A program made the translations under genes and the position numbers. Of a stretch of DNA of 64,000 nucleotides, positions 1 to 64,000 are shown one piece after another. Within the stretch, counting starts at the first letter, position 1. Every line of letters starts with the position of its first letter. The stretch spans positions 310,001 through 374,000 of the forward strand of contig NZ_QULN01000002.1 in NCBI RefSeq assembly GCF_003481705.1, read 5' to 3'. Source of the stretch: Butyricicoccus sp. OM04-18BH (lineage in GTDB: Bacteria; Bacillota; Clostridia; Oscillospirales; Butyricicoccaceae). A model generated the notes under the pieces. It did no database searches. It was not told the origin of the DNA and saw only the letters and a list, made by a program, of their open reading frames with translations.

Positions 1-137
1 ACCCGATCCCGGTCAAGAAGGCAATGGAGCTGCTCGGCTGGAAGGTCGGCGATCTCCGTCTGCCGCTCGTTGAGCCGAGCGAGGAGCACATTGCCTACAT
101 CAAGCGCGAGCTTGAGAACGCAGGCTGCAAAATCTAA
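1..137 (+). CDS. dapA: 4-hydroxy-tetrahydrodipicolinate synthase, 3' end
   Basis: Only the last 44 codons are present, read in the frame starting at base 3 and ending at TAA 135-137. The tail contains LRLPLVEPSEEH, which fits the C-terminus of DapA, the enzyme that condenses pyruvate with aspartate semialdehyde. The assignment rests on this tail and on dapB (next step of the lysine/diaminopimelate pathway) following 45 bases downstream on the same strand. The catalytic part lies outside the window. Confidence 0.8.
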   Translation, partial: PIPVKKAMELLGWKVGDLRLPLVEPSEEHIAYIKRELENAGCKI

Positions 138-182
138 AACAGGCGTTTTTCCCTGCATAAACAGATAGGAGAACAGATAAAG

Positions 183-944
183 ATGTTGAAAATCGCGCTT
201 TCCGGCTGCAGCGGCCGCATGGGACGAGTCATCAGCGACATTGTTTCCGGCCGTGACGGCATGGAGATCGTTGCGGGTTTTGATCTCCGCACGGAGCAGT
301 ACGCCGATTTCCCGGTTTACAAGGATTTCGCGGAATTTCAGGGTGACTGCGATGTTGTGATCGATTTTTCGAACGCTGCACTGACCGAGAACCTCCTCGA
401 CTACTGCGAAGCACGCCGTCTGCCGGTCGTTATCTGCACGACCGGCCACAGCGCCGAGCAGCTCGACCGCATCCGTGCCGCGTCCGCCTCCATTCCGATA
501 TTCCGTTCGGGCAATATGTCCATCGGCATCAACCTGATGAGCGAGCTGCTCAAGAAGTCCGCGTCCGTCCTTGGCGACAAGTACGACGTTGAGATCATCG
601 AGAAGCACCACAATCAGAAGCTCGACGCGCCGTCCGGCACGGCGATCATGCTCGCAGACGCAGTCGCCTCCGCCCTGCCCTACAAGGCTGAATATGTCTA
701 CGACCGCCACGAGCGCCGCGAAAAGCGTCCAGCGCACGAAATCGGTATCTCCGCGATCCGCGGCGGCACGATTGTCGGCGAGCACAGCGTGCTGTTCTGC
801 GGCCGCGACGAGATCATCGAGATCAAGCACACCGCGCTTTCCCGTGAGGTTTTCGCGGTTGGCGCTGTCGATGCAGCCGAGTACATGGCGACCCGCAAAC
901 AGTCCGGTATGTATGATATGAACGACGTTATCGCGTCCAGATAA
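183..944 (+). CDS. dapB: 4-hydroxy-tetrahydrodipicolinate reductase
   Basis: This 253-residue protein makes tetrahydrodipicolinate from the DapA product in the cytoplasm, supplying lysine and peptidoglycan diaminopimelate. The N-terminus has the nucleotide-binding GCSGRMGR loop (residues 8-15). The middle has the catalytic EKHHNQKLDAPSGTA motif with the family's His-His pair and substrate-binding Lys. Length is normal for DapB. It directly follows dapA and is probably cotranscribed with it. A strong hairpin terminator follows the stop codon. Confidence 0.97.
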   Translation: MLKIALSGCSGRMGRVISDIVSGRDGMEIVAGFDLRTEQYADFPVYKDFAEFQGDCDVVIDFSNAALTENLLDYCEARRLPVVICTTGHSAEQLDRIRAASASIPIFRSGNMSIGINLMSELLKKSASVLGDKYDVEIIEKHHNQKLDAPSGTAIMLADAVASALPYKAEYVYDRHERREKRPAHEIGISAIRGGTIVGEHSVLFCGRDEIIEIKHTALSREVFAVGAVDAAEYMATRKQSGMYDMNDVIASR

Positions 945-947
945 ACA

Positions 948-990
948 AAAACCATGCGCCCCTTCGTTCGGGAGCGCATGGTTTTCTTTT
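948..990 (+). terminator. Intrinsic terminator of dapAB
   Basis: The arms AAACCATGCGC and GCGCATGGTTT form a long stem closed by a short loop, followed by TTTTCTTTT. It starts four bases after the dapB stop. Confidence 0.85.
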
Positions 991-995
991 GCAGC

Positions 996-1041
996 AAAAA
1001 GGCATATCCGAGAGTTTTCCTCGTCGGATATGCCTCTTTTC
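996..1041 (-). terminator. Intrinsic terminator of the metF-metH operon
   Basis: The arms GGCATATCCGA and TCGGATATGCC flank an 11-base loop. Read leftwards the stem is followed by a T run (A run at 996-1000 on the plus strand). It lies just past the metH stop codon. Confidence 0.8.
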
Positions 1042-1044
1042 TGT

Positions 1045-3420
1045 TTATACGCCGAAAACGCTGTCCGCAAAGTGAACAGTCGCCATCGCGTCCTTCGCGT
1101 AGCAGTCCGCACCGATGGAGTCCGCATATTCTTGCGTCAGCACCGCGCCGCCGACGACAACCTTGGTGTCCGGCTTTTTCTCACGCAGCTGCCTGATGGT
1201 CTCCTCCATGCTGACAACGGTTGTCGTCATCAGCGCACTCAGACCGACCACCTTGATATCCTCCCTGATGGCGGTGTCTACGATCACCTCGGGCGGAACG
1301 TCCTTGCCGAGGTCGAGGACCTGATAAGCGTAGTTTTCAAGCAGGACCTTGACGATATTTTTGCCGATGTCGTGGATGTCGCCCTTGACCGTCGCGAGGA
1401 TGATCTTGCCCTTGGTCTGCTGATCCTCACCCTTCATCGCTTCCTTGACGATCTCGAACGCAGCCTTAGCCGCCTCCGCACTCATCAGCAGCTGCGGCAG
1501 GAATACAGTTCCCTTCTCGAAGCCCTTGCCCACGCGGTCAAGCGCCGGAATGAGCTCACCGTTTACAACATCGAGCGGCGCCGCCGTCTGAAGCATTTCC
1601 TTCGCGGCCTGCACCGCTCGCTCGCCCAGACCGCGTTCAATGCTCTCGCCGAGGGGCATTGCCGCGCCGCCCGCCGCCGCGGGAGCCGCCGAAGTCGCTG
1701 GCTGATTGCCGTAGGCGGCGATATAGCCTGCGCACTGCTCATCGAGGTTCGCGAGCGCGAGGTACGCGCGATAAGAGCGCATCATCGCATCCATGTTCGG
1801 GTTGATGATGGCGCAGGATAGGCCGCTCTGGAGCGCCATGGTGAAAAAGTTCGAGTTGACGATTTCGCGCTGCGGCAGACCGAACGAAATGTTCGAAACG
1901 CCAAGGATGGAGTGACCATGCAGCTCGTCGCGCACGCGGCGCAGGGTTTCGAGCGTAACGAGTGCCGAGCCGCTGTCCGAAGAAATCGTCATGGCAAGGC
2001 CGTCAATTACAATATCCTCGTGCGGAATACCGTACTTTTCGGCGGTGTCGTAGATTTTCTTTGCCACCTGAATGCGTCCCTCGGCAGTCGCCGGAATGCC
2101 GTTTTCATCGAGCGCCAGACCAACCACAACGCCGCCGTACTTGCGCACGAGCGGAAAGACCGCTTCCATGCTCTCCATCTTGCCGCTGACCGAGTTGATC
2201 ATCGGCTTGCCGTTATACAGACGCATGCCGCGTTCCATTGCCTCGGTGTTCGAGGTGTCGATCTGGAGCGGCAGGGCAATAACGCTCTGAAGGCGCGTCA
2301 CGACGCGCTCCATCATGAGCGGCTCGTCAATTTCCGGCAGGCCAACGTTGACATCAAGGATATGTGCGCCGCTGTCCTCCTGCGCCATGCCCTCACCAAG
2401 GATGTACTCGATGTTGTTCTCGCGCAGCGCCGCCTTGAACTTGCTCTTGCCGGTCGGGTTGATGCGCTCGCCGATGATGACCGGCTTCGGGCCGATCTCG
2501 ACTGTCTGCGAGAACGACGAAACCACCGTTCTGTGCTTGGGAACCGGCGCGGCGAACGGCTTTTTGCGGCACACCTCGATCATTTTACTGATGTGCGCCG
2601 GTGTCGTGCCGCAGCAGCCGCCGAGCGCGTGCACGCCCATGCCGGCAATCTCTCCCATGAGAGTCGCAAACTCCTCTGCGTCGATATCGAATACCGTCGT
2701 GCCGTTTTCGCTGCGCGGCAGACCGGCATTCGGATTGACAACGATCGGAAGAGAGGAAACCTCGGTCAGGCGCTTGATGATCGGCTTCATCTGTACCGGG
2801 CCAAGGCCGCAGTTGACGCCGAGCGCGTCTACGCGCAGACCTTCGAGCATGGCAACGACCGAATCCACCGTGCCGCCGGTGAGCAGCTTGCCCTTTTCGT
2901 CAAAAATGGTGGTGACAACAACCGGCAGATCGCAGCTTTCCTTAGCTGCGAGCACCGCTGCCTTGGCCTCGTAGCTGTCGCTCATGGTCTCGATCAGAAC
3001 AAGGTCGGCGCCTGCCGCCGCACCGATGCGAATAGTCTCGGAAAACAGCTCGACCGCCCGCTCGAACGGCAGATCGCCCATCGGCTGGAGCAGCTTGCCG
3101 GTCGGTCCGATGTCGAGCGCAACAAAAGCCTCCTCGCGCCCTGCAAGGCTGCGCGCGGTCTTTGCATGGTTCACCGCCGCCTCGACGATCTCGCGCAGGT
3201 TGTCCGGATACTTGAGCGCATTCGCGCCGAAGGTATTGGTGTTGACGACATCACAGCCTGCCTCAAAATAGCTGCGGTTCAGCGCGATGATCTCATCCGG
3301 ATGCGACAGGTTCCACGTTTCGGGCAACTCTCCGGCCTTCAGCCCGTGCGCCTGCAGGATCGTGCCCATGCCGCCGTCAAAAAACACCCATTCTTTTCCT
3401 AAACGTTCGGTCAGTTTCAT
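1045..3420 (-). CDS. metH: Cobalamin-dependent methionine synthase, without reactivation domain
   Basis: The 791-residue protein transfers a methyl group from 5-methyltetrahydrofolate to homocysteine through cobalamin. Domain order: homocysteine/zinc domain about 1-290 (zinc cysteines at C204 and in GGCCGTTP, C269-C270), pterin-binding domain about 312-560 starting at IIGERINPTGK, a low-complexity Ala-rich linker near 573-588, and a cobalamin module about 590-791 with the DxHxxG motif (D681, H683) supplying the lower cobalt ligand. The C-terminal SAM-dependent reactivation domain of E. coli MetH (about 1200 residues) is absent; it is encoded by the next gene in the same leftward operon. Confidence 0.95.
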   Translation of the reverse strand: MKLTERLGKEWVFFDGGMGTILQAHGLKAGELPETWNLSHPDEIIALNRSYFEAGCDVVNTNTFGANALKYPDNLREIVEAAVNHAKTARSLAGREEAFVALDIGPTGKLLQPMGDLPFERAVELFSETIRIGAAAGADLVLIETMSDSYEAKAAVLAAKESCDLPVVVTTIFDEKGKLLTGGTVDSVVAMLEGLRVDALGVNCGLGPVQMKPIIKRLTEVSSLPIVVNPNAGLPRSENGTTVFDIDAEEFATLMGEIAGMGVHALGGCCGTTPAHISKMIEVCRKKPFAAPVPKHRTVVSSFSQTVEIGPKPVIIGERINPTGKSKFKAALRENNIEYILGEGMAQEDSGAHILDVNVGLPEIDEPLMMERVVTRLQSVIALPLQIDTSNTEAMERGMRLYNGKPMINSVSGKMESMEAVFPLVRKYGGVVVGLALDENGIPATAEGRIQVAKKIYDTAEKYGIPHEDIVIDGLAMTISSDSGSALVTLETLRRVRDELHGHSILGVSNISFGLPQREIVNSNFFTMALQSGLSCAIINPNMDAMMRSYRAYLALANLDEQCAGYIAAYGNQPATSAAPAAAGGAAMPLGESIERGLGERAVQAAKEMLQTAAPLDVVNGELIPALDRVGKGFEKGTVFLPQLLMSAEAAKAAFEIVKEAMKGEDQQTKGKIILATVKGDIHDIGKNIVKVLLENYAYQVLDLGKDVPPEVIVDTAIREDIKVVGLSALMTTTVVSMEETIRQLREKKPDTKVVVGGAVLTQEYADSIGADCYAKDAMATVHFADSVFGV

Positions 3421-3426
3421 TTCTCT

Positions 3427-4071
3427 TTATCTCCTGAAGTTGCAATCTGTTTTGCCGCATTCCTCGCAGCCCTTGCGATGGCAGTCCTGTTTTTCGGGCG
3501 AAAGACCGATGACCGCTGTCACCGATTTGATTGGCGCGAGCAGACAGCTTTCGGTCACGGTGAGACCGATCTTGCGCGGTGTATCGAGCAGACGGGAAAA
3601 ATCACGCTGATGCTCGATGGAAAAATCGCCGTAGCCGGGACTGAAGCGCGGACGGCAGTACAGCCCCTCCCGCTCCGCCATGTGCCGCAGCGCATCGTTC
3701 ACCTCATCGCAGCAGGTCTCGATCATGGCCGCCGCCACCGCCTGCAGAATAACAGCATCGCTCATGCGGACTGCCGAAGCGCGCGCAATCAGCCGATCTG
3801 CGCCGATGCCGAGCGTCGCCGCCATCAGGTATACTTCCGTGCAGCCCCTGAGGTTGCGCGCGAGATTCGCGCTTGTGACGGTGAGATCGCCGATCTGCAT
3901 CGTATTCTCCCCGATGAAGGGCAGCGGGAAGCGGGCGGAGATGCTTTTCGGCTGCACAGCCGTCTGAAGCTCAGCGGCACAGCGTTCGAGGCTCTCCGCT
4001 ACTGCTGCGTCCGGCTCCGCACCGTGATACCCCATGTAGCGCAGCGCTTCTCTGCGGTCAAAGGAGATCAT
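3427..4071 (-). CDS. Methionine synthase reactivation-domain protein (stand-alone)
   Basis: The 214-residue protein resembles the vitamin-B12-dependent methionine synthase activation domain, which reductively remethylates inactive cob(II)alamin using SAM. Its start overlaps the metF stop as ATGA, and metH begins six bases after its stop, so the three genes look translationally linked. It carries FIGENTMQIGDLTVTSANLA near the middle, a Cys pair in ETCCDE, and a C-terminal cysteine cluster (DCHRKGCEECGKTDC) that may bind metal. Function is inferred from operon position and family resemblance; the cysteine tail is not part of the classical domain. Confidence 0.85.
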   Translation of the reverse strand: MISFDRREALRYMGYHGAEPDAAVAESLERCAAELQTAVQPKSISARFPLPFIGENTMQIGDLTVTSANLARNLRGCTEVYLMAATLGIGADRLIARASAVRMSDAVILQAVAAAMIETCCDEVNDALRHMAEREGLYCRPRFSPGYGDFSIEHQRDFSRLLDTPRKIGLTVTESCLLAPIKSVTAVIGLSPEKQDCHRKGCEECGKTDCNFRR

Positions 4072-4928
4072 CCGAGGATCTCCGACAGGCTGGCCTGAAT
4101 ACCGGCGGCAATCTCCGGCTTGTTCATCGAGTAAACGTGGATATGGTTTACGCCGTTCGCGATCAGGTCGATGATCTGCTCGGTCGCGTAGATCACGCCC
4201 GCCTGCTTCATCGCCGCCGGGTTGTCGCCAAAGCGGTCGACAATCGCCTTGAAGCGCTCGGGCAGATAAGTACCGGACATTGAAGTGATGCGCTTGATCT
4301 GGTTGACGTTGGTTACCGGCATGATGCCTGCGATGACCGGGACCGTGATTCCCTTCTCGCGAATGCGGTACAGGAAATTATACATGATATTGTTGTCAAA
4401 GAACATCTGCGTGGTCAGAAATTCGCAGCCTGCTTCGACCTTTTCCTTCAGATGCAGAATGTCCTCGGTCTTGTTCGCCGCCTCTACATGACCCTCCGGA
4501 TAGCATGCGCCGCCGATGCAGAAATCGCCCTGTGACTTGATGTCGCGCACGAGCTCGGCTGCATAATGGTAGTCGCTGTGCGGAGCGCCGCCCTCCGGGA
4601 TGTCGCCGCGGAGCGCAAGGATGTTTTCGATACCGTTTTCCTTGTATTTCTGAACCATCTTTGCAACATGCTCACGGGTCGAGGACACGCAGGTTAGATG
4701 AGTCAGCACGGTGACGTCATACTTCTTCTTGAGGTCAGCCGCAATATTGACCGTATGCTCGCTCGTGCCGCCGCCTGCACCGTAGGTTACGCTCATGAAA
4801 TCCGGTCTCAGCGCCGCAATCTCCTGCGTTGCCCTGGCTACCGACTCATAGCTGCTGCTCGTCTTGGGCGGAAACACCTCAAAGGAGAGGGTGACCTTGT
4901 CCTGCTTCAAAAGTTCAGAAATTTTCAT
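4068..4928 (-). CDS. metF: 5,10-methylenetetrahydrofolate reductase
   Basis: This 286-residue flavoprotein reduces methylene-THF to 5-methyl-THF, the methyl donor for MetH. It shows the opening LSFEVFPPKT, the MSVTYGAGG segment, the folate/FAD loop LALRGDIP, and the TQMFFDN motif. It is the first gene of the leftward metF-activation-metH operon. Its stop overlaps the next start (ATGA). I see no riboswitch in the 130 bases upstream. Confidence 0.96.
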   Translation of the reverse strand: MKISELLKQDKVTLSFEVFPPKTSSSYESVARATQEIAALRPDFMSVTYGAGGGTSEHTVNIAADLKKKYDVTVLTHLTCVSSTREHVAKMVQKYKENGIENILALRGDIPEGGAPHSDYHYAAELVRDIKSQGDFCIGGACYPEGHVEAANKTEDILHLKEKVEAGCEFLTTQMFFDNNIMYNFLYRIREKGITVPVIAGIMPVTNVNQIKRITSMSGTYLPERFKAIVDRFGDNPAAMKQAGVIYATEQIIDLIANGVNHIHVYSMNKPEIAAGIQASLSEILG

Positions 4929-5031
4929 ATCCTGTATCTCCTACATAATCGCTCTGTTATTGTCGTATAATTTTTCGGCATTATGATTTATTATAACACG
5001 CCGCCCCCTTTATTTCCATACAAAAATGCGC

Positions 5032-5037
5032 TATAAT
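5032..5037 (+). promoter_or_regulatory. -10 box for the radical SAM-thiD operon
   Basis: TATAAT lies 27 bases before the start codon, preceded by GC as in several promoters of this window. The -35 region is weak (TTTATT at 17 bp spacing). The ribosome site GGAGGG is at 5048-5053. Confidence 0.55.
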
Positions 5038-5064
5038 ATATCTTAATGGAGGGAACGAATTTTG

Positions 5065-5970
5065 ATGAGTCTGCTGGAAAACTGCAAGCTCTGTCCGCGC
5101 GCCTGCGGTGCGGACAGGACGAAAACGCGCGGCGTCTGCGGTGCAGGCGCTTGCATCGAAGCAGCGCGCGCATCGCTGCATCTGTGGGAGGAGCCGGTCA
5201 TTTCGGGAGCAAACGGCTCCGGAACGGTATTTTTCTCACACTGCTCGCTTGGCTGCGTATTCTGCCAGAATCGTGCCATCAGCCGCAGAGAGGCCGCAGG
5301 CCGAATGATTACAGAGGAAAGTCTCGCCGCCACCTTTCTCTCGCTTCAGCGCAAAGGCGCCGCCAACATCAATCTCGTTACAGGTGCACACTATGTGCCG
5401 CAGATCATCCGCGCGCTCACGCTTGCCCGGAACGAAGGCCTTACCCTCCCTGTCGTTTACAACTCGAGCGGCTACGAATGTATCGAGACGCTGCACCTGC
5501 TCGACGGACAGATCGACATTTATCTGCCCGACTACAAGTATTACAGCAGCTACTACGCCGGCCTCTACTCGCATGCACAGGATTACCGCGATTTCGCGGT
5601 TCCTGCCATCGATGAAATGGTGCGTCAGACCGGTGCGCCGCAATTTGATGAAAACGGCATGCTGACGCGCGGCACGGTCATCCGTCACCTCATGCTGCCC
5701 GGTCTCGGCGGCGACACCTCGCAGATACTGCGTGATATTGCTGTGCGCTGGGGAAACCGCGTGCTCGTCAGCCTCATGCGGCAGTACACCCCCTTTGATA
5801 TGGGCGAATATCCCGAGCTCGACCGGACGATCACCGCCGAAGAATACGAAACAGCCTGCGGAGAGTTCCGTGAGCTCGGTCTTGGCGGCTTCTTTCAGCA
5901 GGACGAGTCGATCAGCGAGAGCTTTATTCCTGCCTTTGATGGCAGCGGACTGGAGGAAACAGAACAATGA
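5065..5970 (+). CDS. PflA-like radical SAM protein
   Basis: The 301-residue protein has the radical-SAM CxxxCxxC cluster in CSLGCVFCQN, an N-terminal cysteine motif (CKLCPRACGADR, with a second pair in VCGAGAC), and glycine-rich strands typical of pyruvate-formate-lyase-activating-enzyme relatives (COG1313 type). This class probably installs a glycyl radical or performs another SAM-radical reaction; no partner glycyl-radical enzyme is adjacent, so the substrate is unknown. A TTG three bases earlier (5062) is an alternative start at better spacing from the GGAGGG site. The stop overlaps thiD (ATGA). Confidence 0.85.
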   Translation: MSLLENCKLCPRACGADRTKTRGVCGAGACIEAARASLHLWEEPVISGANGSGTVFFSHCSLGCVFCQNRAISRREAAGRMITEESLAATFLSLQRKGAANINLVTGAHYVPQIIRALTLARNEGLTLPVVYNSSGYECIETLHLLDGQIDIYLPDYKYYSSYYAGLYSHAQDYRDFAVPAIDEMVRQTGAPQFDENGMLTRGTVIRHLMLPGLGGDTSQILRDIAVRWGNRVLVSLMRQYTPFDMGEYPELDRTITAEEYETACGEFRELGLGGFFQQDESISESFIPAFDGSGLEETEQ

Positions 5971-6749
5971 AAAATGTACTCAGCATTGCAGGGACCGACC
6001 CGACGGGCGGTGCGGGCATTCAGACCGACCTCAAGACCTTCGAGGCACACGGGGTATACGGCATGGCGGTCATCTCTGCTGTCGTCGCACAGAACACCTT
6101 TCATGTGACCGGCATGCAGGCTGTGCCGGCCGATCTCGTGGGCAGGCAGATCGACTGCGTTTTCGAGGACATCCGCCCGGATGCGGTCAAGATCGGCATG
6201 CTGTACGATAAGGAGATCATACATAAGACCGCAGAGTGTCTGCGTGCGCATCACGCGAAAAATATCGTGCTCGATCCGGTCATGATGTCATCGAGCGGTC
6301 AGACGCTGCTGCGCCGGGACGCCGCCGAAACGCTCATCCGTGAGCTTTTCCCGCTCTGCACGCTCGTCACGCCGAATCTGCACGAGGCCGCCGCCATCTG
6401 CGGCCACGAGATCACTGACCGAGACGGCATGGAGCAGGCAGCAAAGGAAATCGCAGCGCAAACCGGCGGCGCTGTGCTCGTCAAGGGCGGGCACCTTGCC
6501 GACTGTGCAGATGACCTGCTGTTTGACGGTGAGACCTGTCACTGGTTTCCCTCGCCGCGCATCGACAACCCCAACACACACGGCACCGGCTGCACGCTGT
6601 CCTCCGCGATCGCCTGCAACCTCGCCGAGGGACATTCTCTTGCGACGAGTGTCCGCCGCGCCAAGCAGTATCTCACCGCCTGCATCGCCTATGGTCTCGA
6701 CCTCGGTCGCGGCTCCGGTCCGCTCCAGCACAAGGTCAGCTGGGAATAA
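5967..6749 (+). CDS. thiD: Hydroxymethylpyrimidine / phosphomethylpyrimidine kinase
   Basis: The 260-residue ribokinase-fold enzyme phosphorylates HMP and HMP-P for thiamine synthesis. Evidence: the opening LSIAGTDPTGGAGIQTDLKT, the DPVMMSSSGQ substrate loop, LVTPNLHEA, and the anion-hole motif THGTGCTLSSAIA with its catalytic Asp region. Length is typical. It overlaps the radical SAM gene by four bases. thiE lies 3.4 kb away on the other strand; no TPP riboswitch is seen upstream of either. Confidence 0.95.
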   Translation: MKNVLSIAGTDPTGGAGIQTDLKTFEAHGVYGMAVISAVVAQNTFHVTGMQAVPADLVGRQIDCVFEDIRPDAVKIGMLYDKEIIHKTAECLRAHHAKNIVLDPVMMSSSGQTLLRRDAAETLIRELFPLCTLVTPNLHEAAAICGHEITDRDGMEQAAKEIAAQTGGAVLVKGGHLADCADDLLFDGETCHWFPSPRIDNPNTHGTGCTLSSAIACNLAEGHSLATSVRRAKQYLTACIAYGLDLGRGSGPLQHKVSWE

Positions 6750-6756
6750 TTTCAGA

Positions 6757-6811
6757 AAAACAGCAGTCCTCCGTTCCGGCAGTCAAACCGGCGGAGGACT
6801 GTTTTCTGTTA
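6757..6811. terminator. Bidirectional terminator between thiD and the WYL regulator
   Basis: The arms CAGTCCTCCG and CGGAGGACTG are flanked by AAAAA on the left and TTTTCTGTT on the right, so the hairpin can end transcription from both converging genes. Confidence 0.8.
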
Positions 6812-7819
6812 TTCTTCCAGCTGTTCCAGCAGCAGCTTTCGAAATCCGTCACAGACGTGCTGCGGCGCAACGATGCGCACCGCGCCGTTCAGGCCGACGA
6901 CCCACGCATAAAACTGCGGACTGACCGCAACGGTCACACTCGCAAAGAAATGTGTGCTGTCGTCCGGCTGCACCATGAGCTCGGAGCCGAACCGGTCGCG
7001 CAGAATGTTGATGGCATCCTTGCGGCAGCGCAGACGCACGATCTCCTCGTGTCCGGAAAACATGCCGAACATCTTGCGCGCATACGCTGCCGGGCTGAAG
7101 CTGCCGCGGAAATGCTGCGCACCCTCGCGTTTTTCTTCAGTCAGCTGAATGTTCTCCATCTTGTCAACGCGGTAGTTGCGGATACGCGAGCCTTCCGGCG
7201 CAGATGGGTCGTAGGCGATGAGATAATAATTTTCGTTGTCCCATGTCAGCGCCCATGGGCTGACGCAGTAATATGCGCCGTCATGGCGGTAATTTCGGTA
7301 GATTTTATCCCGGCGTGTAAAATCGAGCGCCCAGTTGAAATACAGAAATCGAATTTTTACGCCACTCGACACCGCGCGGTGCAGGGCGTCGATATTGTAG
7401 TAGATCCTCTCATCTATGTTTTTCAGACGGTCGCTGACATAGACCTGGCGCTGAAGCTGACGCGCTTCTTCCCTGCTTGCAAGAGACTCGATCTTGCCGA
7501 TCAGCTCGCGGCTTTTCTTTTCTGTGATAAACCGTGAGCACTGGATCGCGTCTACGAGCAGCTTGAGCTCGGGGAGTTCGAACTCGCGTGAGGAAACGCT
7601 GTAGCCGCCGCCCGGACCGCGCTGGAGAAAAATATCCATGCCATAGTCCTGCAGGGCCGCCACATCTGCATAGATCGTCTTTCGGTCGGCATTGATACCC
7701 AGCTGTTCCAGCCTGGAGACCAGCTGTTCTGCATTCAGGTGATGAGTATCGTCGGTCTCTTCGAGCAGGATTCGCCGCAGGTAAAGGAGCTTCAGCTTCT
7801 GGTTCGAGCTTTTCGGCAT
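6809..7819 (-). CDS. WYL-domain transcriptional regulator
   Basis: The 336-residue protein has an N-terminal winged helix-turn-helix (about 8-65, with RKTIYADVAALQDYG as recognition region) and a WYL ligand-sensing domain (about 140-230, with IRFLYFNW, SPWALTWDNENYYLIAYD and RNYRVDKM). Such proteins are usually repressors or activators sensing nucleotides or stress signals. The start was placed at MPKSSNQ rather than the longer upstream frame because a good promoter lies between the two. The ligand and targets are unknown; the divergent xer-pfkB operon is the obvious candidate neighbour. Confidence 0.85.
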   Translation of the reverse strand: MPKSSNQKLKLLYLRRILLEETDDTHHLNAEQLVSRLEQLGINADRKTIYADVAALQDYGMDIFLQRGPGGGYSVSSREFELPELKLLVDAIQCSRFITEKKSRELIGKIESLASREEARQLQRQVYVSDRLKNIDERIYYNIDALHRAVSSGVKIRFLYFNWALDFTRRDKIYRNYRHDGAYYCVSPWALTWDNENYYLIAYDPSAPEGSRIRNYRVDKMENIQLTEEKREGAQHFRGSFSPAAYARKMFGMFSGHEEIVRLRCRKDAINILRDRFGSELMVQPDDSTHFFASVTVAVSPQFYAWVVGLNGAVRIVAPQHVCDGFRKLLLEQLEE

Positions 7820-7856
7820 GAAAGCGCGCCTTCTTTCCGGGTGTTTTATTGGACTT

Positions 7857-7885
7857 ATTATACCGCTGCGCGCGTGAACAATCAA
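7857..7885 (-). promoter_or_regulatory. Promoter of the WYL regulator
   Basis: On the minus strand, TTGATT (7885-7880) and TATAAT (7862-7857) are separated by 17 bp, about 38 bases before the chosen start. Confidence 0.7.
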
Positions 7886-7962
7886 TAAGTTCTCGAAATC
7901 CCGCAGGCTTTGTGCTATACTTATTTTGAAATGATATGCCCCATACAAAGGAGGTTTTCCGC

Positions 7963-9027
7963 ATGGAGCGACCGATGTCCGAATACGCCGCCGATGCGCC
8001 GCGCATCCTGCGCGATTTTCTGACCTATATTTCGACCATCCAGGGCAAGTCCGCCAAGACCGCCCACGAATATTATCTCGATCTGCGGCTATTCCTGCGT
8101 GTGCTCAAGCACAACAAGGGTCTCGTGCCGCGCGAGCTGCCGATCGACCGCATTGCCATCGACGATGTCGACATTGACTTTCTCAAAACCGTGACGCTGA
8201 GCGATGCCTATGATTATCTGGAATACATGTCCGGCGAGCGCCCCACGCAGCAGAACAGCCCGGATACCGAGTTCGGCCTGAGTGTAAATTCGCGCGCGCG
8301 CAAGGTCTCCGCGATCCGCGCATTCTTTCGCTATTTGACTGACAAAAAGCATATGCTCGAGACCAATCCGATGGCAAGCCTCGAGTCCCCGACCATCCGC
8401 AAAACGCTCCCGGTCTATCTCACCGCCGATGACAGCGTAAAGCTGCTCGAAGCCGTGCAGGGCGAATACGCCGAGCGCGATTACTGTATTCTGACGCTGT
8501 TTCTCAACTGCGGCCTGCGTGTATCCGAGCTCGTCGGTCTCAATCTTACCGACTTTCAGCGTGATACCGTGCGCGTCACCGGCAAGGGCGGCAAGGAGCG
8601 CACGGTTTATCTGAACGAGGCCTGCGCCGACGCGATCAACCAGTACCTGCCGCACCGCCTCCGTCCGCACGATAGGGATAAAAACGCGCTGTTCATCAGC
8701 CGCAACCGCAACCGCATCAGTGTCCAGACGGTGAAATGGCTTGTCAAGAAATACGTCGGTCAGGCCGGTCTTAACACGCATAAATATTCCGCACACAAGC
8801 TGCGCCACACCGCCGCGACACTCATGTATCAGAACGGCGTTGACATCCGCACGCTCCAAACCATTCTGGGGCACACAAGCGTCAGCACGACCATGATCTA
8901 TACCCATATCGAGGACAGCAGCCTGCGCGAGGCTGCGCAGAAAAATCCGCTCGCATCCGTTCGCCCTCATCGTCAGAACGGCGGGAAGGCTGCTTCAGAA
9001 CAGGAGGAAACCCATGAAGATACTTAA
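7963..9027 (+). CDS. Tyrosine recombinase, Xer type
   Basis: The 354-residue protein has an N-terminal SAM-like DNA-binding domain (about 10-125) and a C-terminal catalytic domain. Catalytic residues are visible: Arg in CGLRVSELVGL, Lys in GKGGKER, His-x-x-Arg in HKLRHTAA, His in LGHTS, and nucleophile Tyr in MIYTHIED. Length and motif order fit chromosomal XerC/XerD dimer-resolution recombinases rather than phage integrases, and no att duplication or cargo is seen nearby. The start follows an AAAGGAGG site at 7947-7954. A TATACT -10 box is at 7916-7921. The end overlaps the next gene by 14 bases. Confidence 0.9.
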   Translation: MERPMSEYAADAPRILRDFLTYISTIQGKSAKTAHEYYLDLRLFLRVLKHNKGLVPRELPIDRIAIDDVDIDFLKTVTLSDAYDYLEYMSGERPTQQNSPDTEFGLSVNSRARKVSAIRAFFRYLTDKKHMLETNPMASLESPTIRKTLPVYLTADDSVKLLEAVQGEYAERDYCILTLFLNCGLRVSELVGLNLTDFQRDTVRVTGKGGKERTVYLNEACADAINQYLPHRLRPHDRDKNALFISRNRNRISVQTVKWLVKKYVGQAGLNTHKYSAHKLRHTAATLMYQNGVDIRTLQTILGHTSVSTTMIYTHIEDSSLREAAQKNPLASVRPHRQNGGKAASEQEETHEDT

Positions 9028-9934
9028 TTTCGGTTCGCTGAACATTGATAACGTTTACACTGTCGAGGAATTTGTCCGTCCGGGAGAGTCTGTTACCGCA
9101 AAGAGTCACACGGTCTTTGCAGGCGGAAAGGGTCTCAACCAGTCGATCGCCGCGGCGCGTGCCGGTGCGGCGGTCATCCACGGCGGCGCGATCGGCCCTG
9201 ACGGCGGCTTTCTTGCCGCTCTGCTCGAAGATGCCGGAGCGGATGCCGGTCATCTGCTCAAGCTCGACATCCCCACCGGTCACACTGTCATTGAGGTCGA
9301 TGCCGGCGGACAGAACTGCATTCTCGTCTGGGGCGGCGCAAACCACGGGCTGACGCACGCATACCTTGAGGATGTGTTCGCCTGCGGCAGCGACGGAGAT
9401 ATCGTCCTGCTCCAGAACGAGACCAGCCTCACCGACAGCATCATCCGCCGTGCGCACGGTCTCGGCTTCCGCGTGGTATTTAACCCCTCACCCTTCCCGG
9501 CGAATCCCGATGCGCTGCCGCTTGACGATGTGGATATGTTTATCGTCAATGAAAGTGAGGCGGCGCTTCTCGCAAACGCCGCCCCCGGCACTGCACCGGC
9601 GACCCTGTTAGAGCATCTGCATCTCCGGTTCCCCTCGGCGGATCTTGTCGTGACAGCAGGCGAACGCGGTACGATCGCCCTTCTCGGCGGCACAGAATAC
9701 GCGCAGGAGGCCTTCCCGGTCAAGACCGTGGACACGACCGGTGCAGGCGATACCTTCTGCGGCTATTTCCTCGCGGCCGCCTGCGCACACAAATCGCCGC
9801 AGGCAGCACTCTGCGAGGCCTCTGCCGCTGCCGCCCTCGCGGTTTCCCGTGCCGGCGCAGCACCTTCCATCCCGCAGGCCGATGAAGTACGCACCTTTCT
9901 CAAGAAGCGTATGTTCCTCCAGCAGATCGAGTGA
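9014..9934 (+). CDS. PfkB-family carbohydrate kinase (ribokinase-like)
   Basis: The 306-residue protein has the N-terminal GG signature (FAGGKGLNQSIAAARAG) and the C-terminal ATP/anion-hole motif TVDTTGAGDTFCGYF with its catalytic Asp. NPSPFP and VNESEA also fit the ribokinase branch. It phosphorylates a sugar or nucleoside, probably ribose, but no transporter or pathway gene is adjacent to fix the substrate. Its AGGAGG site lies inside the end of the recombinase gene, so the two are translationally coupled. Confidence 0.88.
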   Translation: MKILNFGSLNIDNVYTVEEFVRPGESVTAKSHTVFAGGKGLNQSIAAARAGAAVIHGGAIGPDGGFLAALLEDAGADAGHLLKLDIPTGHTVIEVDAGGQNCILVWGGANHGLTHAYLEDVFACGSDGDIVLLQNETSLTDSIIRRAHGLGFRVVFNPSPFPANPDALPLDDVDMFIVNESEAALLANAAPGTAPATLLEHLHLRFPSADLVVTAGERGTIALLGGTEYAQEAFPVKTVDTTGAGDTFCGYFLAAACAHKSPQAALCEASAAAALAVSRAGAAPSIPQADEVRTFLKKRMFLQQIE

Positions 9935-9975
9935 CAGCGGCGCAATAAGTCCGCTTTATTTCCCTCATTCTCCGG

Positions 9976-9981
9976 TATAAT
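9976..9981 (+). promoter_or_regulatory. -10 box of the 39-residue gene
   Basis: TATAAT lies 33 bases before the small ORF. No convincing -35 hexamer is present. Confidence 0.45.
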
Positions 9982-10013
9982 GAAACCATCGAAAACGAGG
10001 GGAGGCGCGCAAC

Positions 10014-10133
10014 ATGAACTGCACGCTGGAATATGTAAACGGACACATTGAGGTATATGACGCAGACGGCGCGTTCCTGTTTTCCGCCGACACCAGACAG
10101 GAAGCGGTCGAGGAACTCCAGGACGCCGCATGA
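10014..10133 (+). CDS. Small hypothetical protein, 39 residues
   Basis: The frame ATG 10014 to TGA 10133 is preceded by a strong GAGGGGAGG site, a TATAAT box at 9976, and followed at once by a terminator, so it has a complete small transcription unit of its own. The protein is acidic and soluble (starts MNCTLEYVNGHIEVYDADG, ends EELQDAA), with a likely beta hairpin followed by a helix. I do not recognise a function. Confidence 0.65.
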   Translation: MNCTLEYVNGHIEVYDADGAFLFSADTRQEAVEELQDAA

Positions 10134-10136
10134 ATA

Positions 10137-10175
10137 CAAAAAAGCTCCCGATTACGCTTTCGGGAGCCTTTTTTA
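10137..10175. terminator. Bidirectional terminator after the small gene and thiE
   Basis: AAAAAAGCTCCCGA and TTCGGGAGCCTTTTTT form a stem with A and T runs on both sides, serving the 39-residue gene rightwards and the thiE operon leftwards. Confidence 0.85.
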
Positions 10176-10188
10176 TTGCAGTCTGCAT

Positions 10189-10821
10189 TTATTCGGTACG
10201 CATTTTGTCGAATTTTTCCTTGATATGCGCTGCCGCGGCGGCAGGGTCCGCCGCCTTCATAACAGCGGAGACGACCGCAACGCCTGCGATCGGACTTTCC
10301 GACAGCACATCCATGTTGTCCGCATTCAGTCCGCCGATCGCGACGACCGGGATCGGCACAGCGCGGCAGACATCGTTCAGCACGGAAACCGGCGTTACCT
10401 TAGTGGTGACATGCGTGGTGGTCGGGAAGATCGCGCCCGTACCGAGGTAGTCAGCGCCGTCCTCATAGGCCGCCTTTGCCGCCTCGACCGATTTTGCCGT
10501 CGCGCCGACGATCTTGTCCGGGCCGAGCAGTTTTCGGCAGACCGCGACCGGCAGATCGCTCGCACCGACGTGAACGCCTGCGGCATCGCACGCAATCGCA
10601 ACGTCTACACGGTCGTCAATGATGAGCGGCACCTGAAAGCGGTCGGTGACCGCCTTGACCTGCTGCGCCAGCTCCAGATACGCGCGGCCGCCCGTCTCCT
10701 TCTCGCGCAGCTGGATGAGCGTCGCGCCGCCCCTGCAGGCCTCCTCGACCGCGTGCAGCAGCGTTTCGGTCGTGTGATAGGTGCTGTCCGTAATGACATA
10801 TAATGTGGGATCGAATTTCAT
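10189..10821 (-). CDS. thiE: Thiamine-phosphate synthase
   Basis: The 210-residue TIM-barrel protein joins HMP pyrophosphate and thiazole phosphate. Signature segments are LIQLREKE near residue 37, IIDDRVDVA, GVHVGASDLP, the IVGATAKS phosphate region, and TPVSVLNDV/VAIGGLNADN. It is the last gene of a leftward cluster YbaK-nitrilase-thiE whose members overlap by four bases. Confidence 0.95.
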   Translation of the reverse strand: MKFDPTLYVITDSTYHTTETLLHAVEEACRGGATLIQLREKETGGRAYLELAQQVKAVTDRFQVPLIIDDRVDVAIACDAAGVHVGASDLPVAVCRKLLGPDKIVGATAKSVEAAKAAYEDGADYLGTGAIFPTTTHVTTKVTPVSVLNDVCRAVPIPVVAIGGLNADNMDVLSESPIAGVAVVSAVMKAADPAAAAAHIKEKFDKMRTE

Positions 10822-11570
10822 TCTTCTTCTCCTTCTTCCTCTTCCTCTGTTCCTGTGATTTCCGTGACGAGCAGGCCTTCTCCGGCGCCGAGCGATGCGA
10901 GCGTCGTGCCATCCGGGGCAAAGACTGCGCTATGGCCGATAAAATGATCCGCGCGATACTGGTCCGCACCGATGACCGTCACGCCGTTTTCAATGGCGCG
11001 TGCGCAGAGCAGCGTATCCCAGTGAAGCGGCTTGTTTTCGCCGCAGACCCAGCCTGCCGGTACAAAAAGCACTTCTGCACCGCGTTTTTTCTGCTCGGCT
11101 GCAAGCTCCGGGAAACGCAGCTCATAGCAGGTAATGATGCCGAGCCTGCCGGCCGGGGTCTCGACAGGTTCAAAGGGCTGCTCTCCTGCCCGGCACTCCT
11201 CCGACTCGCGATAGCCGAAAGCATCATAAAGGCGGTTTTTGCGGTGCGTGCCGCGCAGCCGCCCCTCATCATCGATGACGACAACCGTGTTGTACGGCAG
11301 GCCGTCGGTCTGCTCGTACATGCCGGCGCAGATCCAGAGGCCCTGACCTGCTGCAAGCTCGCTGAGCGCGGTGACGAACGGGCCGTCGAACGGCTCCGCG
11401 GCCTCCATGTTGCGCGCCGCGCGGTCGCTTCCTGCACAGAACATCGCATATTCCGGCAGGAACAGCATATCTGCACCGGCCTCCGATGCACTCCATGCAA
11501 GCCGTTCGATCATATACCGGTTCATCTCCTTGTTTTCGCCGGAACCGATCTGAGCAACTGCAATCCTCAT
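10818..11570 (-). CDS. Carbon-nitrogen hydrolase (nitrilase superfamily)
   Basis: The 250-residue protein shows the Glu-Lys-Cys triad: Glu in LFLPEYAMF, Lys in GTHRKNRLYD, and Cys in IITCYELRFPEL. The family hydrolyses or transfers amides such as omega-amidase or deaminated-glutathione substrates; the exact substrate is not clear. The start at MRIAVAQIG follows GGAGAG and overlaps the YbaK stop. The C-terminus is an unusual run of Glu residues that overlaps the thiE start. Confidence 0.88.
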   Translation of the reverse strand: MRIAVAQIGSGENKEMNRYMIERLAWSASEAGADMLFLPEYAMFCAGSDRAARNMEAAEPFDGPFVTALSELAAGQGLWICAGMYEQTDGLPYNTVVVIDDEGRLRGTHRKNRLYDAFGYRESEECRAGEQPFEPVETPAGRLGIITCYELRFPELAAEQKKRGAEVLFVPAGWVCGENKPLHWDTLLCARAIENGVTVIGADQYRADHFIGHSAVFAPDGTTLASLGAGEGLLVTEITGTEEEEEGEEE

Positions 11571-12043
11571 TCTTCTCTCCATCCTTTGCATATGTCTACC
11601 CATGCCTTGAAGCCGGAATATTTTTCGAGCTCCGGGATAGTCAGTTCAATGGCGGAATTGGACGAGCCGCAGGCCGGGAAAACTGTCTCGAAGCGTCTCA
11701 GCGATTCGTCGAGGAATACGGTCACGCCCTCGTTGACGCCGAACGGACATACGCCGCCGACCGCATGTCCGATTTCCGACTCGACCTCCTCAAAGGCGAG
11801 CATACGCGCCTTGCAGCCGAAACGCGCCTTGTATTTCGGGTTGTTGATCTTGGCATCGCCTGCCGCGACGATCAGGATCACGCCGTCGTTCGTGCGGAAA
11901 GACAGCGTTTTGGCAATACGCGCCGGTTCGCAGCCGACTGCCTCCGCAGCCAGCTCCACCGTCGCAGACGATACGGGAAATTCCACGATGCGGCTGTCCG
12001 CATCAAATTTTTTCAGCCATGCACGGGCTTTTTCAATCGACAT
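11567..12043 (-). CDS. YbaK/EbsC-type aminoacyl-tRNA deacylase
   Basis: The 158-residue protein matches the YbaK/ProX editing fold: VELAAEAVGCEPARIAKTLSF, the Lys and Asp in VAAGDAKINNPK, and the GGVCPFGV loop. Such proteins hydrolyse mischarged Cys-tRNA(Pro) or Ala-tRNA(Pro). It is the first gene of the leftward YbaK-nitrilase-thiE cluster, six bases after the DUF1836 gene. Confidence 0.88.
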   Translation of the reverse strand: MSIEKARAWLKKFDADSRIVEFPVSSATVELAAEAVGCEPARIAKTLSFRTNDGVILIVAAGDAKINNPKYKARFGCKARMLAFEEVESEIGHAVGGVCPFGVNEGVTVFLDESLRRFETVFPACGSSNSAIELTIPELEKYSGFKAWVDICKGWREE

Positions 12044-12049
12044 TAAGTC

Positions 12050-12580
12050 TCAATCTCCTTTTTCCTCCGAGGGTATCGCGTCGATCATGCTCTCGCACAG
12101 GCGGCGCAGGTAATTGGCGATCTCGCTGAGCGCAAGGCACAGACGCAGGCGGTCATTCGGGTCGCTCGCGTCGTTTGTGAGCTGGCTTCGCAGCAGCTCG
12201 GGGATAAATGTGCGCATATGCTCCTTGTCTTCAAGCAGTGCGGCATAACAGGCTTCGAAATCCACATCCGTCCGGCCTGTCAGTGCCTTGACGTCGCTCA
12301 GACGCAGCGTCTGCTTGAGATGATACACGCACAGCAGTTGCATGATCTGCTCCCGGGTATACTTTTTACCCCGGACCGGTGTCATCAGTCCTTCTTTGAC
12401 ATAATTATTGACCATCGTCTTAGTCAGCAGCTTGTCGCCCGGCGCACGCTTGCTCTCGGAGAGCGTGCGGTCGAACAGCGTGAGCACCTGATCCATATAC
12501 AGATCAAGCTGCGGGACGTCAGACGGTGTGATGTCGCGGTCGGAAAATACCGCGTCTATGGTCTGTTCCAGCCGTGGCAT
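12050..12580 (-). CDS. DUF1836 family protein, probable MerR-like regulator
   Basis: The 176-residue protein matches DUF1836: KLLTKTMVNNYVKEGLMTPVRGKKYTR resembles a MerR-type winged helix (about 53-78), followed by a helical part. The ATG at 12580 is chosen because AGAGGTGG lies five to six bases upstream; a GTG nine bases earlier overlaps that site. A near-palindrome sits just downstream of its -10 box, which would suit autoregulation (inference). Confidence 0.8.
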   Translation of the reverse strand: MPRLEQTIDAVFSDRDITPSDVPQLDLYMDQVLTLFDRTLSESKRAPGDKLLTKTMVNNYVKEGLMTPVRGKKYTREQIMQLLCVYHLKQTLRLSDVKALTGRTDVDFEACYAALLEDKEHMRTFIPELLRSQLTNDASDPNDRLRLCLALSEIANYLRRLCESMIDAIPSEEKGD

Positions 12581-12601
12581 AGGTTCCACCTCTTTACCAT
12601 A

Positions 12602-12644
12602 TAGTTTACTGTACTATTATATCCCCTTCGTACGCCGTGTGCAA
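12602..12644 (-). promoter_or_regulatory. Promoter and candidate operator of the DUF1836 gene
   Basis: On the minus strand TTGCAC (12644-12639) and TATAAT (12621-12616) are 17 bp apart. Next to the -10 box, 12602-12616 reads TAGTTTACTGTACTA, an imperfect inverted repeat. Confidence 0.6.
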
Positions 12645-12663
12645 GAGCCGCGAAGTACGAAAG

Positions 12664-12692
12664 TAGACAGATGAAGAAATTTGTGCTATACT
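12664..12692 (+). promoter_or_regulatory. Promoter of the polysaccharide deacetylase gene
   Basis: TAGACA and TATACT are separated by 17 bp. The -10 context TTTGTGCTATACTT is identical to that before the Xer recombinase (7909-7922). Confidence 0.65.
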
Positions 12693-12755
12693 TGTTTCGG
12701 CTCCGACGTAGTAAGGATTTCCCTCTCCGCCGGACAGAAAGGCAGGAAAGAAGCG

Positions 12756-13997
12756 ATGAATCAGTTTTTTCAGCGGAGCATAGCCGCTGCGGCTGCGGCA
12801 CTCGCGCTGACGGCAGGGCTTGCCGCCGGTGCGGCAGAGACGCAGAGCAGCTCAATGCCCATTCTGATGTACCACGATCTGACTCAGGACCCGAACAAGA
12901 CCTCCAGCATGACGATCACAGATGAGCGTTTCCGTCTGGACATGGAGTTTCTGGCGTCGTTTGGCTATACGCCGCTGCTCCCGAGCGAAGTCGAGGAGAT
13001 CGGCGAGGGAAAGCGCAGCCTCCCCGCCCGTCCCGTGATGATCACCTTTGACGACGGCTACCTCTCCAATTATACGATTGCAGCGCCCATCCTTCAGCAG
13101 ACCGGCATGAAGGCGACCGTTGCACTCATAGCAAGCCACATCAAGGACGCGGACGATACCGACAGCAGCCGCCATTCGCTGAACTGGAACGAGGTAAAAT
13201 CCATGTATGACAGCGGTCGGTTCCAGTTCGGCTCCCATACCTATGATCTCCATAACCCGAAGTACGGCGGTGCAAATGCGCCGGACGGCATCAACGGCAT
13301 CATGCGTGAAAAGGGCGAGAGCCAGTCACAGTACACTGAGCGCGTCGGGAACGATCTCGCGCAGAGCATTTCCCTGATCAAGCAGCACACCGGTCAGACG
13401 ACCGTCAATTACTTTTCCTATCCTTACGGCGCGTATGACCGCTGGATGCAGCCCATCCTGGAGAAAAACGGCATCAAAATCTCAACGCTGACCAATGCCG
13501 GCATGGCGCGTCCGACCTACGGTCTTTACAATCTGCCGCGCTACGGCATCCGCATGGACCGCACGGTTCCGATGGTGCTGCGTCAGAGGGCGACCGCCGC
13601 CCCGACGACCGTCACGGTCTCTCTGAACGGGAAAAAGACCACGCTTCAGGCTTACAGCATCGGTGATGAAAATTATGTTCGCGTGCGCGACGCGGCGCTG
13701 CTGCTGAGCGGCTGCGAATGGGATTACGCAGTTGGCTGGAGCGAGGAAGAGCAGCAGGTCACGCTTTCTCCGCGCGAGCAGTACACCCCCATCGGCACGG
13801 AAAACAAGGTGCTTTCTCCTCAGAAGCGCACTGTGCAGTCGGTCACAGAGCCGACCATCGTGGAGGGACAGAGTCACATGATCGCAGCGTTCTGCATCGA
13901 CGATTACAACTATTATCGTCTGCGCAGCCTCGCCTCGGTGTGCGGTTTTGACGTGGACTGGGACGAAGCAAACCAGACGGTTAAAATTGTTGCATAA
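12756..13997 (+). CDS. Secreted polysaccharide deacetylase with C-terminal stalk-like domain
   Basis: The 413-residue precursor begins with a signal peptide (hydrophobic Ala-rich stretch about 8-27). The NodB deacetylase domain (about 32-270) has the metal/catalytic motifs TFDDGY and SHTYDLH and the FSYPYGAYD strand. The C-terminal 130 residues hold two copies of a copper-amine-oxidase-N-like fold (YVRVRDAALLLSGCEWDY and YYRLRSLASVCGFDVDWD), often used for wall attachment or sugar binding. It probably de-N-acetylates peptidoglycan or another surface glycan. AGGAAAG precedes the ATG; the longer upstream frame would start inside the promoter. Confidence 0.88.
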   Translation: MNQFFQRSIAAAAAALALTAGLAAGAAETQSSSMPILMYHDLTQDPNKTSSMTITDERFRLDMEFLASFGYTPLLPSEVEEIGEGKRSLPARPVMITFDDGYLSNYTIAAPILQQTGMKATVALIASHIKDADDTDSSRHSLNWNEVKSMYDSGRFQFGSHTYDLHNPKYGGANAPDGINGIMREKGESQSQYTERVGNDLAQSISLIKQHTGQTTVNYFSYPYGAYDRWMQPILEKNGIKISTLTNAGMARPTYGLYNLPRYGIRMDRTVPMVLRQRATAAPTTVTVSLNGKKTTLQAYSIGDENYVRVRDAALLLSGCEWDYAVGWSEEEQQVTLSPREQYTPIGTENKVLSPQKRTVQSVTEPTIVEGQSHMIAAFCIDDYNYYRLRSLASVCGFDVDWDEANQTVKIVA

Positions 13998-14024
13998 CGT
14001 AAAATTCCATATTTTTCGCAAAAC

Positions 14025-14057
14025 GAGAGCACAGAATTAAGTTCTGTGCTCTTTTTT
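14025..14057 (+). terminator. Terminator of the deacetylase gene
   Basis: GAGCACAGAA and TTCTGTGCTC form a perfect 10-bp stem with a five-base loop, followed by TTTTTT. Confidence 0.9.
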
Positions 14058-14111
14058 GTTCCCGGTGCATACTGTTCGAAAAAACGGTAAAAATTACATA
14101 CAGACTTTCTC

Positions 14112-14139
14112 TTGCAATCTCTCAGAAATATGGTATCAT
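14112..14139 (+). promoter_or_regulatory. Promoter of the hemolysin III-like gene
   Basis: TTGCAA (14112-14117) and TATCAT (14134-14139) are 16 bp apart, 51 bases before the start. Confidence 0.5.
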
Positions 14140-14190
14140 ATTAAGTGTTACATAGTATCAAACTCTACATCACTTCAAGGAGGAGTCCAT

Positions 14191-14844
14191 ATGCCTCGTG
14201 CATTTCTCAAGGCCAGAGATCCGTTTTCCTGTTATTCACACTTTGTCGGCGCCGTTCTCAGTGTATCCGGTCTGTTGATTCTGCTGCTGCGGCTGCTGTT
14301 TGATCCTGATATTTCCGGACAGCTTGCAGGAGCAGCCGTGGTGTTCTGTCTCTCGCTCATCGCGCTCTATTCCGCGAGCAGCGTATATCATTTCTCGCTG
14401 CGCGGAGAAGCTGTGCTTCGCCGCCTGAAAAAGCTCGATCACAGCATGATCTACGTTCTGATTGCCGGCAGCTACACGCCGATCATCCTGAAATTCATGC
14501 CTGCGCCGCGCAGTTTTCTCTTTCTCGGCGTCATCTGGCTGATCGCATTGACCGGCATTGCGGTCAAGCTGCTCTGGATCGACGCGCCCCGCCTGATCGG
14601 CACAGCGCTTTATCTGGCCCTCGGCTGGGCCATCGCTTTCGATTTCGGTGTCGTACTTTCCATGCCCTCCCCCGCCATTGCGCTGCTCGCAGCCGGTGGT
14701 CTTGCCTACACGGCCGGCGGCATTATTTACATCTCGAAGCGGCCGAATTTCAGCACCCTTCTCGGCTTTCACGAGCTGTTTCACCTGTTCGTTATCGTCG
14801 GCAGCATCTGCCATTATCTGATGGTCATGCTGTATGTACTGTAA
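14191..14844 (+). CDS. Hemolysin III / PAQR-like membrane protein
   Basis: The 217-residue protein has about seven hydrophobic segments and the HlyIII signatures: SHFVGAVLS in the first helix, SSVYHFS, KKLDHSMIYVLIAGSYTPI, and the closing HELFHLFVIVGSICHY with conserved His residues (likely metal-binding). It sits in the cytoplasmic membrane. Despite the family name a haemolytic role is unproven. The start is set by AAGGAGGAG upstream. Confidence 0.88.
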   Translation: MPRAFLKARDPFSCYSHFVGAVLSVSGLLILLLRLLFDPDISGQLAGAAVVFCLSLIALYSASSVYHFSLRGEAVLRRLKKLDHSMIYVLIAGSYTPIILKFMPAPRSFLFLGVIWLIALTGIAVKLLWIDAPRLIGTALYLALGWAIAFDFGVVLSMPSPAIALLAAGGLAYTAGGIIYISKRPNFSTLLGFHELFHLFVIVGSICHYLMVMLYVL

Positions 14845-14869
14845 TCTTTCCCTAATTTCCTTCCTGCTA

Positions 14870-14924
14870 TTGACAGACCTGCTAATAGGATATATAATCT
14901 AATTAAGATTAAATATCAATTAGA
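14870..14924 (+). promoter_or_regulatory. perR promoter with overlapping PerR/Fur-type operator
   Basis: Perfect hexamers TTGACA (14870-14875) and TATAAT (14893-14898) are 17 bp apart. From 14898 to 14924 an A/T-rich 27-bp inverted repeat (arms TCTAATT and AATTAGA, 11 of 13 arm positions matching) starts at the end of the -10 box. Size, composition and position fit a PerR box used for autorepression. Confidence 0.75.
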
Positions 14925-14940
14925 AAGTGAGGTCATATTC

Positions 14941-15324
14941 ATGCAGACAAGAAACACCGTTCAGCGACAGATTGTTTTACAGGCGGTGCGCTCGCTGCAC
15001 GACCACCCCACAGCGGACAGCGTTTATGCTGTCATTGCAGCCGAGCATCCTTCCATCAGTAAAGCGACTGTGTACCGCAACCTCAACCAGCTCGCCGTTC
15101 AGGGCGAAATCCTGCGCGTTCCGGTGCCGACGGGCGCTGACCGCTTCGATTTCAACACGCAGGAGCATTATCATGTGCGCTGCACCGAATGCGGCAATGT
15201 CTACGATGTATTCATGCCGCCCATCTCCGACCTGCTTGACCGCGTGACCGACTCCTCGGATGTCGAGCTTACCCATTATGACATTCTTTTTGAGGGCGTG
15301 TGCGCGGCCTGCCGGAATAAATAA
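14941..15324 (+). CDS. perR: Fur-family peroxide-responsive repressor PerR
   Basis: The 127-residue protein has an N-terminal winged helix (recognition segment [12 protein letters not shown]) and a C-terminal dimer domain. Structural zinc cysteines are at C81/C84 (CTECG) and C121/C124 (CAACR). His residues in EHYHVRC fit the regulatory metal site whose oxidation by peroxide releases DNA. It is followed by rubrerythrin in the same operon, which supports PerR over Fur or Zur. The upstream inverted repeat suggests autoregulation. Confidence 0.92.
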
Positions 15325-15353
15325 ACGTCAGAAGTCGAAAGGAGCAAACCATT

Positions 15354-15893
15354 ATGGCTGATCTGAAGGGCACAAAAACCGAGGCGAATCTCCAGACGGC
15401 GTTCGCCGGTGAGTCCATGGCGCGCAACAAATACACCTACTTTGCCTCCAGAGCGAGAAAGGACGGTTATGTCCAGATCGCAAAGATCTTCGAGGAAACG
15501 GCGGCAAACGAAAAGGAGCACGCAAAAATCTGGTTTAAGCTGCTCAACGGAGGTATCGATGACACGATCACGAACCTCAAGGCCGCAGCAGCCGGCGAAA
15601 ACTACGAGTGGACCGATATGTATGCAGCCTTTGCAAGGGAAGCGCGCGAGGAAGGCTTCGACCATATCGCAGACCTGTTCGAGATGGTCGGCGCGATCGA
15701 AAAGGAGCACGAGGCACGCTACCTCAAGCTGCTCGACAATGTAGAAAACGGCCTGGTGTTCTCGCGCGACGGCGACTGCATCTGGCAGTGCTCGAACTGC
15801 GGTCACATTGTCGTCGGCAGACAGGCGCCCGACATCTGTCCGGTCTGCGCCCATCCGCAGGCATATTTTGAGCTCAAGGCTGATAATTACTGA
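15354..15893 (+). CDS. rbr: Rubrerythrin
   Basis: The 179-residue protein reduces hydrogen peroxide in anaerobes. The N-terminal ferritin-like four-helix domain (about 1-140) has the di-iron motifs [20 protein letters not shown] and [11 protein letters not shown]. The C-terminal rubredoxin domain has CSNCG and CPVC for its iron. It follows perR by 29 bases with an AAAGGAGC ribosome site. Peroxide induction through PerR is expected. Confidence 0.96.
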
Positions 15894-15911
15894 TACTGAT
15901 AATTACTGATA
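15880..15911 (+). repeat. 16-bp perfect tandem duplication at the rubrerythrin stop
   Basis: CTGATAATTACTGATA occurs twice in direct succession and carries the last codons and stop codon of rbr twice. It looks like a slippage duplication. Confidence 0.8.
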
Positions 15912-15931
15912 TCTGTTGTACCGATAATAAA

Positions 15932-15963
15932 CAAAGGGGAGAAGCGAAGGCTTCTCCCCTTTC
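15932..15963. terminator. Bidirectional terminator between rbr and trpA
   Basis: AAAGGGGAGAAGC and GCTTCTCCCCTTT form a 13-bp stem with a GAAG loop, usable from both sides. Confidence 0.85.
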
Positions 15964-15967
15964 CCAT

Positions 15968-16747
15968 TCAGTCTGCCGCGCGGACGGCGTTCTTCATGCT
16001 CTCAACGTATTCCTTTACATACGGCACACAGTCCTTGCCGTACTTCGCGCACAGCTTGACGATGGCCGAGCCGACGATCGCACCGTCCGACTGAGCCGCC
16101 ATTTTTGCGGCCTGCTCAGGCGTGGAAATACCGAAGCCGACGGCGCACGGAATGTCCTGTGTTTCCTTAACGAGCTTCACCATCGCGCCGATGTCGGTCG
16201 TGATGTTGGAGCGCACGCCGGTAACGCCGAGCGAGGATACGCAATATACGAAGCCGGAGGCTTCCTTCGCGATCATGCGAATGCGATCATGCGAGGTCGG
16301 CGCGATGAGCGACACGAGATCCAGACCGTACTGACGGCAGAGCGGATCGAACTCTGCCTTTTCTTCGAACGGTACATCCGGCAGGATAAGACCGTCCATG
16401 CCGATCTCAGCCGCGGTGCTGATGAAGCGCTCCGAGCCGTAGGAATAAACCACGTTCGCATAGGTCATGAACACCATCGGAATGTCAGTCTTCTGACGGA
16501 TGCGGCGCACCATGTCGAAAATCTTATCCGTTGTGGTTCCGGCAGACAAGGCGCGCACATTTGCCTCCTGAATGACCGGTCCCTCCGCAGTCGGATCGGA
16601 GAACGGAATACCCAGCTCGATGAGGTCTGCGCCGGCGTCCGCCATCGCATACACGATCTGCTCGGTGACCTCGAGCGACGGGTCGCCACAGGTCACGAAC
16701 GGGATAAACGCCTTGCCGTTTGCAAAAGCAGTCTGAATCTTACTCAT
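15968..16747 (-). CDS. trpA: Tryptophan synthase alpha chain
   Basis: The 259-residue TIM-barrel subunit cleaves indole-3-glycerol phosphate. It shows the catalytic Glu in [15 protein letters not shown], the Asp in [11 protein letters not shown], and the phosphate-binding GFGIS. The start at MSKIQTAF overlaps the end of trpB by eight bases, as is usual for coupled trpBA. It is the last gene of the operon. Confidence 0.96.
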
Positions 16748-17924
16748 GGATATTCTCTCCTCTGTAACGCGCAATCGCAGCGCAGTCCTTGTCGCCGCGG
16801 CCGGAAATGTTGATAACGATGATCTTGTCCCTTCCCATCGTCGGCGCAAGCTTCATCGCGTGCGCAACAGCGTGTGCAGACTCGATCGCCGGGATAATGC
16901 CCTCGATGCGGCTGAGATATTCGAAGGCCTCTACCGCCTCGTCATCGGTCACCGGTACGTACTCCGCTCTGCCGATATCATGCAGATAAGCGTGCTCCGG
17001 GCCGATGCCGGGGTAATCCAGACCGGCCGAGATGGAGTAGACGGGCGCGATCTGGCCGTATTCGTCCTGGCAGAAGTAGGACTTCATGCCGTGGAAGATA
17101 CCCAGACGGCCGGTCGCGATGGTCGCAGCGGTCTCCGCCGTATCAACGCCGCGTCCTGCGGCCTCACAGCCGATCAGACGAACGCCTTCATCCTCGATGA
17201 AATTATAGAATGCGCCGATGGCGTTCGAGCCGCCGCCTACGCACGCGAGCACTGCGTCCGGCAGACGGCCTTCCTTCTCGAGCATCTGCTCCTTGATTTC
17301 CTTGGAAATGACCGACTGGAAATCACGGACGATGGTCGGGAACGGATGCGGACCCATGCAGGAACCGAGGCAGTAATGCGTATCGTCGATGCGGCTCGTC
17401 CACTCGCGGAACGCTGCCGAGCAGGCATCCTTGAGCGTGCCGGTACCGGTCGTGACCGGAATGACCTCCGCACCGAGCAGGCGCATGCGGTACACGTTGA
17501 GCGCCTGACGCTCGGTGTCCTCGACGCCCATGAATACGACGCACTCCATGCCCATCAGTGCAGCGGCGGTCGCGGTCGCAACGCCGTGCTGACCGGCGCC
17601 GGTCTCCGCGATGAGACGGGTCTTGCCCATCTTCTTGGCCAGAAGCGCCTGACCGAGCACGTTGTTGATCTTATGCGCACCGGTGTGGTTGAGATCCTCA
17701 CGCTTGAGGTAGATCTTCGCGCCGCCGAGATCGTTTGTCATATGCTCCGCGAAATACAGACGCGAGGGACGGCCGGCATAGCTGTTCAGCAGCTCGGTCA
17801 GCTCCGCGTTGAATTCCGGATCGTCCTTATAGTGGTTGTAGGCCGCTTCCAGTTCGATGACTGCGTTCATCAGCGTCTCCGGCATATACTGACCGCCGTG
17901 TACGCCAAAACGTCCCTTGCTCAT
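16740..17924 (-). CDS. trpB: Tryptophan synthase beta chain
   Basis: The 394-residue PLP enzyme joins indole and serine. It carries the PLP lysine in [13 protein letters not shown], the [10 protein letters not shown] loop, the phosphate-binding [10 protein letters not shown], and a C-terminal catalytic region of normal length. It overlaps trpF (ATGA) upstream and trpA downstream. Confidence 0.97.
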
Positions 17925-18532
17925 TGGTGTGCTCCTTTCACAAGTGCCGCAACACGGCGCATCTTGTTGATGTCCTTGGTGTCGTCTGTCTCTATCCCGC
18001 TCGAAAGATCGAGCGCATACGCGCCGGTCTGCGCCGCGCGCGTGATATTTTCTTCGTTAAGCCCCCCTGCGAGGAAATACGGGTGGCTGGTCTCCCCAAT
18101 CAGCGACCAGTCGAAGGTCTTTCCGCTGCCGCCGTAGGCATGCTTTACATAGGTATCGAGCAGCAGATAGTCGACCGGAAGCTGGTCCGCCTCTTCAATG
18201 TCGCGATGTGTCTCGACGCGCACCGCATAAATGATGGGAGCGTTCGTCAGACGGCGCAGCTTTTTGATGTAGTGTTCATTTTCGTCGCCATGCAGCTGAA
18301 TGAGGTCGATGACCTCGTCCTTCACCAGCGCCGCGATATGCTCAGGCTCGTCGTTTACGAATACACCGACCGTTTTAATCTCCGGATCGAGATGCTCCTT
18401 CAGCCGTGCCGCGTCCAGATCGGACACATGACGGCGGCTGTCCGCAAACACAAAGCCGATATAGTCAGGGCGGGTCTCATTTGCCGCCTCAATATCCTCG
18501 ATACGAGTCAGTCCACAGAATTTCAGTTTCAT
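17921..18532 (-). CDS. trpF: Phosphoribosylanthranilate isomerase
   Basis: The 203-residue TIM-barrel protein has the catalytic Cys in LKFCGLTR, the Asp in LLLDTYVK, and IQLHGDE. It overlaps trpB and trpC by four bases each. TrpF is a separate protein here, not fused to TrpC. Confidence 0.94.
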
Positions 18533-19311
18533 TTTGCTACCTCCCGAAGCGCATTAAGCGCCTGTTTTTTGTCTGATGCGCGCATCAGGTACTCACCGAC
18601 GAGAATCGCGTCCGCGCCCGTTCTGCGCAGCGCCGCAGCGTCCTCCGGCGAGGAAACGCCGCTCTCTGCCACAAAAACCGTGCCTTTCGGCGCGCCGTTC
18701 CGCAGCTTAGCCGCGTTTCCGAGATCGACCGTAAAGTCCTTGAGGTTTCGGTTGTTGACGCCGATGAGCCGCGCGCCTGCCTGTACCGCAGACTGCATCT
18801 CCTGCGCGTCGTGCGTTTCCACCAAAGCGCTTATGCCAAGTTTGTCACAAATGCCGATGTAATCGCGTATCGTTTCGGTGTCGAGCAGCGTGCAAATGAG
18901 GAGCACCGCATCCGCGCCGAGCACCTTTGCCTGATAGATCTGGTACTCATCCACTGTAAAATCCTTGCGGATCATCGGACGGGTGACGATCTTTCGAACC
19001 TTTTTGAAGATCTCGTCCGAGCCGAGGAACCAGTTCGGCTCGGTCAGGCAGGAAACGCAGTCCGCACCGGCGTCCTCATAGCTGCGCGCGATGGCTTCAA
19101 AGTCAAATACCGGGTCGATGACGCCCTTGGACGGGCTTGCCTTCTTCACCTCGCAGATGAACGCGCAGTCCTTCCCTGCCAGCGCCTTCTCAAAGCGAAA
19201 ATCGCCCTTCGGCATGGCTTTCGCCTGCGCTTTTATATCCGCGAGCGGCGTTTTCGCCTGATCTGCCGCGACCCGTTTCCGGGCAAAAGCGGCCAGTTCG
19301 TCGAGGATCAT
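18529..19311 (-). CDS. trpC: Indole-3-glycerol-phosphate synthase
   Basis: The 260-residue protein shows CEVKKASPSKG with the catalytic Lys, the SCLTEPNWFLG segment, RKDFTVDEYQ, and GVNNRNLKDF. Length is normal for stand-alone TrpC. It overlaps trpD and trpF by four bases each. Confidence 0.96.
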   Translation of the reverse strand: MILDELAAFARKRVAADQAKTPLADIKAQAKAMPKGDFRFEKALAGKDCAFICEVKKASPSKGVIDPVFDFEAIARSYEDAGADCVSCLTEPNWFLGSDEIFKKVRKIVTRPMIRKDFTVDEYQIYQAKVLGADAVLLICTLLDTETIRDYIGICDKLGISALVETHDAQEMQSAVQAGARLIGVNNRNLKDFTVDLGNAAKLRNGAPKGTVFVAESGVSSPEDAAALRRTGADAILVGEYLMRASDKKQALNALREVAK

Positions 19312-20327
19312 GCCTTCGCCGCCTCCTGCGTTGCGGCTGCGAACTGATCGAGCTTGGCAAGTGCCGCACCGCTGTCGATCAGCTCTGCGGCCTTTTTGAT
19401 GCCGTCTGCGAGCGTCAGGCCGTCCAGGCCGAGATACAGCGCGATGCCCGCGTTCAGCAGGATCTCTTCACGCTTTGCGCCCTGCTCCCTGCCGGAAAGG
19501 ATGTCTCTGGTGATCTGTGCATTCACCTTGGGCGAGCCGCCGCGCAGATCATCCACCGTGCACAGCGACAGTCCGTATTTCTCGGGGCTGAGCTGGTACG
19601 GGATCAGCCTGCCGTCACGTATCTCGCAGACTTTGTTCTCTCCGATGAGGCTCGCCTCATCCATGCCGCCGCCGCATACGACCATGCCGCGCGTTACGCC
19701 GAGGTTGGAAAGCACCTGTGCCATCGGCATGACCAGATTTTCGTCATATACGCCGAGCAGCTGCATGGTGGCGCGCGCCGGGTTAGACAGCGGGCCGAGA
19801 ACGTTGAAGATCGTGCGCTCGCCCATGCCCTTGCGGACCGGCGCGACGTTCTTCATGGATTTGTGGTAGCCCTGCGCGAACAGGAAGCAGATTCCGGTCT
19901 CGCTCAGCACCTTTTCGTTCTGTTCCGGTGTGAGGCTGAGCACGACGCCAAGCTCCTCCAGAACGTCTGCTGCACCCGACTTGGAGGATACCGAACGGTT
20001 TCCATGCTTGGCTACCGGCACGCCGCCTGCCGCTGCAACGAACGCCGCCGTAGTCGAGATATTGAACGAGCCGACCTCGTCTCCACCCGTGCCGACAATA
20101 TCCATGACCGCGCCCTTCGGTTCGATGTGCGCACCCTTCTCACGCATGACCTCGGCGCATGCCGTGATCTCGGTGATGGTCTCGCCCTTCATTCGCAGCG
20201 CGGTCAGCAGAGTCGCCATTTCAATATCGGTCGCCGTGCCGTCCATCATTTCCTCCATCGTTGCGCGGGCGATGGCGTAGTCCAGATCGCGCCCGTTGAT
20301 TGCTTCGTGGATTGCAAGCTGTATCAT
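19308..20327 (-). CDS. trpD: Anthranilate phosphoribosyltransferase
   Basis: The 339-residue protein has the PRPP-binding motifs GTGGDEVGSFNIST and KHGNRSVSSKSGAADVLE and the N-terminal helical domain of the family. It is separated from trpG by 27 bases and overlaps trpC. Confidence 0.96.
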   Translation of the reverse strand: MIQLAIHEAINGRDLDYAIARATMEEMMDGTATDIEMATLLTALRMKGETITEITACAEVMREKGAHIEPKGAVMDIVGTGGDEVGSFNISTTAAFVAAAGGVPVAKHGNRSVSSKSGAADVLEELGVVLSLTPEQNEKVLSETGICFLFAQGYHKSMKNVAPVRKGMGERTIFNVLGPLSNPARATMQLLGVYDENLVMPMAQVLSNLGVTRGMVVCGGGMDEASLIGENKVCEIRDGRLIPYQLSPEKYGLSLCTVDDLRGGSPKVNAQITRDILSGREQGAKREEILLNAGIALYLGLDGLTLADGIKKAAELIDSGAALAKLDQFAAATQEAAKA

Positions 20328-20354
20328 GATATATCAACCTTTCTGCTTCAGATG

Positions 20355-20921
20355 TTATACATTCAGGAAATTCTTCATAATAACCGTTCCCTGCGGCGTC
20401 AGAATGGACTCCGGATGGAACTGCACACCGTAGATCGGCATGGTTCTGTGCCGCACGGCCATAATTTCACCGCGCTCGTCGCGCGAGATGACCTTGAGGC
20501 AGTCGGGCAGAACGTCCGGTGCGGCAACGAGCGAGTGATAGCGTGCGACCTTTACCTTTTCCGGCAGGCCCGTGAACAGCGGCTCCGCCGGATCGACCGT
20601 GACCTCGCTCTGTTTGCCGTGCATGAGCTGCTGCGCGTGCTCGATACGGCCGCCGAATGCCTCGCAGATAGCCTGATGGCCGAGGCACACGCCGAGGATC
20701 GGAATGCGTCCGCCGAGCTTTGTCACGACCTCCTCGCAGATGCCGGCGTCCTTCGGATAGCCGGGACCCGGTGAGAGGATGATGTGTGAAGGATTCAGCC
20801 TCTCGATCTCGCTGACGGTCAGCGCATCGTTTCGCACAACGCGCATATCCGGCTCGATGGCTGCCGCCTGCTGATAGAGATTATAGGAAAAAGAGTCGTA
20901 GTTATCGATCAGGAGTATCAT
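20355..20921 (-). CDS. trpG: Anthranilate synthase glutamine amidotransferase subunit
   Basis: The 188-residue class I amidotransferase has the nucleophile Cys in LGVCLGHQAI, the oxyanion loop SPGPGYP, and the His-x-Glu pair in VQFHPESIL. It supplies ammonia to TrpE. It may also serve para-aminobenzoate synthase, since no separate pabA is seen here. It overlaps trpE by one base. Confidence 0.95.
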   Translation of the reverse strand: MILLIDNYDSFSYNLYQQAAAIEPDMRVVRNDALTVSEIERLNPSHIILSPGPGYPKDAGICEEVVTKLGGRIPILGVCLGHQAICEAFGGRIEHAQQLMHGKQSEVTVDPAEPLFTGLPEKVKVARYHSLVAAPDVLPDCLKVISRDERGEIMAVRHRTMPIYGVQFHPESILTPQGTVIMKNFLNV

Positions 20922-22378
20922 TATCCGTCTACCTCCGAAGCGCCTTCCAGTGCATTGATGACCGCGCGTGCCTTGTTCGCGCTTTCCATGTATTCATTAT
21001 GCGGCACCGAGTCTGCCACGATGCCGCCGCCGGCCTGCACGGTGACGATACCGTTCTTTTTCGCCGCCATGCGGATGGCGATGCAGGTGTCCATGTTGCC
21101 GGCAAAATCCAGATAGCCGAGCGCACCGCCGTATACGCCGCGCGGCTCGCTCTCCTGCTCCTCAATGATCTCGCAGGCGCGGATCTTGGGCGCGCCGGAC
21201 AGGGTTCCTGCCGGGAGCACCGCCTCGATGGCGTCGCAGGCGTCGTACTGCTCTGCAATATCGCCCTCGACCTGCGAGCAGATGTGCATGATCCTGGAGT
21301 AGCGGTGGATCATCATATAATCCGTAACCTCGACCGTGCCGACCTTGGACACGCGGCCGAGATCGTTTCGTCCGAGGTCGACCAGCATGTTATGCTCGGA
21401 AAGCTCCTTCTCGTCGGCGAGCAGTTCCCGCTCGAGCGCCCTGTCCTCTTCCTCCGTCTTTCCGCGCGGACGGGAACCGGCGACCGGAAAGGTAGTCAGG
21501 CGGCCGTCCTGAAGGCGTACAAGCGTTTCCGGCGAGGAGCACATGATCTCGTCCCCGTCAACGGAAAGGAACACCATGTACGGCGAGGGATTGGTGGTGC
21601 GGAGCACGCGATACGCGGAGAGCAGGCTGTCTGCATAAGGGCTCGTGAACTGCCGCGACTGAACCGCCTGAAAGATATCGCCATTGAAGATATATTCGCG
21701 CGTCTTTTCCACGATGTCCGTGTACTGCTCTTCCGTTACGTTGCAGGTGAACTGCGGCTTTGCCGTGACCCTGAGCGGCGGCAGCGGCGTCTGATCTCCG
21801 ATGAGCGCCGCCATTGCTTCGAGTGAAGCGCAGGCCTTTCCGTAATTCTCCAGAACGTTGTCGGTCTGCATATTGACGATGAGCACGATTTTCTGCTTGA
21901 GGTGGTCGTATGCGATGACCTTGTCGAACAGCATCAGATCGAAGTCGTCCCATGCGCCGCGCTTGATCCTGAGCGTCGGTTCGGCATAGCCGAGCATCGC
22001 ATATGCGAAGTAGCCGACGAAGCCGCCCGTAAACGGAGGCAGGCCTTCGATGTGCGGCGCACGGTACCTGCTGAGCACCTCCCGCAGTACGGAAAGCGGC
22101 TTGTCTGTCTCGACCGTGCGGTTCTCTGCGCCCTCGAGCGTGACCCTTCCGTTCTTGCAGGTCGCCCGGAGAATGGGGTCGTAGCCGAGGAAGGAATAGC
22201 GGGCCCACTTTTCTCCGCCCTCTACGCTTTCCAGAAGAAAGAAGCGGTCAGAGCGCGTCTGAAGCCGGCGCAGAAGCGCGATCGGCGTAATCATATCAGC
22301 ATAAATCTCACGGCAGACCGGAATGGTCGTGTATTTTTCTGCGAGCTTTACGATTTCATCACTGCCTGGAGTAATCAT
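20921..22378 (-). CDS. trpE: Anthranilate synthase component I
   Basis: The 485-residue chorismate-binding enzyme has the N-terminal LLES feedback motif (FFLLESVEGGEKWARYSFLG) and the catalytic block PVAGSRPRGKTEEED, LVDLGRNDLGRV and LPAGTLSGAPKIRA. The start ATG at 22378 follows TGGAGG nine bases upstream; longer in-frame starts lie within the leader. It is the first gene of trpEGDCFBA, controlled by the T-box upstream and probably by tryptophan feedback. Confidence 0.96.
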   Translation of the reverse strand: MITPGSDEIVKLAEKYTTIPVCREIYADMITPIALLRRLQTRSDRFFLLESVEGGEKWARYSFLGYDPILRATCKNGRVTLEGAENRTVETDKPLSVLREVLSRYRAPHIEGLPPFTGGFVGYFAYAMLGYAEPTLRIKRGAWDDFDLMLFDKVIAYDHLKQKIVLIVNMQTDNVLENYGKACASLEAMAALIGDQTPLPPLRVTAKPQFTCNVTEEQYTDIVEKTREYIFNGDIFQAVQSRQFTSPYADSLLSAYRVLRTTNPSPYMVFLSVDGDEIMCSSPETLVRLQDGRLTTFPVAGSRPRGKTEEEDRALERELLADEKELSEHNMLVDLGRNDLGRVSKVGTVEVTDYMMIHRYSRIMHICSQVEGDIAEQYDACDAIEAVLPAGTLSGAPKIRACEIIEEQESEPRGVYGGALGYLDFAGNMDTCIAIRMAAKKNGIVTVQAGGGIVADSVPHNEYMESANKARAVINALEGASEVDG

Positions 22379-22412
22379 GGTGTCTAACCTCCACATCGAA
22401 TTTAAGTCAAAC

Positions 22413-22704
22413 AAAAAAGGCTTTCGTCCTCATGATACATGACTGTATCATGGGACAAAAGCCTTGAAAACTTCTGCGGTACCACCCAGATTGACGCATA
22501 GCGCCCACTCACCAGTGTGCCATCACACACCTTCCCCTCTAACGGCGGGATACCGTCAGCCATACTCTCCCTTCGGATTTCAGACCACCCTCACAAGTCC
22601 ATTCAGAATCGTCCTGCGATACTGTCCTTTCACCACCGGACAGCTCTCTGGGAACGCGGTTTCGTTCTTACTTACTCTTGCTCTTCGGTTTTCGTGTTCA
22701 ACTG
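22413..22704 (-). promoter_or_regulatory. T-box leader of the trp operon
   Basis: The leader (minus strand) holds the conserved T-box sequence TGGGTGGTACCGC at 22488-22476, which pairs with uncharged tRNA, followed by a terminator at 22466-22413 whose arms include AAGGCTTTTGTCC and GGACGAAAGCCTT before a T run. Within stem I the segment GAATGGACT puts a UGG codon at 22601-22599, the likely Trp specifier. Uncharged tRNA-Trp should favour the antiterminator and switch on the operon. Confidence 0.93.
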
Positions 22705-22710
22705 TGACCA

Positions 22711-22739
22711 AGTATAATACCAGAATTCGGAGTTGTCAA
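22711..22739 (-). promoter_or_regulatory. trp operon promoter
   Basis: TTGACA (22739-22734) and TATACT (22716-22711) on the minus strand are separated by 17 bp, just upstream of the T-box. Confidence 0.85.
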
Positions 22740-22791
22740 GCACCTTTTAACATTTTCCCCCTTTGGCGGACAGCTGCCTGTTTTGTCCGTG

Positions 22792-23709
22792 TCAGCGGAA
22801 CATCGGCGGCAGGCAGAGTTCGTGTCTGGGAATACGCGACCAGTCGAAGTCCCGCACAAGCTCCCGAACACTTACCGGCTCTGCGCGGTCGGTGAGATGC
22901 GCGGCGAAGGCAAGCGCTCCGATGACCTGCTCGGGCGTAAAGCGCTCGCGCAGCAGGCCGAGATCGAGATCCTCGTCCCGCTTGGACAGACGGCGTCCGT
23001 CCACGTCGCACAGCAGCGGAATATGTACGAAATGCGGCGGTTCGAAGCCGAACAGGCGGTACAGCCAGATCTGACGCGGCGTGCTGAAGATGAGGTCGCT
23101 TCCGCGAACGACCTCGGTCACGCCCGACAGGCCGTCATCGACCGTCACGGCGAGCTGGTAGGCGAAAACGCCGTCCGAGCGCCGGATAATGAAATCACCG
23201 CACTCCTCCGCCAGGTTTTCGCTGTACGCGCCGAACACGCCGTCGGTGAACGAGATGATCTCGTCGGGCACGCGCACACGCGTTGCAGGCGCACGTTTTT
23301 TCCGTTTTTCTTCGATCTCCGCAGGTGTGAGATCGCGGCAGGTTCCGGCATACAGCACGCGGCCGTCCGAAAGATGCGGCGCACTCGCGGCGTGCAGCGC
23401 GGCCCGGGAGCAGAAGCACGGATAAAGCAGCCCCTTTTCACGCAGAATCTGCTCGTATTTTTCATAAATCGGCGCCCGCTCGGACTGATACGGCACCTCG
23501 CCGTCCCAGTCGAGACCGAGCCAGCGCAGATCGTCCATAATGAGATCCGCGTAGCTGCGCGGACAGCGCATCGCGTCAAGATCCTCGATCCGCAGCAGGA
23601 ACGCGCCATTCTGATGCCGTGCGCTCAGCCACGCAAGCAGCGCGCACAGCACGTTTCCAAGGTGCATACGCCCGCTCGGACTGGGCGCAAAGCGTCCGAC
23701 TGTCTGCAT
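22792..23709 (-). CDS. gluQ: Glutamyl-Q tRNA(Asp) synthetase
   Basis: The 305-residue protein is a short glutamyl-tRNA synthetase paralogue lacking the anticodon-binding half. It has the class I motifs RFAPSPSGRMHLGN (HIGH) and RRLSKRDEDLDL (KMSKS), LLRIEDLDAMRC, and a zinc-like CFCSR region. Such proteins attach glutamate to queuosine in tRNA(Asp). No queuosine synthesis gene is adjacent. Confidence 0.92.
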   Translation of the reverse strand: MQTVGRFAPSPSGRMHLGNVLCALLAWLSARHQNGAFLLRIEDLDAMRCPRSYADLIMDDLRWLGLDWDGEVPYQSERAPIYEKYEQILREKGLLYPCFCSRAALHAASAPHLSDGRVLYAGTCRDLTPAEIEEKRKKRAPATRVRVPDEIISFTDGVFGAYSENLAEECGDFIIRRSDGVFAYQLAVTVDDGLSGVTEVVRGSDLIFSTPRQIWLYRLFGFEPPHFVHIPLLCDVDGRRLSKRDEDLDLGLLRERFTPEQVIGALAFAAHLTDRAEPVSVRELVRDFDWSRIPRHELCLPPMFR

Positions 23710-23744
23710 CGGCAGTCTCTCCCTTCTGTCTTTTCACTCCGACT

Positions 23745-23797
23745 ATTCTACCACATCGCGCATATACATTGCAACAGTCCGGTATTTCTGCTATAAT
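23745..23797. promoter_or_regulatory. Divergent promoters sharing one -35 hexamer (gluQ / GH3 gene)
   Basis: The palindromic hexamer TTGCAA (23769-23774) reads the same on both strands. Rightwards it stands 17 bp before TATAAT (23792-23797); leftwards 18 bp before TAGAAT (23750-23745). Confidence 0.65.
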
Positions 23798-23833
23798 GAA
23801 GCGCACAAGGATTTGTCACGAGGAGGAACCGTT

Positions 23834-24988
23834 ATGGCCGTACGAAAACACCTTGCTCTTGCGCTGCTGCTGGCACTCGGCCTTTCCGCGTGTGCATCGA
23901 GCGAGCCGCCGCAGGCGGAAACGCCGCCCACCCGGCAGACACAGCCCGAAGCACCTGAGCCGACGCTCGAGGAGCAGCAGCAGGCCGCCGCTGAGGGATA
24001 CACCGAAAAGCTTACCCTTGAGCAGCAGACTGCGCAGCTGTTCTTTGCACGCTGTCCGGACACGGACGCCGCCGCTGAGGCCGCTGAATACAGTCCCGGC
24101 GGATACATCCTGTTCGGCCGCGATTTCGACGGCAGGACCCGGGAGCAGGTGCAGGACGGCATCGCCTCCTGTCAGGCTGCCGCAGCCGTTCCCATGCTCA
24201 TCGGTGTCGACGAGGAGGGCGGCACGGTCGTGCGCGTGAGCGCGAACCCCAATCTGCGCAGCACGCGCTTTTCCTCGCCGCAAAAGCTGTACGCTGAGGG
24301 CGGTCTCGATCGCATCCGCAGCGACACGGAGGAAAAGGACGCGCTCCTGCTCTCGCTCGGCATCAACGTCAATCTCGCGCCGGTGTGCGATATTTCATCC
24401 GATTCGTCGAGCTTTATCTATCCCCGCACGCTCGGTCAGGATGCCGAAACGACGAGCGACTATATCCGCACCGTTGTCGGGCAGATGAAGAGCGACGGTA
24501 TCGGCATGGTACTCAAGCATTTCCCCGGCTACGGCGGCTCCGCGGACACACACACCGGACAGGCGCTCGATCCGCGCCCGCTGAGTGACTTTGAGAAGAA
24601 CGACCTGCTGCCCTTCGAGGCCGGCATCGATGCCGGTGCGCAGGCCGTGCTCGTCAGCCACAATATCGTCGCCTGCCTTGACGCAGATTATCCGGCATCG
24701 CTCTCCCCTGCCGTACACGCTCTGCTGCGCGACCGGCTCGGCTTTGACGGCGTGATCATGACCGACGACCTCGCCATGCAGGCGGTGACCGATTTTACAG
24801 GCAACGAAAACGCCGCCGTGCTCGCTGTACAGGCCGGGAACGACCTGATCATCTCGTCCGATTTCGTCACGCAGTACCACGCGGTGCTCGACGCCGTAAA
24901 AAACGGCACGCTGCGCAAAAATGACATCGAGCAGGCAGCACAGCGCGTTATCCTCTGGAAGATACAGCTCGGTCTGATCTCTTTCTGA
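23834..24988 (+). CDS. nagZ: Glycoside hydrolase family 3 lipoprotein, beta-N-acetylhexosaminidase
   Basis: The 384-residue precursor has a lipoprotein signal (lipobox LSAC, C20), a low-complexity Pro/Glu/Gln linker (about 21-50), and a GH3 domain. The NagZ-type motif KHFPGYGGSADTHTG and the nucleophile Asp in MTDDLAMQAV are present, and there is no C-terminal GH3 domain. It likely removes GlcNAc from muropeptides at the cell surface. The start at MAVRKHL follows AGGAGG. The LOG gene follows 31 bases later. Confidence 0.9.
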   Translation: MAVRKHLALALLLALGLSACASSEPPQAETPPTRQTQPEAPEPTLEEQQQAAAEGYTEKLTLEQQTAQLFFARCPDTDAAAEAAEYSPGGYILFGRDFDGRTREQVQDGIASCQAAAAVPMLIGVDEEGGTVVRVSANPNLRSTRFSSPQKLYAEGGLDRIRSDTEEKDALLLSLGINVNLAPVCDISSDSSSFIYPRTLGQDAETTSDYIRTVVGQMKSDGIGMVLKHFPGYGGSADTHTGQALDPRPLSDFEKNDLLPFEAGIDAGAQAVLVSHNIVACLDADYPASLSPAVHALLRDRLGFDGVIMTDDLAMQAVTDFTGNENAAVLAVQAGNDLIISSDFVTQYHAVLDAVKNGTLRKNDIEQAAQRVILWKIQLGLISF

Positions 24989-25019
24989 AATCACTTTTTC
25001 TTCGATATGGAGGCAATCT

Positions 25020-25550
25020 ATGAATATAACCGTATATCTCGGCGCAAGCAGCGGCAATTCCCCCGCTCTTGAACAGGCGGTGCGCGCACTTGGCGCATGG
25101 ATCGGCGAGAGCGGCAACGCGCTCGTCTACGGCGGCTCGAAATCCGGTCTGATGGGCGTGCTCGCGGAGAGCACACTGCATACAGGCGGCCGCGTCACCG
25201 GCGTCGAACCGCAGTTTTTCATCGACGCAGAGCTTCAGTACGACGCGATCGACGAGCTGATCGTCACCGAAACCATGGCGGAGCGCCGCACGAAAATGAT
25301 CGAACTCGGCGATGCGTTCATCGCGATGCCCGGCGGCACGGGTACGCTTGAGGAGATTTCCGAGGTGATGAGCATGTGTGCGCTGGGTCATCTCGACGCC
25401 CCCTGCATTCTGTACAATCTGAATGGCTATTACGATGACCTCCGCTCGCTGCTGCGCCGCATGGTCGACGCCGGACTTTCGACCGAAGACCGCCAGCGCG
25501 GTATTTTCTTTGCGTCGACGCTCGACGAAATCCGAGAGCTGCTGAAATAA
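25020..25550 (+). CDS. LOG-family nucleoside monophosphate phosphoribohydrolase
   Basis: The 176-residue Rossmann-like protein has the family signatures YGGSKSGLMG, the catalytic Arg/Glu region MAERRTKMI, and PGGTGTLEEISEVM. LOG proteins release the base from cytokinin-like or AMP nucleotides; many are misnamed lysine decarboxylases. It follows the GH3 gene closely and may be cotranscribed. Confidence 0.9.
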   Translation: MNITVYLGASSGNSPALEQAVRALGAWIGESGNALVYGGSKSGLMGVLAESTLHTGGRVTGVEPQFFIDAELQYDAIDELIVTETMAERRTKMIELGDAFIAMPGGTGTLEEISEVMSMCALGHLDAPCILYNLNGYYDDLRSLLRRMVDAGLSTEDRQRGIFFASTLDEIRELLK

Positions 25551-25641
25551 GGTTTCGCTGTCTGTAAACTGCGTTATCCGCAGTCTAATCCCCCCTTTCT
25601 GTGCATATGCTGAAGCAAACGCATGGAAAGGGGTCTTTTAT

Positions 25642-26343
25642 TTGCTGTTTCCTGCTCTGGCGGCGCTCGGCGGCGCATTTTTCCTCTTCGCTCTGCGCGT
25701 GCAGGGGGCGGACGGCTGCTTTCCCAGGCCGCTCTCCGCCGAGGAAGAAGCGAAGCTGCTGAAGAAAATGCGCGAGGAAGGCGATACATCCGCGCGAAAC
25801 CTCCTGATCGAGCATAATCTCCGGCTTGTTTCGCATATCATCAAAAAATACTACTCTCCGGAGGCAGAACGCGACGATCTTGTTTCCATCGGAACGATCG
25901 GTCTGATCAAGGCGGTCGACACCTTTCGGTCGGAGCGCGGCATCCGTCTGACTACCTATGCCTCCAAGTGTATCCAGAACGAGCTGCTGATGCACTTCCG
26001 CCGCAAGCGCAGAACGGCCGGCGAGGTCTCGCTTTCGGATACGCTCGAGACCGACGGCGACGGCAATGCGCTTTCGCTTCAGGATACGATCAGCTGCGAG
26101 GACGAGGGACTGAACGCCGTGGACGATCACGACCGCTATTATTCGATGTACCGCGCGCTCTTCTCCTCGCTCAGCCCGCGCGAGCGCGAGGTCATCCGGC
26201 TGCGGTACGGTCTCGGCGCTGCCGCTCCACTGCCGCAGCACGAGATCGCCCGCCGTATGAACCTGTCTCGCAGCTATATCTCCCGTATCGAAAAGCGAGC
26301 CCTCGAGAAGCTGCGCGGCGCCATCGGCGAGATGCCTCCATAA
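25642..26343 (+). CDS. sigK: Sporulation sigma factor SigK
   Basis: The 233-residue protein starts with a hydrophobic pro-sequence (about 1-22), as in pro-sigma-K, which is removed in the mother cell. Region 2 (RNLLIEHNLRLVSHIIKKYY, DDLVSIGTIGLIKAVDTF, TYASKCIQNELLM) and region 4 (LSPREREVIRLRYGL, EIARRMNLSRSYISRIEKRALEKL) are complete. The start appears to be TTG at 25642, eight bases after AAAGGGG. The gene is intact, with no skin-type insertion. It marks the organism as an endospore former. Confidence 0.93.
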   Translation: MLFPALAALGGAFFLFALRVQGADGCFPRPLSAEEEAKLLKKMREEGDTSARNLLIEHNLRLVSHIIKKYYSPEAERDDLVSIGTIGLIKAVDTFRSERGIRLTTYASKCIQNELLMHFRRKRRTAGEVSLSDTLETDGDGNALSLQDTISCEDEGLNAVDDHDRYYSMYRALFSSLSPREREVIRLRYGLGAAAPLPQHEIARRMNLSRSYISRIEKRALEKLRGAIGEMPP

Positions 26344-26370
26344 AAAATCCTGCTGTTCGGAGAAAAAAAC

Positions 26371-26399
26371 TTGACACCCGGCTGCGGATGCGCTATAAT
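26371..26399 (+). promoter_or_regulatory. Promoter of tRNA-Gln
   Basis: Consensus TTGACA and TATAAT are separated by 17 bp, 29 bases before the tRNA. Confidence 0.85.
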
Positions 26400-26428
26400 A
26401 ATGAAGTCGCAGAGAGCGGCAAGCATTC

Positions 26429-26502
26429 AGCCGAATTGTGTAAAGGTAGCACGACAGACTCTGACTCTGTTTGTGAGGGTTCGAATCCTTCTTCGGCTGC
26501 CA
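26429..26502 (+). tRNA. tRNA-Gln (anticodon CUG)
   Basis: The acceptor arms AGCCGAA and TTCGGCT pair perfectly. The anticodon arm ACAGA/TCTGT closes the loop CTCTGAC, whose middle bases are CTG, reading CAG. The T arm is GAGGG-TTCGAAT-CCTTC, and GCCA is encoded at the 3' end. The D arm uses GTG/CAC. Confidence 0.95.
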
Positions 26503-26508
26503 CATGGA

Positions 26509-26547
26509 CCACTTGAAACCACAGGGTTTCGAGTGGTTTTTTATTTA
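26509..26547 (+). terminator. Terminator after tRNA-Gln
   Basis: CCACTTGAAACC and GGGTTTCGAGTGG pair with one mismatch around a short loop, followed by TTTTTTATTT. Confidence 0.8.
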
Positions 26548-26571
26548 TCTTTGAAAAAGGACGTGAACACC

Positions 26572-27393
26572 ATGCGCATATCCTCGGTCATCGGACTGTA
26601 TTTCAGTCCGACCGGAACCACACGCACACTCGTCACCGCCGCTGCGGAGCAGGCTGCTCAAACGCTCGGTGTCCCCTGCCGTCTCATCTCGCTGAATACC
26701 CCGGCAGAGCGTGAAACAGAATTTCACTTTTCTGCTGATACGCTTGTCATCGTCGGCGCACCGACCTATGCAGGCAGGCTCCCGAACAAGATTTCGCCCG
26801 ACCTGCGCCGCATCCTGCATGGCAGCGGCTCTCCTGCGGTCGCACTCGTGACCTACGGCAACCGCGCCTATGAGAACGCGCTTGCAGAGCTGTTCCGTGT
26901 GCTGACCGACGGTGGCATGAAGCCGGCTGCCGGTGCAGTCTGTGTCTGCCAGCACTCCATCGCCCGTGCGCTTGCGGTCGGACGCCCGAATGAAGAGGAC
27001 TGCGCTGAGGTGCGCCGCTTTGCCGCCGAAGCCGCAGAACGCATTCAGGCTGACGAAATCGTTCTCTCCCCTGCCGTGCCGGGCGACGCAGACAGCAGCT
27101 ATTATGTCCCGACCGGTACGAGCGGGAAGCCCGCGAAATTTCTTAAGTCTGCACCGCAGACCGACCCTGAAAAATGCGACGGCTGCGGCCGCTGCGCGGC
27201 ACTTTGTCCGATGGGCTCGATCAGCAGCAAAGATCCGTCTGTTGTTTCCGGTATCTGCATCAAGTGCCAGGCCTGCATTCTCGGCTGCCCGAGGGGCGCA
27301 AAATTTTTCGACGACGAACAGTTTCTCTCCCATGCGCGCATGCTTGAACAGAAGTTTGCCGGGATACATAAGGAAAACGAGTTTTATCTGTAA
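26572..27393 (+). CDS. Flavodoxin-ferredoxin fusion (EFR1-type)
   Basis: The 273-residue protein has an N-terminal flavodoxin-like domain with the FMN loop YFSPTGTTRT (about 9-18) and a C-terminal bacterial ferredoxin domain with two 4Fe-4S motifs: CDGCGRCAALCPMG and CIKCQACILGCPRG. It probably shuttles electrons in the cytoplasm, but its partner is unknown. The start follows AAAAGGACG. It is transcribed behind the tRNA terminator, possibly by read-through. Confidence 0.88.
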   Translation: MRISSVIGLYFSPTGTTRTLVTAAAEQAAQTLGVPCRLISLNTPAERETEFHFSADTLVIVGAPTYAGRLPNKISPDLRRILHGSGSPAVALVTYGNRAYENALAELFRVLTDGGMKPAAGAVCVCQHSIARALAVGRPNEEDCAEVRRFAAEAAERIQADEIVLSPAVPGDADSSYYVPTGTSGKPAKFLKSAPQTDPEKCDGCGRCAALCPMGSISSKDPSVVSGICIKCQACILGCPRGAKFFDDEQFLSHARMLEQKFAGIHKENEFYL

Positions 27394-27441
27394 AAAAGAG
27401 CGAAACCTGCTTCCGCATGGTTTCGCTCTTTCTTTATTTTC
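27394..27441. terminator. Bidirectional terminator between the flavodoxin gene and rarA
   Basis: AAAGAGCGAAACC and GGTTTCGCTCTTT form a 13-bp stem flanked by A and T runs. Confidence 0.85.
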
Positions 27442-28684
27442 GGCCCTTGACGCGATCCCAGTACGTCTTTGCTGTCTGCTCGGTCTTATTCGGGCCGAAT
27501 TCATAATATTTCGCGCCGGAAAGCTCCGCCGGGAGATAGTCCTGTTCGACCCAGTGATTCGGATAGCTGTGCGGATATTGATAGGTCAGTCCGCGTCCGA
27601 GCTTCGCCGCACCGCCGTAATGCGCGTCCTTGATATGCGCCGGAATGTCGCCGCTTTTGCCTGCGCGAATGTCTGCGAGCGCCGCGTCGATCGCCATGCA
27701 GGCACTGTTGGACTTGGGCGCGGTCGCCATGACGATCGCCGCCTGTGCGAGCGGAATGCGTGCCTCGGGCAGACCGAGCTGAAAGGCGCTGTCTACGCAC
27801 GCCTTGACAATCGCCGCGCACTGCGGATAAGCGAGGCCGATGTCCTCGCTCGCGATGACCAGCATACGCCGCGCCGCCGAGATCATGTCTCCAGCCTCGA
27901 GCAGACGCGCGAGATAATGCACCGCTGCATCCGGGTCCGAGCCTCGAATGGATTTTTGCAGCGCGGACAGAATGTCATAATGGCTGTCGCCGTCGCGGTC
28001 GTAGCGCATGTTCGAACGCTGCGCCGCCTGCTGCGCATCTGCGAGCGTGATGCCGTTCTCCCCGGCTCCGGAGACAAGCAGCTCGACCGCGCCGAGTGCC
28101 TTGCGCACATCTCCGCCGACCGCCTGCGCGATATGTGACGCAACGCCGGCCTCGACCGGAATATCGCGTCCGTCAAGCGCGAGCACGAACGCCCGGTCGA
28201 CCGCGCGCTGCATATCCGATGCTTCCACCGGCTTGAACTCAAACACCGTGCAGCGGCTTAAAATCGCGTTGTAAATATAGAAATACGGATTTTCCGTCGT
28301 GGACGCGATGAGCGTGATCTTGCCGGTCTCGATAAACTCCAGCAGGCTCTGCTGCTGCTTTTTATTGAAATACTGGATCTCGTCCAGATAAACGAGCGCG
28401 CCGTTCGGCGTCAGAAAGGTATCGAGCTCATCAATGATGGCCTTGATGTCTGCGATGCCTGCGGTCGTCGCATTGAGATGATACAGCTTGCGGTCAGTCT
28501 GCTTCGCGATAATAGACGCGACCGTTGTCTTGCCTACGCCGGACGGGCCGTAAAAGATGAGGTTGGGAATGCTGCCGCTCTCGATGACGCGGCGCAGAAG
28601 TCCGTTTTTCCCGAGAAGATGCTGCTGTCCCACAACATCATCCAGCGTTTTCGGACGGATTTTATCGGCTAAAGGCTGATACAT
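27434..28684 (-). CDS. rarA: Replication-associated recombination protein A (RarA/MgsA)
   Basis: The 416-residue AAA+ ATPase has Walker A GPSGVGKTT, Walker B VYLDEIQYF, sensor ASTTENPYF, and the C-terminal MgsA tetramer domain (LARLLEAGDMISAARRMLVIASEDIGLA). It acts at stalled replication forks. The start at MYQPLADKIRP is chosen because GGAAGGG lies eight bases upstream, inside a seven-codon longer frame. Confidence 0.94.
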   Translation of the reverse strand: MYQPLADKIRPKTLDDVVGQQHLLGKNGLLRRVIESGSIPNLIFYGPSGVGKTTVASIIAKQTDRKLYHLNATTAGIADIKAIIDELDTFLTPNGALVYLDEIQYFNKKQQQSLLEFIETGKITLIASTTENPYFYIYNAILSRCTVFEFKPVEASDMQRAVDRAFVLALDGRDIPVEAGVASHIAQAVGGDVRKALGAVELLVSGAGENGITLADAQQAAQRSNMRYDRDGDSHYDILSALQKSIRGSDPDAAVHYLARLLEAGDMISAARRMLVIASEDIGLAYPQCAAIVKACVDSAFQLGLPEARIPLAQAAIVMATAPKSNSACMAIDAALADIRAGKSGDIPAHIKDAHYGGAAKLGRGLTYQYPHSYPNHWVEQDYLPAELSGAKYYEFGPNKTEQTAKTYWDRVKGRK

Positions 28685-28718
28685 GGCAAATTCCCTTCCA
28701 ATCATAGAATGTAAATCA

Positions 28719-28747
28719 ATTATAGCACACTCTCCCCGATTTCACAA
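28719..28747 (-). promoter_or_regulatory. rarA promoter
   Basis: TTGTGA (28747-28742) and TATAAT (28724-28719) on the minus strand are 17 bp apart. Confidence 0.7.
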
Positions 28748-28754
28748 ACTTCTC

Positions 28755-28783
28755 TTGACTTTTCCACTTTATCATGGTAAACT
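28755..28783 (+). promoter_or_regulatory. hisC promoter
   Basis: TTGACT and TAAACT are 17 bp apart, 38 bases before the hisC start. It lies back to back with the rarA promoter. Confidence 0.6.
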
Positions 28784-28821
28784 AATGACATCAACAAAAC
28801 CGACAGCAAAGGAGCCTTCTC

Positions 28822-29877
28822 ATGAACAAGCCTTTTCTCGATAAGCTGCGCAGGATCGACCCGTATGTGCCAGGCGAGCAGCCTAAAACCGCGAACATCA
28901 TCAAGCTCAACGCCAACGAAAACCCGTATCCGCCTGCGCCGGGCGTGACCGAGGTGCTGCGCACCTTTGACGCGGCGAAGCTCGCTGTCTATCCGGACGC
29001 AAACGCCAAAGCGCTCAAGACCGTGCTCGCGGAGCGGGAAGGCCTCAAGCCCTCGCAGGTTTTCCTCGGCAACGGCTCGGACGATGTGCTCGCGCTCGCG
29101 TTCCAGTCGTTCTTCTGCTCGGGCGAGCCCATCCTCTACCCCGACATTACCTATTCGTTCTACCCGGTCTGGTGTGATCTGCTCCGCATCCCTTACGAGA
29201 CCGTGCCGCTCGATGAAAGCTTCTGCATCAATCTGCGCGATTACGACAAGCCGAACGGCGGCGTTATCCTGCCCAATCCGAACGCACCGACCGGCCGTGC
29301 TCTCTCGCTCGCGGAGATCGAGGATCTGCTTCAGCACAACGCCGACTGCGTAGTTATCATCGACGAAGCCTATGTCGATTTCGGCGCGGAAAGCGCGATT
29401 TCGCTGATCGAAAAGTACGAAAATCTGCTGGTTGTACAGACCTCGAGCAAATCCCGTTCGCTCGCCGGCATGCGTATCGGCTATGCCTTCGGCTCGGAAA
29501 CACTCATCTCCACCCTCGAAGCGGTCAAAAATTCGTACAATTCCTATACGATGGACTCGCTTGCGCTCGCAGTCGGCGAGGCATCCATTCGCGATGAAGC
29601 GTATTTCCGTGAGACCTGCCGCAAGGTTGCTGCGACGCGCGACAGAGCAGCAGACGAGCTTCGCGCGCTCGGTTTCGAGGTCACGCCATCGCTGGCCAAC
29701 TTCCTGTTTGCGACCCACCCGAAAAAGGCGGCGCCCGAAATTTTCTCTGCCCTGCGCGAAAAGGGTATCTTCATCCGCTATTTCAAACTGCCGCGCATCG
29801 ACAATCACCTGCGCATCACGGTCGGCACGGACGAGCAGATGGACGCGCTCATTGCTGCGCTGAAGCAAATCCTGTAA
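28822..29877 (+). CDS. hisC: Histidinol-phosphate aminotransferase
   Basis: The 351-residue PLP enzyme has KLNANENPYPP at the N-terminus, the PNPNAPTGRAL segment, DEAYVDF, and the PLP lysine in QTSSKSRSLAGMRIGY. It acts in histidine synthesis, but no other his gene is in this window, so a broader aromatic aminotransferase role is possible. Confidence 0.92.
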   Translation: MNKPFLDKLRRIDPYVPGEQPKTANIIKLNANENPYPPAPGVTEVLRTFDAAKLAVYPDANAKALKTVLAEREGLKPSQVFLGNGSDDVLALAFQSFFCSGEPILYPDITYSFYPVWCDLLRIPYETVPLDESFCINLRDYDKPNGGVILPNPNAPTGRALSLAEIEDLLQHNADCVVIIDEAYVDFGAESAISLIEKYENLLVVQTSSKSRSLAGMRIGYAFGSETLISTLEAVKNSYNSYTMDSLALAVGEASIRDEAYFRETCRKVAATRDRAADELRALGFEVTPSLANFLFATHPKKAAPEIFSALREKGIFIRYFKLPRIDNHLRITVGTDEQMDALIAALKQIL

Positions 29878-29887
29878 CCGTATCGAC

Positions 29888-29936
29888 ATAAAAAAGCTGA
29901 ACCCGCGGAACAAAACGGGTTCAGCTTTTTACTTTT
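29888..29936. terminator. Bidirectional terminator between hisC and csoR
   Basis: AAAAAGCTGAACCCG and CGGGTTCAGCTTTTT form a long stem with runs on both sides. Confidence 0.88.
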
Positions 29937-30199
29937 TATTTGTCGATGAGCTTGATGATCTCGTCAATTTTCTGTTCGCGTGCCTGTTCGTCGCCGTTTT
30001 CAAAGGCGTCCCGGACGCAGCCGTTCAGATGTGCGCGGAGTACCTCCCGCTGCGCCTTGTGCACGAGTGACTCGACCGCCTGAAGCTGGGTCACGATGTC
30101 CATGCAGTAGCGGTTTTCGTCGATCATACGCAGCACGCCTTCGAGCTGTCCGCGCGCGGTGCGCAGCAGCGGCTCGACACGCTTGCGGTCTGCCATCAT
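29936..30199 (-). CDS. csoR: CsoR-family copper-sensing repressor
   Basis: The 87-residue all-helical protein carries the Cu(I) ligands C32, H57 and C61 (YCMDIVTQ and RAHLNGCV) and the family start VEPLLRTARGQLEGVLRMI. It lies downstream of copA in the same operon with an ATGA overlap; a second ATG follows directly, so the protein may be 86 residues. It probably represses the copA promoter until copper binds. Confidence 0.92.
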   Translation of the reverse strand: MMADRKRVEPLLRTARGQLEGVLRMIDENRYCMDIVTQLQAVESLVHKAQREVLRAHLNGCVRDAFENGDEQAREQKIDEIIKLIDK

Positions 30200-30402
30200 T
30201 CGATGCCGACCACCTTATAGCCTGCCTCGGTGACTGCGCTCGTCAGCGCTGCATCGTCCGGAAGCTGCTCCGCTCTGACGACTGCCCTGCCGCCGTCGAG
30301 ATCGACCTCGGCGGTCACGCCCGGCAGCTCCTCAAGCGCCTTTTTAACATGTGCGACGCAGTGCATGCACATCATGCCTTCCACCCTGATTGTCTTTTCC
30401 AT
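30196..30402 (-). other. Possible internal start giving a separate CopZ-like chaperone
   Basis: Within copA an in-frame ATG at 30402 is preceded, with an eight-base gap, by AAGGAGG (30417-30411). Translation from it would give a 68-residue protein starting MEKTIRVEGMMCMHC, the size and sequence of a CopZ copper chaperone. The site is what a free copZ gene would have; either it is a relic of a copA-copZ fusion or it still works. Confidence 0.55.
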
Positions 30403-32745
30403 AACATTTTCCTCCTTATTTTTCGCCGTTTCCGACGGATTAGGCTGTTCACTGTGCGGCAGAACGACCGGATCGCCTGTCTGGCTGACGCGCTCGCCCG
30501 CTTTGAAAAAGCGCAGGCGCAGCGCATTGGATACCACGCACACCGACGAAAGGCTCATCGCGGCCGCGCCGATCATCGGGCTGAGCTTGATGCCGAACGG
30601 CACCCACAGCGCACCCGCTGCGATCGGAATGCCGATGCAGTTATAGAAGAACGCCCAGAACAGGTTCTGACGGATGTTGCGTATGGTCTGCCGCGACAGA
30701 CGGATCGCGTCCACTGCGTCCATGAGGTCGCTCTTCATCAGCACAACATCCGCAGACGAGATCGCGACATCCGTGCCCGCGCCGATGGCAATGCCGACAT
30801 CGGCCCGCGCGAGCGCCGGTGCATCGTTGATGCCGTCGCCGATCATTGCGACCCTGCGGCCTGCGGCCTGCTTCTCACGCACGATGCGCTCCTTGTCCTG
30901 CGGCAGGACCTCTGCGATGACCTCGCCAACGCCAAGCTCAGAGGCGATGGTCTGCGCGGTCTTTTTATTGTCGCCGGTCAGCAGCGTGACCTCGATGCCC
31001 ATGCTCTCGAGCGCCTTGACCGCCGCGCGGCTCGTCGGTTTGAGCACATCTGCTACCGCGAACGTGCCGACGACCTGACGGTTCGCCGCAAAGAATAGCG
31101 GCGTCTTGCCTGCGTCTGCCAGCTTTTCGCCCAGCTCCTGCATGGAGCGCGAGAGCACGAGACCGTTTGCGAGCAGCATGCGCTGATTGCCGGCCATGCA
31201 CGGCACGCCGTCGACTGCTGCACGGATGCCTTGTCCCTCGACCATCTCAAAATCAGTCACACTGCGCTCCTTCGCGCCCTTTTCGAGAGCGTAGCGCACG
31301 ATCGCGTCCGCAAGCGGATGATCCGAGCGTTTTTCGAGCGACAGCGCGAGCGACAGCAGCTCCTCCGTGTCCACGCCCCAGGTCTGCACATCGGTCACGA
31401 CCGGACGGCCTTCCGTGACCGTGCCGGTCTTGTCCATGATGGCGCTCGTGACGTTATGCAGGTTTTCAAGTGCTTCAGCAGACTGGAACAGCACGCCGTT
31501 TTTCGCGCCGACACCCGTGCCGACCATGATCGCGACCGGAGTCGCGAGGCCGAGCGCACACGGGCAGGAGATCACGAGAACAGAAATCGCGCGGGTCAGT
31601 GCGAACGAGGGGGTCTCCCCTGCCAGCAGCCAGATGACCGCAGTCACGAGCGCGATACACATGACGACCGGCACGAAAACACCGGCAACCTTGTCCGCGA
31701 GCTTGGCGATCGGCGCCTTGGATGCACCGGCCTCCTCGACCAGACGGATGATCTGGCTGAGCGTGGAGTCATCACCGACGCGCGATGCACGCATCACGAA
31801 ATAGCCGCTCTTGGAAACCGTCGCGCCGATGACTGTACCGCCGACATGGCGCTCAACCGGCATGCTCTCTCCGGTGATCGCGCTCTCGTCGAGAAACGCG
31901 CTGCCTTCGGTGATCACGCCGTCCACCGGCACCGACTGACCGCCGCGAACGACCACGAGATCTCCCGTCTGCACCTGCTCGATCGGCAGCTGAATGGCCC
32001 GGCCGCCGCGGATGACCTCTGCGGTCTGCGGGCGCAGATCCATCAGCGCCGCAATGGCCTCGCCGGTCTTGCGCTTAGCTCGCGCCTCGAAGAACTTGCC
32101 AAGCGTAACGAGCGTCAGGATCATGCCGGCCGACTCAAAGTAAAGGTCATGCATGAAGCTGTGCGCCGCCTCGGGCGTCGGTGCGGTGCCGATGCGGACG
32201 AGCGCATAAATACCGTAGACGAGCGCCGCGCCCGAGCCGACCGCGATCAGTGCGTCCATCGTTGGCGCGCGATGCAGCAGGGTCTTAAAGCCGTTGATAT
32301 AGTATTTACGGTTGATGAGGACGATGGGGACCGTCAGGACAAGCTCGGTCAGCGCGAGCGCAAACATGCCGTCCATGCCGGCGGCATACGACGGCAGCGG
32401 CAGTCCGATCATCTCTCCCATGGAAAAATACATGAGAACGATCATAAATACAGCAGATACGATGATGCGCTTTTTCATCTCGCCCAGCGCCTCATCTGCC
32501 TGTGCGCCCTGCGCCGGCGCTGACTGCTGTTTTCCGTCGTCAACAGCAGCGGTATAGCCGCCGGACACGACAGCCGCAATGATTTTCCCTGCATCACAGA
32601 CAGCTTCATCATATTCCACGGTCATGCTGCCCGCGAGCAGATTGACCTGTACCGTGCTGACGCCCGGCACGGCGGACACGCTTTTCTCGACATGTGCCGA
32701 GCAGGCCGCGCAGCTCATACCGCCGACCCGGAAACGTTGCTTCAT
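30196..32745 (-). CDS. copA: Copper-exporting P1B-type ATPase with C-terminal CopZ-like domain
   Basis: The 849-residue membrane pump has an N-terminal HMA domain with GMSCAAC (C12, C15), eight likely membrane helices, the transport motif SCPCALG (C394, C396), phosphorylated Asp in DKTGTVTEG (D438), the HPLADAI motif and GDGINDAPAL. Unusually, after the last helix and a Pro/Ser-rich linker it continues into a second HMA domain (782-849, GMMCMHC). The start at MKQRFRV follows AAGGAGAT. It is cotranscribed with csoR. Confidence 0.95.
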   Translation of the reverse strand: MKQRFRVGGMSCAACSAHVEKSVSAVPGVSTVQVNLLAGSMTVEYDEAVCDAGKIIAAVVSGGYTAAVDDGKQQSAPAQGAQADEALGEMKKRIIVSAVFMIVLMYFSMGEMIGLPLPSYAAGMDGMFALALTELVLTVPIVLINRKYYINGFKTLLHRAPTMDALIAVGSGAALVYGIYALVRIGTAPTPEAAHSFMHDLYFESAGMILTLVTLGKFFEARAKRKTGEAIAALMDLRPQTAEVIRGGRAIQLPIEQVQTGDLVVVRGGQSVPVDGVITEGSAFLDESAITGESMPVERHVGGTVIGATVSKSGYFVMRASRVGDDSTLSQIIRLVEEAGASKAPIAKLADKVAGVFVPVVMCIALVTAVIWLLAGETPSFALTRAISVLVISCPCALGLATPVAIMVGTGVGAKNGVLFQSAEALENLHNVTSAIMDKTGTVTEGRPVVTDVQTWGVDTEELLSLALSLEKRSDHPLADAIVRYALEKGAKERSVTDFEMVEGQGIRAAVDGVPCMAGNQRMLLANGLVLSRSMQELGEKLADAGKTPLFFAANRQVVGTFAVADVLKPTSRAAVKALESMGIEVTLLTGDNKKTAQTIASELGVGEVIAEVLPQDKERIVREKQAAGRRVAMIGDGINDAPALARADVGIAIGAGTDVAISSADVVLMKSDLMDAVDAIRLSRQTIRNIRQNLFWAFFYNCIGIPIAAGALWVPFGIKLSPMIGAAAMSLSSVCVVSNALRLRFFKAGERVSQTGDPVVLPHSEQPNPSETAKNKEENVMEKTIRVEGMMCMHCVAHVKKALEELPGVTAEVDLDGGRAVVRAEQLPDDAALTSAVTEAGYKVVGIE

Positions 32746-32806
32746 ATCGGTTATCTCCTTTTTATTTCCCCGGAAAAGCAGCATGGGCAAAGGCTTCGCC
32801 CTCTTG

Positions 32807-32868
32807 CCCCTCCCCCGGGAGGGGGTATTTGTTATCTTGAGTATACGGCACGGACTGCGCGTTGTCAA
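32807..32868 (-). promoter_or_regulatory. copA promoter and candidate CsoR operator
   Basis: On the minus strand TTGACA (32868-32863) and TATACT (32845-32840) are 17 bp apart. Right after the start point, 32828-32807 holds a G/C-rich palindrome, ATACCCCCTCCCGGGGG, matching the pattern of CsoR operators (a TACCC arm and a G-rich arm). Confidence 0.72.
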
Positions 32869-32901
32869 GAGAAAGTTTGCTCTTGCTAACGCACTTTGTT
32901 C

Positions 32902-32954
32902 TTGACACGGACGGGCTGACCATGGTATACTTCAAACAATTAATGGTAGTTAAT
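32902..32954 (+). promoter_or_regulatory. Promoter and inverted repeat before the DUF2798 gene
   Basis: TTGACA (32902-32907) and TATACT (32926-32931) are 18 bp apart. ATTAA-TGGTAG-TTAAT at 32939-32954 covers the expected start of transcription and could bind a repressor. Confidence 0.6.
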
Positions 32955-32966
32955 CTGTCCGAACGG

Positions 32967-33001
32967 GCGAGGTAAGCGAAAGTTTATCTCGCTCTTTTTT
33001 T
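32967..33001 (+). terminator. Terminator-like hairpin inside the DUF2798 leader
   Basis: GCGAGGTAA (32967-32975) and TTATCTCGC (32984-32992) form a 9-bp stem followed by TCTTTTTTT. It lies between the promoter and the gene, so it would end transcription early unless relieved. Confidence 0.65.
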
Positions 33002-33046
33002 ATGTCAATCAAAAATTTTTATACATATAAAGGAGAGCAATCAATA

Positions 33047-33544
33047 ATGCCCAAGAACAAATTTCAAGACGTCGTTTTTACCATCATCATGGCTTCCGTC
33101 ATGGTCTACGGCATGGTCGCGTACAACATCGTGCTGAACACCGGTTCGCTTGAGAACTGGGTATTCGGCGCCGTTTTTCACGAGTGGCCCATCATGGTGC
33201 TCATTGCTATCGCACTCGAGCTCGTTTTCGTCGGCAGACTCGCCATGAAGGTCGCATTCCGTCTGGTCAATCCGCGTGAGGCCGGCCAGACCCAGATCAT
33301 GCTCGCGATCTCTGCTGCATCCGTCTGGATCATGTGCCCCTGCATGAGCTTTTTTGCGACCCTGCTGTTCAAGGACAGCCACAATGCGCAGTTCCTCGCC
33401 ATCTGGATACAGACTACCGTCATGAATTTCCCGATGGCGCTCCTGCTCCAGTTTTTCTTTGCAGGCCCGATTACGCGCCGCATCTTCGGCGCGCTGTTCC
33501 GCGAGAAAAACGCCGCTCCGGCCCCGCAGACAGAGCGCGGTTAA
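33047..33544 (+). CDS. DUF2798-family membrane protein
   Basis: The 165-residue protein has four predicted membrane helices (around 8-28, 45-65, 84-105, 120-140) and resembles DUF2798. The start at MPKNKFQD follows AAAGGAG. The function of the family is unknown; members often sit beside MarR-type regulators, but none is adjacent here. Its leader contains an early hairpin, and a 212-bp repeat follows the gene. Confidence 0.78.
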   Translation: MPKNKFQDVVFTIIMASVMVYGMVAYNIVLNTGSLENWVFGAVFHEWPIMVLIAIALELVFVGRLAMKVAFRLVNPREAGQTQIMLAISAASVWIMCPCMSFFATLLFKDSHNAQFLAIWIQTTVMNFPMALLLQFFFAGPITRRIFGALFREKNAAPAPQTERG

Positions 33545-33570
33545 ACCGATATAGCAAAAGGCACCCTGAG

Positions 33571-33782
33571 ACTGTCGAAAAACTTCGTTTTTCCGACAAT
33601 CTGTGTTTTGACTTCGCAAAACACGGACGTCCGAAAGTTCCCATGCGGAAACCTTCTCCCTCTTAGAGTACGAAAACCGAGGTACACGCCCCCGGTTTTC
33701 GTGCATTTGCTGCGCAAACGCTTTTGAATGCGCGCTGCCGCGCGGCTGCCGTTCCTGCATGAAAATAAGCTTTATCGACAGA
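33571..33782 (+). repeat. 212-bp structured dispersed repeat, copy 1
   Basis: This segment is about 97% identical to 40980-41191 (about seven substitutions, no length change). It starts ACTGTCG and ends CGACAGA, near-inverted ends. Inside are successive hairpins, e.g. GTGTTTTG/CAAAACAC, the palindrome CGGACGTCCG, and ACGAAAACCG/CGGTTTTCGT. It begins 27 bases after a plus-strand stop codon and is bordered by GGCACCC sequences, the right one forming a terminator (33787-33806). No convincing ORF; gap filler between DUF2798 and the epimerase gene. Confidence 0.85.
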
Positions 33783-33784
33783 CT

Positions 33785-33809
33785 GAGGCACCCTTTCGGG
33801 TGCCTTTTC
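33785..33809 (+). terminator. Hairpin at the right edge of repeat copy 1
   Basis: GGCACCC-TTTC-GGGTGCC followed by TTTTCT. It could serve the DUF2798 transcript; the reverse gene ends at 33824. Confidence 0.7.
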
Positions 33810-33823
33810 TCGTTTGCAGCGCC

Positions 33824-34705
33824 TTATTCTGTAATCGTGGTCCGGAATGCGAGGGTTTCGCTCTCGCCCGGAGCAAGTCTGCGGATTCCCTGCTTGTTCT
33901 CGATGGCGTGATCGAGATGCGTACCGTCCGGGAGTGTACTCCACGGCTCCAGGCAGGTAAACGGCACATCAAAATCCTTGTACGGGCTCCAGACGGCGAA
34001 GTACGGGAAATCCCCGAATTCCATCGTCACCCGGCGGCTGTTTTTCGTGCTGCCGATGGACGCGCGGCGGACGGTCAGTCCCTCGGTCATTACCGCATCG
34101 GACGCAAAAAGCTCACGCGAAATATGCAGCCTGCCGCCGTCGAGCGGCAGACGGCTGCGCTCTGCGGTCAGCATAACGCTCTCGTCGGTAACAATACGCG
34201 TCAGCGCGTCCGTTCCCTCGAACTCGACGAAATAATCCGTGATTTTCTCGTCCTTCTGCCAGCACAGCGTATAGGCATCGTGGCCGCCGATCTCATAATA
34301 CATCGTGCTGCTGCTGTCGTTGCGCGTGATGTGCTCCTTGAGGAGCGAGCCGCCGTCGAGCGTGAAGCGAAGCGTACAGGTGAAGTCCCACGGATACATT
34401 CTTTTGGTATACTCGCTCTGCGTGAGCGTAAATTCCGCACAGGTGCCGCTCACCTGCTTCGGCTCCCACTCCAGATCACGGCCGAAGCCATGCTGCGTGA
34501 TCTCAAAGGACGCGCCGCCCACCGTGTAGGTCTTGTCCTTGAGGCGGCCGACAATCGGGAACAGAACAGGCGCGTGGCGCTTCCACGCCGCCGGATCGCC
34601 TCCCCAGACATATTCCGTTCCTGTCGTTTTGCTTCTGAAGCTGGTCAGCTCCGCACCGAACGGGTTGATCTCCGCGCGGAAGCCTTCGTTTTCGAGTACG
34701 ATCAT
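33824..34705 (-). CDS. Aldose 1-epimerase family protein (LacX-like)
   Basis: The 293-residue beta-sandwich protein belongs to the galactose-mutarotase superfamily: FGAELTSFRSK, HAPVLFPIVGRLKD, the conserved His/Glu positions in TQHGFGRDLEW and CLEPWSTLPDG. It probably interconverts sugar anomers, but the substrate is not clear. The start at MIVLENEGF follows GAGGAAAA; the longer upstream frame overlaps metK and is not real. Confidence 0.88.
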   Translation of the reverse strand: MIVLENEGFRAEINPFGAELTSFRSKTTGTEYVWGGDPAAWKRHAPVLFPIVGRLKDKTYTVGGASFEITQHGFGRDLEWEPKQVSGTCAEFTLTQSEYTKRMYPWDFTCTLRFTLDGGSLLKEHITRNDSSSTMYYEIGGHDAYTLCWQKDEKITDYFVEFEGTDALTRIVTDESVMLTAERSRLPLDGGRLHISRELFASDAVMTEGLTVRRASIGSTKNSRRVTMEFGDFPYFAVWSPYKDFDVPFTCLEPWSTLPDGTHLDHAIENKQGIRRLAPGESETLAFRTTITE

Positions 34706-34740
34706 GATTTTTCCTCCTCTTTGCTCGTTTCTATGCGAAA

Positions 34741-34772
34741 AAGGCGCAAAGTCTGGTACTCTGCGCCTTTTC
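34741..34772 (-). terminator. Terminator of metK
   Basis: AAAAGGCGCAGAG on the minus strand pairs with CTTTGCGCCTTTTT across a short loop just after the metK stop. Confidence 0.7.
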
Positions 34773-34775
34773 GTT

Positions 34776-35963
<1,188 letters not shown>

Positions 35964-36000
35964 TTGTGTCATTGTCCTTTCTGTTTCTCGTGGAAGCGGA

Positions 36001-36146
36001 ATAAAAAAACGCTCCCGTTTGGGAGCGAAAAATGCGTTCTGCTCCCTCATCTTTCGTGTTTCTACGCCGGATTTGGCACCTTACAGCGCTTTCGCGCGCA
36101 GGTTGCCGGGTTTCACAGGGCCGTTCCCTCCACCGCTCTCGATAAG
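36001..36146 (-). promoter_or_regulatory. SAM-I (S-box) riboswitch
   Basis: The leader (minus strand) starts CTTATCGAGAG at 36146 and contains the hallmark GGTGGAGGGA and AACCCGGCAACC. P1 closes by pairing CTTATC with GATGAG at 36051-36046. A terminator hairpin CGCTCCC-AAAC-GGGAGCG with a T run follows (36027-36003). SAM binding should stop transcription of metK. Confidence 0.96.
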
Positions 36147-36170
36147 GTAGATTATTCACTTACGGAGTAT

Positions 36171-36199
36171 ATCTTATATAAAATTTCAGTGTTTGTCAA
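36171..36199 (-). promoter_or_regulatory. metK promoter
   Basis: TTGACA (36199-36194) and TAAGAT (36176-36171) on the minus strand are 17 bp apart, 25 bases before the riboswitch. Confidence 0.65.
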
Positions 36200-36235
36200 G
36201 GGAAAATTTCGGCATCTTCGGAAAATCTAACCGCA

Positions 36236-36264
36236 TTGACATTTTACACGAACGAGTATATAGT
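36236..36264 (+). promoter_or_regulatory. Promoter of the dehydratase-activase operon
   Basis: TTGACA and TATAGT are 17 bp apart. The leader to the start codon is about 110 bases with no structure I recognise. Confidence 0.75.
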
Positions 36265-36381
36265 AAATAAGTAGCATTTTGCCCGCTTTTTTACGCAGGC
36301 GCATCTACCCGCATTTTCACGCGCCGTGGCAGCAGCAGCTGTCCGTCGGCGCATTTATTATCATGGGAGTACGATTAGGAT

Positions 36382-39339
36382 ATGTATGTAAATGTTGGCA
36401 TCGACATCGGTTCAACAACGGTCAAGATCGTCGTTGTGCGCGATGGAGAGATCATCCACAAACACTATGAACGCCATTTTTCCAAGGTGCGCGAAAAGGC
36501 TGTCGAGCTGGTTCGCGCCGCGCGCGGGCTGATCGGCGAGGATACGCCGATTCACTGCTCGATCACCGGCTCGGCCGGTCTCGGCGTTGCCAAGGCGGCG
36601 GACATCGACTTCGTTCAGGAGGTCTTTGCCACGCGCAAGGCGGTCGGCGTGCACGTACCGGCGGCAGACGTCGTCATCGAGCTCGGCGGCGAGGACGCGA
36701 AGATCGTCTTTCTGACCGGTCAGCTGGAAGAGCGCATGAACGGTTCCTGCGCCGGCGGCACCGGCGCGTTCATCGACCAGATGGCGGTACTGCTCGACGT
36801 TACCCCGTCCGAGCTTGACCATCTCGCGCAGGGTGCAGAGCGCATCTACACCATCGCTTCGCGCTGCGGTGTGTTCGCCAAGTCGGACATCCAGCCGCTG
36901 CTCAACGAGGGTGCACGCAAGGAGGATGTCGCAGCCTCGATTTTTCAGGCGGTCGTCAACCAGACCATCGCCGGTCTCGCACAGGGCCGCGAGGTCAAGG
37001 GCGATGTGCTGTTCCTCGGCGGCCCGCTGTTCTTCTTCAAGGGTCTCCAGAAGCGCTTTCAGGAGACGCTCGGTCTGGATGATGAGCACGCACACTTCCC
37101 TGCCCTCGCGCCGTATGCCATCGCGGCCGGCGCAGCGGAGTATGCAGGCACCACTTCTAAGACCTACACCGTGTCCTCCCTGCTCAATGCGCTCGAAAAG
37201 GCCGCCGGCGCACCGGTCGTTGCGAACTATCTGCCGCCGCTGTTCGAGTCCGAGCAGCAGTATGAGGAGTTCAAATCGCGGCACAGCTCGCATGACGTCA
37301 TGACCCAGAACGTTACCGTTTACGAGGGCGACGCCTATCTCGGCATCGACTGCGGCTCGACCACGACTAAGCTCGTGCTCATCGGCGAGGACGACCAGAT
37401 CCTGTTCCACCACTACCAGTCCAACAAGGGCAACCCGGCAGACGTTATCCGCGAGCAACTGACAAAGCTCTACGAGCTGTGCGGCGACCGCGTACATATC
37501 GTCTCCTCCGCCGTCACGGGCTACGGCGAGGCGCTCATCCAGAACGCCTTCGGCGTGGATTTCGGTCTGGTCGAGACGGTCGCGCATTTCCGCGCGGCAC
37601 GCCATTTCAACCCCGACGTCGATTTCATTATCGACATCGGCGGCCAGGACATCAAATGCTTCAAGATCCGCAACAGATGCATCGACAACATTTCGCTGAA
37701 CGAGGCATGCTCGTCCGGCTGCGGCTCGTTTATCGAGACGTTCGCGCGCTCGATGGGCTACTCCATCGAGGAATTCTGCAAGCTCGGCTTGTTTGCGAAG
37801 CATCCGATCGACCTCGGCTCGCGCTGCACCGTGTTCATGAACTCGTCGGTCAAGCAGGCGCAGAAGGACGGCGCCGGAATCGACGCGATCTCGGCCGGTC
37901 TGTCCGTGTCGGTCGTCAAGAACGCGCTCTACAAGGTCATCCGTGCCCATTCGCCCGATGACCTCGGCCAGCACATCGTCGTACAGGGCGGCACCTTCCT
38001 CAACGATGCCATCCTGCGCTCGTTCGAGCAGGAGATCGGCCGCAACGTCACCCGTCCGGCCATTTCCGGCCTCATGGGCGCCTATGGCGCGGCGCTGCAC
38101 GCCAAGGACAACCGCTGTGACACCACCACGCTCATCGGCACGGACATCCTCGCGGGCTTCGAGCACAACGTGCGCTCCACGCGCTGCGGTCTGTGCGAAA
38201 ATCACTGCAATCTGACCATCAACAACTTCGGCGGCGGCCGCCGTTTCATTTCGGGCAACCGCTGCGAGCGTCCGCTCGGCGGCACGAAAAAGGCCGACCT
38301 GCCCAATCTCTATAAATGGAAGCTTGAAAAGCTCCGCAGCTACGGCGAGCCGTCCGGCAACCCGAACCCCATCGCGACCATCGGTCTGCCGTTCGGTCTC
38401 AACTTCTTCGAGCTGCTCCCGTTCTGGACAAAGCTCCTGCGGACGCTCGGCTTCGAAACGGTGATTTCCGATGTCTCCACCCGCGACATGTATATGAAGG
38501 GGCAGCATTCCATTCCGTCGGATACGGTCTGCTACCCGGCCAAGCTCATGCACGGTCACATCGAAAATCTGCTCGAGAAGGGCGTAGACGCGATCTTCTA
38601 TCCCTGCATGACCTACAATCTCGACGAGGGTCGCGCGTCCAACTGCTACAACTGCCCGGTCGTCGCCTACTACCCCGAGCTGCTCAAGGCCAACGTCTCC
38701 GCGCTCACGGACTTCGATTTCATGATGCCGTATTTTGAGCTTGCAGACCCCAAGCGCTTCCGCAAGCACGCAGTCAGCTATTTCTGTAAGAAATATCCGC
38801 AGCTGAAAAAGAAAAAGGTGCTCGAGGCAGCCGATGCCGCCTATCAGGCGCAGCAGGAATACTGCACCGCCGTCCGTCTGGAGGGTCAGAAGGCCATTCG
38901 CTACGCCGACGAGCACGGTCTTGACGTCGCGGTCATCGCAGGCCGTCCGTATCACGTTGACCCCGAGATCAACCACGGCATCGATCAGCTCATCTCGTCG
39001 TTCGGACTTGTCATTGTTTCCGAGGACGCGGTATGGCAGCTGACCGACGCGCCCGAGGTGCACGTTCTCAATCAGTGGACCTACCACTCTCGTATGTACG
39101 GTGCTGCGAAATACGTCACCCAGAAGGAAAACGCGCAGCTCATCCAGCTTGTATCGTTCGGCTGCGGCATCGACGCGATCACGACCGATGAAATGCGCGC
39201 CATCTGCGAAAATGGCGGCAAGATCTATACACAGCTTAAAATCGACGAGATCAGCAACCTCGGCGCGGCAAAGATCCGCATCCGAAGCATGCTGGCTGCC
39301 GTAGAGGAGGGCAGAAAACTTGCAGAACACAACGCCTAA
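36382..39339 (+). CDS. Acyl-CoA dehydratase activase-related protein (two ATPase domains plus DUF2229)
   Basis: The 985-residue protein has two BadF/BadG/BcrA-type ATPase domains in tandem. The first (about 1-260) has GIDIGSTTVK, ELGGEDAK and NGSCAGGTGAF; the second (about 320-590) has GIDCGSTTTK, DIGGQDIK and EACSSGCGSF. Each has the Cys that in known activators holds a shared 4Fe-4S cluster at a dimer face. The rest (about 620-985) begins with a cysteine motif (CGLCENHC) and matches DUF2229. The family passes high-energy electrons to 2-hydroxyacyl-CoA dehydratase-like proteins using ATP; the substrate here is unknown. The end overlaps the next gene by 20 bases. Confidence 0.88.
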   Translation: MYVNVGIDIGSTTVKIVVVRDGEIIHKHYERHFSKVREKAVELVRAARGLIGEDTPIHCSITGSAGLGVAKAADIDFVQEVFATRKAVGVHVPAADVVIELGGEDAKIVFLTGQLEERMNGSCAGGTGAFIDQMAVLLDVTPSELDHLAQGAERIYTIASRCGVFAKSDIQPLLNEGARKEDVAASIFQAVVNQTIAGLAQGREVKGDVLFLGGPLFFFKGLQKRFQETLGLDDEHAHFPALAPYAIAAGAAEYAGTTSKTYTVSSLLNALEKAAGAPVVANYLPPLFESEQQYEEFKSRHSSHDVMTQNVTVYEGDAYLGIDCGSTTTKLVLIGEDDQILFHHYQSNKGNPADVIREQLTKLYELCGDRVHIVSSAVTGYGEALIQNAFGVDFGLVETVAHFRAARHFNPDVDFIIDIGGQDIKCFKIRNRCIDNISLNEACSSGCGSFIETFARSMGYSIEEFCKLGLFAKHPIDLGSRCTVFMNSSVKQAQKDGAGIDAISAGLSVSVVKNALYKVIRAHSPDDLGQHIVVQGGTFLNDAILRSFEQEIGRNVTRPAISGLMGAYGAALHAKDNRCDTTTLIGTDILAGFEHNVRSTRCGLCENHCNLTINNFGGGRRFISGNRCERPLGGTKKADLPNLYKWKLEKLRSYGEPSGNPNPIATIGLPFGLNFFELLPFWTKLLRTLGFETVISDVSTRDMYMKGQHSIPSDTVCYPAKLMHGHIENLLEKGVDAIFYPCMTYNLDEGRASNCYNCPVVAYYPELLKANVSALTDFDFMMPYFELADPKRFRKHAVSYFCKKYPQLKKKKVLEAADAAYQAQQEYCTAVRLEGQKAIRYADEHGLDVAVIAGRPYHVDPEINHGIDQLISSFGLVIVSEDAVWQLTDAPEVHVLNQWTYHSRMYGAAKYVTQKENAQLIQLVSFGCGIDAITTDEMRAICENGGKIYTQLKIDEISNLGAAKIRIRSMLAAVEEGRKLAEHNA

Positions 39340-40576
39340 AACCTATGATTATCCGCAGTTTACCGAGGAGATGCGGCGCGATTACACCATCCTTGTGCCC
39401 AATATGCTCCCGGTTCAGCTCGGTCTCATCTGCCGTCTGATGCGCAACTACGGCTACAAGATGGAGCTGCTGCATACCGAAGGCCCGAACATTGCCGAGC
39501 AGGGCCTGCGCAACGTACATAACGACACCTGTTACCCCGCACTGCTCGTCATCGGTCAGCTGATAGACGCCATTCAGTCCGGCCGGTACGACGTGCATAA
39601 GATCGCGCTCATCCTGCCGCAGACCGGCGGCGGCTGCCGGGCATCCAACTATATCCACCTGCTTCGTAAGGCGCTCGAAAAGAACGGCTACGGCTTCATT
39701 CCGGTTATTTCTCTGAACTTTTCCGGTCTTGAGAGCAACCCCGGCTTCAAGCTGACCAAGACCATGCTCATGCAGGTGGCGTATGCGCTGCTCATCGGCG
39801 ACCTTATCATGATGGTCGCGAACCAGTGCCGGCCCTATGAGATCGTCGCCGGTTCGACCGACAAGGCCATCGAGATCTGCATGGATGCCGTTACAAAACG
39901 TTTTACCGGCGAGCGCGTCATACGCTACGGCGAGGTCAAGCATCTGTTCCAGTTCGTGCTCGATGTTTTCGGCAAGGTTCGTCTCGACAAGACGCAGAAA
40001 AAGAAACTCGTCGGCATCGTCGGCGAGATCTACGTCAAGTTCTCTCCCCTCGGCAACAACCGGCTGGAGGAGTTCCTGCTCTCCGAGGGCTGTGAGCCTG
40101 TCCTGCCCGGCCTGATGGATTTCTGTCTGTACTGCATCTACAACTCGGTCATCGACCACGATCTGTACAGCCGCAATGCCAAAACCGCGATGATCTACAA
40201 AATGGTCTATCAGTTTGTGCTCTCCAAGCAGACTGACATCATCAAGATGATGAAGAAAGACGGCCATTTTCGTCCGCCGATGGCCTTTGACGAGGTGCGC
40301 AGGAAGTCGCACGCCATCATCGGTCAGGGCGTAAAGATGGGCGAGGGCTGGCTGCTGCCGGCGGAGATGGTCGAACTTATCAGCGAGGGCGTTACCAATA
40401 TCGTCTGCACACAGCCGTTCGGCTGCCTGCCCAACCACATTGCCGGCAAGGGCATGATCCGCAAAATCCGCGAGGTCTACCCTCAGGCGAACATCGTCGC
40501 GGTAGACTACGATCCCGGTGCATCCAAGATCAACCAGGAGAACCGCATCAAGCTCATGCTTTCGAGCGCGGAATAA
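39320..40576 (+). CDS. 2-hydroxyacyl-CoA dehydratase-like protein, partner of the activase
   Basis: The 418-residue protein continues the homology found at the C-terminus of longer (about 1400-residue) activase-related proteins: LVPNMLPVQLGLICRLMRNYG, NDTCYPALLVIGQ, PQTGGGCRASNYI, TQPFGCLPNHIAGKG and VDYDPGASKINQENR, with conserved Cys. It starts with TTG at 39320, eight bases after GAGGAGGG inside the previous gene and in another frame, so it is a genuine separate, coupled gene rather than a frameshift artefact. Confidence 0.83.
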   Translation: MQNTTPKTYDYPQFTEEMRRDYTILVPNMLPVQLGLICRLMRNYGYKMELLHTEGPNIAEQGLRNVHNDTCYPALLVIGQLIDAIQSGRYDVHKIALILPQTGGGCRASNYIHLLRKALEKNGYGFIPVISLNFSGLESNPGFKLTKTMLMQVAYALLIGDLIMMVANQCRPYEIVAGSTDKAIEICMDAVTKRFTGERVIRYGEVKHLFQFVLDVFGKVRLDKTQKKKLVGIVGEIYVKFSPLGNNRLEEFLLSEGCEPVLPGLMDFCLYCIYNSVIDHDLYSRNAKTAMIYKMVYQFVLSKQTDIIKMMKKDGHFRPPMAFDEVRRKSHAIIGQGVKMGEGWLLPAEMVELISEGVTNIVCTQPFGCLPNHIAGKGMIRKIREVYPQANIVAVDYDPGASKINQENRIKLMLSSAE

Positions 40577-40586
40577 GAGGAACATC

Positions 40587-40940
40587 ATGAAACAGCTCAA
40601 ACCAAACGATATTTCCGTCATGCGCACGGCAATCGGCCTCTATGCGCAGCCGTTCGGTGTCGAATCGTTCGCAGTCATGCTGAACGAGGACAAGACCGAG
40701 CCGAAGAGCGAGGAGGAGCGCGTAACGTGCGATCTGCTCCACCGTCTCGACCAGTACGAATACGGTCTCGCGCCCGAGTTCACGCTCTCCGAGGATGAAG
40801 CAAAGTTCGTCACGGACGCACTGCGTCAGCTGATCGTGCGCGACAATCAGTCACTCCGGTACGAAAAACGCCCGAAGTGCATTCGTGAATGCGAAAAGGA
40901 AATCCGCGCCGCGACCGTCTGCATCTCGCGTATCGGCTGA
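40587..40940 (+). CDS. Hypothetical protein, 117 residues
   Basis: The ATG at 40587 follows GAGGAAC and lies 10 bases after the dehydratase-like gene, so it belongs to the same operon. The protein is soluble, charged, mostly helical, with C-terminal cysteines (KRPKCIRECEKEIRAATVC). I do not recognise the family; its place suggests an accessory role in the activase system. Confidence 0.72.
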   Translation: MKQLKPNDISVMRTAIGLYAQPFGVESFAVMLNEDKTEPKSEEERVTCDLLHRLDQYEYGLAPEFTLSEDEAKFVTDALRQLIVRDNQSLRYEKRPKCIRECEKEIRAATVCISRIG

Positions 40941-40950
40941 ATACAAACAT

Positions 40951-40978
40951 TTAAGGCACGCCTGCGGCGTGCCTTTTA
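40951..40978 (+). terminator. Terminator of the activase operon
   Basis: GGCACGCC-TGC-GGCGTGCC followed by TTTT, 13 bases after the stop codon and directly before repeat copy 2. Confidence 0.85.
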
Positions 40979-40979
40979 A

Positions 40980-41191
40980 ACTGTCGAAAAACTTCGTTTT
41001 TCCGACAATCTGTGTTTTGACTTCGCAAAACACGGACGTCCGAAAGTTCCCATACGGAAACTTTCTCCCTCTTAGAGTACGAAAACCGAGGTACACGCCC
41101 CCGGTTTTCGTGCATTTGCTACGCAAACGCTTTTTCATGCGCGCTGCCGCGCGGCTGCCGTTCCTGCATGAAAATAAACTTTATCGACAGT
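40980..41191 (+). repeat. 212-bp structured dispersed repeat, copy 2
   Basis: This is the partner of 33571-33782. Here the ends are exact inverted repeats (ACTGTCGA and TCGACAGT). Compared with copy 1 the substitutions fall mostly in predicted loops, and one (AACTTTC instead of AACCTTC) restores a pair with GAAAGTT. It lies between two GGCACGCC hairpins. Together with those hairpins it fills most of the 368-base gap before feoA. Confidence 0.85.
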
Positions 41192-41193
41192 CT

Positions 41194-41222
41194 CTAAGGC
41201 ACGCCCACGGCGTGCCTTTGTT
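41194..41222 (+). terminator. Hairpin at the right edge of repeat copy 2
   Basis: GGCACGCC-CAC-GGCGTGCC followed by TTTG. It nearly duplicates the hairpin on the left side of the repeat. Confidence 0.7.
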
Positions 41223-41308
41223 GTTCTCTGCTGTAACCGGTGATCATGCTTTCGCATAGGCTGAAATGACCGCCCAGACGGTCAAATCTACAATACTGGA
41301 CTGATTCT

Positions 41309-41548
41309 ATGGAACAAAATACTGTTCTCACGCTGGCGCAGCTCCCCGAAAACCGCTCGGCACGCATCTCCGCGCTCCGCCTCTCAGGCGGCATGCGGCG
41401 AAGGCTGCGTGAGCTGGGTTTTATTGCCGGGACGCGCATTATCTGCCTGCACCGCGTGTCGGGCGGTGCGGCTGCCGCATACCTTGTCCGCGGCACGGTC
41501 ATTGCCCTGCGGCGGAACGATGCAGAGCGCATCGAGGTGTTGCCATGA
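41309..41548 (+). CDS. feoA: FeoA protein
   Basis: The 79-residue SH3-like protein has the FeoA core RRRLRELGFIAGTRIICLHR and supports ferrous-iron uptake by FeoB. It overlaps the feoB start by four bases. The ribosome site is poor (no clear GGAGG before ATG 41309). No promoter is obvious in the 80 bases upstream. Confidence 0.88.
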   Translation: MEQNTVLTLAQLPENRSARISALRLSGGMRRRLRELGFIAGTRIICLHRVSGGAAAAYLVRGTVIALRRNDAERIEVLP

Positions 41549-42648
41549 AGAATGCAGGCTCTGCGGTCGCGCTGATGGGCAATCCAAACGTCGGAAAGTC
41601 CACGGTCTTCAACGCGCTGACCGGCGGACGACAGCACACGGGCAACTGGAGCGGAAAGACGGTCTCGCTCGCGGAGGGACGCATCACAGGCGAAAATATC
41701 ACGCTCATCGACCTTCCGGGTACTTATTCGCTGCACGCGCGTTCGCAGGAGGAAGCGCTCGCACGCGAATTCCTGACCTGCGGCGGTGCACAGGCCGTCA
41801 TTCTTGTCGCAGACGCCGCCTGCCTCCAGCGCAGTCTTGTTCTGGTCCTACAGGTGCTCGAGGTGCAGCCGCACGCCGTTCTTTGCCTGAATCTGATGGA
41901 TGAGGCACGGAAGAAGCATATCCGCATCGACACCGCGGCGCTTTCGCGTGAGCTCGGCATTCCGGTCGTACCCTGTGCTGCACGGTCAAAAAAGGGGCTG
42001 AACGAGCTGAAAAACACGCTTCGTGCCGTGCTGAGCGGAACACTTCCTCCCTGCTCCGAGCCGCCCATCCGATATCCCGCGGACATCCGGTGCGGTCTGT
42101 ATGCCGAGCCGCACAAGGGACAGACGCGCGACGAGCTTGACGATATTCTGACCGCCGCCGCGGTGCTGCGCGCCGAGGAAATCGCTATGACCTGCGTCAC
42201 CGCGCCGGACGATCCGCACGCCCGCGACCGTGCCATCGACCGTATTGTGCTCAGCCGCCGCTTCGGCATTCCCCTCATGCTCCTGCTGCTCGCGCTCGTT
42301 TTTTGGCTGACGCTCTCCGGCGCGAACACCGTCAGTGCTATGCTTTCCGGATTTCTGCTCGGGCTCGAAGCGCCGCTCAGGCGTGCGCTTGTCTTGCTCA
42401 GTCTGCCGCCCAGCGCTGTCTCGCTGCTCACCGACGGCGTATGGCGCGTGCTCGCGACCGTCGTTTCGGTCATGCTGCCGCCTATGGCGATCTTTTTTCC
42501 GCTCTTCACCCTGCTCGAGGACGCAGGTTATCTGCCGCGCATCGCGCTTCAGCTGGATCATGCGTTCTGCCGCGCCGGCGCCTGCGGCAAGCAGAGCCTA
42601 AGCATGTGCTTGCGCGCGCTGCGTGCGCAAAAAAACAGAACCGGATGA
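41545..42648 (+). CDS. feoB: FeoB, 5' part, interrupted by the inserted element
   Basis: The frame encodes 367 residues: a GTPase domain with G1 GNPNVGKST (12-20), G3 DLPGTYS, G4 NLMDE, then the first membrane helices including LLEDAGYLPRIALQLDHAF. Native FeoB sequence runs through codon 355 (SMC, ending at 42609). The last 12 residues (LRALRAQKNRTG) come from inserted DNA. The missing 272 residues are encoded in frame at 53627-54445. In this state the transporter lacks most membrane helices and is probably inactive. Confidence 0.92.
   Translation: MKNAGSAVALMGNPNVGKSTVFNALTGGRQHTGNWSGKTVSLAEGRITGENITLIDLPGTYSLHARSQEEALAREFLTCGGAQAVILVADAACLQRSLVLVLQVLEVQPHAVLCLNLMDEARKKHIRIDTAALSRELGIPVVPCAARSKKGLNELKNTLRAVLSGTLPPCSEPPIRYPADIRCGLYAEPHKGQTRDELDDILTAAAVLRAEEIAMTCVTAPDDPHARDRAIDRIVLSRRFGIPLMLLLLALVFWLTLSGANTVSAMLSGFLLGLEAPLRRALVLLSLPPSAVSLLTDGVWRVLATVVSVMLPPMAIFFPLFTLLEDAGYLPRIALQLDHAFCRAGACGKQSLSMCLRALRAQKNRTG
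42600..42609 (+). other. attL core of the feoB element
   Basis: AAGCATGTGC ends the native feoB sequence. To its right, inside the element, lies TTGCGCGCG; the centre is the TG at 42605-42606, flanked by AAGCA and TGCTT. Confidence 0.85.
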
Positions 42649-42675
42649 GGTTTCCGATCCTATTGAAGGCGATAT

Positions 42676-43450
42676 TCAGATTTCTCTGCCCCGCGTGATG
42701 AGCGCGTGCAGTACGAACGGGATAAACAGCGTGATGAGCGCCGCATAGCCGAGATATGCATAGCCCGGCTTGACCACGGCCATCAGACCGAACTGCGTGA
42801 TGGCGAACGCGATAAAGGTGAAGATAAGAAGTGAACACGGCGTTGCGCGCCAGATGTCCCTTCATGCGCTCTGCATCGCTTTTGCGGCCGCGCTCAACAG
42901 CGTTGACGCAGCGTGTGACGATGCCGGAGATCATATTGACCGCAGTCGAAATCGAACCTAGGATGATCAAAATGGAGATGATCGGGGTGAGCACGCCTGC
43001 GCCCACGCCGTTCTGGATCAGAACGAGCATCGGAACGGAAGCGTTGCAAGATCTGCCGCATAGGCAATCGCCAGCAGGCCGATGATGGAAAGCTCCATCG
43101 CTGCGAAGTTGCAGACAAACATGCCGATGGCTGCGCGGTTGATCTGCTTGACGTCCGTGACCGGCTCCATGTGCTGATACATGACCGAGACCGACGCGAG
43201 CTGGAAGAAGAAATACAGCACCTCCATCCAGAGCGCCGAACCGAACGTGCCGTTCGCCTTGGAGATGGTCGGCATCTCGCCGCCGGCCAGACGGCCGATC
43301 GCATCCGCAATCCGTAATTGATAAAATACTGGTAGATTTGCGCGCTGGAGGCAAAGCCGCCGCCGAACTGCGTGGTGAATGCGACAAACGCGATGCCCAT
43401 GGCAAGCGGCATCCTGCTTTTATCAACGAGCAGTGTTTTTTCTCGTTCAT
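42676..43450 (-). pseudogene. Decayed YkvI-like membrane transporter
   Basis: The start MNEKK at 43450 is followed by a frameshift; the reading continues as MPLAMGIAFVAFTTQFGGGF, then in other frames as IADAIGRLAGGEMPTISKAN, LYFFFQLASVSVMYQHMEPV and ITLFIPFVLHALITRGREI before the stop at 42676. At least three frame changes and short deletions separate these pieces. The fragments resemble YkvI-type integral membrane proteins. It cannot make a full protein. Confidence 0.75.
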
Positions 43451-43473
43451 GTTTCTTTTTCCCCTTTTAGCCC

Positions 43474-44135
43474 TTATTTATTGAATTCAATGACCTTGCC
43501 CGGGTTGAGGATGAGCCTGTCATCAAACGCCAGCTTGATGGACCTGTAGAGCTCTATCATGCGCTCGCCGACGAACTACTCGAGAAATTCCAAACGTCCG
43601 TTGCCGATGCCGTGCTCGCCGGAAAGCTGGCCGCCCAGCTTTTTCGACAGCGCATACAGCTCGGTCAGGCTCGCGTGGGTGGCGCGCTTCCACTCCTCGT
43701 CGCTCATATTGGCTCCGCGCAGCATCTCGGTATGGATGTTGCCGTCACCGCAGCCGCCTGCACATCGAGCAGCAGCGCGCCCGGCTCGCAGGTGATGGTC
43801 TGGTTTTTGTGATCGACCGGAAAAATACGGTTCATGCGCATGATGGACAGCATAATTCCGCCGTATTTGCAGGTCGCGCCGCCCGCAAGGCCGGTGCCCG
43901 CGCCGCGGCACACCACAGGGATATTGTTCTCATAGGCGTATTTCATGATGGCGGAAACCTCGTCGCGGTTCACCACCTCAACGTAAAGCTCAGGCGGAAA
44001 AACGCCGTATTCCGGCATTTCGTCGCGGTAAAACTCGCAGGCGATCTCATCGCCGACCCACACGCGGTCCTCCGAGGTGACAGAGCAGATGTACGCAAAA
44101 TCCTCCTCAGTCATTTTCTTATAGGGATACGGCAC
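43474..44135 (-). pseudogene. Truncated FAD-linked lactate/glycolate dehydrogenase
   Basis: The first 120 or so codons match the FAD_binding_4 domain of GlcD/lactate dehydrogenase (VCRGAGTGLAGGATCKYGG). Around 43745 the sequence jumps, in a different frame, to the C-terminal domain (GDGNIHTEMLRG, GGQLSGEHGIGNGRLEFLE). A TAG at 43576 then interrupts it before the natural tail FVGERMIELYRSIKLAFDD. So it has a large internal deletion, a frame change and a nonsense codon. Confidence 0.88.
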
Positions 44136-44138
44136 GGC

Positions 44139-44561
44139 TCAGTCCTCCTTTCTGTTCTGCACGAGCGCGGTCAGACGCGGTACGACCTGATACAGATCGT
44201 CCACGATACAGTAATGCGCAGTCTTGAATATCAGCGCGTCCGGGTCGCTGTTGATGGCGACGATGCATTCTGCGTCTTTCATGCAGGAGGTGAACTGAAT
44301 GGCGCCCGAAACGCCGCAGGTGATGATAAGCCGTGGACGCACCGTGCGGCCGGACAGGCCGATCTGGTGCATCTGGCCCATAGTCAGCACAGTGACCGTG
44401 CCGCCCAGTTTTTCGCGAAGCTGAAGCGCCGTCTCCAGCGCAAACAGATCATACGGATTGGTACGGGTATCGCCCGAAAGGCGCTTCATCGCGCCGGTTT
44501 CCGGATCAATATCGACCTTTGTGCCCGCAGGGACCTGTTTCATGCAAACAATAATTTTTAA
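44139..44561 (-). pseudogene. etfB-etfA deletion fusion
   Basis: Codons from KIIVCMKQVPAGTKVDI to GGTVTVLTMG are the N-terminus of electron-transfer flavoprotein beta subunit. The frame then switches without a stop to the C-terminus of the alpha subunit (HQIGLSGRTVRPRLIITCG, DALIFKTAHYCIVDDLYQVV). A deletion has joined the two genes. The expected ATG is a TTA here, so the start is lost as well. With the glcD remnant downstream it points to an ancestral lactate dehydrogenase/Etf operon. Confidence 0.85.
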
Positions 44562-44701
44562 AGCAGTTTCCCTTCTTCCCCTGTGGTGCCGGCCGCGCCG
44601 GCATGCGCGCTGCCGCGCGACAGCGGCCATATGATCTGTTGCGCGAAATCGGTTTTATGAGCAGCGGCCCATGGGCGGCTGCTTTTCTCGCAGGATAATT
44701 T

Positions 44702-45508
44702 TCAATCCTCGTCCCAGCCGAACAGGGATTTTCCATCGGCAAGCGTGCCGATACGCTCCATCTCCTCATCTGACAGCTCAAAATCAAACACGCTGAGATT
44801 TTCCTGCATACGCTCGCGATGCATGGTTTTAGGAATAACGCCGATGCCGCGCTGCACGAGAAACCGCAGTGCGATCTGCGCGGCTGTTTTACCGTGCTGC
44901 GCCCCGATTTCCCTCAGCACCGGCTCCTCAAAAATAAGGCGTTTCCCTTCTGTGAACGGCGACCATGCCTGCATGACGGTGCTGTTCTCGACGAGCGCGC
45001 GCCGCAGCGGTTCGCGCGGATAGTAAACGTGCGCTTCGACCTGATTGACCGCCGGAATGATACCGCACGAGCGGCAGAATGCGCGGTACTCCCGCTCGTT
45101 GAAGTTGGAAATGCCGACTGCGCGCACCGTTCCTGCGCGATACGCCTCACAGAGCGCACGGTACATTTCAAGCGACGCATCATACGGCTCGTGAATAAGC
45201 AGCAGGTCGATATAATCGGTCCCAAGTGCTGACAGCGACTTTTCGATATCGCGCTTCGCATTTTCGTAGCTCGCCGAAGGCTCGAACAGCTTGGTCGTCA
45301 GAAAGATCTCATGCCGTGCCAAGCCGCTTTCGCGCACCGCTGCGCCGACAATACCCTCATTTTCATACATCTGCGCGGTATCGAGCAGACGATACCCCGT
45401 TTCAAGTGCGTCCAGAATGCAGCGCTTTCCCGTTTCACCGCGCAGCGTCCATGTGCCGAAGCCGACAAGCGGCATGCGCACCCCGTTATTTAAAGCAAGA
45501 TATTCCAT
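44702..45508 (-). CDS. Aldo/keto reductase
   Basis: The 268-residue NADPH-dependent TIM barrel has the catalytic tetrad: Asp and Tyr in DTAQMYENEG, Lys in LTTKLFEPS, His in LLLIHEPYD. GISNFNEREY and VNQVEAHVYY also fit the family. The substrate is unknown. A promoter TTACAA-17 bp-TATGAT lies at 45564-45536 and AAAGGAGA precedes the ATG. It is intact cargo of the inserted element. Confidence 0.9.
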   Translation of the reverse strand: MEYLALNNGVRMPLVGFGTWTLRGETGKRCILDALETGYRLLDTAQMYENEGIVGAAVRESGLARHEIFLTTKLFEPSASYENAKRDIEKSLSALGTDYIDLLLIHEPYDASLEMYRALCEAYRAGTVRAVGISNFNEREYRAFCRSCGIIPAVNQVEAHVYYPREPLRRALVENSTVMQAWSPFTEGKRLIFEEPVLREIGAQHGKTAAQIALRFLVQRGIGVIPKTMHRERMQENLSVFDFELSDEEMERIGTLADGKSLFGWDED

Positions 45509-45535
45509 GCTTGTCTCCTTTTACCGTTTTCCCTT

Positions 45536-45564
45536 ATCATATCATGTTTTCCGCGTGTTTGTAA
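45536..45564 (-). promoter_or_regulatory. Promoter of the aldo/keto reductase gene
   Basis: On the minus strand TTACAA (45564-45559) and TATGAT (45541-45536) are 17 bp apart. Confidence 0.55.
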
Positions 45565-45637
45565 GGTGTGTCATCCGCGTTTTCACAGTCTGTATACGAA
45601 GGCTCCGAACTTTTTTCGCGTCCTGCGCATTTTTTCA

Positions 45638-45666
45638 TTGCAATTTGCCGTCATTCGTCGTATACT
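45638..45666 (+). promoter_or_regulatory. Promoter of the FUSC-like gene
   Basis: TTGCAA (45638-45643) and TATACT (45661-45666) are 17 bp apart, 36 bases before the ATG. Confidence 0.65.
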
Positions 45667-45701
45667 GTTTATTACAGCTTTTTTAGAAAGGACTTCGTTT
45701 C

Positions 45702-46757
45702 ATGACGTTTTATCAGGAATTACAGCTTGGTCAGGCGGGTTCAAAAAACCTTATCCGTGCCTGCGAAACGCCGCGCGACCGGCTTCTGCACACGCTCATC
45801 TATCTTTTCAAGATCGCGCTTACCGTCGGCTTCTGCTTCTGCTTTGTCACGCTTTACAGCATGGCCTTCGGCAGTGCGAACAGCATCGTGGGCGTTGTCG
45901 TGCTTCTGTATCTGCTCGTGTTCCGCGCGGCCGATCTCTGCCTTCATATCGGCCAGTCCACCGCCCTGCTTGCATCATTCCTCGTGCTCTCCGCGGCAGC
46001 ACCTCATCTCGCACATCTCGCAGGTCCGCTTCCCGGCTTTTTCATCAATCTCGCGTCTATCGCCTTCCTGATCCTGTTCGGCTGCCATGAGCCGCGCATG
46101 TTCAACCAGTCCACGCTCGTACTCGGCTATCTGCTGCTCTATGGCTACGATGTGAGCGGCCGCGATTTCACGCTCCGTCTGGCGGGCATCGCCTTCGGTG
46201 CGCTGCTCGTCTGCACCGTATTCCTCCTCAGACACCGCAGCCGCAGCATTCCGCTTCGCATCCGCGATATTCCCGTCGCGTTCTCCCTGCATCATCCGCG
46301 CTCGCGCTGGCAGCTCTGCCAGATTTTCTGCGTGCCGCTCGTCGTGCTGCTCGCCGAGCTGGCCGGTCTGCCCCGCGCCATGTGGGCAGGCATCGCCGCC
46401 ATGTCGGTCATCCTTCCGGTTGCCGAGGATATGCACTACCGGGTGCGCCGCCGCGTGCTCGGCAATATTGCCGGCGTGCTGTGCTTCGTCATTCTGTATT
46501 TTCTTTTACCGTCCTCCATTTACGCCTTTATCGGCGTGATCGGCGGCATCGGTGTCGGCCTGTCTGCAAAATACGGCTGGCAGGCTGTGTTCAACACCTT
46601 TGGTGCGCTCGCCATCGCAGCAGAAGCCTACGGTCTCAAGGCCGCGCTTGGTCTGCGTCTGCTTCAGAACGTATTCGGCGTGCTGTTCGCACTCGTTTTC
46701 TGTCTGCTGTTCAGCCGTATGCTCGCGCGTTTCTCTGCTCCTGCGGAAAACAGCTGA
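45702..46757 (+). CDS. FUSC-like integral membrane protein
   Basis: The 351-residue protein has two groups of hydrophobic helices (about 28-180 and 205-340) separated by a short basic loop (RHRSRSIPLRIRD), the layout of FUSC/aromatic-acid-exporter proteins. The second block opens with LAGLPRAMWAGIAAMSVILP and continues RVRRRVLGNIAGVL, close to the FUSC core. It may export an organic acid. It has its own promoter and terminator (hairpin ACCGCTCC/GGAGCGGT with a T run, 46762-46801). Confidence 0.75.
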   Translation: MTFYQELQLGQAGSKNLIRACETPRDRLLHTLIYLFKIALTVGFCFCFVTLYSMAFGSANSIVGVVVLLYLLVFRAADLCLHIGQSTALLASFLVLSAAAPHLAHLAGPLPGFFINLASIAFLILFGCHEPRMFNQSTLVLGYLLLYGYDVSGRDFTLRLAGIAFGALLVCTVFLLRHRSRSIPLRIRDIPVAFSLHHPRSRWQLCQIFCVPLVVLLAELAGLPRAMWAGIAAMSVILPVAEDMHYRVRRRVLGNIAGVLCFVILYFLLPSSIYAFIGVIGGIGVGLSAKYGWQAVFNTFGALAIAAEAYGLKAALGLRLLQNVFGVLFALVFCLLFSRMLARFSAPAENS

Positions 46758-46761
46758 GCCT

Positions 46762-46801
46762 TACCGCTCCTCCCTGCATCGGGATGGAGCGGTTTTTTTG
46801 T
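46762..46801 (+). terminator. Terminator of the FUSC-like gene
   Basis: ACCGCTCC and GGAGCGGT pair around a loop that itself has a small TCCC/GGGA stem; TTTTTTT follows. Confidence 0.85.
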
Positions 46802-46839
46802 GTCCTTTTACATTTTTCCTGTCTTTTTCCGTTTTGTTC

Positions 46840-46868
46840 CTTGCTGTCCGTTTGGGATAATGCTATAC
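46840..46868 (+). promoter_or_regulatory. Promoter of the element's feoA-feoB fusion
   Basis: TTGCTG and TATACT are 17 bp apart, 65 bases before the start. I see no clear Fur box. Confidence 0.5.
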
Positions 46869-46932
46869 TGTTTTTGACAGCGGTGCATGCGCGCCGCTGC
46901 ATTCCCGGATATAACAAAAAGAGGTAACCTGT

Positions 46933-49275
46933 ATGACACTCAAAGATCTGCCCATCGGCAAGACTGCAACCATCCGTTCGGTTGGCGGCGAAGGCGCACT
47001 GCGGCAGCATTTTCTTGATATGGGTCTTATTCCCCACGGCGATGTGACGATGGTCAAGTTTGCTCCGATGGGCGACCCGATGGAACTGCGCATCCACAGC
47101 TACGAGCTTACGCTGCGCTTGGCGGACGCAGAAAAGATCGAGATCGAAAACGTCCGCGACGCGGTTCCGCTGACGTCGCCTGAACGGCGCGCGCCCGTGC
47201 CGCATCCCGGTCTGGGCGAGGGCGGCCGCTTCCACGAAAAGCAGACCGAAAATCCCCTGCCCGAAGGCACCGCGCTGACCTTTGCCCTCGCCGGCAATCA
47301 GAACTGCGGCAAGACTACGCTGTTCAATCAGCTGACCGGCTCCAACCAGCACGTCGGCAATTTCCCCGGCGTCACCGTCGACCGCAAGGACGGCGGCATC
47401 CGCGGCAAACCCGGTACGCTCGTCACCGACCTGCCCGGCATCTATTCCATGTCGCCGTATTCCAGCGAAGAGCTCGTAACGCGCAGCTTTCTGCTCGATG
47501 AGCACCCGCGCGGCATCATCAACATTGTTGACGCGACCAATATCGAGCGCAACCTGTACCTTACCATGCAGCTGATGGAGCTTGACATTCCGATGGTGCT
47601 CGCGCTCAACATGATGGATGAGGTGCGCGAAAACGGTGGCTCCATTATGGTCAACCGTATGGAGGAAATGCTCGGCATTCCGGTCATCCCGATCTCAGCG
47701 GCAAAGAATGAGGGCATCGACGAGCTGATCGAGCACGCGCTTCATGTCGCGAAATATCAGGAAAAGCCGGTCGAAATGGACTACTGCGATGCAAACGACG
47801 ACGGCGGCGCAGTACACCGCTGTCTGCACGCCATCATGCATCTGATCGAGGATCATGCTGTGCGCGCAAGCCTCCCTGTCCGTTTTGCGGCGGCAAAGCT
47901 CGCTGAGGGTGATCCGCTGATTCTGAAAAAGCTCGACCTTGACGAGAACGAGAAGGAAACGCTCGAGCATATCGTCAGGCAGATGGAAACCGAGCGCGGC
48001 CTCGACCGTGCCGCTGCTATCGCGCATATGCGCTTCGACTTCATCGATAAGATATGCGATGAGACCGTTGTCCGCCCGCACGAGAGCCGCGAACACCTGC
48101 GCAGCGTCCGTATTGACAAGGTGCTCACCGGCAGGCACACCGCCATTCCCTGCTTCGTCGGCATCATGGGTCTCGTGTTCTTCCTCACCTTCGGTGTGAT
48201 CGGCAAGCTGCTGTCCGCGCTGCTCAGCATGGGCATCAATGCCCTCGGCGGCGTTGTGGACAGCGCGCTCACCGCGTGGAACGCTCCCTATGTGCTGCGT
48301 TCCCTCGTCATGGACGGTATATGGGGCGGCGTAGGCAGTGTGCTCCAGTTCCTGCCGATCATCGTGACGCTGTTCTTCTTTCTCTCGCTGCTCGAGGACA
48401 GCGGCTACATGGCGCGCGTAGCGTTCGTCATGGACAAGCTGCTGCGCAAGATCGGTCTTTCCGGACGCAGCATCGTGCCGATGCTCATCGGCTTCGGCTG
48501 TACGGTTCCGGGCGTCATGGCGAGCCGCACGCTGACCTCGGAGCGTGACCGCAAGATGACCATTCTGCTCACGCCGTTCATGAGCTGCTCGGCCAAACTG
48601 CCGATCTATGCCTTTTTCTCCGCCGCATTTTTCCCGAAATACAGTGCGCTCGTCATGACCGCGCTCTACTTCGGCGGCATCCTCATGGGACTGCTGATGG
48701 CGCTCGTGCTGCGCGGCACGATGTTCCGCGGCGAGGCGGTTCCGTTTGTCATGGAGCTGCCAAATTACCGTTTGCCGGGCGCGAAGAACGTCTGCCGGCT
48801 GCTCTGGGACAAGGCGAAGGATTTCCTGCAGCGCGCGTTTACCGTCATTTTTCTGGCAACGCTCATCATCTGGTTCCTTCAGACCTTTGATCTGCGCTTT
48901 GCCATCGTATCCGATTCCTCGCAGAGCATCCTCGCGATGATCGCAGGCGTGATCGCACCGGTTTTCCGCCCGATGGGCTTCGGAGACTGGCGCATTTCGA
49001 CCGCGCTCATCTCCGGCTTTATGGCCAAGGAGAGCGTCGTTTCCACGCTGACCGTACTGTTCGGCTCAACTTCTGACATTCTCGCCTGCCTCACGCCGCT
49101 CGCAGCAGCCAGCCTGCTGGTTTTCTGCCTGCTGTATACGCCGTGCGTCGCGGCAATCGCCTCCATCAAACGCGAACTGGGCGGCAAATGGGCGGTTTTC
49201 GTTGTCATTGCACAGTGCGTGATCGCATGGCTCGCCGCCTTTGTCGTTCACGGCTTCGGTACGCTGTTTGTATAA
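46933..49275 (+). CDS. feoB: Ferrous iron transporter FeoB with fused N-terminal FeoA domain
   Basis: The 780-residue protein has a FeoA domain (1-75, LRQHFLDMGLIPHGDV), a linker, a GTPase domain with G1 GNQNCGKTT (121-129), G3 DLPG (166-169) and G4 NMMDEV, then a membrane part with LLEDSGYMARVAFVMDKLL and IGFGCTVPGVMASRTL. It imports Fe(II) across the cytoplasmic membrane. It is intact and lies inside the element that interrupts the resident feoB, to which it is only distantly similar. A terminator hairpin follows (49286-49320). Confidence 0.96.
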   Translation: MTLKDLPIGKTATIRSVGGEGALRQHFLDMGLIPHGDVTMVKFAPMGDPMELRIHSYELTLRLADAEKIEIENVRDAVPLTSPERRAPVPHPGLGEGGRFHEKQTENPLPEGTALTFALAGNQNCGKTTLFNQLTGSNQHVGNFPGVTVDRKDGGIRGKPGTLVTDLPGIYSMSPYSSEELVTRSFLLDEHPRGIINIVDATNIERNLYLTMQLMELDIPMVLALNMMDEVRENGGSIMVNRMEEMLGIPVIPISAAKNEGIDELIEHALHVAKYQEKPVEMDYCDANDDGGAVHRCLHAIMHLIEDHAVRASLPVRFAAAKLAEGDPLILKKLDLDENEKETLEHIVRQMETERGLDRAAAIAHMRFDFIDKICDETVVRPHESREHLRSVRIDKVLTGRHTAIPCFVGIMGLVFFLTFGVIGKLLSALLSMGINALGGVVDSALTAWNAPYVLRSLVMDGIWGGVGSVLQFLPIIVTLFFFLSLLEDSGYMARVAFVMDKLLRKIGLSGRSIVPMLIGFGCTVPGVMASRTLTSERDRKMTILLTPFMSCSAKLPIYAFFSAAFFPKYSALVMTALYFGGILMGLLMALVLRGTMFRGEAVPFVMELPNYRLPGAKNVCRLLWDKAKDFLQRAFTVIFLATLIIWFLQTFDLRFAIVSDSSQSILAMIAGVIAPVFRPMGFGDWRISTALISGFMAKESVVSTLTVLFGSTSDILACLTPLAAASLLVFCLLYTPCVAAIASIKRELGGKWAVFVVIAQCVIAWLAAFVVHGFGTLFV

Positions 49276-49285
49276 AATACATAAC

Positions 49286-49320
49286 AAAAGAGCATGGAAT
49301 TGTTTTTCCATGCTCTTTTG
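49286..49320. terminator. Bidirectional terminator after feoB and the MATE gene
   Basis: AAAAGAGCATGGAA and TTCCATGCTCTTTT form a 14-bp stem with a six-base loop. Confidence 0.9.
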
Positions 49321-49324
49321 CTAT

Positions 49325-50695
49325 TCATATGGCATCATGCGGATTTTTTCCTTCTGACAGCTGCCGCACGACCGGAAGCGTGACGCAGAGCGCCAGAATA
49401 AAGGCGCACAGGTCGCTCGCTGCCTGACAGCACTGCACGCCGGCAAGGCCGAACAGATGCGGCAGGATAAGCGCAAACGGCACGAAGAACAGTCCCTGCC
49501 GCGCCGCCGCGACGATGCTTGCCCGCAGCGTCATGGCAATGTTCTGCAGCAGCATATTGCTCATAACGACAAAGCCGGTGATCGGGAACGAGATGCACTG
49601 CAGCCGCAGCGTCAGCGCACCGATACGGACAACCTCGGCATCGTCACCCCGGAACACCGCAATGATCTGCGGCGCGAAGAGAAAGCCGAGCACCGCAAGC
49701 GTCAGCAGGATCAGCGAGGAGGATCTGACGCAGAAACGGAAGCCGCGCGTAACGCGCTCGTACTTGCGTGCGCCGTAGTTGAAGCCGCAGACCGGCTGAA
49801 ATCCCTGACCGAAGCCGATCATCGCCGAGCCTGCGAACTGGCTGACGCGGGTGACGATGCTCATCGCCGCGATAGCCGCATCGCCGTAGGGCCGCGCCGC
49901 CGTATTGAGGCAGGTCACCGCAATCGAGGCCAGTCCCTGACGGCACAGGCTCGGAACGCCGCCGCGCGCGAGGTCGGCGTAGCGTGCAGGCGAGGGCGAA
50001 AACAGGCACAGCCGGATACGGATGCCGCCCGAAACGTATACGCCGGTCAGCAGCAGGCAGAAGCCGACAAGCTGACTCAGAATGGTGGCGAGCGCCGCGC
50101 CCCGGATGCCCATGCCAAAGGTGAAGATGAAAAGCGGGTCGAGCGCCATGTTCAGCACGCCGCCGGAGACCAGCCCGATCATCGCATATACCGCATTGCC
50201 CTGCAGGCGAAGCTGATTGTTGAGCACGAGCGACGCGGTCATATACGGTGCGCCGATCAAAATAATGCACATATAGTCGAGCGCATAGGGCAGAATGGTG
50301 TCCGTTGCGCCGAGGAGATGTGCGAGCGGATGCCGCAGCAGCAGCCCCAGAATCATGATAACGTAGCCGGCGCAGAGTGCGGAGAAAAAACCGGTCGCCG
50401 CCATGCGTTCAGCCTCCTCGCGGTGCTGCGCGCCGAGCTGACGGGAAATGTAGTTGCCCGAGCCCTGTCCGAAGAAAAAGCCGACCGCCTGGATGAGCGC
50501 CATGAGCGGAAACACGACACCGACTGCGCCGGTCGCGCTCGTACCGAGCCGCCCGACAAAAAAAGTGTCGGCCATGTTGTAAATGGATGTGATCAGCATG
50601 CTGATGATGGTCGGCACGGCCATTTTACAGATCAGCGGCTCGACCGGAGACTCAGTCATCTGAATATATTTTCGTCTTTGTGCATCTGTCTGCAA
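49325..50695 (-). CDS. MATE-family multidrug efflux transporter
   Basis: The 456-residue protein has twelve hydrophobic segments in two similar halves and MATE signatures (MADTFFVGRLGTSATGAVGV, GFGQGFQPVCGFNYGARKYERV). It exports drugs or toxins using Na+ or H+. The start is TTG at 50695, ten bases after AAGGAGG (CTG at 50698 is possible); the upstream frame has no ribosome site. A promoter TTGACA-18 bp-TATTAT is at 50794-50765. It is cargo of the element. Confidence 0.9.
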   Translation of the reverse strand: MQTDAQRRKYIQMTESPVEPLICKMAVPTIISMLITSIYNMADTFFVGRLGTSATGAVGVVFPLMALIQAVGFFFGQGSGNYISRQLGAQHREEAERMAATGFFSALCAGYVIMILGLLLRHPLAHLLGATDTILPYALDYMCIILIGAPYMTASLVLNNQLRLQGNAVYAMIGLVSGGVLNMALDPLFIFTFGMGIRGAALATILSQLVGFCLLLTGVYVSGGIRIRLCLFSPSPARYADLARGGVPSLCRQGLASIAVTCLNTAARPYGDAAIAAMSIVTRVSQFAGSAMIGFGQGFQPVCGFNYGARKYERVTRGFRFCVRSSSLILLTLAVLGFLFAPQIIAVFRGDDAEVVRIGALTLRLQCISFPITGFVVMSNMLLQNIAMTLRASIVAAARQGLFFVPFALILPHLFGLAGVQCCQAASDLCAFILALCVTLPVVRQLSEGKNPHDAI

Positions 50696-50764
50696 CAGAG
50701 ATATGCCTCCTTCTCTCTTTCTAAAGGCGACCTCCCCAGTCGTTCTCGGGAGAATTCTATGTAA

Positions 50765-50794
50765 ATAATAATCCTTCGCGTTTTGATTTGTCAA
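50765..50794 (-). promoter_or_regulatory. Promoter of the MATE gene
   Basis: On the minus strand TTGACA (50794-50789) and TATTAT (50770-50765) are 18 bp apart. Confidence 0.6.
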
Positions 50795-50811
50795 GCTGTA
50801 TTCTCCTGAAA

Positions 50812-52359
50812 TTATTCATATGCAATCGTTTTCGCAATCTCATTCTGTTCGAAATACAGGGAAATGCGAATGTTCTGCCGGCGGGCGGCTCCCCGCTCCG
50901 TTCCCTCCTCGACCTCTATACGCCGCACAAAAGCGCGAACAAGCTCTCGTGTAAGCCGCTTCGGACAGCAGCACTCATCGATCACGCTCTCCAGACGCGC
51001 TGTATCGGGCAGGTCCGTTTCTCTCATGTCCAGACGCCGGCGCAGCGCAGCCGCCTGTTCTTCCAGACGATGCAGCGCGGCATAAAAGCTGTCCGCCGCA
51101 ACTCTGCCCGATGCACGGTCCAGGTAGAGCGCCGCAATCGTATCCTCCGTGCGTGAAAGACTGCGCCGCAGACCGTGCGCGTCCTCCCCTTCCTGAGAGC
51201 AAAGACTGTGCATCAGCCGCTCGCGGAGCTCGGCTTTCTCGCGTTCCGTCAACGCAAGATGCCTGTGCAGCACATCCAGAACTGTCGCTTCGAGCGCTTC
51301 ATAATTCGTTCCGTGCCGAGTGCAGGCGCTGCGTCCGTGCTGCTTGTACCCGCCGCAGGCAAGATCGGCGCGGCTCCCCTTCCGTCTCGTGCCGACCGTG
51401 CTCATTGCCCGTCCGCAGTCCGCGCAGAATGCGATGCCTGTAAACACATTGACGAATCCGCCAGAGCGCGAAATGCGCCGCACACGGCTCTGCTGCTGCA
51501 CCTGCTCGAAAACCGCCTGCGAAACGAGAGCCTCGTGGCAATGGGGTACGATAAACTGCTCCTCTGGTGCTGTCCGACGGACTTTTCCCGATTTGAAGGA
51601 CGGTTTTCGTGTTTTTCCCTGAATGAGCGTGCCGAGGTACACCTCGTTTTGCAGGATACGCCGCACCGTTCCGGCTGTCCATTCGCCGCGCGGTGCGCTG
51701 CCGCGATAGACCGAGGGCGGTGCTTCTCCCTGAGCATTCAGCCGCGCCGCAAGCACCGACGGAGCTGCGCCCCCGGCCGCCCTTGCAAACAGCCGGCGCA
51801 CCACTGCCGCTGCTGCTTCGTCCGGCACAAGCCTGCTGCGCTCCTGCGGGTCGCGGCGGTAGCCGTAAGGTGCATAATGACCGATGAAGCGGCCGTCCTT
51901 CATTTTCGTCTGTAAGGCTGCTCGGATTTTCCCGCTCGTATCCCGGGCATACAGCTCATTGATGTAGTTGCGCATCGGAAGGAAAATATCCTCGTGCGCC
52001 GTGTCGACCGCGTCCCCCACCGCAACGACGCGCACGCCGTGCTCCGGGAAATAGCGTTCCAGATAGCGTCCGGTTTCCAGATAATCCCGCCCCAGACGGG
52101 ACAGATCTTTGATGAGAATGAGATTGATGCCGCGCTGCGGGATTTCGCACAGCATTTTCTGGAACTGCGGTCTGTCGAAGGTCGTCCCGGAAACACCGTC
52201 ATCTGCATATTCCGCCACGACCGGCCAGCCCTGCCTCAGGGCGTAGTCGTGCAGCAGCCTGCGCTGATTGGCGATGCTCTCGCTCTCTCCGGCACGGCCG
52301 GTATCATCGCGGCTGAGACGAAGATACAGCGCCGCGCGGCAGTCTGCCTCCGCCGTCAT
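50812..52359 (-). CDS. Large serine recombinase of the feoB element
   Basis: The 515-residue protein has a resolvase catalytic domain (about 8-150) with the nucleophile serine S16 in ALYLRLSRDD and the arginines in IKDLSRLGRDY. A recombinase domain (about 160-270, GHYAPYGYRRDPQERSRLV) and a zinc ribbon (CADCGRAM, then Cys near ADLACGG and SACTRHG) follow, with a coiled-coil region (about 385-450) in the C-terminal part. This is the TnpX/SpoIVCA class that integrates and excises elements. GGGAGGAAAT precedes the ATG, which overlaps a tiny upstream ORF. Confidence 0.95.
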   Translation of the reverse strand: MTAEADCRAALYLRLSRDDTGRAGESESIANQRRLLHDYALRQGWPVVAEYADDGVSGTTFDRPQFQKMLCEIPQRGINLILIKDLSRLGRDYLETGRYLERYFPEHGVRVVAVGDAVDTAHEDIFLPMRNYINELYARDTSGKIRAALQTKMKDGRFIGHYAPYGYRRDPQERSRLVPDEAAAAVVRRLFARAAGGAAPSVLAARLNAQGEAPPSVYRGSAPRGEWTAGTVRRILQNEVYLGTLIQGKTRKPSFKSGKVRRTAPEEQFIVPHCHEALVSQAVFEQVQQQSRVRRISRSGGFVNVFTGIAFCADCGRAMSTVGTRRKGSRADLACGGYKQHGRSACTRHGTNYEALEATVLDVLHRHLALTEREKAELRERLMHSLCSQEGEDAHGLRRSLSRTEDTIAALYLDRASGRVAADSFYAALHRLEEQAAALRRRLDMRETDLPDTARLESVIDECCCPKRLTRELVRAFVRRIEVEEGTERGAARRQNIRISLYFEQNEIAKTIAYE

Positions 52360-52439
52360 ATTTCCTCCCTGTACCGCTCAAGGATAATGCGCTCGAGCGC
52401 TTCAAGCAGCAGTTTTCGTTCTCTCTGCGTCACAGTCAT
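52356..52439 (-). CDS. Tiny ORF coupled to the recombinase, 25-27 residues
   Basis: The frame from ATG 52439 (or GTG 52433, better spaced behind GGGAGGG) ends in a TGA that overlaps the recombinase ATG. The peptide (TQRERKLLLEALERIILERY) is a single charged helix. It may be a leader that couples translation or a small regulatory protein. I do not recognise it. Confidence 0.5.
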   Translation of the reverse strand: MTVTQRERKLLLEALERIILERYREEI

Positions 52440-52638
52440 CCCTCCCTCACCACATCATAGCGGAAATCCCGGCAGATATGACATGGAACACGCCGCGAGC
52501 ATACCCCCTCAGCTGTTGAAACCCTATGTTTTCTGTGAATCGGACACAGTTCCAGAAAAAAATGACACTACTCTGTCAAAAATATGCTATACTATAAATA
52601 GAGACTCTCTGAGCCGGAAACAGCACAAGTAAGGAAGT

Positions 52639-53412
52639 ATGATAAGTATGACCAGTCTGCAAATTGCCCTGTGTGATGATAACAGCCTCTCCCTTCAACT
52701 CGCACAGCTCGCTATTCAGGAATACGAACGGCAGCACGCCGATCGCCTCTGCCGCCTGCATTGCTTCAACAGCGGTACTGCTCTGCTCTCTTTTCTGGAC
52801 AAACACAAGGATTTTTCCTTCGATCTATTCATCCTGGACGTCGTGATGCCGAAACCCGACGGCATTCAGACCGGCCTCGAGCTGCGCGCACGCGGCGACA
52901 AGGGACGCATCGTATATCTCTCGGCAAGTCCGGATTTCGCGCTGTCCGCCTACGATGTGCATGCCTATTCCTATCTTCTGAAGCCGATCGACCGCAAAAA
53001 GCTGTTCGAAATTCTGGATAATACTCATCTTTCTCCACGCAGGCCGCAGGCGCGTATGTTCGCCATTCATATCGGCTCGTCTGTCCGCTTGGTATCGTTT
53101 GATGAACTCATTTCGGCTGAGCTGAAATGCCGTACCATTCTCTACACGCTTGCGGACGGCAGCGTGATCCAGACGCCGACGATCCGCAATTCCTTCAAAA
53201 CCGAGGTAGCCGCCCTGCTCGCGCACGAGCAGTTCGTACAGTGCAGCGTTTCCTCGGTCGTCAATCTGCGATATGTGCGCTGTCTTGAAAAAAACTGTCT
53301 GTTTCTGCTCGACGGACGCCAGATTTCCATTTCCCGTCAGGCCGGCGCCGGCGTCAGGAGCAAATGGCAGAAATACTGGAGCAGCACATCTGAAATGAAT
53401 GGAGAGTTCTGA
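52639..53412 (+). CDS. LytTR-family response regulator
   Basis: The 257-residue protein has a receiver domain (about 7-125) with the acidic pair D13-D14, phospho-acceptor D67 in LDVVMPKPDG and K115 in LLKPID. A LytTR DNA-binding domain (about 140-245, with SVVNLRYVRCL) follows. LytTR regulators often control peptide signalling, toxins or competence. No histidine kinase gene is nearby, so it is an orphan in this window. ATG 52648 is an alternative start. A TATACT box lies at 52591-52596. Confidence 0.9.
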   Translation: MISMTSLQIALCDDNSLSLQLAQLAIQEYERQHADRLCRLHCFNSGTALLSFLDKHKDFSFDLFILDVVMPKPDGIQTGLELRARGDKGRIVYLSASPDFALSAYDVHAYSYLLKPIDRKKLFEILDNTHLSPRRPQARMFAIHIGSSVRLVSFDELISAELKCRTILYTLADGSVIQTPTIRNSFKTEVAALLAHEQFVQCSVSSVVNLRYVRCLEKNCLFLLDGRQISISRQAGAGVRSKWQKYWSSTSEMNGEF

Positions 53413-53426
53413 TCTTCCGCCGCAGA

Positions 53427-53476
53427 TCGAAAACACCGCAGCGACAGCATTTATGCTGTATTTTGCGGTGTTTTGA
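53427..53476 (+). terminator. Terminator after the LytTR gene
   Basis: AAAACACCGCA and TGCGGTGTTTT form the outer stem, with ACAGCAT/ATGCTGT as an inner hairpin. The 140 bases from here to the attR core hold no recognisable gene. Confidence 0.75.
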
Positions 53477-53616
53477 TTTACGCTCCCGGTATCTCTCATT
53501 TAATTTGTTCCCAAAAACGTACTTTTCGTGACTTGTCCCGTGCTATTCGAGTTTTCTCGACAAAACCGGACTGCGAGACCGGTCTCTATATCTATTTTAG
53601 CGCACAGAACGCACGC

Positions 53617-53626
53617 AAGCATGTGC
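53617..53626 (+). other. attR core of the feoB element
   Basis: AAGCATGTGC, preceded inside the element by GCACGC and followed by the resumed feoB codons ATG GGG TTC GGC TGC. The TG at 53622-53623 corresponds to that of attL. Confidence 0.85.
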
Positions 53627-54445
53627 ATGGGGTTCGGCTGCAACGCCTGCGGCGTAACCGGCTGCCGCATTATCGACTCACCCCGTGAGCGTCTGATCGC
53701 CATCCTCACCAACAGCTTTGCACCGTGCAACGGGCGCTTTCCCCTGCTGATTTTCCTGTGCGCAGTATTCTTCGATGCCGGATCAGCCGGCGGCGCACTG
53801 CTGCTGACCGGCGTGATCGCCGGGAGCGTCCTGCTTACGCTTGCAGCCTCCCGGCTGCTCTCAGCCTTCTTTCTGCGCGGTCTGCCCTCCTCGTTCGTGC
53901 TGGAGCTTCCGCCCTACCGCGCGCCGCAGCCGGGCAGGGTGATCGTGCGCAGCGTGCTCGACCGCACGGTGTTCGTGCTCGGCCGCGCGATGATTGTTGC
54001 GGCGCCTGCCGGTGCGCTCATCTGGCTGCTCGCAAACATCACGGTCAGCGGCAGCTCCCTGTACGGCAGCATGACCGCCTTTCTCGATCCGTTTGGGCGC
54101 TTCTTCGGTCTGGACGGAGTCATTCTGGCGGCCTTTCTGCTCGGCTTCCCGGCAAACGAGCTCGTCATGCCGCTCATCGTCCTCGGTTATCTCTCCGGGG
54201 GCACACTTGCCGATGTCTCCGACCTGCTCTCTTTTCGCGCCCTTCTGCTTGCAAACGGCTGGACCGCCTGCACCGCACTTTGCACACTCCTGTTCACCAT
54301 CTGCCACTGGCCGTGCTCGACGACCTGCCTTACAGTTTTCAGGGAGACCCGCTCGGTGCGATATACGCTTGCCGCCATCGCGCTCCCGACCTGCTTCGGA
54401 CTTGCGCTCTGCGCACTCGTGCGGCTGCTCTGTGTGCCGCTGTAA
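53627..54445 (+). CDS. feoB: FeoB, 3' part, separated from its start by the element
   Basis: The 272 codons begin MGFGCNACGVTGCRIIDSPR, exactly where the 5' part ends (SMC at 42609), and contain the Gate motifs and membrane helices of FeoB down to the stop at 54445. Joined to codons 1-355 they give a 627-residue FeoB of normal size. The open frame extends upstream into element DNA (to 53528), but no good ribosome site is seen, so this part is probably not translated by itself. Confidence 0.88.
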   Translation: MGFGCNACGVTGCRIIDSPRERLIAILTNSFAPCNGRFPLLIFLCAVFFDAGSAGGALLLTGVIAGSVLLTLAASRLLSAFFLRGLPSSFVLELPPYRAPQPGRVIVRSVLDRTVFVLGRAMIVAAPAGALIWLLANITVSGSSLYGSMTAFLDPFGRFFGLDGVILAAFLLGFPANELVMPLIVLGYLSGGTLADVSDLLSFRALLLANGWTACTALCTLLFTICHWPCSTTCLTVFRETRSVRYTLAAIALPTCFGLALCALVRLLCVPL

Positions 54446-54446
54446 A

Positions 54447-54491
54447 AAGACACCCTCCGTCATCTAAAAAGATGTTCGGAGGGTGTTTTAC
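54447..54491. terminator. Bidirectional terminator after feoB and the ABC exporter operon
   Basis: ACACCCTCCG and CGGAGGGTGT flank a short region with an inner ATCT/AGAT pairing; A and T runs lie on both sides. Confidence 0.8.
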
Positions 54492-54492
54492 G

Positions 54493-56415
54493 TTATTCCA
54501 GTTCAAACGCACCGGTATAAAGCTGATAGTATTTGCCGTGCTCTTCGATAAGCTGCTCGTGATTGCCGCGCTCGATGATATGGCCGAGCTCGAGCACCAT
54601 GATAACATCTGCGTTCTGCACGGTGGACAGGCGATGCGCGATAACGAACACCGTTCTGCCGTGCATCAGACCATCCATGCCGGCCTGAACAATCGCCTCG
54701 GTACGGGTGTCGATCGAGCTGGTCGCCTCATCGAGGATCATGACCGGAGGATCTGCGACCGCAGCACGGGCGATCGAGAGCAGCTGACGCTGACCCTGGG
54801 ACAGGCTGCCGCCGTCACCGCCGATGAGTGTATCATAGCCGTCCGGCAGGCGGCGGATGAAATCGTCCGCACCGGCAAGCTGCGCCGCTGCGACGATCTC
54901 CTCATCCGTCGCATCAAGATTGCCGTAGCGGATATTATCCCGGATCGTGCCGGTAAACAGATTGGTGTCCTGAAGCACGATGCCCAGCGAACGACGGAGA
55001 TCGGACTTTTTGATCTTGTTGATATTGATGCCGTCATAGCGGATTTTACCGTCTGCTATGTCATAGAAGCGGTTGATGAGGTTGGTGATTGTGGTCTTGC
55101 CCGCGCCGGTCGCGCCGACAAAGGCTACCTTCTGCCCCGGCTCGGCGTACAGCGTCACATCGTGCAGAACGATCTTATCCGGATTATAGCCGAAGTCCAC
55201 ATCGTAAAAGCGCACATCGCCGCGCAGCTGCGTGTAGGTCGTCGTACCATCCTCATGCGGATGCTTCCACGCCCAGATACCGGTTTTATCCGTCGTCTCG
55301 ACGAGGCTGCCTTCGTGGTCGTAGCGTGCATTGACGAGCGTTACATAGCCGTTGTCGACCTCCGGTTCCTCGTCCATCAGCTCAAAGATACGCTCCGCGC
55401 CTGCGAGCGCCATGATGATCGAATTGAACTGCTGCGAAATCTGTGTCACCGGCATGGTAAACGATTTGGTCAGCTGGAGGAAGGATGCGATCACGCCGAT
55501 GGTGATGCTGTCGCCGACAACACCGGACAGTGCGAGTGCGCCGCCGACTACCGCGACCAGAACATACAGCAGATTACCGATGTTGCCCATGATCGGCATC
55601 AGGATGTTCGCAAAGGTGTTTGCATTGCAGGCCGCCTGACGCAGCTCATCATTCAGCGTGTCGAACTGCTCCCTGCACTTGTCCTCGTGGCAGAACACCT
55701 TGATGACCTTCTGACCGTTTATCATCTCCTCGATATAGCCGTTGACCTTGCCGAGAGAGGTCTGCTGTGCAAGGAAGAAGCGCGCGGACCTGCCGCCGAT
55801 GCTCCTGACCACGACGAGCATGACCGCGATGCCAAGCAGCACGAACAGAGTCAGCCAGACGTTCGTGACGAGCATGCCGATGAACACGGAAATAATGGTC
55901 ATGGCGGACGAGAACATCTGCGGCACCGACTGACTGAGCATCTGCTGGAGCGTATCGGTATCGTTCGTGAAGTGGCTCATGAGGTCGCCATGCGTATGCG
56001 TATCAAAATAACGGATCGGCAGCGTCTGCATGTGCTCGAACATATCGTCGCGGACGCGCTTGAGTACGCCCTGCGAAATACCGACCATCAGCCAGTTATA
56101 AAGGAAGGTCGTGCCGATGCCGATGAAATAGATGACCGCCATGCCCATCAGCGCGTGGATAAGCTGCGTGAACACGGGAGACGCCTGCAGGAGCAGCGGC
56201 GCGACATAATCGTCGATCAGGCTCTTGAGGAACATCGAACCGGCAACGTTCGCGACGGCCGACAGCGCAATGCAGATCAGAACCACGCCAAACTGAATGC
56301 CGTAGTCCCTGCCGATATATTTCATCAGACGGTTCAGCGTTTTTTTCGGATTCTTGCTGCGCTTTCCGCCCATCGGTCTGCGGCCGCCGGGACCGCGCAT
56401 CTGAGGTCCTGCCAT
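54493..56415 (-). CDS. ABC exporter, ATP-binding/permease subunit 2
   Basis: The 640-residue half-transporter has a six-helix membrane domain (about 40-330) and an ATPase domain (about 395-635) with Walker A GATGAGKTT, signature LSQGQRQLL, Walker B MILDEATSS and the H-loop IAHRLST. The N-terminus is Gly/Arg-rich. Its ATG overlaps the previous stop (TAATG), so it likely pairs with the upstream subunit as a heterodimeric multidrug-type exporter (LmrCD-like). Confidence 0.92.
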   Translation of the reverse strand: MAGPQMRGPGGRRPMGGKRSKNPKKTLNRLMKYIGRDYGIQFGVVLICIALSAVANVAGSMFLKSLIDDYVAPLLLQASPVFTQLIHALMGMAVIYFIGIGTTFLYNWLMVGISQGVLKRVRDDMFEHMQTLPIRYFDTHTHGDLMSHFTNDTDTLQQMLSQSVPQMFSSAMTIISVFIGMLVTNVWLTLFVLLGIAVMLVVVRSIGGRSARFFLAQQTSLGKVNGYIEEMINGQKVIKVFCHEDKCREQFDTLNDELRQAACNANTFANILMPIMGNIGNLLYVLVAVVGGALALSGVVGDSITIGVIASFLQLTKSFTMPVTQISQQFNSIIMALAGAERIFELMDEEPEVDNGYVTLVNARYDHEGSLVETTDKTGIWAWKHPHEDGTTTYTQLRGDVRFYDVDFGYNPDKIVLHDVTLYAEPGQKVAFVGATGAGKTTITNLINRFYDIADGKIRYDGININKIKKSDLRRSLGIVLQDTNLFTGTIRDNIRYGNLDATDEEIVAAAQLAGADDFIRRLPDGYDTLIGGDGGSLSQGQRQLLSIARAAVADPPVMILDEATSSIDTRTEAIVQAGMDGLMHGRTVFVIAHRLSTVQNADVIMVLELGHIIERGNHEQLIEEHGKYYQLYTGAFELE

Positions 56416-58145
56416 TATTCCTCACCGCCCTTTCTGTTCTGCTGGTTGTAGATTTCCTGATAAATTCGATTATCTGCGAGCAGCTCGTCGTGCGTGCCGA
56501 TCGCCTGCACCGCGCCGCCGTCAAGGATAACGATCTGGTCGGCCTCCTGCACGGAGGAAACACGCTGCGCGATGATGATCTTGGTGGTGTTCGGGATTTC
56601 CTCTGCGAATGCCCTTCGGATAAGCGCATCGGTCTTGGTATCGACCGCGCTCGTCGAGTCATCGAGGATAAGGATCTTCGGCTTTTTCAGCAGTGCGCGC
56701 GCGATGCACAGACGCTGCTTCTGGCCGCCCGAAACATTGCTGCCGCCCTGCTCGATGTGTGTGTCGTATTTATCCGGCATCTGCTGGATGAATTCGTCCG
56801 CCTGTGCGAGCCTGCATACACGCACAAGCTCGTCGTCCGAGGCGTTTTCATTGCCCCAGCGCAGATTTTCCTTGATGGTGCCCGAGAAGAGGACGTTCTT
56901 CTGGAGGACCATTGCGACCTCGTCGCGCAGTGTCTCGATGTCGTAGTCGCGGACATCTACACCGCCGACCTTGACCGAGCCGCGCGTTACATCGTACAGG
57001 CGCGGAATGAGCTGCACCAGCGTAGACTTTGCCGAGCCGGTGCCGCCGAGGATACCGATGGTCTGACCGGAATAGATGTGCAGATTTACATCTCGAAGCG
57101 CGAGCTTGTGCTCGTCGCCCTTGTAGCTGAAATCGACCGCGTCAAAGTCGATCGAGCCGTCCTTTACTTCGCAGACCGGCTGCGCTGGATTGTGCAGATC
57201 AGGTTTTTCGCTCAGGAGCTCCGCAACTCGTTCTGCGCTCGCCTTCGCCATCGTGATCATGACGAAAACCATCGCGACCATCATCAGACTCATCAGGATC
57301 TGCATGATATAGGAGAACATGCTGGTCAGCTCGCCGGTCGTCATCGAACCGCTCACGATCAGACGCGCGCCGAACCACGAGACGAGCAGCATGCACGCAT
57401 ACATGCAGAACTGCATGAGCGGCATATTGCACGCGAGGGTCTTCTGCGCCTTGGAGAACGTGCGGTACAGCAGTTCAGAGACGTTCTCGAACTTCTCGGC
57501 CTCGTGATCCTCGCGGACATATGCCTTGACCACGCGGATACCGTGCACGTTTTCCTGTACGACCGTGTTCAGACGGTCATAAATTTTGAACACACGCTCG
57601 AATACCGGGCCGACCATCTTCATCAGAATGCCCAGACCGATCGCGAGAACCGGCAGCACGGCAACAAAGATGAGCGCCATGTTTCTGTTGATCTTTGCGG
57701 CCATGACGAAAGCAAAGATCAGCATGACCGGGCATCGCACTGCGATGCGCGTGCACATCTGAAATGCGTTCTGCACGTTCGTGACATCCGTCGTCAGACG
57801 GGTAACGATAGAGCCGGTGGAGAACTTGTCGATGTTGGAGAACGAAAAGTCCTGCACCGCATAGTACATATCGTGTCTGAGATTGCGCGCAAAGCCGGTC
57901 GAAGCGCGCGCAGCATAGGTGCCGGCCGCCGCGCCGAATACGAGCGCGAGCATCGCACACGCCACGAGAATAAAGCCGTATTTCCCGATGGCGCTCATAT
58001 TCTGTGCGTCGATGCCCTTGTCGATGAGCTCCGCCATGACAAACGGAATGAGTACCTCCATGACGACCTCGAGCACAACGAAAAGCGGCGTGAGAAGCGC
58101 GTCTTTTTTGAACTCACGCACGCTTTTCAACAGCTGTTTTACCAT
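56415..58145 (-). CDS. ABC exporter, ATP-binding/permease subunit 1
   Basis: The 576-residue half-transporter has a membrane domain (about 15-300) and an ATPase domain (about 335-570) with Walker A GGTGSAKST, signature VSGGQKQRL, Walker B ILILDDSTSAVD and H-loop IAQRVSS. In this subunit the residue after Walker B is Asp (DDS), not the catalytic Glu, so this ATP site is probably degenerate while subunit 2 (DEA) is active, as in known heterodimers. The start follows GGGAGGG and overlaps the MarR gene. Confidence 0.92.
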   Translation of the reverse strand: MVKQLLKSVREFKKDALLTPLFVVLEVVMEVLIPFVMAELIDKGIDAQNMSAIGKYGFILVACAMLALVFGAAAGTYAARASTGFARNLRHDMYYAVQDFSFSNIDKFSTGSIVTRLTTDVTNVQNAFQMCTRIAVRCPVMLIFAFVMAAKINRNMALIFVAVLPVLAIGLGILMKMVGPVFERVFKIYDRLNTVVQENVHGIRVVKAYVREDHEAEKFENVSELLYRTFSKAQKTLACNMPLMQFCMYACMLLVSWFGARLIVSGSMTTGELTSMFSYIMQILMSLMMVAMVFVMITMAKASAERVAELLSEKPDLHNPAQPVCEVKDGSIDFDAVDFSYKGDEHKLALRDVNLHIYSGQTIGILGGTGSAKSTLVQLIPRLYDVTRGSVKVGGVDVRDYDIETLRDEVAMVLQKNVLFSGTIKENLRWGNENASDDELVRVCRLAQADEFIQQMPDKYDTHIEQGGSNVSGGQKQRLCIARALLKKPKILILDDSTSAVDTKTDALIRRAFAEEIPNTTKIIIAQRVSSVQEADQIVILDGGAVQAIGTHDELLADNRIYQEIYNQQNRKGGEE

Positions 58146-58651
58146 TTTTTCTGTCCCTCCCGGCATAATTTTCCTTGGTACTGCTCCAGATTGGAGCGAA
58201 TTTTCTCGCTGACGGAAAACCAGCCCTTCAGCTCCTCCTCTGTGATGCCCCGGCGCAGCAGCTGCTCCATCTGCGCCATGCGCTCGGTAATTCGTTCGTC
58301 CATCGCGCGCGCACGGTCGGTCAGCACCAGACGCTTGAGCCGTCCGTCATGCGCGACCGGCTCGCGGCGCAGGATACCGTGCTGCTCCATGAGCTGCAGA
58401 ATTCCCGTGGCGGTCGAGCGGCGCATCTGGAACGCGCTCTCGATATCCTTTTGAAACAGATCGCCTTCCTTTTCGCGCAGGATCAGATGATGCACGATCA
58501 TCGCCTGCATGCCGGTCACATTGGCCGAGTCGGTACTTTTTTCTATCATGCACGCCATCTGACGCCGAAGCAGGTTGTGCAGCATACCGATTTCTGCCCC
58601 GATGCGGTCATTCGAGTGGCCGCAGCATTCGTTATGGTCACAGCGACACAT
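58139..58651 (-). CDS. MarR-family regulator with cysteine-rich N-terminus
   Basis: The 170-residue winged-helix protein (recognition region RRSTATGILQLMEQHGILRR, wing DGRLKRLVLT) is the first gene of the operon with the ABC exporter. Its first twelve residues, MCRCDHNECCGH, hold four Cys and two His, which could sense metal or oxidants. A palindrome in its promoter suggests autorepression. GGAGG precedes the ATG by six bases. Confidence 0.9.
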   Translation of the reverse strand: MCRCDHNECCGHSNDRIGAEIGMLHNLLRRQMACMIEKSTDSANVTGMQAMIVHHLILREKEGDLFQKDIESAFQMRRSTATGILQLMEQHGILRREPVAHDGRLKRLVLTDRARAMDERITERMAQMEQLLRRGITEEELKGWFSVSEKIRSNLEQYQGKLCREGQKKW

Positions 58652-58666
58652 TGTTAGCCTCCTTAC

Positions 58667-58711
58667 TGTTAGTTTGCTAACATATTATACATCACTCATT
58701 CTCAATGTCAA
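58667..58711 (-). promoter_or_regulatory. Promoter and operator of the marR-ABC operon
   Basis: On the minus strand TTGACA (58711-58706) and TATAAT (58689-58684) are 16 bp apart. Directly downstream TGTTAG-CAAA-CTAACA (58682-58667) is a perfect inverted repeat, and a third CTAACA lies next to the start codon. Confidence 0.82.
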
Positions 58712-58823
58712 CCGACTTCACAGAATATTCACAAAATCGGCTGCAATGCAAAAACGGAGCGCGGCGACATTCCATGGAGCGACAAACGCGCGGCAAAAAA
58801 ATCAGGATATGCGCCTGACTTTT

Positions 58824-58920
58824 TACAAACACAGAGACCCCCCGAGAACCGGAAAGTTCTCGGAGGGTCTCTGTGCAATAGCCCTTGATTTGAAGGGCCT
58901 TGACCCTTCAAATCGAAGAA
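58824..58920 (-). terminator. Double hairpin after gdhA
   Basis: CAGAGACCC...GGGTCTCTG (58830-58875, about 19 bp with one mismatch) and GATTTGAAGGG/CCCTTCAAATC (58887-58914) follow the gdhA stop. The T run is weak. The stretch from here to the marR promoter holds no gene I can see. Confidence 0.65.
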
Positions 58921-58927
58921 GAAAGTC

Positions 58928-60337
<1,410 letters not shown>

Positions 60338-60363
60338 TTACATACATGCGGTAGTATGGTTAT

Positions 60364-60392
60364 AGTATATAATATTCCTCGGAAAAGTGCAA
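60364..60392 (-). promoter_or_regulatory. gdhA promoter
   Basis: TTGCAC (60392-60387) and TATACT (60369-60364) on the minus strand are 17 bp apart. The 346-base gap 60272-60617 otherwise holds the gdhA leader, an A/T-rich middle without recognisable features, and the HD gene promoter. Confidence 0.7.
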
Positions 60393-60562
60393 TAATTTAG
60401 CAGGTTAAAATTATACATTTTTTTCATGGAAAAACAGGTCTGGAATTGGTGGTTTTCCTCATAAAATGAAGTCTGACTTTTCTCGACTTGCAAAATGGCG
60501 GTATTTCAGTGAATATCTGGCAGCCGCTCCTGTCCGCAGCACCGGGATATAAGGTATGCTGC

Positions 60563-60592
60563 TTGCTGTTTTCCCCGTTACGGTGATATAAT
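60563..60592 (+). promoter_or_regulatory. Promoter of the HD-domain gene
   Basis: TTGCTG and TATAAT are 18 bp apart, 26 bases before the start. Confidence 0.6.
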
Positions 60593-60617
60593 CTTTTCAA
60601 AAAAGGAGGCTCTTTTT

Positions 60618-61124
60618 ATGATAAATATTTCCGCGCTTGCCGCCGCGGCCGCCCATTATGATGCCGGAGACCCGCGCCGCGTACAGCATTTCATCAAGGT
60701 CTACGGCTACTGCCGCCTTCTCAGGCTGAGTGAAAGGCTGGACGCACATACGCAGAACATGCTCGAGGCCGCGGCGCTGCTGCACGACATCGGCATCCAT
60801 GAAGCCGAGCGCCAGCACGGCTCGTCTGCCGGTCCGTATCAGGAGCAGGAAGGACCTGCGGTCGCCCGTCCGCTGCTCTCTGCGGCAGACGCAGACGAAA
60901 GCGAGATCGAACGCATCTGCTGGCTGATCGCCCATCATCATAGCTGTCAAGCCGGCGAAGACACCGATTTCCGCATTCTGCTCGAAGCGGACTTTCTCGT
61001 CAACGCAGACGAGGACAGTCTGCCGCGCGAGAGCATTGCCTCTGCGCGCGAGCGCCTGTTCCGGACGGACAGCGGCAAAAAGCTGCTCGATGATATTTTT
61101 CTCTCAGAGCCATACATTATATAA
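60618..61124 (+). CDS. HD-domain protein (probable phosphohydrolase)
   Basis: The 168-residue protein has the HD signature: His in RRVQHFIKVYGY, HDIG in ALLHDIGIHEAE, and a later His pair in LIAHHHSC with Asp in LLEADFLVNAD. Such proteins hydrolyse nucleotides or phosphoesters with a metal pair. AAAAGGAGG precedes the ATG. The substrate is unknown. A terminator (AAAGAGCGCG/CGCGCTCTTT, 61139-61172) follows. Confidence 0.87.
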   Translation: MINISALAAAAAHYDAGDPRRVQHFIKVYGYCRLLRLSERLDAHTQNMLEAAALLHDIGIHEAERQHGSSAGPYQEQEGPAVARPLLSAADADESEIERICWLIAHHHSCQAGEDTDFRILLEADFLVNADEDSLPRESIASARERLFRTDSGKKLLDDIFLSEPYII

Positions 61125-61138
61125 GGATATAAGGACAG

Positions 61139-61172
61139 AAAGAGCGCGGACACAACGTTCGCGCTCTTTGCG
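61139..61172. terminator. Bidirectional terminator between the HD gene and but
   Basis: AAAGAGCGCG and CGCGCTCTTT form a 10-bp stem usable in both directions. Confidence 0.85.
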
Positions 61173-61185
61173 TATCTCTCCGAAA

Positions 61186-62526
61186 TTATCGCTTGTTGGA
61201 GCGTCTCCACAGACGCATCTTCTCTGCGTCCTTGATCAGCTGCTCGCGGAAATCCGGGTGCGCAACCGAAATCAGCGCTTCCGCACGCTGCCATGCAGTC
61301 AGACCCTTGAGGTTGACCTTGCCGTACTCGGTTACGAACCAGTGTGCGCACGGACGGGCATCGGTAACGACCGAACCTGTCTCGAGCGTCGGACGAATGC
61401 GGCTCTCAAGCGTGCCGTCCTTCTTCTTGAAGGTGGACGAGCAGCAGATGAAGCTCTTGCCGCCTCTGGACAGGTATGCGCCGAGCACGAAGTCGAGCTG
61501 ACCGCCTGCACCGGAGATCTGCTTGATGCCTGCGGACTCCGCATTCATCTGACCGAACAGGTCAACGTCAACGATGTTGTTGATCGAAATGAAGTTATCG
61601 ATCTGCGCGATGGTGCGCGCATCGTTGGTGTAGGAAACCGGAGCGGACATGCACTCGGGGTTGTTGTTCACATAATCATACAGCTTCTGGGTGCCTGCGC
61701 CGAATGCGAACACCTGCTTGCCGGTGTCGATGGCCTTCTTCGAACCATTGATCTTGCCTGCCTTTGCGATGTCAACAAAGGCGTCGACGTACATCTCGGT
61801 GTGGACGCCGAGATCCTTGAGGTCGGACTCTGCGATCATTGCGCCGACGGTGTTCGGCATACCGCCGATGCCCAGCTGGAGGCACGCACCGTTCGGGATC
61901 TCCTCAACGATCAGCTTTGCAACCGCCTCATCGACTGCGGTCGGTGCAGCGCCGCCGCCCATCTGCGGCATGGGCTCATCATTCTCGACGATCATATCGA
62001 CCTCGGAAACATGGATTGCTTCCTCGTACAGACCGAGGCAGCGCGGCATATACTTGTTGACCTCGACGATAACAACATCGGAAGCCTCGCAGACTGCCTT
62101 GAGGTGGGACGCCTGCGGACCGAAGCTGAACCAGCCCTGCGCATCCATCGGAGCGACCTGGATCATGGTAACGTTGATGCGGCCGACGTTCTCGCGGTAC
62201 CAGCGCGGCAGCTCGGAGTAGCGCAGCGCGGAATAGAAGCCGAAGCCCTCCGTGCAGGCCTTGCGCTCGATGCCCGACAGATGCCAGGAGTTCCAGGTCA
62301 GCTTGTCTGCAACATCCGGCACATCGAAAATCGCCGGCCGACGCATGAGCACGCCGCCGCGGAAGTTTACGTTCTCCAGCTCGTCCATGCGTGCGGCGAG
62401 CGCCTTGTCGAGCGCGTTCGGCGTGCCGGTGCACCAGCCGTAATCGACCCAGTCTCCGCTCTTGACGACCTTGACGGCCTCCTCGGGCGTCGTCAGCTTG
62501 CTTTTATAAAGTGCTGCGAAATCCAT
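61186..62526 (-). CDS. but: Butyryl-CoA:acetate CoA-transferase
   Basis: The 446-residue family I CoA-transferase moves CoA from butyryl-CoA to acetate, the last step of butyrate formation in gut clostridia. It shows [20 protein letters not shown] near the N-terminus, the [13 protein letters not shown] loop, the catalytic Glu in HTEMYVDAF, and the [18 protein letters not shown] segment. 4-hydroxybutyrate or propionyl CoA-transferase is the alternative; the sequence looks closest to But. It is a single-gene unit with its own promoter. Confidence 0.88.
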
Positions 62527-62596
62527 TGATATGACCTCCTGATGCGGAGCGTGTTTTCGTTTCGCGCTCCTTGTTTATTCTTTAACAATCGCATAC

Positions 62597-62625
62597 ATTA
62601 TACTATATTCCTCTGTTTCGGTCAA
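62597..62625 (-). promoter_or_regulatory. but promoter
   Basis: On the minus strand TTGACC (62625-62620) and TATAAT (62602-62597) are 17 bp apart. GGAGGT lies before the start codon. Confidence 0.75.
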
Positions 62626-62756
62626 GCAATCCCGGGCAATATACCCATCATTTTACCAGAACAGTCCTGTTTTGCCACCGTATCGGTTAAAATATGCACA
62701 TCACTCCTCCCCTGACGTTTTTTCTGCGCCGTAAAAAAATTTTTTAATTTTCCCTC

Positions 62757-62784
62757 TTGATTTATCACAGTAAAGTATTATAAT
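62757..62784 (+). promoter_or_regulatory. Promoter of the amino-acid ABC importer
   Basis: TTGATT (62757-62762) and TATAAT (62779-62784) are 16 bp apart, followed by AGGAGG before the ATG. Confidence 0.7.
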
Positions 62785-62824
62785 AGTAAACAAGTTAACC
62801 ACTGAATTTTAGGAGGATATCCCT

Positions 62825-63688
62825 ATGAAAACCAAGAGACTGCTCGCGCTGCTCTCCGCAGGCGCACTGAGTGTATCCATGCTCGCCGGCTGCGGCTCCA
62901 CCGCGAAGACCGACGACACCGCTTCTGACAGCGCTGCCTCTGATACGTCCGCTTCCGCAGACAGCGATCTGGAATACGTCAAGAGCCAGGGCAAGCTGGT
63001 CGTCGGCATCACCGATTTCGCACCGATGGATTATAAGGAAGACGGCTCGGACGAGTGGATCGGCTTTGACGCCGACATGGCAAAGGCTTTCGCCGAGAGC
63101 ATCGGCGTAGAGGCTGAGTTTCTTGAGATCAACTGGAACAACAAGATCATGGAGCTTGACGGCAAGGGCGTTGACGCTGTATGGAACGGCATGACGCTGA
63201 CCGACGAGGTCAAGACCTCCATGAACTGCTCCAACCCGTATGCGACCAACGCACAGGTCGTTGTCGTTCCGTCCGATAAGGCGGACGCTGCCAAGGATCT
63301 GGACGGCGTTAAGGAGTTGTCCTTCGCAGTTGAGGCTGGTTCCGCAGGCGCTGCTGCCGCTGATGCGCTCGGTCTGACCGCTACCGAGGTACAGTCTCAG
63401 GCAGATGCCCTGATGGAAGTTGCCGCCGGCACCTCTGATGCCTGCGTCATCGACCTGCTGATGGCCGGCGCGATGATCGGCGAGGGCACCAGCTACCCGA
63501 ACCTCGTTTACACGCTCGACCTCAACGAGGCAAACGGCGACGAGCCGGAAAACTACGTTGTCGGCTTCCGCAAGGATTCCGATCTGACCGCTGCATTCAA
63601 TGATTTCTACAAGTCCGCTTACGAGGACGGCACCGTTGAAAAGCTCGCAGAGAAGTACGGCGTACAGGAAGCTATCGTCGCTCCGTAA
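62825..63688 (+). CDS. Amino-acid ABC transporter substrate-binding lipoprotein
   Basis: The 287-residue precursor has a lipoprotein signal (LAGC, C23), a low-complexity Ser/Asp/Ala linker, and a solute-binding family 3 domain: GKLVVGITDFAPMDY, GFDADMAKAFAESIGVE and the hinge and ligand segments WNGMTLTDEV and AVEAGSAGAAAA. It captures a polar amino acid outside the membrane for the permease encoded next. Confidence 0.93.
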   Translation: MKTKRLLALLSAGALSVSMLAGCGSTAKTDDTASDSAASDTSASADSDLEYVKSQGKLVVGITDFAPMDYKEDGSDEWIGFDADMAKAFAESIGVEAEFLEINWNNKIMELDGKGVDAVWNGMTLTDEVKTSMNCSNPYATNAQVVVVPSDKADAAKDLDGVKELSFAVEAGSAGAAAADALGLTATEVQSQADALMEVAAGTSDACVIDLLMAGAMIGEGTSYPNLVYTLDLNEANGDEPENYVVGFRKDSDLTAAFNDFYKSAYEDGTVEKLAEKYGVQEAIVAP

Positions 63689-63780
63689 TCCTGCAACTAA
63701 ACAAAAAATCAGCGCAAGGCAGAGGGCATCAATTCGTCTTCTGCCTTTGCATTCAGAGAGGATAAAGAGAGGAACCAACC

Positions 63781-64000
63781 ATGTTTGCTAACGTAACCCT
63801 AAGCCTGATGGGCGGCTTCGTTACCACGATACAGCTTTTCTGTCTGACGCTCGTGTTCGCGCTGCCGCTCGGACTCATCATCAGCTTCGGCTCGATGAGC
63901 CGCTTCACGCCGCTGCGCGCTCTCGTCAAGACCGTCGTCTGGGCGGTACGCGGCACGCCGCTCATGCTCCAGATCATCGTCATCTTTTACGGCCCCGCGC
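63781..64000 (+). CDS. Amino-acid ABC transporter permease, 5' part
   Basis: The 73 codons present begin MFANVTLSLMGGFVTTIQLF and run to RGTPLMLQIIVIFYGPA, matching the first helices and the RGTPL-Q-x3-x-YG motif of His/Glu/Gln permeases. The gene leaves the window. It lies 92 bases after the binding-protein gene, probably in one operon. Confidence 0.9.
   Translation, partial: MFANVTLSLMGGFVTTIQLFCLTLVFALPLGLIISFGSMSRFTPLRALVKTVVWAVRGTPLMLQIIVIFYGPA

Follow-up and report, generated by a model that had tools for sequence, protein, structure and literature searches.

Whether an iron transporter gene cut in two by an 11-kb insert is lost, or can be put together again, is the question raised by the feoB locus of Butyricicoccus sp. 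OM04-18BH. In the 64-kb stretch of DNA analysed here (the window), the coding parts of feoB occupy positions 41545-42609 (355 codons) and 53627-54442 (272 codons, the stop codon extending to 54445). The original prediction had placed codons 1-355 and 356-627 on either side of the insert, ending at 42609 and starting at 53627, on a common strand and in a common frame, and this is confirmed. The identical sequence that it had noticed at both joints is exactly AAGCATGTGC, at 42600-42609 and 53617-53626. Excision of 11,017 bp in silico, from which restoration of the gene had been predicted, gives an open gene of 627 codons and a 627-aa FeoB with zero internal stops. The left piece matches positions 1-361 of TIGR00437, the curated FeoB model, and the right piece positions 358-594. 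Comparison with insert-free relatives, which had been proposed as a check, revealed that a single open frame spans the joint point in the seven nearest continuous ones. The features of the locus are as follows.

41309..41548, plus strand: feoA, opening the host feoA-feoB operon that the insert interrupts (relatives have a homologue upstream of feoB, 41-57% identity)
41545..42609, plus strand: feoB 5′ segment, codons 1-355 (TIGR00437 match and joint analysis)
42600..42609, plus strand: left core copy AAGCATGTGC, 10 bp, attL (10-mer comparison of the joints)
42610..42628, plus strand: left inner arm, limits approximate, resembling the right arm in inverted orientation (18 positions compared, 14 identical; shuffle p 0.0025)
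42650..44630, minus strand: decayed cargo, broken open reading frames (Pfam matches partial relative to the families)
43576-43911, minus strand: FAD-linked-oxidase C-terminal fragment in the decayed cargo (partial Pfam match)
44139-44630, minus strand: ETF fragment in the decayed cargo (partial Pfam match)
44702..45508, minus strand: aldo/keto reductase, cargo (protein-family scan)
45702..46757, plus strand: FUSC-type membrane protein, cargo (protein-family scan)
46933..49275, plus strand: complete FeoA-FeoB fusion gene, 780 aa, cargo (protein-family scan)
49325..50794, minus strand: MATE family transporter, cargo (protein-family scan)
50812..52359, minus strand: large serine recombinase (LSR), 515 aa, named lineage A here (domain and homology matches)
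52356..52439, minus strand: micro-ORF of 27 aa that overlaps the start of the LSR, putative directionality factor (similar micro-ORFs at other LSR loci)
52639..53412, plus strand: LytTR-type response regulator, cargo or regulator (protein-family scan)
53601..53616, plus strand: right inner arm, extent approximate (arm comparison)
53617..53626, plus strand: right core copy, 10 bp, attR (10-mer comparison of the joints)
53627..54445, plus strand: feoB 3′ segment, codons 356-627 and stop (TIGR00437 match and joint analysis)

The insert has the features of an LSR-borne integrative element, namely an intact LSR, predicted to act on these sites, a core and inverted arms. The LSR, intact as had been claimed, carries Resolvase, Recombinase, Zn-ribbon and DUF4368 domains in its 515 aa, and each end of the insert has the short core, as a direct repeat, next to an inverted arm like those of an attP. 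A micro-ORF similar to that of the window is found upstream of the LSR at 14 of 25 loci examined. Scans of the window-insert proteins with Pfam and NCBIfam detected neither phage structural or lysis genes nor relaxase or conjugation genes. A chance match between the joints was rejected because the 10-mer is unique to them, with two occurrences in the window when both strands are scanned, and an assembly artefact because the same joint and matching arms recur across many assemblies. Two aspects of the insert, on which the original prediction was silent, are the complete FeoA-FeoB fusion gene (46933-49275) and the decay at its left end.

The feoB codon at which the window is cut is a recurrent target within a bacterial order. 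A strong match to the window's type of FeoB occurs in 43 of 87 Butyricicoccaceae genomes, where the gene is split in 20, continuous in 21 and unclear in 2. The cut lies at the window's codon in all 20 split genomes, and no full-length copy of this FeoB type was seen in them. Orthologues of the lineage-A LSR are present in 17 split genomes (372-517 bits), and in 15 of the 17 LSR and feoB half are on one contig; the top LSR score in any continuous genome, 298 bits, is far below. Inverted arms were recovered in 13 of the 14 lineage-A inserts tested (shuffle p <= 0.0025), the exception being G412 (p 0.06). A second, unrelated LSR type is inserted at the same codon, and in G421 both types lie between one pair of feoB pieces; one second-type insert encodes collagen-repeat and LPD3 proteins, which also occur in phages. 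Further cuts are found near codons 306 and 402 in other genomes. In G241 the feoB halves are on opposite strands, so excision could not restore the gene there. The order-wide scan gave a FeoB match at 1e-65 in 173 of 394 genomes, and since 26 among the matches listed were followed up, the number of split genomes beyond the family is to be read as a minimum. Searching genome contigs with the joined FeoB yielded identities of at most 58% among the matches listed, and searching viral contigs with the LSR a single match, at 32%. The cargo in relatives concerns purine salvage or galactose use, an apt-permease-deacetylase set being common to several species.

Purifying selection acts on both halves of FeoB in the seven split genomes tested. 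The dN/dS values range over 0.080-0.149 for the N half and 0.035-0.170 for the C half (21 pairs from 7 split genomes), the sample consisting of 7 of the 20 split genomes compared pairwise and seven single pairs, all relatives rather than the window species; the near identical G341/G399 were left out. A decayed feoB was rejected on the strength of this purifying selection in relatives. For the LSR, the median dN/dS is 0.10 (54 usable of 55 pairs, 11 genomes). Distances between LSRs and between FeoB proteins are correlated across 14 taxa (Mantel r 0.80, p 0.0002) and eight species fall into one LSR clade; with the common cargo, this makes the insertions look old and mostly vertical. The conservation of cargo in several species also indicates that island loss is not both frequent and heritable. 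In the FeoB tree, split genomes branch among continuous ones, as in G411/G400 (100/100) and G178/G317 (100/99). This tree has 20 rows (16 split, 4 continuous) and omits G407, G061, G443, G388, G402, G421, G042 and G237, for which motif extraction or contig ends did not yield the two halves together; a long-branch warning applies in it to WIN (the window) and G265, and in the LSR tree to G042 with WIN.

Continuous alleles were found within two split species. Protein P0003 is 99.7% and 100% identical to the two halves of G199, and P0014 is 100% and 99.3% identical to those of G227. They may come from element-free strains rather than from excisants; a search with the G199 N-half protein turned up no split allele of 400 aa for this species, although a 90% cluster may hide one. 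P0001 has only the C half in common with the window species, and a continuous allele bearing the window's N half was absent among the proteins retrieved. The recurrent codon, the purifying selection on the halves and the continuous alleles in two split species go beyond what had originally been claimed.

On this evidence, the 11-kb insert is probably an LSR island, lodged in feoB between core copies and inverted arms, whose predicted excision would rejoin a normal FeoB. Since selection keeps both halves in the relatives tested, occasional excision of the islands, and with it restoration of FeoB, is likely. The LSR would have inserted a circular form by recombination between an arm-core-arm attP and a conserved run of feoB codons specifying Ser/Thr-Met-Cys-Met-Gly. 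A directionality factor would be needed for excision, and the micro-ORF next to the LSR, on its upstream side, may be that factor. Excision would take place in some cells of each population, or in one cell type, commonly enough over evolutionary time for selection to preserve both halves. In this way the host would trade FeoB for cargo, which in the window is a second Feo transporter. Searches with attP patterns showed no excision product or circle: the consensus attP of relatives had zero matches in viral contigs and in 87 related genomes, and the window's own attP zero in viral contigs.

Several known systems resemble this arrangement. One of like anatomy is gin, in gerE of Bacillus cereus ATCC10987, likewise a non-phage LSR island with a short core (9 bp), an imperfect inverted repeat and a gene restored by removal; its directionality protein, GirX, is very small (42 aa), the feoB insert having its 27-aa candidate, but gin excision has been demonstrated in vivo and in vitro and targets a sporulation regulator, whereas excision from the iron transporter gene is predicted from sequence (PMC5595907). 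In C. difficile, skin (with CD1231 and CD1234) is also an LSR element splitting a host gene with a precise join, but the gene, sigK, encodes a sporulation sigma factor and excision is controlled by the mother cell (PMC5025042). The interruption elements of heterocyst-forming cyanobacteria are alike in that recombinase families recur in the same genes, several per gene, and differ in splitting nitrogen-fixation and other cyanobacterial genes, with excision assumed in heterocysts (PMC4874684); the terms 'feoB', 'ferrous' and 'iron transport' do not occur in that paper. In C. botulinum, yin splits yabG and exists in integrated and excised subpopulations, but is prophage-like and known from a single strain, in a sporulation gene (PMC10747680). 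The likeness to sporulation and nitrogen-fixation elements drawn originally stands for the site-specific LSR insert and the exact frame restoration. The target, as was also remarked then, is of another kind: this being feoB (TIGR00437), which is not known to act in sporulation, the insert is not counted as a skin/gin-type member. A literature search gave no earlier description of a feoB-splitting element, in keeping with the original prediction.

Programmed excision during development, for instance in the mother cell as for skin and gin, would fit the gin-like anatomy (LSR, short core, imperfect inverted repeat, no phage genes), a SigK-like gene within the window and the SpoIVA found in 15 of the 20 split genomes. 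It is nevertheless unlikely, as 5 of the 20 gave no SpoIVA match (assemblies may be incomplete) and feoB is not known to be a sporulation gene. Somewhat less doubtful is the view that feoB does no more than offer a favoured attachment site, where islands and prophages come and go repeatedly, split strains live without this FeoB, and empty alleles, by returning often, keep the halves intact with no regulated excision. The interleaved tree, the second LSR type with its phage-like insert, the double occupation in G421 and the continuous alleles in two split species are what it would lead one to expect, yet the insertions look old and mostly vertical and both halves are conserved all the same.

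That the split is permanent and FeoB works as two separate polypeptides is improbable. It would suit the purifying selection on each half, the ATG codons that lie in frame at the joint and a modest-confidence structure model (mean pLDDT 76.8) that puts the cut at a helix end before a poorly predicted stretch, a fold compatible with the split (a single-sequence model, mean pLDDT 42, was not used). Against it, all 17 C halves scanned lack a Shine-Dalgarno-like motif in the 20 nt next to the joint, which makes separate translation from there unlikely; the LSR itself is under purifying selection, and two split species have continuous alleles. Most improbable is a dead window feoB replaced by the FeoA-FeoB fusion. 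The insert does hold a complete fusion gene and its left cargo is decaying, but both window halves are open throughout, and the halves are still conserved in split relatives whose fusion gene lies outside the insert (such as G167, G404 and G400).

Beyond the occasional excision favoured for the window, a broader reading is offered tentatively, as possible but doubtful: across Oscillospirales, feoB might be a recombinase-operated switch, with islands or prophages of at least two unrelated LSR lineages in the same codons and others near 306 and 402, and cells toggling between iron uptake and cargo by excision, which would make it the first gene-intervening system of this sort to act on a transporter used in ordinary growth. 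Gene-intervening elements described in the sources consulted mostly split sporulation or nitrogen-fixation genes. With elements of that kind, the rearranged cell is a terminal cell. With an iron transporter of butyrate-producing gut bacteria as a recurrent, conserved case, the gene-intervening idea would reach into ordinary growth, and a group of new LSRs would be gained together with their att sites and a small putative directionality factor. If true, the split feoB genes of these bacteria would not be pseudogenes.

The host feoA-feoB operon starts at position 41309, and its feoB gene is divided by an insert of 11,017 bp. The original prediction held that removal of this insert would restore a normal gene, and joining of the two halves in silico does yield an open frame of 627 codons. 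The direct repeat claimed for both joints is also found, as exactly AAGCATGTGC (42600-42609 and 53617-53626), a 10-mer present in just these two copies in the whole window. The left piece covers positions 1-361 of the FeoB model TIGR00437, and the right piece positions 358-594. From left to right, the region is organized as follows.

ending at 42609: feoB codons 1-355, the left piece
leftmost in the insert: broken ORFs, including FAD-oxidase and ETF fragments
then: aldo/keto reductase and FUSC-type protein
46933-49275, + strand: complete FeoA-FeoB fusion of 780 aa, within the element that divides feoB
right of the fusion: MATE transporter
right of the transporter: large serine recombinase (LSR) of 515 aa, intact as announced
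rightmost gene of the insert: LytTR-type regulator
from 53627: feoB codons 356-627, sharing strand and frame with the left piece

Among the insert proteins scanned with Pfam and NCBIfam, neither relaxase nor phage structural families were found. The FeoA-FeoB fusions of twelve relatives sit elsewhere and share 39-49% identity with the one in the insert.

Judged by MetK, the closest genome found is that of relative G265 (90% identity); in the window, a SAM riboswitch (36044-36148, - strand) lies directly upstream of a metK-like gene (34776-36050). The FeoB N half of G265, that is the codons before the joint, is 99.7% identical to protein cluster P0066, whose source name (uncultured Butyricicoccus sp.) suggests that the window organism belongs to the Butyricicoccaceae and may inhabit the gut. 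When the joined FeoB was used as query against 87 genomes of this family, 43 gave a strong match to the window's FeoB type, with feoB split in 20, continuous in 21 and assigned to neither class in two (G440, G442). Relatives without the insert were expected to have a continuous feoB, and a single open frame does run over the joint in the seven nearest continuous genomes; in the other 14, which are more distant, one FeoB match spans it. In all 20 split genomes at least one piece shows the cut to lie at codon 356, G402 being classed as split by its C half and arm alone and G237 by its N half and arm. An additional cut near codon 306 occurs in G042 and G421, where feoB is in three pieces. Complete inserts (eleven cases, including the window) measure 3.6-34.6 kb. 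On several contigs with a continuous feoB (G209:C27, G219:C82, G420:C155, G019:C1, G144:C3), spoIVA is on the opposite strand, no more than about 100 bp from feoB.

An orthologue of the window LSR (lineage A; 372-517 bits) is encoded in 17 of the 20 split family genomes, and the top LSR score among continuous genomes is 298 bits (G323). These orthologues share 47-51% identity with the window LSR by tblastn (40% in G042) and, except in G408 and G402, are found on the same contig as a feoB half (15/17). In G341, G399 and G406, also split, the LSR at codon 356 is of an unrelated type (type B, 26% identity to the window LSR).

With few exceptions, the lineage-A core CATGTGC lies within the Ser/Thr-Met-Cys-Met-Gly codons of feoB and is bordered by inner arms that are mutually inverted copies: the typical left joint reads CATGTGC followed by TTGGGTcAAAAacGGATGCG, and the right inner arm, ending at the joint, reads CGCATCCaCTTTTtaCCCAAGCATGTGC. 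The arm match exceeds shuffles in 13 of 14 lineage-A pairs, including the window (p 0.0025 or less; G412, p 0.06); the window's arms are diverged, as is its LSR. Three type-B pairs gave p 0.24-0.93 in this test, whose offset range is unsuited to the shifted type-B core. Immediately upstream of the LSR, 14 of 25 LSR loci (a count that omits G408) have a micro-ORF containing a LLELLENVIAAQFE-like stretch; the window's has 27 codons, the others about 35-50, counted from the likely start. The motif search found no match at the LSRs of G237, G227, G042, G085, G047 and G200 or at four LSRs outside feoB (G002, G105, G264, G330), and only a weak one in G267. On the model of GirX, the factor of the gin element, this micro-ORF is a candidate directionality factor.

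The phenomenon is not confined to the family. Of 394 Oscillospirales genomes sampled evenly, 173 match FeoB at 1e-65, and follow-up of 26 genomes together with reading of loci identified split feoB in at least 21 of the 173, G088 and G012 being assigned to neither class. Seventeen of the splits are at codon 356, including eight in genomes outside the family; in G095, G129, G291 and G303 feoB is cut near codon 402 and its pieces lie on separate contigs. LSR-like genes share a contig with the C part at the codon-402 site in G095, G129, G303 and G237 (loci L174, L176, L180, L147). LSRs of lineage A sit within feoB in G085, G047, G200 and, by partial match, G391; in-feoB LSRs of type B occur in G062, G174, G216 and, more distantly, G241, and both types lie between one pair of feoB pieces in G421. 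The halves in G241 (L188, 634-1446 and 7914-9128) share a contig but not a strand, an inversion, so that this gene is not restorable by excision. None of the lineage-A-like LSRs of G002, G105, G264 and G330, read with their flanks, adjoins feoB, and feoB is absent from the short LSR contig of G267.

Nei-Gojobori dN/dS ranges over 0.080-0.149 in the N half, over 0.035-0.170 in the C half (21 pairs each, seven split genomes) and over 0.116-0.244 in six pairs involving continuous genes, all approximate because dS is 0.3-1.25; the LSR median is 0.10. LSR and FeoB distances are correlated (Mantel r 0.80, p 0.0002, 14 taxa), also within an eight-species LSR clade (r 0.49, p 0.04; support 100/100), seven of whose species are represented in the FeoB tree, within a clade (99/98) that also includes the continuous G411. 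Sister pairs of a continuous and a split genome in the FeoB tree, G411/G400 (100/100) and G178/G317 (100/99), require exact losses or repeated gains. G400 is placed differently in the LSR and FeoB trees, a sign of some lateral movement.

Continuous alleles were sought among 5.8 billion proteins. Of 256 retrieved (the top 120 of each of three queries, not a census), 209 continue beyond the joint, with P0128 counted as continuous, 42 depart from FeoB there and five are unclassed. P0003 (646 aa, continuous) is 99.7% and 100% identical to the two split halves of G199, as P0014 (641 aa, continuous, three contigs) is to the G227 halves, at 100% and 99.3%; insert-free copies thus exist in two species with split genomes, and may be either excised copies or element-free strains. 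Among the proteins retrieved, the best match to the window's N half reaches 69%, and the sole close match to its C half (53627-54445) is P0001 (614 aa, continuous, 99.6%). The N half of P0001 is unlike the window's, with 99.4% identity to Butyricicoccus-type proteins and a switch about 10 codons past the core; either recombination or a chimeric assembly may explain P0001.

The reading we favor, with somewhat better than even confidence, is that the LSR integrates the island at feoB and that excision in some cells would be frequent enough for selection to preserve both halves. Searches for the circle joint, attP, gave no match: its consensus was sought in viral contigs and the 87 family genomes, and the version predicted for the window itself in viral contigs. 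That FeoB instead works as two pieces is less likely, since the 20 nt next to the joint contain no Shine-Dalgarno-like motif in any of 17 C halves; the fold alone would be compatible with it, the cut falling in a model of continuous FeoB (mean pLDDT 76.8) at a helix end before a poorly predicted stretch. As for the cue of excision, a tie to sporulation is possible: SpoIVA is present in 15 of the 20 split genomes, and the window has an uninterrupted SigK-like sigma factor gene (25642-26343, + strand), whose product falls short of the two curated thresholds for SigK (249.5 against 252 bits and 245 against 298.65 bits). Iron is an equally possible cue. Faecalibacterium belongs to the Oscillospirales, the order of the window. 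In this genus iron represses feoB, while fused feoAB is not repressed (PMC10781979). No report of a feoB-splitting element was found among the best matches in an open-access library, judged by titles and abstract starts.

The cargo, variable between genomes, bears on how often excision by the LSR would occur. Together with a purine permease, apt recurs in six of the inserts compared, and five of these six also have a polysaccharide deacetylase next to the LSR. Only 15 of the 87 family genomes have apt, and 12 of these are split. In 11 of the 12, apt is found inside the insert, on the side of a feoB half that faces the insert, or on the contig that carries the LSR; the apt of G227 is unlinked. 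The type-B insert of G341 encodes collagen-repeat and LPD3 proteins. The 34.6-kb insert of G167 (L113-L114), with galT-, galE- and galK-type genes, melibiase, an ABC permease and MsrAB domains, is by its predicted gene content a metabolic island within feoB. That cargo is stable and useful speaks against the island being lost often in a heritable way, and in favor of excision that would be rare, transient or limited to certain cell types.
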